NCBI RefSeq assembly: GCF_000376785.1
Contig: NZ_AQXX01000084.1
Span: 1 to 43,284, forward strand
Reading direction: 5' to 3'
DNA length: 43,284 bases
Origin: Hahella ganghwensis DSM 17046
Lineage (GTDB): Bacteria; Pseudomonadota; Gammaproteobacteria; Pseudomonadales; Oleiphilaceae
Numbering within the stretch: position 1 is the stretch's first letter; every line of letters begins with the position of its first letter. Under the pieces are notes generated by a model. The model did not search any database. It saw nothing but the letters and a program-made list of their open reading frames with translations, and was not told the origin of the DNA. Below are positions 1 through 43,284 of this stretch, in pieces. The translations under genes were made by a program, and so were the position numbers.

Positions 1-292
1 GTGCTACAACATCATAAGGCGAGAAGCATCGATTGCGGCGGTAAGCTTTGATCGAGCCCCGTCTGACATTCGCTTCAAACCAGTGTGTGATTATATTGCT
101 GTTCAGTTAATTGTGATGGCGGCTTCCAATCCGATATCTGGAACAGGTCGGCGCTTGTCAGAGTTAAGATCGGGAATTAGTAGTCTGTTTTTGGAGAGGC
201 GTCCGAGGCCTACGACACCTCGGACGGTTAAGATATCAAAGACCCGATATCCAGTAGATCGCAATGCTGCTCCTCTTAAGTGAACAGCATTG
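1..292 (+). mobile_element. IS4-family insertion sequence, 3' end (cut by window edge)
   Basis: This is the end of an insertion sequence: it holds the C-terminus of an IS4-type transposase and finishes in a terminal inverted repeat at about 274-292. Read on the minus strand that end is CAATGCTGTTCACTTAAGA, which resembles the IS4 terminus (TAATGCCGATCAGTTAAGG as I recall it). The transposase stop codon lies inside the repeat, as in compact IS4 elements. The left end is outside the window, so completeness and target duplication cannot be judged. Confidence 0.75.
2..283 (+). CDS. IS4-family transposase, C-terminal fragment
   Basis: The reading frame is open from the first bases of the window to a TGA at 281-283, giving 93 residues of a longer protein. 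It begins with a YNIIRREA-like helix, typical of the last helices of the DDE domain in IS4 transposases (the usual form is YNLIR, two turns after the catalytic Glu). It ends in the basic tail RRPRPTTPRTVKISKTRYPV, also characteristic of this family. A later GTG at 83 could be read as a start, but the family match continues upstream of it, so it is internal. Function: cut-and-paste transposition of its own element. Only the 3' part is visible, so I cannot tell whether the gene is intact. Confidence 0.75.
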   Translation, partial: CYNIIRREASIAAVSFDRAPSDIRFKPVCDYIAVQLIVMAASNPISGTGRRLSELRSGISSLFLERRPRPTTPRTVKISKTRYPVDRNAAPLK

Positions 293-294
293 CC

Positions 295-316
295 CAGACG
301 GGGGCTTTTTCGATCA
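295..316 (+). terminator. right half of a rho-independent terminator, probably split by the IS4 element
   Basis: Immediately beyond the IS end lies a G-rich arm (CAGACGGGGGC) followed by TTTTT. This looks like the descending arm and U-tract of an intrinsic terminator, but the expected left arm (GCCCCCGTCTG) is not next to it. The simplest reading is that the IS inserted into the loop or left arm of a terminator that once ended the gene upstream of malM. This is inference. Confidence 0.4.
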
Positions 317-350
317 ACATCAACAATGATAATAATTCAGGATATCCTTT

Positions 351-1208
351 ATGAGATACCGGGTCGCTACAGCTTTTACCATTGCACTTATGTTAGCCGG
401 ATGTCAGTCAGGATGGAAAACCTCTGATATTCTGGTTGTCAATGATACTCAACCTGTTGGTAATGCCAGTCAATCACTGATGCAGGCCCAACTCTGTTGC
501 CAATCCTTCCCCGACCTTCAATATCAACCTCTGATTCTCGATCAGACTACGGTTACCCGCTTGAATGCCAGCTCTCCGGCCTATTTATTTGATAGCGGCA
601 AAAGTTATGTTGCTGCATTTGAACTTCCCCGGGGTAATCGACCGATTGATATAGAAATCAGCAGCATAGCATCAGAGGATCAAGTGCTTTCGCCATCAGC
701 CTTGATATTGGACAGTCAATATCAGGTTACACGCACCTTCAGTGGCGGGGATTTTATCTACAAAACCGCAGATATCGTCCACGGAGAACGCTTAGAAGCA
801 ACCCTAATGCAAGTGGGGGGCTTCAAGGACGAACGCTATCTGATCATTTATACCACCGACCAGCAACGGATGGGCGCCACCACGATGATCCATCCCGCCA
901 AGCAGTATGCAAAGGCCACTAATCGTGTACCTCCTGAAATTGATGACCCCATCGCCCAACATTCGGCCATGGGGGTAATGACTCTTTCCGCCACACAATT
1001 GGGTAAAGCGACCCCGGCTGCCGAAAGCCTTATAAGCGTACCTGAGTCTGCATACGGCTCTGCCGAAGAACAGGCGAATGCATTAATCAAGCAATCTGTT
1101 GCCGACGGAAATATTGAAGAAGCACTGAGATTGGTGGAAGATGCAGAAGCCAACGGTTCCACGACCGCCAGAAACACCTTTATAGAAGCGGTTAAAAAGC
1201 AACAATAA
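351..1208 (+). CDS. malM: MalM family lipoprotein (maltose operon periplasmic protein)
   Basis: A 285-residue exported lipoprotein: a hydrophobic signal peptide ends in the lipobox LAGC with Cys18. The central part (about residues 60-205) matches MalM: a beta-rich domain with an ALILD strand, then a segment like LIIYTTDQQRMGATTMIHPA and the PPEIDDPIAQHS block, which corresponds to the PDIPDPVARH block of E. coli MalM. The C-terminal 60 residues are helical. MalM belongs to maltose/maltodextrin operons, usually next to lamB; its biochemical role is unsettled. An AGGA lies 9 nt before the ATG. The usual porin partner is not visible because an IS4 element sits directly upstream, so the gene may now be separated from its operon promoter. 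Confidence 0.85.
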   Translation: MRYRVATAFTIALMLAGCQSGWKTSDILVVNDTQPVGNASQSLMQAQLCCQSFPDLQYQPLILDQTTVTRLNASSPAYLFDSGKSYVAAFELPRGNRPIDIEISSIASEDQVLSPSALILDSQYQVTRTFSGGDFIYKTADIVHGERLEATLMQVGGFKDERYLIIYTTDQQRMGATTMIHPAKQYAKATNRVPPEIDDPIAQHSAMGVMTLSATQLGKATPAAESLISVPESAYGSAEEQANALIKQSVADGNIEEALRLVEDAEANGSTTARNTFIEAVKKQQ

Positions 1209-1213
1209 TCCTT

Positions 1214-1243
1214 AAAAAGCAGCCGTTCTCAACGCTGCTTTTT
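1214..1243 (+). terminator. rho-independent terminator between malM and the convergent lipoprotein gene
   Basis: A perfect 10-bp stem (AAAAAGCAGC / GCTGCTTTTT) with a 10-nt loop lies 5 nt after the malM stop. A-run and T-run flank it symmetrically, so it can terminate both malM and the convergent gene at 1269-1688. Confidence 0.85.
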
Positions 1244-1268
1244 ATACGTATCAAACTCGCAACAAACT

Positions 1269-1688
1269 TTAGCTGCCAGCTTCAACATACACCAATGGTA
1301 CGTCGCCACTTACATCCAAGTAGAAGTCATAAGCTCCCGTCTCAGGAGGAGTAAACTTAAAACTCCCATCTGTCGAACAATTTGCTTTTGAAACTTTCCC
1401 TATTGTTAGCTCCTGGTCATCTGGCGTTAAATGGCCACAATTAACAGAAGACCATTCCGCGTCCGCAAACTTCAGTTCGTACGGCTGTCCATCCGCTGTC
1501 AATTCAGCACTCGCAACGTAAACGTCACGCCCAATTCTTTTTACCTTGTATTCATCCAACGCTTCCCACCAGGCAAACTGCCCACGAAGAAAAACTGTCT
1601 GGCTCAGATCTTGTTTGCCACTAATACCTGCACACCCACCTAGTGCCAAAACTGCCAACAAAGCCTTTACCTTGATGTGCTTTCTCAC
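1269..1688 (-). CDS. small lipoprotein with a pullulanase-associated/SusE-like starch-binding-type fold
   Basis: A 139-residue predicted lipoprotein whose signal peptide ends at LALGGC. The mature part starts VFLRGQFAWWEAL and continues with a YELKFADAEW...VNCG stretch. That pattern ('LRG.FN.W', then 'Y.FKFADADW...N.G') is seen in the small immunoglobulin-like modules attached to pullulanases and SusE-type proteins. The C-terminus (FTPPETGAYDFYLDVSGD) is the usual closing strand. It converges on malM across a shared terminator, which fits a maltodextrin or starch role at the outer membrane. The family match rests on short motifs; a generic hypothetical lipoprotein is the fallback. Confidence 0.55.
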   Translation of the reverse strand: MRKHIKVKALLAVLALGGCAGISGKQDLSQTVFLRGQFAWWEALDEYKVKRIGRDVYVASAELTADGQPYELKFADAEWSSVNCGHLTPDDQELTIGKVSKANCSTDGSFKFTPPETGAYDFYLDVSGDVPLVYVEAGS

Positions 1689-1845
1689 TTATTACTCCAA
1701 ATGAAGATACTACCTACTATGCTAAAACTATCTAACATCAACCGGATTCTTTAATCAGCTTTATAACAAAATCAGTCCCGTAACCCTCAGACTCCAAGGA
1801 TACAGCCTTCAATGTTTCTAGTTAGATTGACTTCCGAACCAGCAG

Positions 1846-2814
1846 TTAAAATTCCAGCTTTACAATGACATTGTTATCGTCTGACAACAAGTTACGATCA
1901 AGATTGAGAGTTTGATCGGCAAAGATCACATCCGGGTCATCCTGTTCGGGATGATCGTTCGGGTTACAGGTATATGCGACGGTGTACTCCACCTCGGGTA
2001 TTGACCAGAACCGGGCAAAATACGCCTCGTACTGATTTTCCAGATCCGGGTCCTCACTGTCGGAGTAATACACCGGCACGGTCATTACAGGCCTTTCGTC
2101 AGCAGGGCCATCGACATCATCCGGTTCGACATCATGGCCTGTGAACAGATAGACAGCGCCCGCATAATCCAATGCTCCTGAAGGTGTTCCGACAAGACCA
2201 CACTGGTCAGCAATCACTTCCGGAGCTATTTCGACAGCTAGCAGGTTGGCACTGCTGTAGGCGACAGATCGCAGAACAGGCTTCAGAAAGTATTCTCCTC
2301 CTGCTTCCACAATCGACTTCCGCAAATCAAAATCAACAAGAAACCCATAGCCAGAATTCCTGACCATTGTGAAGGGCGCATTAACTTTCAACCCGGATTC
2401 ACTGCCACTGGGAATATGAAGTTCGTGAGTGGCACCACTTCGAAGCTTAATATAAGAGTCAGGATTACCGTCAGTTTGGGCATCAACCTTGATGCGAAAC
2501 CAGCTGTAGTCTCCCTCCGGGATACTTTCGCTCAGAAGTTCTGCCGGAATACCGTTTCTGGTTACCTCGATAAGATCAATGCTTTTGGATTCCTCAAAAT
2601 CAAAAGATATAACGCTGCCTTCCACAGGTTTTATTTCCACACCGCTATAACTGAGTACGACCTTTGCCGCATCGTCTAACGGGGCATCAGTCACTTCCAG
2701 CACAAAACGGCCGGTTCCCGTGGTGTCTCTCGATAAGGTTTCAGTTTCGCCACCACCGCAACCTGAGAGCACTATCACTGCCATCAGAGGAACATATAAG
2801 TGGAATCGCATCAT
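1846..2814 (-). CDS. DUF4382 domain lipoprotein
   Basis: About 322 residues with signal peptide and lipobox (VLSGCGGG). After a short linker the segment starting GRFVLEVTDAPLDDAAKVVL is the N-terminal hallmark of DUF4382 (the 'TDAP.D' motif, then VEI.P...., a LIEV strand, and a PEGDYSWFRI beta-hairpin). The family is found in surface lipoproteins of proteobacteria and Bacteroidetes and has no established activity. The acidic C-terminal third (residues about 200-322) is less conserved. I start at the ATG at 2814 because an AGGG lies 6 nt before it, while the upstream ATG at 2835 has no ribosome site. It is followed by 157 non-coding bases before the next minus-strand gene and is probably monocistronic. 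Confidence 0.75.
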   Translation of the reverse strand: MMRFHLYVPLMAVIVLSGCGGGETETLSRDTTGTGRFVLEVTDAPLDDAAKVVLSYSGVEIKPVEGSVISFDFEESKSIDLIEVTRNGIPAELLSESIPEGDYSWFRIKVDAQTDGNPDSYIKLRSGATHELHIPSGSESGLKVNAPFTMVRNSGYGFLVDFDLRKSIVEAGGEYFLKPVLRSVAYSSANLLAVEIAPEVIADQCGLVGTPSGALDYAGAVYLFTGHDVEPDDVDGPADERPVMTVPVYYSDSEDPDLENQYEAYFARFWSIPEVEYTVAYTCNPNDHPEQDDPDVIFADQTLNLDRNLLSDDNNVIVKLEF

Positions 2815-3055
2815 TGCATACCCTGTATTTTCCATGGAGTTGGGTTCCGATCAAAATTCATCGACGAATCCTAGCGAGTCCGATAAAAAGAATCAGTGAG
2901 ACGCAGCCCAAATCCAAGGAAAAGGCGTATAGAATTACTATCAGGAACTAAGGAGCCTCTAAGAAACACTAGTTTTGACGCCATAAGGCAACACAGGTTG
3001 TTTTTCGAAGCTCCCGAGCGCGCCCTTTATCAAACTTCAGGATTCAGGAATATAG

Positions 3056-3748
3056 ATGGAACACCTTGCTGCAACTGTACTGTTGGTAGAGGATCACAAG
3101 CCACTGGCAGAAACCGTTATTCTGTATCTGGAGAATGCCGGATACACGCTGGATTACGCTGCTGACGGACTCACTGCTTTACATTTGGGCTCGGTCAACC
3201 GCTACGATGCCCTGATTCTGGATGTTATGCTCCCTGGTATTGATGGATTTGATATCTGTCATAAATTAAGAGAGGACGCAGGTATTGCCACTCCTATATT
3301 AATGCTGACAGCAAGAGACCATCTGGATGACAAGCTTAGGGGATTTCGCGAAGGCGCTGACGACTATCTGGTCAAGCCTTTTGATCTACCCGAGCTGGAT
3401 GCGCGGTTACAGGCCCTGATCCGCCGTCAACGCGGAGAAATGGATGAACGTATACTGCAGATCGGGCCATTGCAGTTAAATACTCGCACCATGACAGCAA
3501 CCAGAGAAGGTAAGGCCATTCGCCTGACGCCTACCGGGTATAAAATATTGAAAATCCTGATGCGTGAAAGCCCCAACCTGGTTCCCAGGGAGGCGTTGGA
3601 ACATGAACTATGGGGCGATATGGTACCCGACAGCGACACCCTCCGCAGCCATCTGTATCAGTTGCGGAAATCTGTGGATAAGCCGTTTTCAAGTCCCATG
3701 ATTCAAACCCTCCAGGGCCTGGGCGTCAAGCTGACCCAGGAGTCTTAG
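3056..3748 (+). CDS. OmpR/PhoB-family response regulator
   Basis: 230 residues. The receiver domain (about 7-120) has the acidic pair Glu12-Asp13, phospho-acceptor Asp56 in LILDVMLP, Thr85 and Lys107 in the VKPF motif, so it should be phosphorylatable. Residues about 135-228 form a winged-helix DNA-binding domain with the RLTPTGYKIL and LRSHLYQLRKSVD signatures. AGGA lies 7 nt before the ATG. The gene is convergent with the sensor kinase at 3781-5103 (32 nt between the stops), the obvious partner even though it is on the other strand. That kinase is the last gene of a lipid-modification operon, so this regulator probably controls the operon. Candidate binding repeats are at 11471-11521. Confidence 0.9.
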   Translation: MEHLAATVLLVEDHKPLAETVILYLENAGYTLDYAADGLTALHLGSVNRYDALILDVMLPGIDGFDICHKLREDAGIATPILMLTARDHLDDKLRGFREGADDYLVKPFDLPELDARLQALIRRQRGEMDERILQIGPLQLNTRTMTATREGKAIRLTPTGYKILKILMRESPNLVPREALEHELWGDMVPDSDTLRSHLYQLRKSVDKPFSSPMIQTLQGLGVKLTQES

Positions 3749-3780
3749 GGAGTTTTAACAGGCTAGATTGTGGGAAACCT

Positions 3781-5103
3781 CTACTGGCGACCAACGATCT
3801 TTCCCTGAGGGAATTCAATGGTCACCTTTGTTCCCTTGCCCACACCACTGTGCGCTTTCAACTCCCACGCGAAGCGCTGACAAATCCGTTTAACAATCGC
3901 CAGACCCAATCCATGCCCTTCCCCATCTGCCGTCCCCCGATAAAACGGTTGAAAGGCTTGGCGCATTTGTTCTTCATCCATACCCTGGCCAGTATCTTTC
4001 ACGGCAATCGTCTGATCCTCAATAATTACAGTCACGCCACCCGGTTTCTCACCTGCAGGAATACCGTGTCGAATAGCATTACGCAGGAGATTCGTTAACA
4101 GGATTGTGAGCACCTTGCTTGGTGCGGATACTTCCAGCAACGTGTGCTGTTCAAAGGTCACGGTATCCTCTGCCACCCCCAGTGCGTGTTGAGTTTGAGA
4201 GATGATGGTCGGCACCAGATCGTTCAGCAGTATCGGTGTAGAGTCCTGTTGATTGTCCTCTTCCCTGGCCATTAGCAGCAGAGTTTCTATTAGCCCCTCC
4301 ATATCCTGGACGGTTTTACGCATTCTCACCAGAACCCCTTGTCCCCGAGAAGAGAAAGATTCCATTTGCTCAAGCACATCCATTGACCCCTTAAGGACCG
4401 CCAGAGGTGTTCGCAGCTCATGAGAGGCATCACGGGTAAAGGTTCGCTCCCTTTCAATAAATAACTGCAGACGTGCCGCAAAATGCTCGATCGACGTGGC
4501 CAATGCATCAATATCCGCATCGACAGCATGAAAAGGGCGAAGATCAGAGGCCAGCGTCTCAGTATCAGGGATTCGTGAATCTTCAACCACCTTGGCCAGT
4601 TGGACCACTGGCGATATCACCCGCTGGGATTGCCGGAAAGTAAACCAGGAAGCCAGGTAAATAAGGATCAAAACCACCGTCAGAGGCGCTACCCCGAAAA
4701 ACAGCGCCAACCGGGTCACCTGTTCTTCCTTAAAAATTAAATACAGACGTTCCCCGTCTTTTTCCGATATCAGCACCAACGGGGTCTTGCCATGAAACGG
4801 ATGTCTACCGAAGCCCGGCTCCAACACTCGGAGTTCCTGAGGCAGATGCTCCAACTCACCCAGGCTTGCACGAAAGCCCTGCATATTACGGGTATTCGGA
4901 AGTGGATAATCACCATGCTGATCAACCAATTGCCAGTAATGTTCAGCTTCGCCAGTCAAAGCCTCACGAACCAGAATGTCCTCTGCTATCTTATAAGCGG
5001 CATAGACTCCAAGGGCCGTTGCCAGGCTGACCAGAGTGGCCTGTACGGCAAACACTCTGATCAACCGTGACTGTATTCCTTTTCGAGGAGACTGGGGCGC
5101 CAT
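3781..5103 (-). CDS. sensor histidine kinase, last gene of the lipid-modification operon
   Basis: 440 residues. Two membrane helices (about 14-36 and 131-153) enclose a roughly 95-residue periplasmic sensor region with no recognised domain. Then come a linker or HAMP-like region, the H-box SHELRTPL with His228, an N-box (NLLRNAIRHG), and G1/G2 boxes (KDTGQGMDEEQ, GHGLGLAIV). The ATG at 5103 follows the stop of the upstream methyltransferase gene by one base, so the two are almost certainly co-transcribed. The kinase is therefore expressed with the enzymes whose membrane product it might sense. The convergent OmpR-type regulator at 3056-3748 is the likely partner. The signal is unknown. Confidence 0.9.
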   Translation of the reverse strand: MAPQSPRKGIQSRLIRVFAVQATLVSLATALGVYAAYKIAEDILVREALTGEAEHYWQLVDQHGDYPLPNTRNMQGFRASLGELEHLPQELRVLEPGFGRHPFHGKTPLVLISEKDGERLYLIFKEEQVTRLALFFGVAPLTVVLILIYLASWFTFRQSQRVISPVVQLAKVVEDSRIPDTETLASDLRPFHAVDADIDALATSIEHFAARLQLFIERERTFTRDASHELRTPLAVLKGSMDVLEQMESFSSRGQGVLVRMRKTVQDMEGLIETLLLMAREEDNQQDSTPILLNDLVPTIISQTQHALGVAEDTVTFEQHTLLEVSAPSKVLTILLTNLLRNAIRHGIPAGEKPGGVTVIIEDQTIAVKDTGQGMDEEQMRQAFQPFYRGTADGEGHGLGLAIVKRICQRFAWELKAHSGVGKGTKVTIEFPQGKIVGRQ

Positions 5104-5104
5104 T

Positions 5105-6151
5105 TCAATTAACCGTTAACCCGTCCTGTCTGTTAAATAGATAATGGCACACAATCCACTCTCTTCCTCCCTTATACCCGAACAATTCAGCACATGACAT
5201 AAAGAACATACGCCAACGCTGAATCCAGCGTTCTGCGTTTTCTTCTCCGTATGCCTCGGCAAAAATTCTGAAAACCTCCTGCTTGTGACAGTCTAGGTTC
5301 GACAACCAGGCTTCAGCGGTTCTTTGATAATGGGTGCCGGACAAATACCATTGATGCTCCAGCTTCATATCCTGCTGAAAATGGTGGAAAGTATCCGCTG
5401 AGGGCATCAGACCACCTGTAAAGAAATACCGACCCATCCAGTTTTTCTCACCTTCAGTTTCAAAGGGATACAGTAATCGGCGATGACAAAAGATATGGAC
5501 AAACAGTTTTCCATCCTGTTTCAACCAGCCCTGAATATTTCTGAACAATTGCTGGTAATTGCGCACGTGTTCAAACATTTCAACCGAGACTACACGGTCA
5601 AAGCTTTGCTCAAGCACCAATTCATTCACATCACAGGTGATGACCTGAATATTCGTCAAACTCCGCTGCCGGGCCTGCTTTTCTATGAATTCTCTCTGGC
5701 TTTGCGAGTTGGAAACAGCCGTGATCTTGGCTTTCGGGTACTGCTCCGCCATCCACAGTGTCAGCGATCCCCAGCCACACCCCAGCTCTAAAATTTCCTG
5801 GCCATCTTCCAACTCTGCACGCTTGCCGTATATCTCCAGCATTGCTCTCTCAGCATCATTAAGGCTGTCGGTGGCTTCATCCCACCAGCAACTGCTGTAT
5901 TTGAGGTGGCTCCCCAAGACCAGTTCATAGAAGGCCGCCGGAACTTCATAATGCTGCTCGTTAGCAGCTTCCGTTTCTATGGCAATTGGACTGTCCCGCA
6001 GACTCTCCAGGCGGCGTTGATAGGATTCGCCCTCACTTTGCTTTACTATTCTGGACTCATCTCGCAACCGCTCCTGACATAACCGACGGATTCCGAAACG
6101 GATCAAGGTATCCGGCATCCACCCTTTTTCTGCCCATTGAATCATCGTCAT
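5105..6151 (-). CDS. CFAS-like SAM-dependent methyltransferase (second copy in locus)
   Basis: 348 residues. The SAM-binding core has motif I ILELGCGWGSLTLW and a following acidic region, with QHYEVPAAFYELVLG...KYSSCWW upstream. That upstream block is the counterpart of the 'HYDLGNDFY...MYSSA' block of cyclopropane fatty acid synthases (CFAS). The DRVVSVEMFEHV motif follows. It lacks the extended CFAS N-terminal lipid domain, and sequences of this shape resemble the CFAS/coclaurine N-methyltransferase subfamily. It likely methylates an unsaturated or otherwise modified acyl chain; the product is not predictable. It is 85 nt downstream of the DUF1295 gene and one base upstream of the kinase gene, inside the same operon. 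Confidence 0.8.
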   Translation of the reverse strand: MTMIQWAEKGWMPDTLIRFGIRRLCQERLRDESRIVKQSEGESYQRRLESLRDSPIAIETEAANEQHYEVPAAFYELVLGSHLKYSSCWWDEATDSLNDAERAMLEIYGKRAELEDGQEILELGCGWGSLTLWMAEQYPKAKITAVSNSQSQREFIEKQARQRSLTNIQVITCDVNELVLEQSFDRVVSVEMFEHVRNYQQLFRNIQGWLKQDGKLFVHIFCHRRLLYPFETEGEKNWMGRYFFTGGLMPSADTFHHFQQDMKLEHQWYLSGTHYQRTAEAWLSNLDCHKQEVFRIFAEAYGEENAERWIQRWRMFFMSCAELFGYKGGREWIVCHYLFNRQDGLTVN

Positions 6152-6236
6152 ATTCGGTACGCCTCTCTAACTTGAGTTAATACATATAATCGGAGTAAGC
6201 CCACTCCCAATGTGCGTTAATACTTCCAAACCAGGC

Positions 6237-7016
6237 TTATTCCGCCCTTGGCTTCCAGGGAAAAAACATTGATGTTGTTCGCTGGTAACGACGGTAGGCA
6301 TCCCCACGCCTTCGCAAGGCCTGTTGCTCGGTAAATGGAATACCAGTAACAAAGTAGAGAAAAATAAACATAACCGCTGGTGCCAGCCACAGCCAACTAC
6401 CGCCCGCTGTGGAAACTCCAAGTAGGGGGTAGGCAAACCAATGGCACCATTCAAAGAAATAATTTGGATGTCGGGAATAGCGCCATAAGCCGGACTGGCA
6501 GACTTTCTGATCATTGTCGGCGGTCTTCTTGAAACGCAGCAACTGGGCATCAGCCACCGATTCCCCCCACCAGGCAACCAGGATGACAGTACTTGCCGAG
6601 AACACACTCCAAAGTGGCGGCCACTGCCCATCTGCCAATACCCAGGCAGGTAAGGTAAATATCCATACCCAACTGGCTTGCATCAGATAAAAACCCAGAA
6701 AGATGACAGATGACCTGCTTCCGGCCCAACGGCGCATATACAGATAACGACCATCCTCTTCGGCATCGCGTAAAAGTCTCACTGTCAGGTGCCACCCAAG
6801 CCGTCCAAACCAAACCAGATAGATCACCCCGACAAGCAAGCGCAAAGCCATATCACCAGTGCCGGCATACAAGTAGCAGACAGCCAGTATTGCCACACTA
6901 AACGCCCACAAAACATCCACCCAGCCGGCGTTTTGCTGTTTTTCCTGAATCCACCATCCCAGAAGAAATACAGGTATGAGGACTAACGCTGCCAACATCA
7001 GTATATGAACCGACAT
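6237..7016 (-). CDS. DUF1295 family membrane protein (steroid 5-alpha-reductase/isoprenylcysteine methyltransferase-like)
   Basis: 259 residues with about six hydrophobic segments. The C-terminal signature GLWRYSRHPNYFFEWCHW is diagnostic of DUF1295 and of the wider fold shared with steroid 5-alpha-reductases and isoprenylcysteine O-methyltransferases. The motif binds NAD(P)H or SAM in characterised relatives. DUF1295 proteins are frequent members of CFAS/DUF1365/amine-oxidase clusters in gammaproteobacteria, which suggests a reductase or methyltransfer step on a membrane lipid; the reaction itself is unknown. The gene is 9 nt downstream of the CFAS gene. Confidence 0.8.
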   Translation of the reverse strand: MSVHILMLAALVLIPVFLLGWWIQEKQQNAGWVDVLWAFSVAILAVCYLYAGTGDMALRLLVGVIYLVWFGRLGWHLTVRLLRDAEEDGRYLYMRRWAGSRSSVIFLGFYLMQASWVWIFTLPAWVLADGQWPPLWSVFSASTVILVAWWGESVADAQLLRFKKTADNDQKVCQSGLWRYSRHPNYFFEWCHWFAYPLLGVSTAGGSWLWLAPAVMFIFLYFVTGIPFTEQQALRRRGDAYRRYQRTTSMFFPWKPRAE

Positions 7017-7025
7017 GTCACTGCC

Positions 7026-8270
7026 TCAACCTTTTATCCACTGGCTGCGACGATTACCCGGTTTCGCCAGCATCATGTGAACATTGCTGATCGCCCGCTC
7101 TCTGAATCCTCCTTCACAATAACTGAGATAAAACCGCCACATACGAACGAATCTGTCATCAAATCCTTGTGCCAGAACTTTCTTCACCCGTGTATTGAAG
7201 CGCTGCTGCCAGTCATATAGCGTTTGTGCATAGCTGGGCCCAATGTCCTCCAGATTAGTAAGCCTTAGACCGGCCTGAGCAGAACTGGAAGTCAACACAC
7301 TCACACAGGGAATAAAGCTGCCCGGGAATATGTATCGTTTGATAAAATCTACAGTCCTTAATGCCTGATGATATCGGGTATCATCAATGGTAATGGCCTG
7401 GATTACCGCCAGGCCATCTGGCTTGAGCAGGCTGGAGATTTTTTCGAAGTAACCATCAAGATACTGGTGCCCGACAGCCTCAACCATTTCTATTGACACC
7501 ACTTTCTCATAACAGCCAGTCAGATCCCGGTAATCTTTTTGCAACACGGTCACCCGGTCTTCCAGGCCTTCAGACCTGACCCGTTCACTTGCTGCACTGA
7601 ACTGCTCATTGGAAATCGTCGTGGTTGTGACCCGGCATCCAAAGTTCCTGGCCGCATAGATCGCCATGCCTCCCCACCCGGTTCCAATTTCCAGAAGATG
7701 ATCATTCGGCCCCAGTTCCAGTTTACGACAGATATGATCAAGCTTGGCCAGGGAGGCCTCTTCCAATGTTTCCTCTCCCGTAATATACAACGCTGAGGAA
7801 TACATCAGGTTGCTGTCCAGGAACAGCCTGAAGAAATCATTGCCAAGATCATAATGTGCCGCGATATTCTTGCGTGATCCCGCTCGAGTATTCCTGTTCA
7901 GGGCATGCCAGGCTTTGGCCAAACTCGCTGCCACAACGGCCACTCCACTTTCCATGGCATCCAGATTCCGGCGGTTACGAAGTAATAGCTGAACCAGTCC
8001 GGTCAGATTATCTGTATCCCAATCACCATCCATATAGGCTTCCGCTGCACCATTACTGCCGCCGATCAGCAATCTGCGATAGGCTTTGATATGGCGGATA
8101 GTCAATACCACTCTGAGTCCATCCTCGGATGGTGATCCCAGTTGAATACTTTCCGCGCCTTCCTTAACAATCAATATTCCCCCCTCTAGCCCCTGACACA
8201 TGCGCAGGAAAAGTTTTTTTGCCCAGGATTCGACTGCACCGATTGAACTGACAGATGTTTCAAGCTGCAT
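7026..8270 (-). CDS. cyclopropane-fatty-acyl-phospholipid synthase family protein
   Basis: 414 residues, full length for the family. The N-terminal lipid-binding domain (about 1-130) includes YMDGDWDTDNLTGL. It is followed by the CFAS signature HYDLGNDFFRLFLD with MYSSALY, SAM motif I LEIGTGWGGMAIYA, VSIEMVEAVGHQY and the substrate-loop motif RYIFPGSFIPC. The family transfers a methylene or methyl group from SAM to the double bond of phospholipid-bound acyl chains. Relatives in amine-oxidase/DUF1365 clusters have been linked to methylated or furan fatty acids instead of plain cyclopropanes. The ATG overlaps the stop of the upstream DUF1365 gene (TAATG), showing translational coupling. Confidence 0.88.
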   Translation of the reverse strand: MQLETSVSSIGAVESWAKKLFLRMCQGLEGGILIVKEGAESIQLGSPSEDGLRVVLTIRHIKAYRRLLIGGSNGAAEAYMDGDWDTDNLTGLVQLLLRNRRNLDAMESGVAVVAASLAKAWHALNRNTRAGSRKNIAAHYDLGNDFFRLFLDSNLMYSSALYITGEETLEEASLAKLDHICRKLELGPNDHLLEIGTGWGGMAIYAARNFGCRVTTTTISNEQFSAASERVRSEGLEDRVTVLQKDYRDLTGCYEKVVSIEMVEAVGHQYLDGYFEKISSLLKPDGLAVIQAITIDDTRYHQALRTVDFIKRYIFPGSFIPCVSVLTSSSAQAGLRLTNLEDIGPSYAQTLYDWQQRFNTRVKKVLAQGFDDRFVRMWRFYLSYCEGGFRERAISNVHMMLAKPGNRRSQWIKG

Positions 8271-9160
8271 TACACACCTCCATTCACAATATTCTTTTTC
8301 TCACAATCATGCTCCAGGTCGGAACCTTCATGTTTTTTCGGGTGAACATGTTTTTTCGGATGAGCCTGTTTTTTCGGATGGGTATAGAAAGGCACTTTTT
8401 TCAGCCAAAGACGCAGGGCCTGCCAATAGATCGCAGACAAGACTTTCAGGCAATGCATTGGGTAACCAAAACTTGCCCTCAAAGCCGCGGCGCCATCTAA
8501 CGGCAACCTTTCCAACGCGAGGCTGGCATCAAACCATTGTTCGTTTTCACGATTTAATTTCATGTGCACGAAAATCCTGCTTTTATCCAGCCGGAATCGC
8601 CACTGATAACGTAGATTCATCGGCATAAACGGAGAGACATGAAACGCTTTATCAAAATCGAAACGAACAGTCTGGGGACGGTAACTGACATCATCGGACT
8701 CCGCTTTTTCCGGATTTTCTACTAGGGTCTCTTCTGAAGTGACAGGCAAGACGTAGGCGTATCGTTCATCCCAGGGGGTATTATTAATTTCCGCGACAAT
8801 CGCATAAAGAACCTCCCGGCGGTCAAAGCAGAAATAGAATACGACTGGATTGAAGCAAAATCCCCAATTGCGAAGGTGTGCGAGCATCACGACACGCCCC
8901 ATTTTACTTTGCAGGCCTGACGCTTCCAGTCGCCTATATACCGCAGTCTTAAGATCAGGAATACCGGGGTCCAGATAATCCTGCCTTCTAAAACTGGTCA
9001 GACTGAACCTTCCGGTGGACCAGGAAGGAAGTTTGTCAATCAGAGGGATTTCGTCCAGATCCAGCCATACCATGCTAGTGCGATATTGAAAGTGGTGTTC
9101 TTGAGGAAGATGTCGACGGTGACGGACACTGCCCTGACACAAGCCACTATGCAGCAACAT
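8270..9160 (-). CDS. DUF1365 domain protein with His/Lys-rich repeat tail
   Basis: 296 residues from the ATG at 9160, chosen because a GAGGAGG precedes it at good spacing and because the protein then starts like other DUF1365 members (short lead, GSVRHRRHLPQ, HHFQYR, VWLDLDEI). Further family motifs are NPVVFYFCFDRR, INNTPWDERYAY, KAFHVSPFMPM and YQWRF. DUF1365 proteins co-occur with CFAS and FAD amine-oxidase genes; no reaction is established. The final 36 residues are unusual: three consecutive HPKK units, encoded by an 18-bp tandem repeat, then a charged tail, making a possible metal-binding or flexible extension. The gene overlaps the oxidase gene upstream by 14 nt and the CFAS gene downstream by 1 nt. 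Confidence 0.85.
   Translation of the reverse strand: MLLHSGLCQGSVRHRRHLPQEHHFQYRTSMVWLDLDEIPLIDKLPSWSTGRFSLTSFRRQDYLDPGIPDLKTAVYRRLEASGLQSKMGRVVMLAHLRNWGFCFNPVVFYFCFDRREVLYAIVAEINNTPWDERYAYVLPVTSEETLVENPEKAESDDVSYRPQTVRFDFDKAFHVSPFMPMNLRYQWRFRLDKSRIFVHMKLNRENEQWFDASLALERLPLDGAAALRASFGYPMHCLKVLSAIYWQALRLWLKKVPFYTHPKKQAHPKKHVHPKKHEGSDLEHDCEKKNIVNGGV
8329..8382 (-). repeat. three 18-bp tandem repeats inside the DUF1365 gene
   Basis: Three adjacent 18-bp units (8329-8346, 8347-8364, 8365-8382) share the core TGTTTTTTCGG on the plus strand. Read on the coding strand, each gives HPKK followed by two variable residues. Each unit carries a run of six T/A bases, so the repeat could gain or lose whole units in frame, or slip out of frame in the homopolymer. 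Confidence 0.8.
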
Positions 9161-10484
9161 CAGCACGTTCCTCCTCAATCATGGAGACCACATCCAGGGC
9201 ACTGTTTACCCCGTCTTCATGGAAGCCCCACCCCCAATAGGCGCCGCAGTAAAAAGTATTGTTATCTCCGTTGATTTCTTTCCTTCTTGCCTGGGCACGC
9301 AAAGATGCGTGGGTGTATACCGGATGATGATAAGTTCTCTCCGCCCAGATCTTTGACGAATCTATAGTCTGTCCGTTACCCAGGTTACCGTTCAGCGTAA
9401 CGATGAAAGGCTGTTCAACCGGGATGCTCTGTAAAAGGTTCATCCAATAACTCACAGAACAACGTCCGTCTGAAGAGGCCGGAATCCTCGCATTCCAACT
9501 AGCCCACGCCCGTCTGTTAGAAGGCATCTGACCGACGTCCGAATGCAATATCACCTGGTTTTCCTGATAAGGAATAGAACCAAGAATTTCTCTTTCGGCT
9601 GTCGATGGATCCTGCAAAATTCGCAACGCTTGATCACTGTGACAGGCAAAAATCACGGCATCGAATCTCTCAATGCCAAATGCAGATGTTTCAACGCTCA
9701 CTCCTTGACCATCCCGAGTGACTTTCTTAACCGGGCAGGATGACCGGACAGCCCCCGGGAACCGATCAAGAATGGCCTTCACATATCTGGAGGAGCCGCC
9801 GCGTACCGTTTTCCACTGTGGTCGGCCATCCAGTTGCAACATGCGATGGTATTGCATGAATGAAACGAAGTAATGCAAGGGAAACTCTTCGATAATTTCA
9901 GGCGACGCGGACCATAAAGCACAGGCCATGGGGAGAATATGGTTTTCAATAAACACCTGACTGTATTTTTGCTTGCGGAGGTAAGACCCCAGCGTCTCTT
10001 CCCCACTACAGCTGTCCAGCACTGAAGGCGCTTCCCGATAAAAGCGCAACAAATCCCAAAGCATTCTGTAGAATCGTGGGCTAATGAGGTTCCGGCGTTG
10101 TGCAAAAAGACGGTCAAATCCTTCCGCGCCGTATTGCATACCAGTCCTTTCATTCACGGCGCTGAAGCTCATGTTGCTGTCCTGCCAGGCAACGTCTAAT
10201 GACCTGAGCATTCGGGTAAAGCTTGGATAGTTGTGTTCATTAAAAACAATGAAGCCCGTATCCACTGACAATGTCTGCTCACCCACCTGAACCGTGTGAG
10301 TGTCTGTATGGCCACCGAGATAGCCGTTGGCTTCAAACAGTGTCACATCGTGTCCTGGCCTAGAACTCCCCGAAGACACACTGCCAGAATGACCAGCCGA
10401 CTTTGCTTCTGGCCCTGAAGCACCACTGAGATAATACGCCGCCGTCAATCCGGAAACGCCCCCACCGATGACTGCAATCCTCAC
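9147..10484 (-). CDS. FAD-dependent amine-oxidase-like protein (NAD(P)-binding)
   Basis: About 445 residues. It begins with a dinucleotide-binding fold, AVIGGGVSGLTAAYYLSG, then FEANGYLGGHTDT and VDTGFIVFNEHNYPSF, typical of the amine-oxidase or desaturase-like flavoproteins that accompany DUF1365 and CFAS. The C-terminal FAD motif is YCGAYWGWGFHEDGVNSAL. I start at GTG 10484: it overlaps the desaturase stop as GTGA and has GAGGAGG 6-8 nt upstream, which beats the farther upstream GTG. Oddity: a Ser/Gly-rich insert of about 22 residues (positions 22-43) sits between the first helix and second strand of the Rossmann fold, where relatives have only a few residues. The likely role is oxidation or dehydrogenation of an acyl chain, next to the methyltransferase steps. 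Confidence 0.85.
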   Translation of the reverse strand: MRIAVIGGGVSGLTAAYYLSGASGPEAKSAGHSGSVSSGSSRPGHDVTLFEANGYLGGHTDTHTVQVGEQTLSVDTGFIVFNEHNYPSFTRMLRSLDVAWQDSNMSFSAVNERTGMQYGAEGFDRLFAQRRNLISPRFYRMLWDLLRFYREAPSVLDSCSGEETLGSYLRKQKYSQVFIENHILPMACALWSASPEIIEEFPLHYFVSFMQYHRMLQLDGRPQWKTVRGGSSRYVKAILDRFPGAVRSSCPVKKVTRDGQGVSVETSAFGIERFDAVIFACHSDQALRILQDPSTAEREILGSIPYQENQVILHSDVGQMPSNRRAWASWNARIPASSDGRCSVSYWMNLLQSIPVEQPFIVTLNGNLGNGQTIDSSKIWAERTYHHPVYTHASLRAQARRKEINGDNNTFYCGAYWGWGFHEDGVNSALDVVSMIEEERADVAA

Positions 10485-11422
10485 GACAGCACCTCCTCGA
10501 CAACAGTTGACTTTGTTCCGGTCCGATGGGCCCACTTCTTGCGCTCAGGAACCGCTCTTAAATCCCAAATCAACCCGCACCACTGCATAATTTTCAGTAA
10601 ATAAAAGCTGATATCGATTTCCCACCAGAAAAACCCCTGTCGGGCCGAGCCGGAAAAGTGATGATGGTTGTTGTGCCAGCCCTCTCCAAGGGTGATCAAT
10701 GCCAGCAACAAATTATTTCTTGAATCATCTGGCGTTTGATAACGACGACTCCCAAAGCGATGCGCAAAGGAATTGATCGCGAGCGTGGCGTGAATCAATA
10801 TCACAGTGGAAACACAATATCCCCAGATAAACATTTGCAGGCCGGAAGTCTCCAACTGCGGCAAGAACAGACTCAGCATGTCCCCCGCGATCCAGAGTGT
10901 TACACCCAGAATCACTGGGACAAACCAATCATAACGGTCAAGCCACTGCAGTTCGGGATACTTGGCAAAGTCCCGAATGAGATCAAAATTTGTCTCAAAG
11001 TAACGTTGACCGAGAAACCAACCACAATGACTCTGCCAGAAGCCATGGCGGGGCGAATGCGGATCTTCTTCTGTATCCGACGTACGATGGTGAAACCTGT
11101 GGTGGGACGCCCACCAAAGTGGTCCGCGCTGAGTTGCAGAAGCCCCAAGTATGGCAAACGCAAATTGCAAAGGCCGAGATGTCTTAAAAGATTTGTGAGA
11201 GAAGTAACGATGATAGAAGGCGGTAATCGCGAACATTCTCACCAGATAAAGGATCAGGGCCGTCACCAGAGCGGTCGCACTCCACCCCACCCACAGAGTC
11301 GCCAGACAAAGCAAGTGAATTGCGACAAACGGCCAGACTCTTACCCAGTCCACGGAAAGACTTTGATGGTCAGCGTCGGACAGCTCCCCGATACCGTGGT
11401 CTCGATGTTTGTACTGTTTCAT
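10481..11422 (-). CDS. membrane fatty acid (acyl-CoA delta-9 type) desaturase
   Basis: 313 residues. It has the three histidine boxes of membrane di-iron desaturases, HRYFSH, HHRFHH and HNNHH, between hydrophobic segments. The family introduces a cis double bond (usually delta-9) into acyl-CoA or lipid-bound acyl chains using O2 and electrons from a ferredoxin or cytochrome partner. It is the first gene of the minus-strand operon, so the operon starts by making a double bond and continues with enzymes that act on double bonds. A 17-bp palindrome lies in its 5' leader and regulator-type repeats lie further upstream. Confidence 0.9.
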   Translation of the reverse strand: MKQYKHRDHGIGELSDADHQSLSVDWVRVWPFVAIHLLCLATLWVGWSATALVTALILYLVRMFAITAFYHRYFSHKSFKTSRPLQFAFAILGASATQRGPLWWASHHRFHHRTSDTEEDPHSPRHGFWQSHCGWFLGQRYFETNFDLIRDFAKYPELQWLDRYDWFVPVILGVTLWIAGDMLSLFLPQLETSGLQMFIWGYCVSTVILIHATLAINSFAHRFGSRRYQTPDDSRNNLLLALITLGEGWHNNHHHFSGSARQGFFWWEIDISFYLLKIMQWCGLIWDLRAVPERKKWAHRTGTKSTVVEEVLS

Positions 11423-11438
11423 TGAAATCCATCTTCCT

Positions 11439-11455
11439 GCTCAAACCTTTTGAGC
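11439..11455. promoter_or_regulatory. 17-bp palindrome in the 5' leader of the desaturase gene
   Basis: GCTCAAA-CCT-TTTGAGC is a perfect 7-bp inverted repeat with a 3-nt centre, 17 nt before the desaturase ATG and just ahead of its AGGAAG ribosome site. It could be a repressor operator or an RNA hairpin affecting translation. No T-tract follows, so it is not a terminator. Confidence 0.45.
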
Positions 11456-11470
11456 ATCCTAAAAAGCCCC

Positions 11471-11521
11471 ACGTGAAAAAAACGTGAAGAAATCCATCTA
11501 TTTTATTCACACTCACTTCAC
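11471..11521. promoter_or_regulatory. two pairs of GTGAA direct repeats, 11-bp phased: candidate OmpR-family regulator boxes
   Basis: ACGTGAA occurs at 11471-11477 and 11482-11488. The same core in the other orientation (TTCAC) occurs at 11506-11510 and 11517-11521. Each pair has an exact 11-bp period, and the pairs face each other. OmpR/PhoB-type regulators bind tandem half-sites with this one-turn spacing. The site lies between the two divergent transcription units of the lipid locus, which contains such a regulator. Confidence 0.55.
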
Positions 11522-11567
11522 CCCTGGATTCATATCATCCTCTTAAAAGATCAAGAGATACCGCAAT

Positions 11568-12194
11568 ATGAAAACCGGGCATGCAATCAGTCACCTGATC
11601 CACCATATTCGTGAGCGTTTTTTCTGCCGAACAGCCTGTTATATCTATGCACTCATTACTTTAGTTTTTGGTGCTACCGGATGTTCATCCTCCCCCAGCA
11701 GTCAGGCCTATGAAGACTACCTCCGGCTCGCACCTGCCGGAACCTTCGATCCTCCCACCACAGATGACCGACTGGGAGGCTTTGTCACTTTATTCAGTTC
11801 ATTGGATACAGAACATATCACCCAAGAACTCGACAACGTTTACGCTGAAAAGCTCTACTTCAACGACACTTTCCACGTCATCACAGACAGACCCAGCCTC
11901 AAGTTGTACATGTTAAGTCTGGCAGAAAACTCAGAAACCACCGTCAGATTTCTAGATTCCGTGTCAAAAGGGAATGACGCCTGGCTGAGATGGCACATGC
12001 GGATACGCTTCAAGTTATGGTGGAAAGATCTGGACATTCAGTCCGTCGGCATCACCCATCTACGATTCGACCAGCAGGGCAAAATCATTTTGCATCAGGA
12101 TTACTGGGACAGCACCGAGGGCTTCTACGCTCACCTTCCTATTATCGGTTCTCCGATCAGAGCCATCCGCTCCCAGTTGGGCCCCGACAGTTAA
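11568..12194 (+). CDS. NTF2-like (SnoaL-type) lipoprotein of the lipid locus
   Basis: 208 residues: a long basic N-terminus, a hydrophobic stretch (about 24-38) and lipobox GATGC. The mature domain (about 65-200) looks like the NTF2-like/SnoaL cone fold: LYFNDTFHVITDRPSLKLYM, then WLRWHMRIRFK and GITHLRFDQQGKIILHQDYWD, the last being the typical closing beta segment. NTF2-like proteins of this kind are regular members of CFAS/DUF1365/amine-oxidase clusters in gammaproteobacteria. The gene is divergent from the desaturase operon and shares its control region. Role in the pathway unknown; a lipid-binding or isomerase-like pocket is possible. Confidence 0.7.
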   Translation: MKTGHAISHLIHHIRERFFCRTACYIYALITLVFGATGCSSSPSSQAYEDYLRLAPAGTFDPPTTDDRLGGFVTLFSSLDTEHITQELDNVYAEKLYFNDTFHVITDRPSLKLYMLSLAENSETTVRFLDSVSKGNDAWLRWHMRIRFKLWWKDLDIQSVGITHLRFDQQGKIILHQDYWDSTEGFYAHLPIIGSPIRAIRSQLGPDS

Positions 12195-12205
12195 ACAGGT
12201 TAATC

Positions 12206-12769
12206 ATGCGTCGTCTTAATGCTCTCATCTGGAATGCCCTGTGGATCGCGCAAATCCTCCCATCAATTAGCCTGGCGGACACTGCACCTAAAGCCGGCTT
12301 CAGCCTCAGCCACGAGGTCCATCAATTAAAGCTGCAACGATGCGGTGTCGCTACGCTCAAAGCCTACGGAATCTTCACTGTCGGCCAGAGTGCACTGTAC
12401 CGACAGACCTGCCATGCCACTTGGTCAGCATCAGACATCGAGCCCATCCATATGGTATTTCAGTACAATAGAGCAATACCTGCAAAAGCCTTCCGAGAAA
12501 GTGCAATGGAGATTATGCAGCGGAATATCAAATTGAATTCCGAAGAGATTGGCACTCTCAATCAATTCCACCAGGCCTACCAGCCTGTTGAGGCAGGAGA
12601 TACCTACTCCATCACTTACTTCCCGGAGACTGGCCTTCAACTCCAACTGAACGGAAACCTGTTGGCAACGTTAAAAGATCAGGAACTCGCACGAGAATAC
12701 TTCAACATCTGGCTGGGAGAAGACCCCTTTGATGACCGCCTGAAACGCCAACTTATGCATTCGGAATGA
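12206..12769 (+). CDS. chalcone isomerase-like periplasmic protein
   Basis: 187 residues with a cleavable signal peptide (cleavage near SLADTAP). The start at ATG 12206 lies 11 nt after the upstream stop; the frame is open further upstream, but only this start gives a signal peptide. The mature part has the chalcone-isomerase-like layout: LQRCGVATLKAYGIFTVGQSALY, VFQYNRAIPAKAFRES, an Asn/Glu-rich helix region, then GDTYSITYFPETGLQLQLNG and FNIWLGEDPFDDRLKRQL at the end. The last motif is highly characteristic of the bacterial chalcone-isomerase-like family (PF16036), which binds fatty acids in eukaryotic relatives. It follows the NTF2-like gene and probably serves the same lipid pathway. Confidence 0.8.
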   Translation: MRRLNALIWNALWIAQILPSISLADTAPKAGFSLSHEVHQLKLQRCGVATLKAYGIFTVGQSALYRQTCHATWSASDIEPIHMVFQYNRAIPAKAFRESAMEIMQRNIKLNSEEIGTLNQFHQAYQPVEAGDTYSITYFPETGLQLQLNGNLLATLKDQELAREYFNIWLGEDPFDDRLKRQLMHSE

Positions 12770-12822
12770 CACCGAAGACAACTCTCTGCCTCACCAATAC
12801 CGGCAACATTCAACTGATTGGC

Positions 12823-12867
12823 TATAATCAAATAAACCAAGTGCTCAGATACTGTTTCATGCACTTG
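12823..12867 (+). promoter_or_regulatory. -10 hexamer with downstream inverted repeat before the polyamine-binding-like gene
   Basis: A perfect TATAAT at 12823-12828 is followed by an inverted repeat, CAAGTGC (12838-12844) and GCACTTG (12861-12867), before the gene at 12902. No clear -35 is visible. The repeat overlaps the probable transcription start, so it could be an operator or a 5'-UTR hairpin. Confidence 0.35.
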
Positions 12868-12901
12868 AACATTGGAATATCCCATGCCTGCCGGTAGTCT
12901 T

Positions 12902-13948
12902 ATGAAACATTCGCGCCAGTCAATTGTCGGCCTCAGAGCCCTAATTCCAGTTTTACTGCTGATTTTCTCATTCGCCAGGGCTGAAGAGCTTCGGATCCTG
13001 ACCTGGGAGGATTACATCGACCCTGAGCTGGTCACACGTTTTGAGCAGGAGAACAACACCAAGGTCCGATTTATCTACTATGAAGATGACGATGAGCGGG
13101 ACTTTATTCTGGCCAACACAGATGGAAGCGGGTTTGACATTATCGTCTTTGACCAGACGATGACAGCGCCCTACACGAAAAATGGCTGGCTGCACCTGTT
13201 CCGACGGGAGGAAGTTCCCAATCTTGTCCACGTGCAAATGCCAATGTCCAATAAACCACTACCAGAAGAGCTGACCTCAATTCCCTATAGCTGGGGCAGC
13301 ATTGGCCTTCTGTACCGTAAAGACAAACTCACATCCCCACCCGAATCCTGGATGGATTTCTTCAGGCCGGATGATTATCTGCGCAACCGGATACTCGTGA
13401 TCAATACCGCTTCCACGACCTTTCGCCTGGCCCTGAAAGCCTTGGGGTTTTCCCTGTTAAGTGAAGACCCGGACCACATTGCCAAGGCACGGCAATTACT
13501 CCGAGAGCAGCGTCCCTTTGTCCGGGCCTATCGAAATATTCTCTTCGGAGAAGAGTCAGAGCTCATTGCCGGAAAAGTCTGGATAGCAATGGCCTACAAC
13601 GGCGACGCCATGACCGTCATGGAGGGACGCCCGGAACTCGGCTTTATATTTCCCAAGGAGGGGAGCATGCTGTGGACAGACTCTATTGCGATATTAAATA
13701 AATCTTCCAGCAAAACACTGGCCAAACAATTCATCAACTACCTCAATGAGCCGGAGATAAACGCACAAAATGCTGAGTACATTCAATACGCCACGCCCAA
13801 TAAGGCTGCAAACGAATTGCTGCCCAAAGAGTTTCTGGACAACCCTACGATCAACCCGCCCCAAACGGATAGATTTGAAGTGGACAGGATTCCCAGCAGC
13901 TCTATGATGCGTGACATGATTAAATATTTTATTCAGCTCAATCCCTGA
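12902..13948 (+). CDS. PotD-like periplasmic polyamine-binding protein (NspS-type)
   Basis: About 348 residues with a signal peptide ending FARAEE. The mature N-terminus ELRILTWEDYIDPELVTRFEQE is the hallmark of PotD/PotF spermidine/putrescine-binding proteins; IPYSWGSIGLLYRKD and a late MAYNGDAMTVM also match. No transporter genes adjoin it. Instead it is 3 nt upstream of a membrane GGDEF-EAL protein. That is the arrangement of NspS/MbaA in Vibrio cholerae, where the PotD-like protein reports polyamines to a c-di-GMP enzyme. I infer a sensor role here, not transport. Start uncertain: ATG 12902 gives a compact signal peptide; ATG 12884 is also in frame, and neither has a strong ribosome site. 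Confidence 0.8.
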   Translation: MKHSRQSIVGLRALIPVLLLIFSFARAEELRILTWEDYIDPELVTRFEQENNTKVRFIYYEDDDERDFILANTDGSGFDIIVFDQTMTAPYTKNGWLHLFRREEVPNLVHVQMPMSNKPLPEELTSIPYSWGSIGLLYRKDKLTSPPESWMDFFRPDDYLRNRILVINTASTTFRLALKALGFSLLSEDPDHIAKARQLLREQRPFVRAYRNILFGEESELIAGKVWIAMAYNGDAMTVMEGRPELGFIFPKEGSMLWTDSIAILNKSSSKTLAKQFINYLNEPEINAQNAEYIQYATPNKAANELLPKEFLDNPTINPPQTDRFEVDRIPSSSMMRDMIKYFIQLNP

Positions 13949-13951
13949 CCA

Positions 13952-16447
13952 ATGCTTCAACTGAAAACCAAAGTCACCCTTTTGCTGCTGCCCATCATTG
14001 TGGTACCGATGATTGTCATCGGTATTCACTTCTATGACCGTCAGGCAGACGATCTTCTCAAAGAGATTGATTTACGTATTCAGGAAGAAATGAAGATTGC
14101 CGGCGAACGGGTCCACAGCCGTATATCCATTGCCAGAGGGAATATTGGCCTGATCTCCCATAGCCATCTGATTCGGCAATACTTTAATCTGGAGACAGCC
14201 ACCCAGCGCTTCTATCTCTACTACCGACCAATTCTTGAGCTGTTTCGCTCTTACCAACAGGTATTTCCCGAATATATTTCCATTCAACTACTGGACCAGG
14301 ATGGTACCGAACAAGTCCGAATCGATGCCTCAGAAACCCCTTTCAGCCTGGAATTACCTGTCCAGGGATTGATTGAGGATTATCCACAATCGGGGGCCAG
14401 AGACCTGACCAGAATTATTCCTTCCCCGGATGTAACGGCAGCCCCCTATCTCGTGGTGCTAAAGGCCATATCCGCACAAACCTTTACTGACTGGAATACG
14501 GACCGCCAGTTTGAGAGCGCCGGGTATATTGTCATCGTGACCCGTCTGGATGATCTGATAAAGCAAACGGAAATGGCCAGAATAGGACAATCAGGCAAGC
14601 TATACATGTTGTCAGAAAAAGGGGATCGATATTCCTTTTCAGATTCCAAGAATGAATCCCTGGCCAGAATACTGCAATCGACAATGAACCTTGGCCCGGC
14701 CACAGCCACAATCAGCATTGACGGCAGCAGCTACCTCGCCGGGAATACCCAAGTCATGCAAAACCTGCACATTGCTGCGGTCTGGCCAATGTCCGAGCTT
14801 AGAGAAAGCGCGATTAATCTGGCACGGCAAATTTCCTGGCTGACCCTGTTTGTCACTTCCATCATCGTTGTCCTGCTGCTGATTGTGATCCACACTCAGT
14901 TAATCAGGCCTATTAACTCTTTAACGGAATTTACCCGATCACTCAGCCGCTCCCGAATGGACGTCGGTGAATCCGAACACCGAAGGTACCGGCATATGTT
15001 GGCGCGGTATGATGAATTCGGTGAACTTGCCAAAGCCTTCAGAGAACTGGACGGCAACCTGCGAGCTTCCAATCTCAAACTCAGTTATATTGCCTACCAC
15101 GATAATCTGACGGGATTGGCTAACCGACATACATTCGGTGTTTTCCTGCAAAAAACCATTTCAGCGGCCAAGCGCCACGATTACAAAGTGGCCCTTCTTT
15201 ACATCGATATTGATGGCTTCAAGCAAGTAAATGATACGCTTGGACATGAAGCTGGAGACAAAGTACTACGAGAGATTGCCGAAAGACTGAACAGTGTGTT
15301 GCGCAGCGAGGACATCGTCGCCGACTTTGCCAGTTACTCCCAGCACATAACCTCGACCAAAGTCTCACGCATCGGAGGTGATGAGTTTGCCATTGTGATC
15401 AACCATCTCCAGCAACCCCAGCATGCCGGGGCGATCGCAGAGCGCCTGATCACGACCATGCATCCCCCCTTCTACGTGGGCAAGGAAAACTTTCAACTGG
15501 GTGCCTCAGTCGGTATCAGCCTGTTCCCCAATAATGGCAGTGATGCCCAGGAACTGCTCAAGTGTGCGGATATCGCGATGTATCAGTCCAAAAGAAAGGG
15601 CCGCAATCGGTTCGAGTTCTATGACAGAAGCATTGACGAGGAAGCTTTCCGTAAACACAAATTGACCCAGGATCTTCGGCTGGGCCTGCAGACACATCGG
15701 CTGGAGCTCCATTATCAGCCGCAGATACGCACCTTGGACGAAGAAACTGTCGGTTATGAAGCCTTACTGCGCTGGCATCACCCGGAGGAGGGATATATCT
15801 CGCCAGTGGTCTTCATCCCTCTCGCCGAAGAATGCGGCCTGATCAATCAGGTAGGTGAATATGTGGTCCACGAAGTCTGCCGCCAATACCGGGAATGGCT
15901 TGACCAGGATGTCGCGCCCAAAAAGATCGCTGTCAATATCTCCCCCTTCCAGTTCTCTGAAAAGTGCAATATGGCGGACTATATTTCCAGAACACTCAAC
16001 CTGTTCAACCTGCCGGGCAATATGCTGGAACTTGAGATTACGGAAACCGCCATCATGCAATCCAATCGGATACATATGGCCCAGTTGGAAGCACTGAAGG
16101 AGCTCGGCCTGAGCATTGCGATGGATGACTTCGGCACCGGCTACTCTTCATTGGCATCTCTCAGGGACCTGCCTATAGATCAACTTAAAATAGACAAGTC
16201 TTTTGTGCAGCGGATCGAAGACGACCCACAGGGACAGGGAATCATCAAGGCCATTATCGCAATGGCACGCGAGCTGGAAATTGAAGTGGTGGCAGAAGGC
16301 GTAGAAACCAAAGGCCAGCTGCAGTTTCTCAGACAACATGCCTGTAGCGTGGTACAAGGCTATTACTTCAGCAAGCCACTGAACGCCGACGCCACCTTTA
16401 CCTACCTGACTCATCGTCATTCGCTCACCAAGCACCAGGAGGGCTAG
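13952..16447 (+). CDS. membrane GGDEF-EAL c-di-GMP enzyme (MbaA-like)
   Basis: 831 residues. Transmembrane helix about 8-25; a large periplasmic sensor region (about 30-285, dCache-like); a second helix about 291-314; a HAMP-like linker; GGDEF domain about 380-545; EAL domain about 560-815. The active-site motif GGDEF (475-479) is intact. The EAL domain keeps EAL (603-605), NISPFQF, ELEITETA, DDFGTGYSSL and EGVE, so phosphodiesterase activity is likely. The GGDEF domain has an unusual insert of about 15 residues just before the motif and no obvious RxxD inhibitory site, so cyclase activity is less certain. The gene starts 3 nt after the PotD-like gene with no Shine-Dalgarno of its own, implying coupled translation; the periplasmic region probably docks that protein. 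Confidence 0.9.
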   Translation: MLQLKTKVTLLLLPIIVVPMIVIGIHFYDRQADDLLKEIDLRIQEEMKIAGERVHSRISIARGNIGLISHSHLIRQYFNLETATQRFYLYYRPILELFRSYQQVFPEYISIQLLDQDGTEQVRIDASETPFSLELPVQGLIEDYPQSGARDLTRIIPSPDVTAAPYLVVLKAISAQTFTDWNTDRQFESAGYIVIVTRLDDLIKQTEMARIGQSGKLYMLSEKGDRYSFSDSKNESLARILQSTMNLGPATATISIDGSSYLAGNTQVMQNLHIAAVWPMSELRESAINLARQISWLTLFVTSIIVVLLLIVIHTQLIRPINSLTEFTRSLSRSRMDVGESEHRRYRHMLARYDEFGELAKAFRELDGNLRASNLKLSYIAYHDNLTGLANRHTFGVFLQKTISAAKRHDYKVALLYIDIDGFKQVNDTLGHEAGDKVLREIAERLNSVLRSEDIVADFASYSQHITSTKVSRIGGDEFAIVINHLQQPQHAGAIAERLITTMHPPFYVGKENFQLGASVGISLFPNNGSDAQELLKCADIAMYQSKRKGRNRFEFYDRSIDEEAFRKHKLTQDLRLGLQTHRLELHYQPQIRTLDEETVGYEALLRWHHPEEGYISPVVFIPLAEECGLINQVGEYVVHEVCRQYREWLDQDVAPKKIAVNISPFQFSEKCNMADYISRTLNLFNLPGNMLELEITETAIMQSNRIHMAQLEALKELGLSIAMDDFGTGYSSLASLRDLPIDQLKIDKSFVQRIEDDPQGQGIIKAIIAMARELEIEVVAEGVETKGQLQFLRQHACSVVQGYYFSKPLNADATFTYLTHRHSLTKHQEG

Positions 16448-16586
16448 GCGACATCAAAGTCTGGCTCACCATGACGCACAAGGAAACATCACTAGAGCAA
16501 ATAATCAACTTTTGTTAGATTACATCCCGCTTTAACCCTTCAGGGGATATTCCGCCTGGAACCTCTTTAATTTATATGGATCAAAT

Positions 16587-17576
16587 ATGTTAATCGCTTT
16601 AGCCGCTGTTGTTGCGGGCCTGGTCATTCTGGTCTGGAGTGCCGATAAGTTTGTAGACGGTGCTGCCGCCACCGCCAAGCATCTGGGGATGTCCTCTCTG
16701 CTGATCGGCATGGTGATCGTCGGATTCGGAACCTCTGCACCTGAAATAGTGGTCTCAGTTCTGGCCTCCATGCAGGGTAATCCCGGCTTGGCTCTCGGTA
16801 ATGCCCTGGGGTCGAATATCACAAATATCGCTCTGATTCTGGGGGTGACGGCTGTTCTCAGTCCCATCATTGTTCAGTCGAATATCATCCGTAAAGAATT
16901 TCCGCTGCTTATCGCTATCAGTGCACTGGCGGTGGTTTTGTTAATCGACGGAGAAATTAGCCGCTATGATGGCATGATCCTCCTGATCGCATTTGTCGCT
17001 GTTATGGGATGGAGCATTTATACCGGCATGAAAGGGGGAGATGACATTCTGGTTGGAGAGTTCGAGCAGGAACTCAGCGAAGAACAGATGAGCCTCAAAA
17101 TGAGTATATTCTGGCTGGTTATTGGCTTACTACTGCTTGTAGGAAGTTCAAGATTACTGGTCTGGGGGGCTGTGGATATTGCAACCAGCCTGGGCGTATC
17201 AGACCTGATTATCGGCCTGACAATCGTTGCTATCGGGACCTCACTACCCGAACTTGCTTCATCCATCGCTGCTACGCGAAAAGGAGAACATGATCTCGCC
17301 ATTGGCAATGTGATTGGTTCCAACATGTTCAATACACTCACCGTGATTGGTATCGCCGGGGTCATCAGTCCTCTTGGAGTTGACTCTGAGGTGATTTATC
17401 GCGATCTTCCTGTCATGTGCGTCCTCACCCTGTTGTTGCTGGCATTCAGTCACGGTTTTGGCAAACAGGGAAAAATCACTCGAATGGAAGGCAGTGCCCT
17501 CCTCCTGGCTTACGCTGGTTACACAGCCTGGTTGGTGCAGTCTGGATTGCAACAGGCACTACACCATACCGTGTAG
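16587..17576 (+). CDS. yrbG: calcium/sodium antiporter of the CaCA family (YrbG type)
   Basis: 329 residues, about ten membrane helices in two homologous halves. The two alpha-repeats carry the ion-binding motifs GFGTSAPE with GNALGSNITN (first half) and AIGTSLPELASS with GNVIGSNMFN (second half). A short acidic cytosolic loop (EFEQELSEEQ) joins the halves. This is the standard architecture of prokaryotic Na+/Ca2+ exchangers and YrbG-type proteins. The gene stands alone, 139 nt after the GGDEF-EAL gene, and is followed by a strong hairpin. Confidence 0.9.
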   Translation: MLIALAAVVAGLVILVWSADKFVDGAAATAKHLGMSSLLIGMVIVGFGTSAPEIVVSVLASMQGNPGLALGNALGSNITNIALILGVTAVLSPIIVQSNIIRKEFPLLIAISALAVVLLIDGEISRYDGMILLIAFVAVMGWSIYTGMKGGDDILVGEFEQELSEEQMSLKMSIFWLVIGLLLLVGSSRLLVWGAVDIATSLGVSDLIIGLTIVAIGTSLPELASSIAATRKGEHDLAIGNVIGSNMFNTLTVIGIAGVISPLGVDSEVIYRDLPVMCVLTLLLLAFSHGFGKQGKITRMEGSALLLAYAGYTAWLVQSGLQQALHHTV

Positions 17577-17590
17577 TAACGTCATTAAAT

Positions 17591-17632
17591 ACCATTCCCC
17601 CTTTCAGCGTTCGCCGCTGAGGCGGGAATGGT
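17591..17632. terminator. long two-part hairpin after the exchanger gene
   Basis: Outer arms ACCATTCCC / GGGAATGGT (9 bp, perfect) enclose a second stem TCAGCG / CGCTGA with a TTCGC loop. It lies 15 nt after the stop at 17576. No T-tract follows on the plus strand, so termination is likely but not certain; it may instead protect the mRNA end. Confidence 0.5.
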
Positions 17633-17766
17633 AGTCAAAAACCACCTTAAGTCTCGACGACATTTCCGTCACCCCACCTCCTTTTCTTCCTGAAAATGAC
17701 ATTTGTAAACCTCCTTGTAAGCCAAGTCTCATAAGGGATTGAATTTTATAGGATCAGGCTCCACTT

Positions 17767-17829
17767 ATGACAGAATGGTTACCTATAATTGCCGTCATAT
17801 TAAATTTTTTTATCTTCAATTACGGGTGA
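17767..17829 (+). CDS. possible 20-residue hydrophobic membrane peptide
   Basis: ATG to TGA encodes 20 residues starting MTEWLPIIAVILNFFIF, a charged start followed by a single hydrophobic helix. Many bacterial small membrane proteins have this look. Support is weak: the only ribosome-site candidate is an AGG about 9 nt upstream, and short hydrophobic frames arise by chance in AT-rich DNA. Confidence 0.22.
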   Translation: MTEWLPIIAVILNFFIFNYG

Positions 17830-17882
17830 TTTCTGGAAAAATATGGAAAGTCGGACAATTATTATCCTGAACATCATCTGAA

Positions 17883-17930
17883 AAAGCCGCTATCTCGTAA
17901 CGGTAGATAGCGTTCAATCTAAGTGGCTTT
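17883..17930. other. branched inverted repeat upstream of the AP2-like gene
   Basis: Inner arms GCTATCT (17889-17895) and AGATAGC (17905-17911) form a 7-bp stem. Outer arms AAAGCC (17883-17888) and GGCTTT (17925-17930) form another, leaving an asymmetric bulge of 13 nt. The structure ends 60 nt before the next start codon. It could terminate transcription entering from upstream or be a 5'-leader element. Confidence 0.4.
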
Positions 17931-17989
17931 CATGTGGTTTGTTACTGGATTGATCACTGATATTGGTCAGAAAAGGTGAAACTGCTGCC

Positions 17990-18586
17990 ATGGGAATAAC
18001 AGTATTTAAAGATAGCAACGACAGCTCACGCACCTATCTTCGTATAACCAGAGCCATTAATGGCCGCGAACAACAGCGTTATGTCAGGGTCGATGGACCT
18101 TCCAAGGCGGCGATGAAACGCGCCATGAAAGAGGCCAAGGAAATAGACCAGCGCCTCCAGCAATGGCAAACAGCAGTGCGGGAACTCATCGCACTTAGTG
18201 GCGACAATCTGATACACGAAGATGGAACTGTTGTAGGGCTGCAATTGCAGACCCGTCACAGGGAAGGCCGGAAACCAGCAACCGAATTCAAATTGCGGGT
18301 GAAGCTGCCGGACCGGAAACCTTTATTTAAGTCGGTTTCCGTCGACAAACATGGTTTTGACGATGCCTATGAACTGGCAATAACGCGGATCTGTGAACTG
18401 CGTGGCTTGTCCGATCAGTCTGAAGCATTTGATAAACTGATTCAGTGCAAAGATGCCTACCTGGATAAATACGACATACCGGAACATCTGGTGGAAGAAG
18501 TTGGCAAATCCAGGAAGTCCCGGAAGAAATCCAAGGATGACAAAGGATGGATCGGTCAGCTCACTGGTTTTCTGAGGAGTAGATAG
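17990..18586 (+). CDS. hypothetical protein with AP2-like segment
   Basis: 198 residues from the ATG at 17990 (an in-frame TTG at 17963 is the alternative). The first 45 residues (GITVFKDSNDSSRTYLRITR) are basic and beta-rich. A helix of about 40 residues follows, rich in Lys/Glu. Residues about 100-140 (EFKLRVKLPDRKPLFKSVSV, then GFDDAYELAITRICELRGL) resemble the three-strand-plus-helix AP2/integrase DNA-binding fold. The C-terminus is a Lys/Ser-rich tail. DNA or RNA binding is plausible from charge and fold, but I do not recognise the family with certainty. It stands alone, tail to tail with the MscS gene, their ends overlapping by 26 nt. Confidence 0.55.
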   Translation: MGITVFKDSNDSSRTYLRITRAINGREQQRYVRVDGPSKAAMKRAMKEAKEIDQRLQQWQTAVRELIALSGDNLIHEDGTVVGLQLQTRHREGRKPATEFKLRVKLPDRKPLFKSVSVDKHGFDDAYELAITRICELRGLSDQSEAFDKLIQCKDAYLDKYDIPEHLVEEVGKSRKSRKKSKDDKGWIGQLTGFLRSR

Positions 18587-19421
18587 GCAGCGAAGGCAGA
18601 GTCACTTCAGACGCGATTTCACGACCGGGGCGTTTGATTCCCTGTGCCTGAAATTGCGCCTCTGTGCGGATAACAATATCTGACTGGAAGGCCTTCTCGT
18701 AATGCACATCAAATACATAAGCCTTGGCCCTTAATCTGATGGCCAGCCGGTCCGATAAAGGATACTCGGAAACAGTGAAGGTGATAGGCTTTTTCAAAAA
18801 GACAAAACGGCTGGTAACAAGGACCTCCCGGACCAACGCCTGTGCCAGCTTCAGATCGGCATCCAGAGCCAGATAAAAATCAGTAACCACCATCATATCC
18901 ATGGCGCCCGCATTGCCAGAGGAAACAACCTCTGTAATAAAACGGGAATTCGGGATGGTGACCGTATTATCGTCCAGCGTGGTAATCCTGACGGAGCGAA
19001 GACCAATACTGACAATCTCCCCATAGATATCACCAAAACTGACCCGATCGCCGACCTGAAATGGCCGATCAAACAACAACATCAATCCGGCAATCAGTGA
19101 TGCGGCCACATCTTTCAATGCGAATCCCACAGCCACTACGGCACTGCCACCCAAGGCCAGCATTAATTCCCTGGGGGGTTGCAGAATACCGACCACCAGG
19201 GCATAAAGGCCTCCCAGATACCAGATAAAACTGAACAAGGTCACAGTCTGAAGAATCAGAAAACGTTGCCCGGGCAGGGATGCCATCATTCTTTGTGCCA
19301 GATGATGAACCAGGCGGTTCACGACCCAAAGAAATAGCGCTCCCAGTAAAAACAATGCCAGTTTGGCAGGATCAAGCACCGATCCCAGGATTTCCAATTG
19401 CTCTACAGCCTGATCTTCCAT
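18561..19421 (-). CDS. MscS-family mechanosensitive ion channel
   Basis: 286 residues. Membrane helices at about 18-40, 50-72 and 85-115; the last is the pore helix, with GGSAVVAVGFALKDVAASLIAG, followed by the MscS beta-domain signature FDRPFQVGDRVSFGDIYGEIVSIGLRS and the NSRF motif. A C-terminal alpha/beta domain (about 180-275) completes the vestibule. The family opens under membrane tension and releases solutes. Its ATG is 13 nt downstream of a large membrane NTPase gene on the same strand, so both are probably co-transcribed, which is unusual for MscS. Confidence 0.88.
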   Translation of the reverse strand: MEDQAVEQLEILGSVLDPAKLALFLLGALFLWVVNRLVHHLAQRMMASLPGQRFLILQTVTLFSFIWYLGGLYALVVGILQPPRELMLALGGSAVVAVGFALKDVAASLIAGLMLLFDRPFQVGDRVSFGDIYGEIVSIGLRSVRITTLDDNTVTIPNSRFITEVVSSGNAGAMDMMVVTDFYLALDADLKLAQALVREVLVTSRFVFLKKPITFTVSEYPLSDRLAIRLRAKAYVFDVHYEKAFQSDIVIRTEAQFQAQGIKRPGREIASEVTLPSLPIYSSENQ

Positions 19422-19434
19422 ACGGTCTCTCCCT

Positions 19435-22206
19435 TCAGTTGTAGATCATGTTTTTACGTCCCAAAAGCGTCAGGACAGAACCGTACCAGAGTGGCGTTAT
19501 ACGCCAGCGTCCGCTGATATCTTCTCTGAGAACCCCCTGATCACGACAGGCAGAGATCGTCTGCTCTACTGTCAACGGGGAAGCCGTGGTTATCAGAGCC
19601 AGTTCCTCATGGTTCAGAGCCTTGTGGGTGACCAATGCCAGCAAGACAAAACAGGCATCCAGTGGCAGGGTTGAGAGGAACCCGGGTGCCGGACGTTGAG
19701 GGAGAGCAATGATCACCTCCCGGCCTTCGTAACTGGCCGCTCCCAGCCACAAGTGCAGAGCCATCTCGGGATTTCCGCCACTTAATTCCCATAACAGGTT
19801 AAATACCCGGGTATCCGCGGCACGAAATGATGATGCTTCCGTCCCGGCCATCGCTGACAACAGCAAATCATCATACTGCAGCTTACGACGCGAAGCGTGA
19901 TGACGAGACAGAATCAGTTTACGCATTTCACCTGCCGTCCAACGCGGCATCGTAATAGTCTGGGTGAACGGATGCTCGTTCCGGAACACGCGATTCAGAT
20001 AGCTCCAACTCGGCCCATGCATGATAACGAGAAAGAAGACATCAGACCGTCGTTGGTGCAGTTGGCGAAAAAGCTCCAGTATGCCTTCAAAGTGACCTGT
20101 CTGGGCCAGTAGGGTATTTTCAGCCTGATCAATCACAATCAGACGTTTTCCCTCTGCCTCTTCGGATTCCTCCTTGACCAGCAGTTCCTCCATCAGTGAC
20201 CTAACAGACTCTGCAGTACAGGTTTTCGCAGGCGTATCGATCCACTTCACAGGCCACTGTGGATGATGACGAAGCAGTTGCCGGATGAGATGGGTTTTTC
20301 CTGCACCGTGCTCACCATGCAACAGGAGTATGGAGTCCTGCTTCTGCCCCTCGAACCATCGGTTCAAAGGTTCCGTGATCAATGTGAGGGTCTGCTCCAG
20401 CGTGATCAGAGGCTGTTCCTGCTCCTCTCGTTCCAATAGCCAATAACGGTAGGACTTGGCAAGATAGGGATTCAGTTCAGAGTCCTTTTCCTCCTCTTCA
20501 TTTGCAATACTTGTTTCCAAGCGCAAACGTAATAATTTCAGGGAAAAGGAGTGATAGCTCTCGAACTGGGATAACCGGGTATGGAGACTGAATATCAGAT
20601 CCCTACACTGGGCCAGGACAAACAGGGCAGGCCAAAAAGGCAACCACCACAGCTTTCGCAGGGCAGTCTCCGCATTGGTGACTTTACCGGGTAGCAGTTG
20701 AAAGGCTATAAATTTTTCTGTGACCGGCGAATACTGTCGCAAGGTCACGATCACCAAGCTCCACATCAGTAAACTCAACACCACTTGCAACAGACCATGC
20801 AGGATCCCTCCACCGGCGGTCCCGGTCAATTGCAGCAATGCCCATCCCACTACAGCCGCAACAGAAAATCGCCCGGCCCTGTCATGCATCCGGGAAGCAC
20901 CGGATTGCGATACAAACTGATCAACTCTGGAGTGCATCCGGGCCAATAGCCACTCGCTGAGAACACGCACTGCACGAAACAACGCATACACACTTCCCAG
21001 AGGCGCCAAAAGTCGAAAAATATGCCACTGTGAAGGCGCCAAAGCACTGATATTGATCGCGAGTAACCAGATAACCAGCCAGGCAGCATTTGGTTTGATA
21101 ACCCATACCAGCGAATTCAGTATTCGCATAACAGGCCCATGTCCCAACCGACTCAACATCATACGCTGCAAGTAAGAAACCGCTCTTGCGGACAGTGAGG
21201 CAAGCTTCAGCAACAATGCAATACACAACATCAGCAGTATGAACTGCACTGCCCATACTGAATACAGGCTGACCAGATGTTCCTGGTAAATGGCCGCCTT
21301 GTGCTCAAACTGCATATACTCGAAAAAACGCATGAACAGCACTGGCACAAGCCAGTTCAGCTCCCGGATAAGATTTTCAACAGCCTGCGAGGGATGTTCC
21401 AGCATCAACTCAAGACCATCATTGTGGACAGCCAGATTGTGATGGTAGGCTGCCACGGTCTTGAGGTCCCGGATGGCCACCGTCAATTCTGCAATGATTA
21501 AACGCAGCTCCGGATCCGTGCTATACGTCTGAACGCCTGACCCAACAGGCAAGTTGAGTATGTCATACCAAAGCGGGTCAGCACTGGAAGAAGTGACCGC
21601 TCCGTCACTAAGACGTTGGGCGAGACGTCCGCTGAGTCGCTGCCACTGGTCCAGAATCTGGCGAATAGCAACCCAATCTGCCGCCCCGGTATCAAGAGAG
21701 TGAAAGCGATCAACCCACTCTCTGGTATCAGCCCAGTGATGAAACAGGCTCTCAAGGGCGACCAATTGACCCGAAGGCAACTCCAGCCATGAGTATCTGA
21801 CCTCAGCCAGGCTCTGACGTAGCTGTATGAGCTGCCTCTGTTTAGCGAACAACTCTTCTGCCAATGCTTCGCAATCAGGGCCTTGTATCACCTGATCAGA
21901 GAGATGCTGGCGCAGGGCAGCCATGTAAGCCTGCCGAGAGGCCGAATCATCAAGCGCAAAGGGAAATAGGTCATGGCGCTGCAAATCCTCCGGAATCACT
22001 CCCTGCCGGATAGTCTCAAAATGTTCCTGAGTGGTGGTCAGCCGCTTCAGCTCAGTGTTTAGCTGCTGAATACGGTTTTTTGCTTCTCTACAGTCAGCAA
22101 GCACCATTCCAGGAAGCTGCAGACAGAGTAAAACCACTATCACCTGAACCAGTAGGTTTCGATACCTATGGTGTCCGATAGTTTTCATAAAGAAATGCTT
22201 GATCAA
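19435..22206 (-). CDS. large membrane-anchored P-loop NTPase, operonic with MscS
   Basis: 923 residues from a TTG start at 22206, chosen because AGAGGA precedes it by 7 nt. Signal peptide or first helix at about 20-37 ends at LADC. A periplasmic helical region (about 40-290) contains coiled-coil stretches. Several membrane helices follow (about 320-345, 375-392, 397-420, 450-500). Then a cytosolic NTPase domain has Walker A GEHGAGKT near residue 630 and Walker B LIVIDQAEN near 690. A winged-helix-like C-terminus (about 830-923) matches the arrangement of STAND/AAA regulatory NTPases. The N-terminal layout (periplasmic coil plus multi-helix membrane block) recalls MscK/MscM but without the channel domain, which is supplied by the next gene. 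I know of no characterised homologue; regulation of the channel is my inference. Confidence 0.65.
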   Translation of the reverse strand: MIKHFFMKTIGHHRYRNLLVQVIVVLLCLQLPGMVLADCREAKNRIQQLNTELKRLTTTQEHFETIRQGVIPEDLQRHDLFPFALDDSASRQAYMAALRQHLSDQVIQGPDCEALAEELFAKQRQLIQLRQSLAEVRYSWLELPSGQLVALESLFHHWADTREWVDRFHSLDTGAADWVAIRQILDQWQRLSGRLAQRLSDGAVTSSSADPLWYDILNLPVGSGVQTYSTDPELRLIIAELTVAIRDLKTVAAYHHNLAVHNDGLELMLEHPSQAVENLIRELNWLVPVLFMRFFEYMQFEHKAAIYQEHLVSLYSVWAVQFILLMLCIALLLKLASLSARAVSYLQRMMLSRLGHGPVMRILNSLVWVIKPNAAWLVIWLLAINISALAPSQWHIFRLLAPLGSVYALFRAVRVLSEWLLARMHSRVDQFVSQSGASRMHDRAGRFSVAAVVGWALLQLTGTAGGGILHGLLQVVLSLLMWSLVIVTLRQYSPVTEKFIAFQLLPGKVTNAETALRKLWWLPFWPALFVLAQCRDLIFSLHTRLSQFESYHSFSLKLLRLRLETSIANEEEEKDSELNPYLAKSYRYWLLEREEQEQPLITLEQTLTLITEPLNRWFEGQKQDSILLLHGEHGAGKTHLIRQLLRHHPQWPVKWIDTPAKTCTAESVRSLMEELLVKEESEEAEGKRLIVIDQAENTLLAQTGHFEGILELFRQLHQRRSDVFFLVIMHGPSWSYLNRVFRNEHPFTQTITMPRWTAGEMRKLILSRHHASRRKLQYDDLLLSAMAGTEASSFRAADTRVFNLLWELSGGNPEMALHLWLGAASYEGREVIIALPQRPAPGFLSTLPLDACFVLLALVTHKALNHEELALITTASPLTVEQTISACRDQGVLREDISGRWRITPLWYGSVLTLLGRKNMIYN

Positions 22207-22262
22207 TCGCCAGTCCTCTTCCGGCACAATATGGCTTCAGCAACCTCTGCCTGCAGTCTCAT

Positions 22263-22913
22263 CTATAGCGACAGGCCAACCTCTTCATTCTCGATGGTTT
22301 CCGCCTCTTCTTTGGACGCCTTCAACCACTCCTGCATGTATTTGTCTTCCATCTGCTGCTGGACATAACGATGAGATAACTCGGACAATTGAATATTATA
22401 GGAGTTGAACCGGAATACCACTGGCGCAAACATGGCGTCGGCAATACTCCATTCTCCGAACAGGCAGCCTGCCCCTGACTGTCGGCTGAGACATTCGCTC
22501 CATATTCTGTCAATCCGTGTGATTTCCCGAGCCAGTTCATTGCTCAAAGGTACATTCCTGCCTATTGCCCGGCAATTCATCGGCAAAATTTGACGGATGG
22601 TCGCAAACCCACTGTGCATCTCTGCACTCACTGCTCTGGCCAGAGCCCTGTCTGACGACTTCACCGGCCATAACCCCGGAACTCTTTCGGCCATATATTC
22701 TGCGATTGCCATAGAATCCCAGACTGTCAGGTCGCCATCAACTAACACCGGAACTTTCCCGGCATCAGAGAATGTCGCAATATTTTCCCTGAATTCCGAT
22801 GTATCCAGCGCAAGGCGGACAGTTTCGAATTCCAACCCGCTATGCCTCAACACCAGCCATGCTCTCAACGACCAGGAAGAGTAGTTCCTGTTACCTATCA
22901 CTAGGGTCATCAT
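22263..22913 (-). CDS. glutathione S-transferase
   Basis: 216 residues. The thioredoxin-like N-terminal domain begins TLVIGNRNYSSWSLRAWLVL, with the Ser-containing active-site region usual in this GST subgroup. FSDAGKVPVLVDGDLTVWDSMAIAEY is the cis-Pro/SNAIL-equivalent glutathione-binding segment. The helical C-terminal domain follows. The start is taken at the ATG pair at 22913/22910 (AGGA about 10 nt upstream); the farther in-frame ATG at 22937 adds residues not seen in the family. It conjugates or transfers glutathione in the cytosol; substrate unknown. It lies 56 nt upstream of the NTPase gene on the same strand and may share its transcript. Confidence 0.85.
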   Translation of the reverse strand: MMTLVIGNRNYSSWSLRAWLVLRHSGLEFETVRLALDTSEFRENIATFSDAGKVPVLVDGDLTVWDSMAIAEYMAERVPGLWPVKSSDRALARAVSAEMHSGFATIRQILPMNCRAIGRNVPLSNELAREITRIDRIWSECLSRQSGAGCLFGEWSIADAMFAPVVFRFNSYNIQLSELSHRYVQQQMEDKYMQEWLKASKEEAETIENEEVGLSL

Positions 22914-23216
22914 TGCCAATAATCCTAATTCAGCCATTCCAAAAAAACGTATACCGGGCAGATCGCTACGGCTTGAGATAAAACGCCGACTTGTAGTGCG
23001 TCAATCAGTGGAGCGCCACCCGGTGGAACGCCACCCGGTGGAACGCCACCCGGTGGAAGCCCGGCGTTTATCAACGTACCATTATTGCTACCGGCAACCT
23101 AAAATAACAATATTGGATAATGATGGCCTTTCAGGGACAGCCAGTCATCGCATGATGAGAAATTGTAGCTATTATTAGAAGATGCTTGCTTTACTCGAAT
23201 AACATCAAGGGTACCG
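22914..23216. other. 303-bp divergent intergenic region
   Basis: This is the shared upstream region of the GST gene (minus) and the molybdopterin-oxidoreductase-like gene (plus). It contains the GC-rich tandem repeat at 23007-23059, bracketed by AAACGCCG (22981-22988) and CGGCGTTT (23062-23069), which are inverted copies. No further gene is supported; a 60-codon frame through the repeat is low-complexity and has no family features. Confidence 0.55.
23007..23059. repeat. 15-bp palindromic tandem repeat, three copies plus a partial one
   Basis: Units GCCACCCGGTGGAAC lie at 23015-23029, 23030-23044 and 23045-23059 (last base changed), preceded by a degenerate half unit. Each unit contains CCACC-C-GGTGG, an inverted repeat, so the array can form three successive small hairpins or offer three identical binding sites. 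Inverted 8-bp arms flank the whole array. Confidence 0.8.
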
Positions 23217-23726
23217 ATGCCTAGAACTATCTACAGCCACATCTGGTTATTATTGCTGCTTTTGGTAACCAGTGTCCCCGTTATATCTGCGCCCCTGGAC
23301 TCCCCGGCGGGCCGTGTCATATTGACCGTAAGCGGCAATATTACCAACACCAATAGTGGTGATGCAGCTGAACTGGACCTGACTATGCTGGATAGTCTTC
23401 CCCAATTCTCGGTAACCACGACCACACCCTGGTATGATGGTCAAAGAAAGTTCACCGGCCCATTGGCGAGAGACCTGATGACATTGCTCGGCGCCAGCGG
23501 CGAGCAGATGAAGGCCATGGCCCTGAACGATTACAGCATTACCATACCAGTGGAAGATTTTGAAAAGTTTAACGTGGTACTGGCAACCAGGATTGACGGC
23601 AAGACCATCAGTGTGCGAGAAAAGGGGCCAATTTTTGTGATTTATCCGTTTGACGACCATACTGAACTGGTTAGCGAAACTTATTATCAACGATGCATCT
23701 GGCAATTAGATCGTCTTGTATTTTAA
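23217..23726 (+). CDS. periplasmic molybdopterin-oxidoreductase-like (SUOX-fold) domain protein
   Basis: 169 residues with a signal peptide ending near VISAPLD. The mature part has the shape of the oxidoreductase molybdopterin-binding domain: TVSGNITNTN, a DLTMLDSLPQ helix, then TTTPWYDGQRKFTGPLARDLMTLLGA, MALNDYSITIPVEDF and GPIFVIYPFD. The molybdenum-ligating cysteine region of true sulfite-oxidase enzymes is missing; the only mature cysteine is near the C-terminus. The protein is therefore more likely a ligand-binding or sensory relative than an enzyme. It is 21 nt upstream of a hybrid kinase gene and probably provides its periplasmic input. ATG start; the ribosome site is weak. Confidence 0.7.
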   Translation: MPRTIYSHIWLLLLLLVTSVPVISAPLDSPAGRVILTVSGNITNTNSGDAAELDLTMLDSLPQFSVTTTTPWYDGQRKFTGPLARDLMTLLGASGEQMKAMALNDYSITIPVEDFEKFNVVLATRIDGKTISVREKGPIFVIYPFDDHTELVSETYYQRCIWQLDRLVF

Positions 23727-23747
23727 TAGATCAACGGAGTGCCAATT

Positions 23748-25535
23748 TTGTCCAGATTAAGGATATTCCTGGGTGCAGTATTTGTTCTGACGTTGATATC
23801 CCTTGGCTTGAGCGTCACCTTTACCATCATGGACCTGCGCGAGAGCACACTGGAAGTCAGAATTGCCAAAGATGATATTGCCTGGCCGGCTCACCAGATT
23901 GAAGTAGAAGCTTTCCAGACTCTCGCCACGGTACTTCGCATCCGGGAAAATCCGGCCATTTTACCCGATCTGGATTTGCGTTACGCGCTCCTACTTAGCC
24001 GAACCGATCTATTCAAACATGGCGAGTTTCTTGACGCCATGTACCAGTTGCCAAAATCCCACCAGTTGCTTCAGGGTATTATTCGCCAGGCAGAGGGACT
24101 GGAACCAGTGATCAAGAGTGCCCTTGAAGGCGATAGCGGAAGCTTGGACACACTTGAAGCCTCACTGGAAAGCTTGCTGGAAAACGCCCACCAACTGACA
24201 CTGCAAATCAATAACGACAAGATTGAACAGATTGTCGTCAATCGAAAGCGTCTGTCGTCAGTCTTTCTGTCCACTGAAATTCTGTTGAGCGTTCTCGCTC
24301 TGTTATCGCTACTTGGATTCGTATTTCTCTATCTGATGATTGAACGCGCCGAAAAGAACCGGGCAGAAGCCGAATTCCACCGTCGCCGGGCAGAAGCGAA
24401 CAGCGAAGCCAAAAGCCGTTTTCTCTCCAACATGAGCCACGAGCTGCGAACCCCATTGAACGCCATTATGGGATTTACCCAGTTAATTCGTATGGAGGGT
24501 GAAAACCTCAGTCGCGAACACCTGGACAATGTGGTGGAAATTTATAATGCCAGTGAACACCTCCTGTCATTGATCAACGATATTCTGGATCTGTCAAAAA
24601 TTGAAAGCGGCCAGTTGGGTATCAGCATGGAACCCTGCTCTGTCATGACCGTTATTGATGAGTGCTTCAAACTGGTTAACCGCCTGGCCTATGAGAAAAA
24701 TATCTCACTGCATGCCCCGGTCACTCGCTTCGACTACCTACTTGAAGCAGACCACACCAGGCTCAAGCAAGTACTGACCAACCTCCTGACCAATGCCATC
24801 AAGTACAACCGCAAAGACGGCTGGGTAAAAGTCGAGCTTCGGCGCAGAGAACGTGACAATCGCCTGCGCATCGAAATCATCGATAACGGTATTGGCATCA
24901 GAAAACATGATCAGAGCAAGGTCTTCCAGCCATTTGAAAGACTGGCAGACGATGTCACTATTGAGGGAACAGGTATTGGACTGGCCCTGTGTCAGCAATT
25001 GGTCATGTTGATGGGTGGGGAAATTGGATTCAAATCCACAGATGGCGAAGGCAGTCGTTTCTGGGTGGACTTCCAGGTCAGGGAGGTTCTGGCACCGGAA
25101 AATAATGACCGTAAAAATCTTGCAATAGAGCCGGCCCCTGATGCCAAAACGCTTCTCTATATCGACGATAACCAGACCAACCTGAAACTGCTGGAACAAT
25201 ACATGTCGTCGTTCCCCGGACTGCGGCTGATAACCGCTGCAGATGCTGACAAAGGCCTGGAGGTGGCAGCTCAGACCCTGCCGGACATTATTTTACTCGA
25301 CCTCAACATGCCCAGAATCACCGGCTATGAGGTGTACCGCCGACTTAAATCCCAACCCTATCTGGCGGATACCCCCATTATCGTCGTCACTGCCAACATC
25401 AACGCCCAGATCGAGGCTGAGTCCCTGGGTATTCAGTTTGACCAGATACTGATGAAACCTCTGGATCTGAAGGAACTGGAGCATGTCCTGGAGTCCGCTC
25501 TGGGAGGGGTCACAGCCGGGCCTGCCTATCTCTAA
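23748..25535 (+). CDS. hybrid sensor histidine kinase with C-terminal receiver domain
   Basis: 595 residues from TTG 23748 (ACGGAG 8 nt upstream; the in-frame GTG at 23739 abuts that site and is less likely). Two membrane helices (about 5-27 and 175-200) enclose a helical periplasmic sensor. A short coiled linker leads to the H-box SNMSHELRTPLNAIMGFTQL with His231, an ATPase domain (NLLTNAIKYN, DNGIGI, GTGIGLALCQQL) and a receiver domain (about 465-585) with Asp near 518 in LLDLNMP and the Lys of MKPLDL. There is no HPt or output domain, so a partner is needed downstream; none adjoins. Paired with the SUOX-like periplasmic protein, it probably senses a redox-related or ligand signal. Confidence 0.9.
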   Translation: MSRLRIFLGAVFVLTLISLGLSVTFTIMDLRESTLEVRIAKDDIAWPAHQIEVEAFQTLATVLRIRENPAILPDLDLRYALLLSRTDLFKHGEFLDAMYQLPKSHQLLQGIIRQAEGLEPVIKSALEGDSGSLDTLEASLESLLENAHQLTLQINNDKIEQIVVNRKRLSSVFLSTEILLSVLALLSLLGFVFLYLMIERAEKNRAEAEFHRRRAEANSEAKSRFLSNMSHELRTPLNAIMGFTQLIRMEGENLSREHLDNVVEIYNASEHLLSLINDILDLSKIESGQLGISMEPCSVMTVIDECFKLVNRLAYEKNISLHAPVTRFDYLLEADHTRLKQVLTNLLTNAIKYNRKDGWVKVELRRRERDNRLRIEIIDNGIGIRKHDQSKVFQPFERLADDVTIEGTGIGLALCQQLVMLMGGEIGFKSTDGEGSRFWVDFQVREVLAPENNDRKNLAIEPAPDAKTLLYIDDNQTNLKLLEQYMSSFPGLRLITAADADKGLEVAAQTLPDIILLDLNMPRITGYEVYRRLKSQPYLADTPIIVVTANINAQIEAESLGIQFDQILMKPLDLKELEHVLESALGGVTAGPAYL

Positions 25536-25612
25536 GTCATTTCGGACATCGACTTGTTGCTACCCTTCAGGAGTGGCAAGATTCCGCGTTTTATATTTTG
25601 CGAGAGAATGCC

Positions 25613-26674
25613 ATGAGCTCATCCCTGACAGTCATCGCCGGACGAAGAGCCTGCGCACTCCTGAAGGAAAACGGTTTCAGACAGGAGCTTTTCAACGGAC
25701 TGGCCGCTGCCTCTGGAGGCCCCAAGTGGTTTATTCTATTTGGATTGGATCGTTATCTGTTCGGCGACTTTTTTCGTGACCGACTAACGCCACTGCATAC
25801 TGTCGGATCCTCCGCCGGAGCCTGGCAAATGTCCTGTTTTGCGCAACAGGATCCTGTGGCCGCAATTACCCGACTGGCAGACTACTACTCTCACGAAACC
25901 TACTCAGATAAACCAACCACCCAGGAAATTACTGATCAGGCCCGCGTCATGGTACAACACATGCTGGGTAGCAAAGGTGCAGAGGAAATTGCCTCAAATT
26001 CACTCATCCAGACACATTTACTGGCCAATCGATGCCGTGGCCTGGTGGCTTCAGAAGCGCCCTGGCTGCAGACTCTTGGCCTTGGTCTGGCAGCTACGGC
26101 GAATGCGATATCCCGGAAATGGCTGGGTACCTTTTTCGAAAGAGCCATTTTCCATGCCGGTGCCCGTAGCCACTACCGATTCGATGACTTTAATACCCGC
26201 TATATCCGGCTAACCCCAGAGAATGTGGAAGATGCACTCATGGCCAGTGGATCGATTCCATTGGTTCTCCAGGGTGTCCAGAACATCAATGGAGCACCGA
26301 CGGGAACCTACCGGGACGGCGGTATTATCGACTATCACTTTGACCTCCCCTTCAGGGATTACGACGGCTTGCTGCTTTATCCGCATTTCTCACAGGAAGT
26401 CACACCGGGATGGTTCGATAAGAAGCTAAGCTATCGGAGAGTGGCTCCAGAAAATTATGACAACGTTGTACTGTTGACACCTTCCACCGAGCTGATAGAT
26501 CGTCTGCCATATCAAAAAATATCCGACCGTAACGATTTTAAAAACCTGGATACCACTACCCGACAAAAATACTGGCAGACCGTGCTCAATGAGAGTCAGC
26601 GAATGGCAGAAGACCTGGATGCCATGATCCACCACGGCAAGGGATTGGAAAATATCAGGCTGATAGCCGAGTAG
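25613..26674 (+). CDS. patatin-like phospholipase
   Basis: 353 residues; the start at ATG 25613 has GAGAG 6 nt upstream. The nucleophile elbow is TVGSSAGAW (GxSxG), preceded by the oxyanion-type glycine segment AAASGGPKWFILFGLDRY. The catalytic Asp is in the YRDGGIIDYH motif (DG(G/A)). These give the Ser-Asp dyad of patatins, which hydrolyse acyl esters of membrane lipids. There is no signal peptide, so it probably acts in the cytosol or at the inner membrane. Two in-frame sequences upstream (TTG 25598) would add five residues. It precedes the haloalkane dehalogenase by 111 nt; joint transcription is possible. Confidence 0.88.
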   Translation: MSSSLTVIAGRRACALLKENGFRQELFNGLAAASGGPKWFILFGLDRYLFGDFFRDRLTPLHTVGSSAGAWQMSCFAQQDPVAAITRLADYYSHETYSDKPTTQEITDQARVMVQHMLGSKGAEEIASNSLIQTHLLANRCRGLVASEAPWLQTLGLGLAATANAISRKWLGTFFERAIFHAGARSHYRFDDFNTRYIRLTPENVEDALMASGSIPLVLQGVQNINGAPTGTYRDGGIIDYHFDLPFRDYDGLLLYPHFSQEVTPGWFDKKLSYRRVAPENYDNVVLLTPSTELIDRLPYQKISDRNDFKNLDTTTRQKYWQTVLNESQRMAEDLDAMIHHGKGLENIRLIAE

Positions 26675-26785
26675 GCCAGAGAATATTCCTGCCTGATGGA
26701 TAGATCAATCTCAGGTGCCCGGCGCGAAAGCCGATTGTATGGGAATGGGCATTACATTACTCTGATTTCAAAGAGGAGCTGCATC

Positions 26786-27691
26786 ATGAATATAATAAGA
26801 ACCCCTGAAGAGCGCTTTGAAAACCTCCCCGACTACCCATTCAGTCCAAATTATCTGGATCTGGAAAACCTGCGTATGCACTATGTTGATGAGGGTCCGC
26901 GTGATTCCGAGTACACCGTTCTGATGCTGCATGGCGAACCTTCCTGGTCGTACTTATACCGTCACATGATTCCTGTCTGTACTGCCGCCGGGCATCGAGT
27001 TGTTGCACCGGATCTGATCGGTTTTGGAAAATCTGATAAACCCACCCGCTTGGAAGACTACAGCTATGCCGGTCATGTTGAGTGGCTAAGACAATTTGTC
27101 GACAGGCTGGATCTGCAGAGGATTTGTCTGGTTTGCCAGGACTGGGGATCTCTTCTAGGTCTACGGCTGGCTACCCTGATGCCGAACCGTTTTGATGCCA
27201 TTGTCGTCGGCAACGGATTTCTGCCGACAGGAGAACAGAAAGTACCATTTGTGTTCAAGGCATGGCGGGCATTTGCGGTCTACAGCCCCTGGTTTCCAAT
27301 CTCGAGAATTGTCAACGCAGGATGTTTTAAAAATCTCAGCGACGAGGAACGCCGGGCCTACGACGCGCCCTTTCCCGGCTCCAACTACAAAGCCGGCACA
27401 AGAGCATTCCCACGCTTAGTGCCGACAGAACCGGATGCACTGGGAGCAGAAGAAAATCGTCGTGCCTGGCGAATACTTCAACAGTGGAAAAAGCCTTTTC
27501 TAACCACTTTCAGTAACGGTGATCCGATCATGCGCGGTGGTGACCGATATTTCCAGGAACGGATTCCGGGGGCAAAGGGACAACCTCACGTCACCTTGAA
27601 GGGCGGGCATTTTCTTCAGGAAGATTCGGGGCCACAATTTGCCGCGGAAGTTAATCGTTTATTGGAGAGAATGGGTGAGAGTTCAGCCTGA
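26786..27691 (+). CDS. haloalkane dehalogenase (HLD-I type)
   Basis: 301 residues. The start at ATG 26786 has AGAGGAG upstream; the open frame extends further up but without family similarity. The alpha/beta-hydrolase fold shows the oxyanion loop HGEPSWSYLY (49-58), nucleophile Asp119 followed by Trp120 in VCQDWGS, and the catalytic base His275 in GGHFLQEDSG. Asp-Trp rather than Ser at the nucleophile elbow separates haloalkane dehalogenases from esterases, and the N-terminal RTPEERFENLPDYPF block is typical of the DhlA-like subfamily. The reaction is hydrolytic release of halide from haloalkanes; the natural substrate in marine bacteria is often unknown. A long inverted repeat follows. Confidence 0.9.
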   Translation: MNIIRTPEERFENLPDYPFSPNYLDLENLRMHYVDEGPRDSEYTVLMLHGEPSWSYLYRHMIPVCTAAGHRVVAPDLIGFGKSDKPTRLEDYSYAGHVEWLRQFVDRLDLQRICLVCQDWGSLLGLRLATLMPNRFDAIVVGNGFLPTGEQKVPFVFKAWRAFAVYSPWFPISRIVNAGCFKNLSDEERRAYDAPFPGSNYKAGTRAFPRLVPTEPDALGAEENRRAWRILQQWKKPFLTTFSNGDPIMRGGDRYFQERIPGAKGQPHVTLKGGHFLQEDSGPQFAAEVNRLLERMGESSA

Positions 27692-27697
27692 TATACA

Positions 27698-27751
27698 CTA
27701 GCGGACCGTTCTATTCAAACTGGATCCAGCCTGAAAAGAACGGTCCGCTAG
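27698..27751. terminator. 15-bp inverted repeat between the dehalogenase and nrtD (convergent)
   Basis: CTAGCGGACCGTTCT (27698-27712) and AGAACGGTCCGCTAG (27737-27751) are perfect inverted copies with a 24-nt loop, located 6 nt after the dehalogenase stop and 18 nt from the end of nrtD. There is no T-tract, so it is either an imperfect bidirectional terminator or a protein-binding or mobile-element-derived repeat. Confidence 0.5.
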
Positions 27752-27769
27752 ATATTCAATGGAACAAAG

Positions 27770-28639
27770 TCATGCAGCCTTGCGATCAGCCCCTGCTCCC
27801 TTTTTCTCTTCTGTTTTCGCAGCTTGTTTTACTTCAGAGTTGCTCTGCACATCCGTCTTGCTATGACGTTCGTGCAGGAAGCGAAGCACTTCCGCACGCA
27901 GATGGTTGTAATGGACATCATCAGCCAGTTCGAGTCGATATCGCGGGCGCGGTAAATCAACATCAAGCACTTCACCAATGGTGGCGGCAGGCCCATTCGT
28001 CATCATGACGATTCTATCTGACAGCAAGACCGCCTCATCCACATCATGGGTAATCATAATGACGGTGTTTTTCAGATCTCTCTGAATTTCCATCAGTGAG
28101 TCCTGCAGATGAGACCGGGTTAGCGCATCCAGGGCACCGAAGGGTTCGTCCATCAGCAGTACCGTCGGCTCCATTGCCAACGCACGGGCGATCCCCACCC
28201 TTTGCTTCATGCCCCCGGAGATTTCACTGGGCTTTTTATACATGGCATGCTCCATATGCACCAGACGCAGATTGTGCTCAATCCACTCCCGCATCTCTTT
28301 CCTGGATTTGCGCCCCTTGAATACCTGTTTGACAGCCAGCTCAACATTTTCATACGCCGTCAGCCAGGGTAAAAGTGAATGATTCTGAAACACCACGGCA
28401 CGCTCAGGTCCCGGCTCATTCACCTCTTTCCCTTCCAGCACAACGCCGCCCTCTGTGGATTGAAGCAACCCTGCCACAATATTGAGCACAGTGGACTTTC
28501 CGCACCCGGAATGACCAATTAGAGACACAAACTCTCCCCTTCTGATCTTCAGGTTGACGTTATCCAAGGCTTTGAACTTACCTTTTGGGCTATCAAACTC
28601 AATGCTGATATGATCAATAATCAGATGTTCAGCGGACAT
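27770..28639 (-). CDS. nrtD: nitrate ABC transporter, ATP-binding subunit
   Basis: 289 residues from the ATG at 28639 (AAAGGAGG 8 nt upstream; the in-frame TTG at 28660 lies before that site). It has all ABC ATPase motifs: Walker A GHSGCGKST, Q-loop VFQNHSLLPW, signature ISGGMKQR, Walker B VLLMDEPFGALD and the H-loop MITHDVDEA. It lacks the C-terminal solute-binding fusion that distinguishes NrtC, so NrtD-like is the better name; CynD and sulfonate/taurine transporters are relatives. The C-terminal 30 residues are Lys/Glu/Ala-rich. It is the third gene after nrtA and nrtB and energises that importer. Confidence 0.88.
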   Translation of the reverse strand: MSAEHLIIDHISIEFDSPKGKFKALDNVNLKIRRGEFVSLIGHSGCGKSTVLNIVAGLLQSTEGGVVLEGKEVNEPGPERAVVFQNHSLLPWLTAYENVELAVKQVFKGRKSRKEMREWIEHNLRLVHMEHAMYKKPSEISGGMKQRVGIARALAMEPTVLLMDEPFGALDALTRSHLQDSLMEIQRDLKNTVIMITHDVDEAVLLSDRIVMMTNGPAATIGEVLDVDLPRPRYRLELADDVHYNHLRAEVLRFLHERHSKTDVQSNSEVKQAAKTEEKKGAGADRKAA

Positions 28640-28798
28640 CGACTGTCCTCCTTTCTTCAATTTGTTGAATTCGTGATTACCGGCAAAAACATCACTTCTG
28701 CCTGGACTTCGTTATGCTTAGATCTAGCAACGGTGCCCGTTAAAAGACAGCAACATTCCTGCCGGCATGACATCTGCCAGAGCCTTATCACGGATGCA

Positions 28799-29815
28799 TT
28801 AACGAACAACAGATGATTTATCCCAGGACACGGCCTTTTGAACAGACAGCATGATTCGGTCCAGGATGAATCCGATAAACCCTATAGTCAGCACTGCCAC
28901 CATAATACGGCCCAGAGAGTTTGAGCTGCCGTTCTGAAACTCATCCCAGACGAATTTCCCCAGCCCCGGATTCTGTGCAAGCATTTCTGCCGCAATCAAA
29001 ACCATCCATCCCACTCCCAGAGACAACCTCATACCGGTAAATATCATCGGCACAGCAAAGGGCAGCACCACTTTTCTGACTTTGGTAAACCATGGAAGCC
29101 GCAAGACCTGACTGACATTGATCAGATCTTTGTCCAATCCGGATACCCCGACAATCGTATTGACCAGGGTCGGCCACATACAACAGAGGGTGACCGTGAT
29201 GGCCGAGTTGACGAAAGACTTTTCAAACAAGGGGTCATCCGACACGTAAACCGCACTGACAACCATGGTCACAATCGGAAGCCAGGCCAAGGGAGACACA
29301 GGCTTGAATATCTGTATCAGTGGATTGATCGCGGTATACATGGTGGGGCTGAGTCCACACAGTATTCCGATAGGCACTGCGATCGCCACAGCCAGTACAA
29401 AGCCTGCAAATACCGTATAAAGGCTGGTAAATATCTGGTCGATATAAGTGGGTCGGCCATGGTAATCACGCCACTTGGTTTCTGCATCGGGATTCTTCGC
29501 CAGCTTTTTGGCATTACGCTCTTCCTGACGCAGATAAAATGCATCTGCCTTTTCTCTTTCCGCGACATGTTCATCCCAAAGCCCCTGCGCCTGATGCCAT
29601 ACCTGAGACGGGCCAGGAACTGTTCCCAATGAAGTTTCCACCCGGGAAGCCGATGCATCCCAGATCCAGAGAAACACAACAAACGCCAGAACGGGCACGC
29701 CGATGCCCCTGATGATTGCGTTTAACTGCTCTTTGGGATTTTCGCCTTTGAACAGACGCATCCATGGGGCAATCCATTCAATGTTTTTCAAACTCTGAGC
29801 GACACGTGCCATCAT
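28799..29815 (-). CDS. nrtB: nitrate ABC transporter, permease subunit
   Basis: 338 residues from the ATG at 29815, set by AGGAGG 7 nt upstream; the open frame continues to 29875 without family similarity. One helix (about 30-50) is followed by a hydrophilic insert of about 85 residues rich in Glu/Lys, often seen in proteobacterial NrtB. Then come about five helices with a binding-protein-dependent transport (EAA-like) loop near SQVLRLPWFTKVRKVVLPFAV. The closing block GWMVLIAAEML is typical of nitrate/sulfonate permeases. It works with NrtA and NrtD. The gap to nrtD is 159 nt with no gene. Confidence 0.88.
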   Translation of the reverse strand: MMARVAQSLKNIEWIAPWMRLFKGENPKEQLNAIIRGIGVPVLAFVVFLWIWDASASRVETSLGTVPGPSQVWHQAQGLWDEHVAEREKADAFYLRQEERNAKKLAKNPDAETKWRDYHGRPTYIDQIFTSLYTVFAGFVLAVAIAVPIGILCGLSPTMYTAINPLIQIFKPVSPLAWLPIVTMVVSAVYVSDDPLFEKSFVNSAITVTLCCMWPTLVNTIVGVSGLDKDLINVSQVLRLPWFTKVRKVVLPFAVPMIFTGMRLSLGVGWMVLIAAEMLAQNPGLGKFVWDEFQNGSSNSLGRIMVAVLTIGFIGFILDRIMLSVQKAVSWDKSSVVR

Positions 29816-29878
29816 GTACTTGCCTCCTGAGTCTGCCCCGAATGCCGATGGATTCAGGGCAGAATCTAACGTCAATAG

Positions 29879-31243
29879 TTACTTCACAACCTCATCGCCC
29901 TTCAGACCGATACTGAACTGGCTGAGGTACTCATTAGGCTTGCGACCGTCGAAGGTGACACCATCAATAAATTCTGACTGCGGAGCCCGGAAACCGTCTT
30001 CTGACGCAAATTCAGGAAAGTCCTTTTTGCTCAGTTTGCCTTCGGCAATCAACTCTTCCGCTGCCTGACGGTAGATATCAGGGCGATAGACTTTCTTCGC
30101 GACATCCATGTACCAGGTGTCATCTTTGGGTTCGGCAATCTGGCCCCAACGACGCATCTGGGTCAGATACCAGACCGCATCAGAGTAAAAGGGATAAGTG
30201 GCGAAGTAGCGGAAGAAAACATTGAAGTCAGGTACTTCCCGCTTGTCACCCTTTTCATATTCGAAAGTGCCGGTCATGGAGTTGGCGATGACCTCATAGT
30301 CAGCCCCGACATAATTGGATTGTGACAGGATTTTGACCGCCTCAGGGCGGTTGGCATTGTTATCGGCATCCAGCCACTGAGCTGCCCGGATCATGGCTTT
30401 GACAACAGCGATGTGGGTCTGGGGATATTTGTCGGCCCATTCTTTTGAAACCCCAAATACTTTTTCCGGATTGTTTTTCCAGATTTCATAGTCTGTGATG
30501 ACCGGGACACCGATGCCTTTGAAAACTGCCTGTTGGTTCCAGGGCTCCCCTACGCAATAACCATAAATCGTACCGGCCTCCAAAGTGGCGGGCATTTGTG
30601 GTGGTGGTGTGACTGACAGGAAAGCATCCGCATCGATCTGACCGGAAATATCTCCCTTGTGCGGAGCATAATAGCCTGGATGGATGCCTCCGGCGGCCAG
30701 CCAGTAACGTAGTTCGTAGTTGTGAGTAGAGACCGGAAACACCATCCCCATTTTGAAGGGCTTGCCTTCGGCTTTGTATTGTTCAACCACAGGCCTTAAA
30801 TAATCGGCCTTGATAGGATGAACAGGTTTACCGTCCTGCATCGGAATATGTGCTTTCATTGCCTCCCAAACATCATTGGAGACAGTGATGCCATTCCCGT
30901 TAAGATCCATGCTGAAGGCTGTGATAATGTGTGCCTGTGTGCCAAAGCCTATCGTGGCCCCTAAAGGCTGCCCTGCCAGCATGTGAGCTCCATCCAACTC
31001 TCCCGTGATGACCCGGTCCAGCAATACCTTCCAGTTGGCCTGGGCTTCCAGCTGCACATAAAGCCCCTCATCTTCAAAAAACCCCTTCTCATAGGCAATC
31101 GCCAGCGGGGCCATATCCGTCAGTTTGATAAAGCCAAACTTCAGATCTTCCTTTTCCGGTTCAACAGCCTGAGTACTTCCAGCAACGCATAAGGACAGGG
31201 CAATTCCCTTCACCAGTTGCTTTAAAGAGGTGGTCAGTTTCAT
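29879..31243 (-). CDS. nrtA: nitrate ABC transporter, substrate-binding protein
   Basis: 454 residues with a Sec signal peptide (cleaved near STQAVEP). The mature domain shows [89 protein letters not shown] and [12 protein letters not shown], all matching NrtA and its relatives CmpA/NasF. It captures nitrate (possibly nitrite) in the periplasm for NrtBD. The first gene of its operon, it is preceded by a sigma-54-type promoter and an NtrC-type site, consistent with nitrogen-limitation control. No nitrate or nitrite reductase gene is in the window. Confidence 0.92.
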
Positions 31244-31278
31244 GGTCTACTCCGTCTTCTCGTTTTGACGGGTTAAAA

Positions 31279-31293
31279 CCAAGTTCTGTGCCA
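31279..31293 (-). promoter_or_regulatory. sigma-54 promoter of nrtABD
   Basis: On the minus strand, TGGCAC-AGAAC-TTGG has the exact -24/-12 spacing of TGGCAC-N5-TTGC with one mismatch (final C to G). The -12 element ends 36 nt before the nrtA start codon, leaving room for a short leader. Confidence 0.65.
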
Positions 31294-31348
31294 GAGAATT
31301 TAAAAGATGATAATTTTCATCAGGTTAACCATCACATCCATATCGACA

Positions 31349-31363
31349 TCACCATTATGGTGC
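31349..31363. promoter_or_regulatory. NtrC-type enhancer site upstream of nrtA
   Basis: TCACCATTATGGTGC is a dyad (CACCAT-T-ATGGTG) close to the NtrC consensus GCAC(C/T)-N4-TGGTGC, about 55 bp upstream of the -24 element. Position and symmetry fit an activator site working with the sigma-54 promoter. Confidence 0.6.
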
Positions 31364-31532
31364 GATGCATTTTTTCAAAAAGCACCGTAAAAAATCACAT
31401 TTACGCACCACCAGATTTAGCCGCGCACTAATTTGGAATAGTTTGTCTGGAATTCTGCTGTCTTCTGAATCTGATGATTTCTCAAGCTGTCAGACTGACC
31501 TTTTTCTGCATAATCAGCGTAAAACATTTTTC

Positions 31533-31564
31533 TTGACCTATGTCTTACTCACAGGTTTTAAACT
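31533..31564 (+). promoter_or_regulatory. CueR-type promoter/operator of the copper operon
   Basis: -35 TTGACC (31533-31538) and -10 TAAACT (31559-31564) are separated by 20 bp, the over-long spacer typical of MerR-family promoters. A 21-bp dyad at 31536-31556 has arms ACCTATG and CACAGGT, the same ACCT...AGGT layout as the E. coli copA operator. It drives cueR first, so the regulator probably controls its own operon. Confidence 0.8.
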
Positions 31565-31600
31565 GCGGTTCAATAGAGTCATTAACGTCAGGACTAAACC

Positions 31601-32026
31601 ATGCAACTTAAAGTCAGTGAACTAGCCAAACGCGCCGGTGTCAGTGCTGATACAGTGCGCTTTTATACCCGCCAGGGCCTTCTGTCTCCGCAAAGAGACG
31701 ATCACAACGGTTACCAGCTATATAACCGGGAAGACCTGCAACGACTCCAGTTCGCCAAAAAAGCCCGGCAACTGGGATTCACCGTCAAGGAAATCACGAG
31801 CATTCTGGAACAATCCGAGCATCATCACTCTCCCTGCCCAATGGTTCGCGACCTGTTTGAGAGCAAACTTCAAGAAGTAGAGGAGCAAATAGCTGAGCTT
31901 CAAACACTCAGAATGCACATGAAAGAAGCTATGTCAGTCTGGAATACCATGCCGGACGGCACCCCTGATGGACATACCATTTGTCAGTTAATCGAACACT
32001 GGGAGGATGATCGCGATGTCCAATAA
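31601..32026 (+). CDS. cueR: MerR-family metal-responsive regulator (CueR/ZntR-like)
   Basis: 141 residues. The N-terminal helix-turn-helix ([25 protein letters not shown], then [18 protein letters not shown]) is the MerR signature. A long dimerisation helix and a metal-binding end with Cys in HHHSPCPMV and [10 protein letters not shown] follow. The spacing of these cysteines and the His-rich stretch is closer to the ZntR/CadR style than to classic CueR (CxxxxxxxC), so the metal is inferred from the operon, not from the loop. When metal binds, it untwists the long-spacer promoter upstream. The stop overlaps the copA start by 11 nt, so the operon order is regulator then transporter. Confidence 0.82.
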
Positions 32027-34298
32027 TCTTGTAACAACTCAACTTAATATTACCGGCGCAAAGTGTGCCGGATGCGTCCGCAAAATAGAGCAGGCACTGG
32101 AAACAGTGAAAGGCGTGAATAAAGCTTCTGTGAACTTTGCCGACCGGACTGCTGAGGTAGAGGGAGATGCAGATTCGGATCAGCTCATCTGCGCCATTGA
32201 GGAAATTGGATATGGCGCCTCTGTTATTGAAGATGAAAACAAGGCGCAGGAAGAACGTGAAGCCGCCGAGCATGCGTATTACCTCAAACTGTTGAAAAAC
32301 ATGTGGCTTGCCCTCGGCCTTGGCATTCCAATCATGGCCTGGGGATTACTGGGCGGCGAAATGATGGTTAAGCCCGGTATAAGTCAGATTGCCTGGCTTG
32401 GTATCGGGGCAGTAACGCTACTGGTGATGATTCTGGCAGGTGGGCACTTTTTTACCGGTGCCTGGAAAGCCTTTAAAAATCATTCCGCCAATATGGACAC
32501 CCTGATTGCTTCCGGCACCGGTGCAGCCTGGGTCTATTCTATTGCGGTTGCCGCCTTCCCATCTTTGATTCCGGAGTTGGCGCGGCATGTTTATTTCGAA
32601 GCCTCTGCCATGATCATCGGCTTGATCAACCTGGGCCTGGCCCTCGAAATCCGTGCCCGTGGAAAAACCTCACAAGCCATCAAACGCTTACTGGATCTGC
32701 AGGCCAAAACCGCGACTGTGTTGCGGGATGGTGAAGAAATTCAGCTACCTGTGGAAAAAGTGCTGCAAGATGACCTGCTGCGGGTTAAACCCGGGGAGAA
32801 AATTGCCGTTGACGGCGAGGTCACAGAAGGAAAAAGCCTTCTGGACGAATCCATGCTGACGGGGGAACCGATCCCTGTTGAGAAGAAATCAGGAGACCAG
32901 GTTTCAGCGGGAACCATCAATCAGACCGGTACCCTTATCTACAAAGCCACAAAAGTCGGTAAAGATACAGCCCTGGCCCAGATCATTGCCATGGTGAAAA
33001 AGGCACAGAATGCCAAGCCACCGATTGGTCGTCTGGCAGACAGTATCTCCGCAGTATTTGTGCCGGTCGTTCTTTGTATCGCCGTTATTGCCGCTCTGAT
33101 CTGGTTTAATATCGGTCCAGAACCCAAAATTGCTCACATGCTGGTCGCGGCGACGACTGTTCTGATTATTGCCTGTCCCTGTGCGCTGGGGTTGGCAACC
33201 CCCATGTCGGTCATGGTAGGTGTTGGTAAAGCAGCTGAAGCCGGGGTGCTCATTCGTAATGGTCAGGCACTGCAGGTCTCCAGTGAGATCACCACTATGG
33301 TTCTGGACAAAACCGGAACCATCACCCAGGGACGCCCATCAGTGACCGACATCACTGCAACCTCCGACTTTGACCAGTCAAGGGTTCTGCAGCTGGCGGC
33401 AAGTCTGGAAAATGTTTCTGAGCACCCTCTGGCTATGGCCGTTGTGGAAGCTGCCAAGTCCCAACAACTGGACATCGTCAGCGTGGAGGACTTTGATACC
33501 GCCTCCGGTCTTGGCGTAAAAGGAAACGTGGAAGGGCACTCTCTCCTTCTTGGTAATTACCGCTGGATGCAACAGAATCAGATCGATGTCACCAGTGTCA
33601 CTGATGCTGCCACTGCCTTGTCAGAAAAAGGTGAAACGCCTCTGTATCTGGCTGTAGATGGCAAAGCCGCCGGGGTTATCGGAGTTGCCGACCAGGTGAA
33701 AGAGGATTCCAAAGAAGCAATAGAGCGTCTCCATCAACGCGGTATCCGAGTCATTATGCTGACAGGAGATATCGAAAAAACCGCTCAAGCCATCGCAAGA
33801 CAGGTTGGCGTCGATGAGGTTATCGCTGAAGTCATGCCGGAAGACAAAGCAAATGTGATTAAGGATCTGAAGGCGAGACCGGCGGATGGCACTAAGGCCA
33901 ACGTTGTGGGAATGACGGGCGATGGTATCAATGATGCCCCTGCACTGGCCTCTGCCGATGTCGGCTTTGCTATTGGCACTGGAACAGATGTTGCCATTGA
34001 GTCTGCCGATATCACCCTGATGCGAGGTTCATTGCATGGACTGGCTGATGCCATAGAGGTTTCCCAGGCAACGGTAAGAAACATTAAGCAGAATCTGTTC
34101 GGAGCCTTTATATATAACACGCTGGGAATCCCCATCGCTGCAGGCCTTTTGTATCCGATATTCGGCGTGTTGATGAGTCCGGTCCTGGCTGGTGCAGCCA
34201 TGTCCCTGTCGTCCGTCACAGTCGTCAGCAATGCTAACCGCCTTCGCTTGTTTAAAACCAGCAATCAGAAACCTGAAACAGGAGGGTCACATTCATGA
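32016..34298 (+). CDS. copA: copper-exporting P1B-type ATPase
   Basis: 760 residues from ATG 32016 (GGGAGG 9 nt upstream). One N-terminal heavy-metal domain with CAGC (Cys17, Cys20). Eight membrane helices; the ion-binding CPC motif (387-389) is in the sixth. The A-domain carries LTGEPIP, the P-domain DKTGT with Asp431, the nucleotide domain SEHPLA, and the hinge motif [13 protein letters not shown]-terminal helix residues ([23 protein letters not shown]) are those of Cu(I) exporters (P1B-1), not zinc pumps. It exports Cu(I) to the periplasm, where the downstream cupredoxin-like and DUF411 proteins could receive it. Confidence 0.95.
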
Positions 34299-34654
34299 AT
34301 ATCCTCGTTAATCTGGCCGGACTGGCGCTTCTGGCATTCGTGATCTATTGGTTCTGGCTGGCCAAGCCAAGTCATGGGACCAAAACAGAATCAGGCAAGA
34401 TTACCATCAAGGTGGCGAATGGTGTGTATTCTCCGGCCGTCATCGAGGCACCTGCCGGAAAGCCCCTGCAACTCCGCTTTTTGAGAGAGGATCCAAACCC
34501 CTGCGCCCAGAAAGTCGTCTTCGCAGACCTGGATATCAGTGAAGACCTTCCTGTCGGGAAAACCAAAACCATAGAACTCCCCGGGCAGCCCGCGGGTGAG
34601 TACCGGTTTACCTGCCAGATGCAGATGTATCAGGGCACTCTGAAATTTATTTAA
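34295..34654 (+). CDS. membrane-anchored cupredoxin-like protein
   Basis: 119 residues: an N-terminal membrane anchor (about 4-24) followed by a small beta-sandwich (about 34-119). The segments [65 protein letters not shown] match the cupredoxin-like domain that follows CopA in many proteobacteria. Candidate ligands are two Cys (NPCAQ, FTCQ) and two Met (QMQM). The ATG overlaps the copA stop (ATGA) after a GGAGGG, so translation is coupled. Likely role: accepting Cu(I) from CopA outside the inner membrane. Confidence 0.78.
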
Positions 34655-34765
34655 TCAACAATGACACCCAGGGTCTGCTAAGTTTTACGATAGGTTAACG
34701 TTTCCTATAACGCACAGGCCGAACCTGAATACAGGTCAATTACGGCGCGAGAAGTGAAATTTGGT

Positions 34766-34793
34766 TGTTGGCGTCAAAACTTAGACACCAACA
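34766..34793 (+). other. hairpin in the leader of the DUF411 gene
   Basis: TGTTGGCGTC (34766-34775) and GACACCAACA (34784-34793) pair over 9 of 10 bases with an 8-nt loop, ending 12 nt before the AAGGAG ribosome site. It could tune translation of the DUF411 gene or separate its expression from the cupredoxin gene. Confidence 0.4.
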
Positions 34794-34816
34794 GACCCTT
34801 GGCAAAGGAGAATTCA

Positions 34817-35287
34817 ATGAAAAGCTCACTCTTTCCCAAACTGATGTTTCCGATAGTGTTCGGAGCTTCCACGCTGCTGACTGCCGGATACTCCTCAGCA
34901 GAAACCATGACGGTGTATAAATCTCCAAGCTGCGGATGCTGCGCTGGATGGGTTAAACATATGGAGGAAGCCGGGTTCGACGTTGAGGTACATAATGTCG
35001 ATAACGTCAATCCGATCAAGGAGCAGGCAGGCCTACACCCTGAACTCGCGTCCTGCCATACGGCAATGGTTGAGAATTACGTCTTTGAAGGCCATGTCCC
35101 TGCGGCAGATATCCGTCAATTCCTGAAACAGAAACCAGATGCCAAAGGTCTGGCGGTTCCAGGCATGCCAGCGGGAGAGAATGTTCCCGGAATGGAGGTT
35201 CCCGGCAGAAGGGCCAGTTACGCAAGCTATTTGATTCCCAACTCTGAAGAACTCGGACAGCCGGCAGTCTTTGCTGTTCATGAGTAG
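34817..35287 (+). CDS. DUF411 family periplasmic metal-binding protein
   Basis: 156 residues from ATG 34817 (AAGGAG upstream). Signal peptide to about GYSSA. The mature domain begins MTVYKSPSCGCCAGWVKHME, a thioredoxin-like fold with a CGCC site, then HPELASCHTAMVENYVFEGHVPA and GLAVPGMPAG, which are the DUF411 signatures (Cys, His and Met residues available for Cu(I)). Known DUF411 members sit in copper/silver resistance operons and are thought to bind or reduce the metal in the periplasm. It is 162 nt after the cupredoxin gene and probably belongs to the same copper response. Confidence 0.85.
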   Translation: MKSSLFPKLMFPIVFGASTLLTAGYSSAETMTVYKSPSCGCCAGWVKHMEEAGFDVEVHNVDNVNPIKEQAGLHPELASCHTAMVENYVFEGHVPAADIRQFLKQKPDAKGLAVPGMPAGENVPGMEVPGRRASYASYLIPNSEELGQPAVFAVHE

Positions 35288-35497
35288 AGTTTGCTATTCA
35301 CGAACAGCATTCGCCGTTTACAACGAACGTTATACAAACTGTTGCAATAAATGAGCCCCTGTAGCATTGGCTCCAGGTGGTTCTTATGCAACAATAATTC
35401 CGCTTCCCGTTAAGCTATGCGGATTTTGTATGGGTGGAATATTCTGTTGCTACAACAGGTGCCCAATAGTCATTAACTCTGAGATTAGGTCCTGATC

Positions 35498-35944
35498 ATG
35501 TTGAAGAACCTTAAAAACCTGATAGATCAACTGACATCTCAGGATCAGATGCCATTATCGCAACCCGCCCTGGAACAGGTGACAGCGGCTCTCCTGATTC
35601 AGCTGGCCAGGGTCGATCAATCCATCGACGATAATGAATTGAGTGTTGTTGAAGACTATATTACTTCCACCTTCCATCTGACTAAGGAGCAGGTATCAGA
35701 GGTGGTAGAGGCGGCAAGCCGGACGGCAGAACGTGCCACATCGCTCTACGAATTCACTTCTCAAATCCATGAAAGCTGCACCCCTTCCCAGAAATACCAG
35801 ATTATCGTCAACCTCTGGCGAGTCGCATACGCAGACGGAGAACTGGACAAATATGAGGAGCACTTCATACGCAAGGCATCTGAACTGCTTTATGTGCCCC
35901 ACCCCGAGTTTATCCGGGCCAAGCTGGAAGTGACCGGTGGCTGA
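35498..35944 (+). CDS. TerB-like protein
   Basis: 148 residues, all helical. LIQLARVDQSIDDNELSVVEDYI and LWRVAYADGELDKYEEHFIRKAS are the two acidic helical repeats of the TerB/DjlA-like fold (D..ID..E and ADGELD..E), which may bind divalent metal. The name comes from tellurite-resistance operons, but such stand-alone copies have no fixed role. There is no other ter gene nearby. Upstream (35288-35497) is AT-rich with no gene or clear promoter that I can defend. Confidence 0.8.
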   Translation: MLKNLKNLIDQLTSQDQMPLSQPALEQVTAALLIQLARVDQSIDDNELSVVEDYITSTFHLTKEQVSEVVEAASRTAERATSLYEFTSQIHESCTPSQKYQIIVNLWRVAYADGELDKYEEHFIRKASELLYVPHPEFIRAKLEVTGG

Positions 35945-36032
35945 CCATACGGTAGCCTTTTTACGACAAAATGCCGGCTTCAGCATTCCTCATATGATCA
36001 ATTGGAACCGTTGAACTCACTGGAAACTGACA

Positions 36033-36782
36033 ATGGCTAAAACGGTAGTGCTAACCGGCGCAAGCTCTGGTATCGGCAAAACCCTCGCTGTCGAATTTGC
36101 CAATCGCGGCTATCATCTGGGTCTGACCGCCAGACGCCTGGAAGCGCTGGAGTCTCTGGCAGCACAGATTCAGGCTGACCATCCGGGTATTCAAGTGGAG
36201 TGCCGCTCCCTGAATGTCAACGAGGTTGCGCAGGTGAAGACTGTACTTCAGGATATACACAAAGCCCTGGGCAAGTTTGATATTGTCATCGCCAATGCAG
36301 GTATCGGTGGCAACGGAAGTATTGGCAGTGGGAAGCTACAGCAGGATATCGGCATTATTCAGACTAACCTGATCGGAGCCATGGCGACCATCGATGCGGC
36401 GGTAGAAATTTTCAAACAGCAGCACAGCGGCCATGTCGTCGGAATATCTTCTGTCGCGGGATTTAGGGGAGTGCCTGGAGCAGCAGCTTATTCGGCATCA
36501 AAAGCAGCTCTGGCTACTTATCTGGATGCCCTAACCACCGAGCTCTACCATACCCCGATTAAAGTAACGACACTCTACCCAGGTTACATTGATACGCCGT
36601 TGAACAACAAACTGAAAAAGCGCCCTTTTCTAATCGATGTGAAAACAGGTGCCAGAATCATGGCCAACATGATCGAAAAGGAAGTCACTGAATCCACTGT
36701 TCCGGTCTATCCCTGGAGTCTGATTGGCAGGCTGCTGAAAAACCTGCCAAGGTCTATGCTGGCCAGAAAAAGCAACCATTGA
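36033..36782 (+). CDS. short-chain dehydrogenase/reductase (membrane- or lipid-type SDR)
   Basis: 249 residues. Cofactor motif TGASSGIG (N-terminal), NAG (IANAGIGG), catalytic Ser in GISSVAG and YSASK (Tyr-x-x-x-Lys). After the PGYIDTP segment come a Lys-rich stretch and a C-terminal hydrophobic part (YPWSLIGRLLKNLP), as in SDRs that associate with membranes. The cofactor is probably NADP(H), judging by the basic TARR after the second strand. Substrate unknown. It follows the TerB-like gene by 88 nt on the same strand. Confidence 0.85.
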   Translation: MAKTVVLTGASSGIGKTLAVEFANRGYHLGLTARRLEALESLAAQIQADHPGIQVECRSLNVNEVAQVKTVLQDIHKALGKFDIVIANAGIGGNGSIGSGKLQQDIGIIQTNLIGAMATIDAAVEIFKQQHSGHVVGISSVAGFRGVPGAAAYSASKAALATYLDALTTELYHTPIKVTTLYPGYIDTPLNNKLKKRPFLIDVKTGARIMANMIEKEVTESTVPVYPWSLIGRLLKNLPRSMLARKSNH

Positions 36783-36789
36783 GACAAAA

Positions 36790-36816
36790 TGCCGCCGGTG
36801 TTTTACGACCGGCAGC
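36790..36816. terminator. hairpin between the convergent SDR and ggt genes
   Basis: GCCGG (36794-36798) and CCGGC (36809-36813) pair around a 10-nt loop shortly after the SDR stop. There is no T-tract, so termination activity is uncertain. Confidence 0.3.
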
Positions 36817-36863
36817 TAAGCGTTCAATGTTAAATCCGGAGAGGCCGCATTGAATCAGACAAA

Positions 36864-38630
36864 TCAGAAGCCCATGGCAGAAGAAGTGCTCCGCCGTGGA
36901 TCAGCCCCACCGTAAAACGTGCCGTCTTCTCCAATCATGATGCTCTGAATAGCCCCCATGGCTGATTTGCGGGAGACTGTGTGGCCAAATCCTTCCAGCA
37001 GATCGATGGTGTCCGGGCTGATCCCTTCTTCAATACGGATTTCATCCGGCAGCCATTGATGATGGATACGAGGAGCATTGACTGCAGCCTGCACATTCAG
37101 GCTGTGGTCAATCACATTCATGATGACCTGAAGTGTCGTCGTGATAATACGTGATCCCCCGGGGCTACCGGTCACCAGAAAGTTCTTGCCGTCCTTTTTC
37201 ACGATAGTGGGTGACATTGAACTCAGCATCCGCTTGCCCGGCTCAATCTTGTTAGCTTCTCCACCCAGCAGACCATAAGCATTGGGCACACCGGGTTTGG
37301 CACTGAAATCATCCATTTCGTTGTTGAGCAGGAACCCGGCACCATCCACGACAATATGGCTCCCGTAACTGAAGTTGATCGTGTAGGTGTTGGATACCGC
37401 ATTCCCAAACTTATCCACAACAGAGAAGTGTGTGGTCTCGTTGCTCTCATAAGGAACCGGATTACCGGGTTTTATCGTACTGCTGGGAGTCATATGATCA
37501 ACTTTGATCTGCTTCCGTAACTCCTCTGCATAGGATTTGGAGGTCAGTCCATCCAGAGGCACGTCTACAAAGTCTGTATCACCCAGGTACTTCGAGCGGT
37601 CCGCATAAGCTCTCTTCATGGCTTCAGCCATCAAGTGAATGGTTTTGGCAGAGTTATGTCCATATTCGCCGATAGGATATCCTTCCAGGATATTCAGAAT
37701 CTGAACAATATGCGCGCCACCGGAGCTGGGCGGGCTCATTGAATAGATGTCGTAACCGCGATAGTTGCCATGAATGGGCTTTCTGATAACAGGTTCATAT
37801 TGCTTCAGATCCTCCAAAGTAATAAGACCGCCCCCTCGCTGCATTTCAGCGACGAGAAGCTCAGCGGTTTTACCTTCATAGAATCCTTTGACTCCATCTT
37901 TGGCGATGCGAGTCAGGGTCGCAGCCAGATCTTTCTGGACAAAGGTGTCACCTGGCTCATAAAAGGAGCCATCCTCTTTGAAAAAGATTTTTCGGGTCGA
38001 ATCAAACTTTCTCAGGCGCTCCTCTCGATCTTTGATCCCTTTGCTGAATCGGGGGGTGACAATAAACCCGTCAGAAGCCAGACGAATAGCTGGCGCCAGA
38101 GCCTCAGAGAGGGAAATGGAACCGTATTTCTCCAGCGCCAGAGCCAATCCAGCTACCGTCCCGGGAACACCCGCGGACAGATGGGAGAACCTGCTCAGTT
38201 CAGGATCAGCCTCGCCTTCGGCATTCAGGTACATATCCCGTGTCGCCGCTGCCGGTGCCTTTTCACGGTAATCAATCGCGATGGTTTCATTTTTCTTTTC
38301 TGACGACACCAGCATGAATCCGCCACCGCCAATATTCCCCGAGCGCGGCTGGGTAACAGCCAGGGCAAAAGCTGCCGTGACTGCTGCATCAACAGCATTA
38401 CCGCCGTTCTTCAGGACCTCCAATGCTTCCTCAGTGGCCAGGAAATGACTGGTTACGACCATCCCCTGTCTGGCCTCAAGAGGCACACTGCGATCGCCTT
38501 CAAGGATAGCGGCGCTTTCGACTGTGGTTGACACAACAGCTGTTGAGACAGAGAGTGCGAGGGCCAATGACAGCCATTTCGGCTTGCTACCGGTTGGGTT
38601 TCGTTTGGGTCTGCTTGTTATTAGTTCCAT
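36864..38630 (-). CDS. ggt: gamma-glutamyltransferase
   Basis: 588 residues from ATG 38630 (AGGAGG 7 nt upstream; the farther start at 38657 has no site). Signal peptide at about 18-42 targets it to the periplasm. Family blocks include GNAVDAAVTAAFALAV, GNIGGGGFML, YREKAPAAAT, GVPGTVAGL, the autoprocessing site ESNETTHFSV with the new N-terminal Thr near 399, and MSSMSPTIV/GSPGGSRI near the C-terminus. The proenzyme cleaves itself before that Thr to form two subunits, then transfers or hydrolyses gamma-glutamyl groups of glutathione, supplying Cys/Gly. It is convergent with the SDR and monocistronic. Confidence 0.95.
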   Translation of the reverse strand: MELITSRPKRNPTGSKPKWLSLALALSVSTAVVSTTVESAAILEGDRSVPLEARQGMVVTSHFLATEEALEVLKNGGNAVDAAVTAAFALAVTQPRSGNIGGGGFMLVSSEKKNETIAIDYREKAPAAATRDMYLNAEGEADPELSRFSHLSAGVPGTVAGLALALEKYGSISLSEALAPAIRLASDGFIVTPRFSKGIKDREERLRKFDSTRKIFFKEDGSFYEPGDTFVQKDLAATLTRIAKDGVKGFYEGKTAELLVAEMQRGGGLITLEDLKQYEPVIRKPIHGNYRGYDIYSMSPPSSGGAHIVQILNILEGYPIGEYGHNSAKTIHLMAEAMKRAYADRSKYLGDTDFVDVPLDGLTSKSYAEELRKQIKVDHMTPSSTIKPGNPVPYESNETTHFSVVDKFGNAVSNTYTINFSYGSHIVVDGAGFLLNNEMDDFSAKPGVPNAYGLLGGEANKIEPGKRMLSSMSPTIVKKDGKNFLVTGSPGGSRIITTTLQVIMNVIDHSLNVQAAVNAPRIHHQWLPDEIRIEEGISPDTIDLLEGFGHTVSRKSAMGAIQSIMIGEDGTFYGGADPRRSTSSAMGF

Positions 38631-38819
38631 AAGATTACCTCCTGTATTTAGCCACAATGGCCAGATTAACTGGCGAAGAGATGACTGTGTCCACCCTCCG
38701 CATCATCACTATACTAACCTGAGAGTTGAGCGGCATGTCCGCAGTTTCCGAAGCCAACCCAGGAGAAACCCGAAACTTCTGTGGAAACCGGCACCATCTA
38801 TCCTGCCAGACAGAGAATG

Positions 38820-39824
38820 TCATTCAGGTTTCTTCGAAGTATTGGTCAATGATTCCCGGTACTGACTTGGGGTCTGGCCGATCCAGCCGACAAAAGCCCG
38901 ACGGAAGTTCGAGGCATCGCTGAATCCGAGAACATGGGCAATTTCATCTATCGTCAGCTCACCTGCTTCCAAATGCTGAATCGCCAATTCCTGCTTCACC
39001 TCAGCAACCAACTCCTTGTAGCGACAGCCACTCTCCGACAGTTTTCGATGCAGCGTACTGGCACTGACGTGAAGCCGGTCAGACAATTCCGGTAGTGTCG
39101 GAACATCCGGGCAACTCATATAGAGAATCTGTTTGATCTTTTGTGGCAGATTGTCATTTACCAACATCTGCTGCATGCTTTCACAACGCTTGGCAAAAAG
39201 CTGAGCCGCTGCGGGGTCTGCCGAAGGCAGCGGATATCTGGCCACTGCCGAGGAAATGATCAGGCCGGAAAACTCCTGTTCAAAATGAACCGGTACACGA
39301 AATATCTCAGCATACTGTAAGGAATGGGGAGGCGGGGCATACTTGAACCAGACTTCGAGTCCGGTCAGATGGCCACTCAGAAGAAACTCCGTGGAACAAT
39401 AGATACTGGTGACCAGAAACTCGGTTGTCAGCCACGGCTGTGCTTCAATGCTATAACTGGGATCAATCCTGACTTCTACCCCTCCGGCGCGCTCTCTGAT
39501 GTCAAACCTTACCCGGGGCGCCTGGACTTTATAGTACTTGAACAGCAGCGCCAACGCATCGGCATATGTCGCACTCGCCATGGCAGCATAGCCCAGCGGG
39601 CCATGGGTATTAATATTCAGTCGTCTGCCAACGTCCAGTCCCAAGGTATGGTTCGGACAACGCTCAACCGCCGTCTGGGTAATGACCTTGATTTTGGCCA
39701 GACTCAACAGGGTATCGCTGGTCAATTCGGATTCATCGAGTTCGCACTGGCGGAGAAAATCCTGACGATTAACACCAAGCTCTTCGAGCACGTCAATGAG
39801 CGCATTTATGTAGTGTCCACGCAT
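38820..39824 (-). CDS. AraC-family transcriptional regulator
   Basis: 334 residues. The N-terminal domain (about 10-190) is the arabinose-binding-like (PF12625) type found in OruR/ArgR-like and alkane/fatty-acid regulators: LGLDVGRRLNINTHGPLGYAAMAS is its signature. The C-terminal double helix-turn-helix (about 230-325) shows LPELSDRLHVSASTLHRKL and IDEIAHVLGFSDASNFRRAFVGWIGQTPSQYR, typical AraC. It is divergent from the ferritin-like hydrolase and SDR operon (286 nt between), which it probably regulates; palindromes at 39915-39928 and 40068-40094 are candidate sites. Confidence 0.9.
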   Translation of the reverse strand: MRGHYINALIDVLEELGVNRQDFLRQCELDESELTSDTLLSLAKIKVITQTAVERCPNHTLGLDVGRRLNINTHGPLGYAAMASATYADALALLFKYYKVQAPRVRFDIRERAGGVEVRIDPSYSIEAQPWLTTEFLVTSIYCSTEFLLSGHLTGLEVWFKYAPPPHSLQYAEIFRVPVHFEQEFSGLIISSAVARYPLPSADPAAAQLFAKRCESMQQMLVNDNLPQKIKQILYMSCPDVPTLPELSDRLHVSASTLHRKLSESGCRYKELVAEVKQELAIQHLEAGELTIDEIAHVLGFSDASNFRRAFVGWIGQTPSQYRESLTNTSKKPE

Positions 39825-39914
39825 CCCGTCAACCGCTATTATCTATTTACTGGTTATTGTTTTTAGGGAAACTCTGAAAGCACTGTCACACAGTCAATGG
39901 CCTCACCAGACAAA

Positions 39915-39928
39915 AACGACTGGTCGTT
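39915..39928. promoter_or_regulatory. 14-bp palindrome in the araC-hydrolase intergenic region
   Basis: AACGAC-TG-GTCGTT is a perfect 6-bp dyad 91 nt upstream of the AraC-type gene's start codon and well upstream of the hydrolase. It is a plausible operator; no regulator can be assigned from sequence alone. Confidence 0.4.
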
Positions 39929-40067
39929 ACGTTACACCAGAGCTATGTTTAAAGGTATCCAGAACATGTGAGCCATGTCAGGTTGCCGCACTGATAAACA
40001 TGACAAACAATGACCTGCTGATTAATAATCTGCAACCTGTTGTTCACCCCTGGATCATACTACATTG

Positions 40068-40094
40068 GGTAAAGTGAACTATGTCAACTTTACC
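40068..40094. promoter_or_regulatory. 27-bp operator-like dyad before the hydrolase gene
   Basis: GGTAAAGT (40068-40075) and ACTTTACC (40087-40094) form a perfect 8-bp inverted repeat around an 11-nt spacer, symmetric and one to two helical turns across. It lies 16 nt before the start codon at 40110, where a bound repressor would block transcription. Its symmetry suits a dimeric TetR/GntR-type repressor better than AraC, which usually binds direct repeats. Confidence 0.5.
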
Positions 40095-40109
40095 GGTTAC
40101 GGAAGAAGG

Positions 40110-41009
40110 ATGTCCACGCTTATGTCAGCCCAGCCAGATAAGATACACGACCGCAATATATCGCAGATAAAGGGTGCTTCGGCAAACAAGACCCCTGACT
40201 CTATCTCGATAAAACCCCGCCATGTTCATTTCGATGTCAGAGATGAGCTGGCGACCCTATGGCATGGTGGAGACGTTTTCAAAACCGCATTCTTCAACGC
40301 ACTCTCCCTTCAGTTCCCACGCGGGGAAAGACAGTTTATTGACTCTGTCCGACAATACCGGGATAGAGTGACAGACCCGAAGCTACAGGAAAATATCCGT
40401 GGATTTATCGGCCAGGAGGGACTCCACAGCAAGGAGCACCAGTCCTATAACGACGCCCTTTCCCAACGAGGCTATGATATCGAAGGCATGGATAAACGCT
40501 TCAGTGCTCACATGGATTATGTTTACAGTAAACGCAAGCACCTCAGACTGGCAGGCACCTGTGCGGCAGAGCATTACACTGCCGTTCTGGCACACGGACT
40601 GTTAAACAACCCAGACTGGCTCGAAGGGGCCAGTCCCAGAATGCAGGCTCTATGGCGCTGGCATGCCATTGAGGAAATTGAGCACAAATCAGTGGCGTTT
40701 GATGTCTACGAAAGCGAAATCGGGATTTATAAACTACGTCTGATCGTGTTCTTCGTCGTCACATATAATTTCTTCAAATTCACCTTCCTCAATACCTGCA
40801 GTATGTTGAAAACAGAGGGTAAACTCTGGAGCCCGGGCACTTGGCTGAAGGGGCTCAATTACTTATGGGGAAAACCTGGCGTAATTCGCAAATGTCTCCC
40901 TCAGCTACTGACTTATTTCCGCAGAGACTTTCATCCCTGGCAGCTTGATGAACGCCAGACATTGCAAAGGTGGAGTCAGCAGCTGGAAAACTCCGGTTAC
41001 GGCAACTGA
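40110..41009 (+). CDS. ferritin-like metal-dependent hydrolase family protein (PF10118)
   Basis: 299 residues. All-helical, with metal-ligand clusters FIGQEGLHSKEH, CAAEHYTAVL and WHAIEEIEHKSVAFDVY, the Glu/His pattern of the 'predicted metal-dependent hydrolase' PF10118, which is ferritin-like. A hydrophobic stretch (LRLIVFFVVTYNFFKFTFL) follows, suggesting membrane association. The start is not certain: ATG 40110 and ATG 40122 are both possible behind a GAAGAAGG, and a TTG at 40065 falls in the operator-like dyad. Found beside AraC regulators and SDRs in hydrocarbon- and fatty-acid-using marine bacteria. Actual reaction unknown. Confidence 0.82.
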   Translation: MSTLMSAQPDKIHDRNISQIKGASANKTPDSISIKPRHVHFDVRDELATLWHGGDVFKTAFFNALSLQFPRGERQFIDSVRQYRDRVTDPKLQENIRGFIGQEGLHSKEHQSYNDALSQRGYDIEGMDKRFSAHMDYVYSKRKHLRLAGTCAAEHYTAVLAHGLLNNPDWLEGASPRMQALWRWHAIEEIEHKSVAFDVYESEIGIYKLRLIVFFVVTYNFFKFTFLNTCSMLKTEGKLWSPGTWLKGLNYLWGKPGVIRKCLPQLLTYFRRDFHPWQLDERQTLQRWSQQLENSGYGN

Positions 41010-41035
41010 ACCGGATTCTGACTCCCATACTAAAC

Positions 41036-41064
41036 GTCCGCCATTTTCAGGGCGGACAGCTTTC
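41036..41064 (+). terminator. probable rho-independent terminator after the hydrolase gene
   Basis: GTCCGCC (41036-41042) pairs with GGCGGAC (41051-41057) around ATTTTCAG, followed by AGCTTTCTATATT. The T-tract is imperfect. Confidence 0.6.
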
Positions 41065-41223
41065 TATATTGGCACCACCGCACCTGTCTCATTTGGCACA
41101 TGACATGTCGATATAGCCAATTCAAATTTATCCTTCCCCCTGTCACCATCCTGCTAGCCTGCTTACAACCTTCTTTTCGCCTAAAACAACTTTTAACTAT
41201 AACAACGACAGGACACTTTCATC

Positions 41224-41331
41224 ATGAGCAAACGGACCACTCACCAGTTCCGGCTGGCGCAATCCGCTGAAAAACCTTTCAGCAACAAAGTTCCGAGAAT
41301 GGAGAAAACCGTACAGGGAGTGAAGAAATAA
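41224..41331 (+). CDS. possible 35-residue basic peptide translationally coupled to the SDR
   Basis: ATG to TAA, 35 residues, starting MSKRTTHQFRLAQSAEKP and ending in KTVQGVKK; nine Lys/Arg, no hydrophobic segment. AGGA lies about 10 nt before the ATG. Its stop is one base before the SDR ATG, and the SDR has no strong ribosome site of its own, so the small frame could feed ribosomes into it. I recognise no family. Confidence 0.45.
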   Translation: MSKRTTHQFRLAQSAEKPFSNKVPRMEKTVQGVKK

Positions 41332-41332
41332 G

Positions 41333-42094
41333 ATGACCTATTCACTTCAGAACAAAGTCATTCTGATTACCGGGGCTGGCTCCGGTATCGGCAGGGAAAC
41401 CGCTCTGTTAATGGGGCAGCATGGTGCAGAACTGGTTTTATCAGACATTAACGTCAGTGCCGGAGAGGAGGTCGCCGCACTGATCCTGGAACAAGGGGGA
41501 CGGGCATACTTTAAAGCGGCAGATGTCGCCAACGCCAGCCAGGTAGAGGCCTTACATCAATACATAGTGGATACATGCAGCGGATTGGATTGTGCCATCA
41601 ACAGTGCCGGTATCGAGCACGATAATCTGCGGCTGACAGATTGTGACGAGGAGCTGTTTGACCACGTCATCGATATCAATCTGAAAGGCATATTTCTATG
41701 CATGCGGGAACAACTCAAAATCATGCAGGCAAAAGGCCACGGACACATTATTAATCTCGCTTCCGTGGCAGGAATCAAGGGGGCTCCGACTCTGGCACCC
41801 TATGCTGCCAGCAAGTTCGGCGTCATTGGTCTAACCCGCACGGCAGCCCTGGAATATGCACGTCGGGGAATACGGGTGAATGCCGTTTGCCCCAGCTTTA
41901 TCAATACACCGATGGTCCAGCGCTCTCTTAAAATGATGGATGAAAAGACCGCTGACAGCATTCGCCATGCCAGCCCGATGAAAAGATTGGGTGAACCTCT
42001 GGAAGTTGCCCGGACTCTGGCCTGGTTGGCATCTGACGAGTCGAGCTTCATGAATGGGCACTCGGTGGTACTCGATGGTGGTTTGACTGTCTAG
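41333..42094 (+). CDS. short-chain dehydrogenase/reductase (FabG/glucose-dehydrogenase type)
   Basis: 253 residues of classical SDR length: cofactor motif TGAGSGIG, SDI acidic residue after the second strand (LVLSDINVS, favouring NAD), NSAG, catalytic Ser in INLASVAG, YAASK and the closing block FMNGHSVVLDGGL. Cytosolic. It is preceded by a short coupled frame and lies downstream of the hydrolase gene, separated by a terminator. The substrate is unknown; lipid-derived alcohols or ketones would fit the context. Confidence 0.9.
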   Translation: MTYSLQNKVILITGAGSGIGRETALLMGQHGAELVLSDINVSAGEEVAALILEQGGRAYFKAADVANASQVEALHQYIVDTCSGLDCAINSAGIEHDNLRLTDCDEELFDHVIDINLKGIFLCMREQLKIMQAKGHGHIINLASVAGIKGAPTLAPYAASKFGVIGLTRTAALEYARRGIRVNAVCPSFINTPMVQRSLKMMDEKTADSIRHASPMKRLGEPLEVARTLAWLASDESSFMNGHSVVLDGGLTV

Positions 42095-42155
42095 TCAATC
42101 CATATGATGGTATTTCTGTCACCGATCAGAACGGCCCTCACCCTTTTTGAAAGCC

Positions 42156-42181
42156 AGCCTGCTTTACCGGCAGGCTGTTTT
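42156..42181. terminator. terminator at the convergent ends of the SDR and solute-binding genes
   Basis: AGCCTGC (42156-42162) and GCAGGCT (42170-42176) form a 7-bp stem around TTTACCG, followed by GTTTTA. The right arm lies within the last codons of the convergent solute-binding gene, so the terminator doubles as coding sequence. Confidence 0.7.
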
Positions 42182-42994
42182 AGCCCACTGGGAAAAATAA
42201 CGGTCCATTAACTCTTTATGACGACCACTACGCTTTACTTCCTGTAACGATTCCCTTAACTGGTGAACAACCTCTGGTGCCGTTGCCCTGCTGGCAATCA
42301 GCCATAATTCACTGGATAGCTCTGGTACACTCACTACTTTCTCCAACTTATCCGGGTCAAGCCCCTGATTACACGCCCGATGCTTCAGTGAGTAGTCGGA
42401 AAACATAATCAGGTCCACAAAGCCCCGATACAGCCGAGCGATATTACGTTGATTCTCCGTTATTCCGTCGATCAATGAAGAGTCGCCGTTTTCTCCAAAC
42501 CCTTGATTCACCAGATATTCTTCAAGACTGCTGCCGATCTGGCTGCCAATACGATGTCCCTGACCTTTCAGGTCTTCCGGAGATTCCGCTTTAATGTCAT
42601 CCCGTGCTGAGAGTTTATAAAAAGACAAGCTATAGGGGGCAACGGTTCCGATCCAGTAATACTTGTCTTCTCTTTCCGGCGTGCGGGAAAGGGAAAATAC
42701 CAATACATTGGGCTCAAGTTCTGCCAGCATCAGAGCACGTTTCCATGGCAGTATATCCAGCCGGGATATAGTAACCGGCATTCTTTCCTTCATATCACGA
42801 ACGGCTTCGCGAACCGTCTCAACGACGAAACCTGTTACTTCGCCCTTTTCCGAACGGTACTGCAATGGCGGAAATTCCTGGGTATAAAGCTTCAGTTCCA
42901 GCGTATCCCCCACTGCCGCCAGGGAAAGAGAAGGGACAGATGAACCCCACGAAATCAGTATTATTGTTATTGTCCATCTAAGAAGATTGCTGAT
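42164..42994 (-). CDS. periplasmic solute-binding protein (amino-acid type, SBP_bac_3), apparent ATC start
   Basis: The mature domain LELKLYTQEFPPLQYRSEKG, with VTGFVVETVREAV, WKRALMLAEL, KGQGHRIGSQIGSSLEEYL and LSSELWLIASR, is a type-3 amino-acid-type binding protein. The first ordinary start codon (GTG 42913) leaves it without a signal peptide. Reading upstream in frame gives 27 residues, NLLRWTITIILISWGSSVPS then LSLAA, an ideal Sec signal peptide. The expected start, 9 nt after AGGGGAG, is ATC (42992-42994), not ATG. Either translation uses a rare AUC start, or the gene has lost its start codon and is silent. No transporter genes adjoin; many such orphan proteins are signalling inputs. 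Confidence 0.7.
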   Translation of the reverse strand: MSNLLRWTITIILISWGSSVPSLSLAAVGDTLELKLYTQEFPPLQYRSEKGEVTGFVVETVREAVRDMKERMPVTISRLDILPWKRALMLAELEPNVLVFSLSRTPEREDKYYWIGTVAPYSLSFYKLSARDDIKAESPEDLKGQGHRIGSQIGSSLEEYLVNQGFGENGDSSLIDGITENQRNIARLYRGFVDLIMFSDYSLKHRACNQGLDPDKLEKVVSVPELSSELWLIASRATAPEVVHQLRESLQEVKRSGRHKELMDRYFSQWAKTACR

Positions 42995-43166
42995 AGTGGT
43001 TTGCTCCCCTGCACCAAAACAAATTCAATATGTGGCAATTAAGCGTCTGCGGATGAAAGTTCCAATATTCAAGCAATATGGAATGATAGAACATTGTCAT
43101 AAACAACTTATTAGCAGTGACATCAATCGATATTTCAGTGCATCGTATCTAAAGCCCGACTGTTAG

Positions 43167-43284
43167 GGAGGCTCTGAATAACTCCCCAAATCAGTCATAA
43201 TACGGCCAACTTCACTCATCAGGAATACTATCCATGGATCAGATGACTTTCTCCGAAGCTGAATACCAGAATAAGAAGCGTAAG
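43167..43284 (+). mobile_element. IS5-family insertion sequence, left end (cut by window edge)
   Basis: The sequence starting GGAGGCTCTGAATAACTCC at 43167 looks like an IS5-family terminal repeat and lies 67 nt before a transposase start. TTAG (43163-43166) just outside would match the YTAR target duplication common for IS5 elements; the other copy is outside the window. Confidence 0.7.
43234..43284 (+). CDS. IS5-family transposase, N-terminal fragment
   Basis: ATG at 43234 with AGGA 9 nt upstream opens a frame that runs off the window after 17 codons. Its start, MTFSEAEYQNKKRK preceded by three residues, matches the conserved N-terminus (M.F.DAEY..K.K) of a large group of IS5 transposases. 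Intactness cannot be judged. Confidence 0.75.
   Translation, partial: MDQMTFSEAEYQNKKRK

Follow-up and report, generated by a model that had tools for sequence, protein, structure and literature searches.

The locus and its gene families

The window, i.e. the whole analysed stretch of 43,284 nucleotides from Hahella ganghwensis DSM 17046, contains a lipid-modification operon on the minus strand, which includes its own sensor kinase gene and faces the convergent gene of an OmpR-type regulator. This layout had been given in a preliminary description, whose genes, gene order, strands, gaps and overlaps were borne out by the reading of the open reading frames and by a Pfam search. The first gene encodes a membrane fatty-acid desaturase (10481..11422; FA_desaturase, with a DesA-family NCBIfam match under the cut-off), and it overlaps by GTGA (10481-10484) with the GTG-started gene of a flavin amine-oxidase-like protein (9147..10484; Amino_oxidase, 79 bits), a putative UfaD-like methyl-acyl desaturase. 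After an overlap of 14 nt (9147-9160) comes a DUF1365 gene (8270..9160; PF07103, 267 bits), whose UfaO-like product belongs to a putative furan-forming monooxygenase family, and the junction TAATG (8268-8272) leads to CFAS1 (7026..8270; CMAS, 270 bits), a fatty-acyl methylase that appears UfaM-like from its family and neighbourhood, both of the type of the furan-fatty-acid (FuFA) pathway described in PMC7380195. The next genes encode a steroid-5-alpha-reductase-like DUF1295 membrane protein (6237..7016; PF06966 190 bits, Steroid_dh 34 bits) and CFAS2 (5105..6151; CMAS family), a second CFAS-like SAM methyltransferase, possibly FufM-like, which is 25% identical to CFAS1 across 260 columns. The operon ends with the sensor histidine kinase gene (HK, 3781..5103; HisKA and HATPase_c), separated from CFAS2 by a single base (position 5104) and by 32 nt (3749-3780) from the response regulator gene on the plus strand (RR, 3056..3748; Response_reg and Trans_reg_C), whose product is ColR-like.

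Divergently from the operon, the plus strand encodes a SnoaL/NTF2-like protein (11568..12194; SnoaL_2 23.7 bits at a cut-off of 27), which is kept beside the pair in relatives, and a chalcone-isomerase-like protein (CHI, 12206..12769; Chalcone_3, PF16036, 70 bits). By eye, the N terminus of the SnoaL/NTF2-like protein looks like a signal or lipobox sequence. The flank is formed by a DUF4382-like gene (1846..2835, minus strand), identified with tblastn by its similarity to the DUF4382 protein encoded after CFAS2 in loci L093-L096; in relatives lacking the pair it was used to recognize the corresponding site. A weak terminator-like hairpin lies between the DUF1295 gene and CFAS2 (6192-6207); the terminator scan gave 15 hits against 9.7 expected (sd 3.6), and a general sigma-70 scan found 9 against 10.7 expected.

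Judged by family membership and gene order, the operon is a FuFA-type cluster composed of the desaturase, UfaD-, UfaO- and UfaM-like genes, DUF1295 and the second methylase; homologues of UfaD, UfaO and UfaM are present together in it as members of the Pfam families Amino_oxidase, DUF1365 and CMAS. Furan fatty acids are membrane lipids tied to light and oxygen damage. According to the available part of PMC7380195, UfaO carries DUF1365, and UfaD, UfaO and UfaM together are enough for 9M5-FuFA in Rhodobacter. The preliminary description had not matched the cluster to this published pathway.

The kinase-regulator pair and the promoter boxes

Both proteins of the pair have the features of the OmpR/EnvZ type, a receiver and winged-helix regulator and a membrane-bound HisKA/HATPase kinase. 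The Pfam search gave no match to a sensor-domain family in the sensor part of the kinase. In its structural model (mean pLDDT 76.5) two long helices are consistent with transmembrane segments flanking a periplasmic part of about 65 amino acids, and the 50 PDB matches listed for this model were all kinases or related signalling structures, giving no pointer to the signal. In the tree the FuFA-linked kinases group together (2 label changes, where shuffling gave 22.1 on average), and the HK and CFAS2 distances of 23 loci correlate with r = 0.93, a value calculated without a species-tree null.

The divergent promoter (11456-11538) contains two boxes of the form TTCACR-N5-TTCAC, each followed by 10 bases and then by TANNNT. 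Box 1 (11456..11488, minus strand; TTCACG-N5-TTCACG, -10 element TAGGAT) belongs to the predicted RR-activated promoter of the operon, while box 2 (11506..11538, plus strand; TTCACA-N5-TTCACC, -10 element TATCAT) belongs to that predicted for the SnoaL/CHI genes; both are exact composites of box and -10 element, and relatives that have the pair conserve them. Since the box was initially noticed in this window and its two sites were known when the composite pattern was drawn up, their own match follows by construction; the information of the composite is in its rarity elsewhere and its conservation in relatives. Three exact copies were found in the 6.56-Mb genome, two of them at this promoter, and none with the reversed control. 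Searching for only the box was not informative, since with at most one mismatch it occurs at 84 places in the genome against 92 for the reversed pattern; specificity is reached only with the -10 composite. Additionally, box 1, TTCACGTTTTTTTCAC, fits the ColR-type consensus YYNASNNYTTTTTSAC as its sole match in the 43-kb window; box 2 does not fit it.

Upstream regions of 18 of the 26 loci having the HK/RR pair contained 25 exact TTCAC pairs at 11 bp, against 3 pairs summed over the other 34 spacings (6-40), and no exact 11-bp pair was present in the 59 loci without an adjacent kinase. When two mismatches were permitted, boxes were detected in all 27 loci tested (53 boxes in total; L195 was added to this count only). 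NANNNT stood exactly 10 bases past the box in 50 of these 53 upstream boxes (23 with TANNNT) and in 20 of 98 boxes elsewhere in the same loci. The earlier proposal of control by the resident pair is supported by these paired candidate sites, which track the pair, and the suggested feedback layout gains support from the position of the kinase gene inside an operon predicted to be box-driven. Regulation in trans was also considered for the f28 genomes in which the kinase and regulator stand apart from the FuFA genes; it was not supported, because six of their FuFA loci (L137-L142) had no paired boxes; in L140-L142 a lone box with one mismatch was present per locus, some 3.7 kb away from the FAD gene.

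Occurrence of the pair and of other regulators at FuFA-type loci

The convergent pair adjoins FuFA-type genes in 26 of 41 kinase-homologue loci (our own and 40 fetched ones) from several families. In the 25 fetched FuFA-linked loci the RR homologues are 48-90% identical to that of the window and convergent with the kinase. The loci are related (15 of the 26 come from one family) and are not a random draw; those without the pair were picked because of kinship or a match to CFAS2, or out of the DUF1365 matches listed. The genome survey gave at least 38 of 390, with four kinase candidates scored per genome. Several loci were left out of the 26: L088, where DUF4397, RR and a 32% identical kinase are codirectional beside FuFA genes and no box was found at two mismatches or fewer; L086, with a 33% kinase and no RR match beside a 22% DUF1365 match; and the fragment L136. 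Furthermore, L189 shares its genome (G340) with L072 and was not recounted. Three partial or broken MAG loci also stayed uncounted: L188, whose contig begins within DUF1365 and shows no RR match after the kinase, L193, and L203, the last with a codirectional RR.

The preliminary description had named relatives lacking the pair, or the pair standing by unrelated genes, as evidence against the circuit, and such cases do occur in part. The operon is present without the pair in four of seven same-genus genomes, yet in these four loci the upstream boxes are missing as well. Within the stretch examined, 13 of the 41 kinase-homologue loci had no FuFA gene, 8 of them having a DUF4397 gene instead; these 13 include L091, whose contig of 5.5 kb shows little. 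CFAS2 had no adjacent kinase in 24 of 44 CFAS2 genomes (23 of these loci were inspected, G146 being left out).

Control of FuFA genes has been documented via RpoE-ChrR and LitR-type regulators (PMC7380195, PMC6852236, PMC9758184, as far as their available parts go). Genes of ECF-ChrR or LitR adjoin 21 of the 55 other FuFA/CFAS2 loci; those of ECF/ChrR were found at 13 of the 55 (L098-L101, L111, L112, L143-L147, L149, L152), and the 26 loci with the pair had none. Neither type was nearby in 34 of the 55 and in all four same-genus loci without the pair, hence the cluster can be run otherwise as well.

Proposed control and comparison with known systems

In our opinion the locus is probably a self-regulated lipid-modification cassette, in which a ColRS-like pair took over the control of FuFA-type lipids and the kinase takes part in positive feedback. 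The kinase, encoded by the last gene of the operon, would phosphorylate the convergent ColR-like regulator, which may bind the two 11-bp-phased TTCAC direct repeats in place of a -35 element and turn on both divergent units. The kinase would thus be produced from an operon that it helps to activate, which amounts to positive feedback; its signal may be photo-oxidative or come from the envelope. In several gammaproteobacterial lineages the pair would take the position which at other FuFA loci belongs to ECF11-ChrR or LitR. A wider reading is offered tentatively, and we consider it somewhat doubtful: a dedicated two-component system, neither an anti-sigma factor nor a photoreceptor, would sense FuFA-relevant membrane damage or lipid state and drive synthesis by closed positive feedback, and the cassette as a unit (operon, divergent helpers, kinase, regulator and boxes) would have replaced ECF11-ChrR in several lineages and moved between families. 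Such movement is suggested because the kinase of G121 (family f28) nests in the genus group of the window, away from the other f28 kinases.

The FuFA-less kinase loci could indicate that the pair is a chance neighbour unrelated to the operon, but the arrangement exceeds what chance would give: this pair recurs at FuFA-type loci of several families, the promoters carry the boxes, and pair and boxes are jointly absent, making this explanation exceedingly improbable. It is quite unlikely that another regulator of the ColR family reads the boxes while the resident pair acts chiefly on other targets. The candidate would be the paralogous pair on contig C124 of the same genome, where the third exact composite lies upstream of an RR gene whose product shares 111 of 230 aligned residues with the resident RR and has a nearly identical recognition helix, and ColR itself uses a matching consensus; nevertheless, across families the boxes at FuFA promoters occur together with the resident pair, and they disappear from the same-genus loci lacking it. 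The pair may control the operon while the lipids made are not furan fatty acids but other methyl-branched ones or cyclopropane lipids, since the function of the operon was deduced solely from families and gene order, and 13 of 15 loci of family f43 have CFAS2-DUF1295 and the pair without UfaD/O/M-type genes within the stretch examined. We regard this as rather unlikely in view of the UfaD-, UfaO- (DUF1365) and UfaM-type genes, which are all in the operon and form the trio sufficient in Rhodobacter (PMC7380195, available part).

Control by a ChrR-controlled ECF sigma factor encoded elsewhere, with the pair as fine-tuner or passenger, requires a closer look at the claim that the sigma pair is absent. 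This holds for the locus, as tblastn detected no ECF/ChrR gene in the whole window, and for 22 of 23 genomes of the order whose kinase adjoins FuFA-type genes, where ChrR was unmatched at E <= 1e-10; it does not hold for the genome itself, which has ChrR on another contig (C144:17564-18172), nor for G003, G004 and G010, all with the same arrangement. The ECF11 promoter consensus is TGATC[CT]-N16-20-CGTA. This motif was found upstream in none of the 26 loci with the pair, the present one included, and by the same scan in 9 of the 55 others (Fisher p 0.05; such values overstate independence because the loci are related and non-randomly chosen). ECF11 has the FuFA genes among its core targets (PMC6852236, available part), which together with these ChrR genes speaks for sigma control; against it stand the missing motif and the ChrR-less genomes of the order, and we judge it very unlikely.

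The observations point to two-component control as a third way of regulating bacterial FuFA-type lipids. In the literature searched, no paper tied a two-component system to FuFA genes; the nearest one, in its available part, connects NtrYX with the amount of lipid and ChrR with the furan acid (PMC5442454). The defined regulator, the 33-bp promoter element and the small predicted regulon make the question of the signal directly testable in bacteria without ChrR, e.g. the sampled Alcanivoracaceae.

The pair is of the OmpR/EnvZ type like ColS-ColR of Pseudomonas and RaxHR/VgrSR/DetSR of Xanthomonas (PMC2689224, PMC8306577, available parts), and it shares with ColS-ColR the membrane-lipid-related character of its predicted targets and the consensus matched by box 1, which derives from DNase footprints in P. 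putida. It differs in its convergent layout, in its predicted FuFA-type instead of lipid A targets, and in the kinase, whose periplasmic part has no metal-binding ExxE motif (4 of the 16 kinases aligned carry one, in varying places). Identity of the kinase to the full-length Pseudomonas kinases in the L206-L216 group (putative ColS) is 27-29%, and the FuFA kinases stand apart from this group in the tree. In ufaM, ufaD and ufaO of Rhodobacter sphaeroides and Rhodopseudomonas palustris the same combination of UfaD-like flavin desaturase, DUF1365 UfaO-like and CFAS-type UfaM-like genes occurs, and R. palustris likewise has a second methylase, FufM; relative to these genes, as the available part of PMC7380195 presents them, our locus adds the desaturase, DUF1295, SnoaL and CHI genes and has a two-component system instead of RpoE-ChrR. 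At other loci ECF11 (RpoE)-ChrR adjoins genes of this kind, with a different promoter motif. The light regulators LitR/PplR/PmlR, which control ufaM and phrB in Pseudomonas, are one-component, light-linked and kinase-less, unlike the HK/RR pair (PMC9758184, available part); at 8 loci lacking the pair a LitR-like MerR-B12 gene neighbours the FuFA-type genes, accompanied by a photolyase gene at 7 of them. The case shows a single lipid-defence module next to three unrelated regulators.

Organisation and likely product of the operon

The window corresponds to contig C84 of a 6.56-Mb genome (G000). Read 5' to 3', the minus-strand operon starts with a desaturase gene (10481-11422) and continues with the genes of a flavin amine-oxidase-like protein (9147-10484), a DUF1365 protein (8270-9160), a UfaM-like methylase (CFAS1, 7026-8270), a DUF1295 protein (6237-7016), a second CFAS-like methylase (CFAS2, 5105-6151) and, last, a histidine kinase (3781-5103). 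An OmpR-type, ColR-like response regulator is encoded convergently to the kinase, at 3056-3748, and SnoaL-like (11568-12194) and chalcone-isomerase-like (12206-12769) genes diverge from the operon. On re-reading the window the gene list, overlaps and gaps of the preliminary description were all confirmed. A weak terminator-like hairpin (6192-6207, minus strand) in the DUF1295/CFAS2 interval could attenuate the CFAS2-kinase part.

According to the accessible text of PMC7380195, the CFAS-like methylase UfaM, the NAD/FAD-type desaturase UfaD and the DUF1365 protein UfaO are enough for monomethyl furan fatty acid (FuFA) in Rhodobacter and Rhodopseudomonas, and FufM, a second SAM-dependent methylase, leads to the dimethyl form. 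The UfaD, UfaO and UfaM families are likewise adjacent in the window, which also has DUF1295 and a second, possibly FufM-like methylase, CFAS2; CFAS2 is only 25% identical to CFAS1. Judged by these families and the gene order, the operon product is probably a FuFA.

Occurrence of the kinase-regulator pair

The kinase was matched at 1e-40 in 5 of 38 genomes including its own (3 of 7 within the genus; up to 45 candidate kinases from each genome were scored), and at 1e-45 in at least 38 of 390 genomes of the order, a lower bound because at most 4 candidates were scored in each. FuFA-type genes adjoin the kinase, with the regulator convergent, in 26 of the 41 kinase loci compared (our own and 40 fetched), the doubtful loci L086 and L088 being excluded from the 26; the fetched stretch of 13 holds no FuFA gene, and 8 of these have a DUF4397 gene. 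The 26 comprise three loci of the own genus, one of another genus of the same family (L055), one each of families f28 (L057) and f41 (L058), three of f39 (L061, L076, L077), two of f35 (L089, L090) and 15 genomes of f43, which we take as Alcanivoracaceae (the kinase row of genome G340 is identical to Alloalcanivorax marinus L189). Locus L195 of Acinetobacter sp. ANC 3781 groups with the f35 loci. In the tree the FuFA-linked kinases fall within one 36-row group (99/98), alongside 7 others, and 2 changes account for the linkage label, compared with a mean of 22.1 after shuffling; kinase and CFAS2 distances correlate with r = 0.93 (23 loci, without a species-tree null).

Four genomes of the same genus (G001, G002, G005, G006) have the whole operon with the pair absent. 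There a DUF4382 gene comes after CFAS2; the window has this gene on the far side of the regulator, and since it flanks both, the two sites are the same except for the pair. Among the 44 genomes of the order with CFAS2 the kinase is adjacent in 20 and not adjacent in 24, and no kinase match was detected at the 23 fetched CFAS2 loci of the latter. Two partial or broken loci were also seen: locus L136 (G121:C27:1-9032) has a second, partial CFAS2 copy and then a short kinase-like match, in a genome which holds a complete cassette (L057), and in the MAG locus L203 (9239 and 9989-10171) the kinase frame stops after 60 codons, with similarity running on past the stop.

Other regulators were searched with proteins from loci L143 and L120 as probes. 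ECF sigma factor and ChrR genes occur together at 13 of the 55 other loci that have FuFA/CFAS2 genes and lack the pair, and a LitR-like MerR-B12 gene at 8 (L117, L120, L137, L138, L140-L142, L148); neither lies within the fetched stretch of 34 of the 55 or of all four same-genus loci. At the 26 loci with the pair ECF/ChrR was not found, and LitR accompanies the pair at two (L071, L073), where a LitR-photolyase-FAD-DUF1365-CFAS1 set adjoins a two-component DUF1295-CFAS2 module, which suggests separate control of two lipid modules. A motif taken to be ECF11-like stands upstream at 9 of the 55 other loci, none of the four same-genus loci and none of the 26; for 0/26 against 9/55 Fisher's p is 0.05, a guide only, as kinship is ignored. 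Genome-wide, ChrR occurs in 214 of the 390 genomes; of the 23 in which the kinase adjoins FuFA-type genes, our own is the sole one to have it. Outside the 390-genome sample, G003, G004 and G010 combine ChrR with this arrangement.

Paired boxes in the divergent promoter

A scan which started from an 11-bp-phased direct repeat spotted at 11472 revealed two outward-facing boxes (TTCACR-N5-TTCAC, 11456-11538) in the divergent promoter, box 1 on the minus strand (operon side) and box 2 on the plus strand (SnoaL side). Upstream of FuFA-type genes 25 exact TTCAC pairs at distance 11 were counted, in 18 of the 26 loci with the pair, and only 3 over the other 34 distances (6 to 40) combined; in the 59 FuFA/CFAS2 loci where no kinase is adjacent, no pair has distance 11 and 7 have one of the other distances. 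Allowing up to 2 mismatches of 12, at least one box is present in 27 of 27 loci (the 26 and L195; 53 boxes in total) and none at all upstream in the four same-genus loci without the pair (2,007 bp). The -10-like element TANNNT lies exactly 10 bases past 23 of the 53 boxes (next best offset, 3). For NANNNT at 10 bases the count is 50 of the 53, compared with 20 of the 98 boxes that lie elsewhere in those loci and 2 of 9 upstream in the 55 loci without the pair. Such 10-base spacing is expected in PhoB-type promoters, where an OmpR-type activator replaces the -35 element. An OmpR-type regulator at the box would stand in for this element here, the box-to-TANNNT spacing being as expected.

The composite of box, 10 bases and TANNNT has three exact matches in the whole own genome. 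Two of them are the boxes of the window, whose match is built into the pattern, and the third precedes a paralogous ColR-like regulator-kinase pair (L273:4151-6180; G000:C124, about 71.1-73.2 kb); one mismatch adds two matches, the reversed pattern has none, and the box alone is at background level. A 322-aa protein gene comes after the paralogous pair, whose cross-talk with the FuFA promoters is possible. An exact box with TANNNT also precedes the L203 regulator gene. At eight of eight loci where a DUF4397 gene adjoins kinase/regulator homologues (L056, L063, L078, L079, L082, L084, L085, L087), that gene is preceded by a TTCAC-type box with no more than 2 mismatches, in tandem runs at L056, L085 and L087.

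Signal, feedback and relation to ColRS

The periplasmic part of the kinase has no family match and lacks the ExxE metal motif, which is found in 4 of 16 aligned kinases at differing positions; FuFA-clade kinases have a common EAEHYW...PNT-type stretch. The kinase model has two long helices (10-62 and 127-175) with a small sheet between, and the PDB matches listed for it reflect the kinase core. In eight f43 loci (L060, L062, L066, L068-L070, L072, L074) the kinase and regulator genes flank one that encodes a GAF and GGDEF-like protein (Pfam on the L060 protein, tblastn for the rest). With low confidence we prefer a signal of photo-oxidative or related envelope type, because in the three f39 genomes a photolyase gene sits between regulator and kinase, beside FuFA-type helper genes, and because related genes are light-induced: in the available text, LitR-type regulators mediate light induction of ufaM and photolyase genes in Pseudomonas (PMC9758184), and blue light induces a CFA-synthase gene in Vibrio, with ChrR and MerR required (PMC5241685).

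The preliminary description had proposed a feedback circuit through the kinase, and sequence evidence lends good support to this view of the regulation: a ColRS-like two-component system appears to be the FuFA-type cluster's own regulator in the window. Upstream of the f43 regulator genes a TTGAC/TTGAT-type repeat with NANNNT is present in 14 of 15 (10 at 2 mismatches, 4 at 3). No such repeat precedes the window's regulator (best 4-5 mismatches), which makes the kinase the expected route of feedback in this case. No report joining a two-component system to FuFA genes was found in the literature searched, which leaves most subscription journals outside and includes the accessible text of PMC5442454. 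The ColR consensus derived from seven footprinted sites, YYNASNNYTTTTTSAC, as given in the available text of PMC2689224, has a single match in the 43-kb window, and this is box 1 (11473, minus strand); the published consensus fits box 1 and not box 2.
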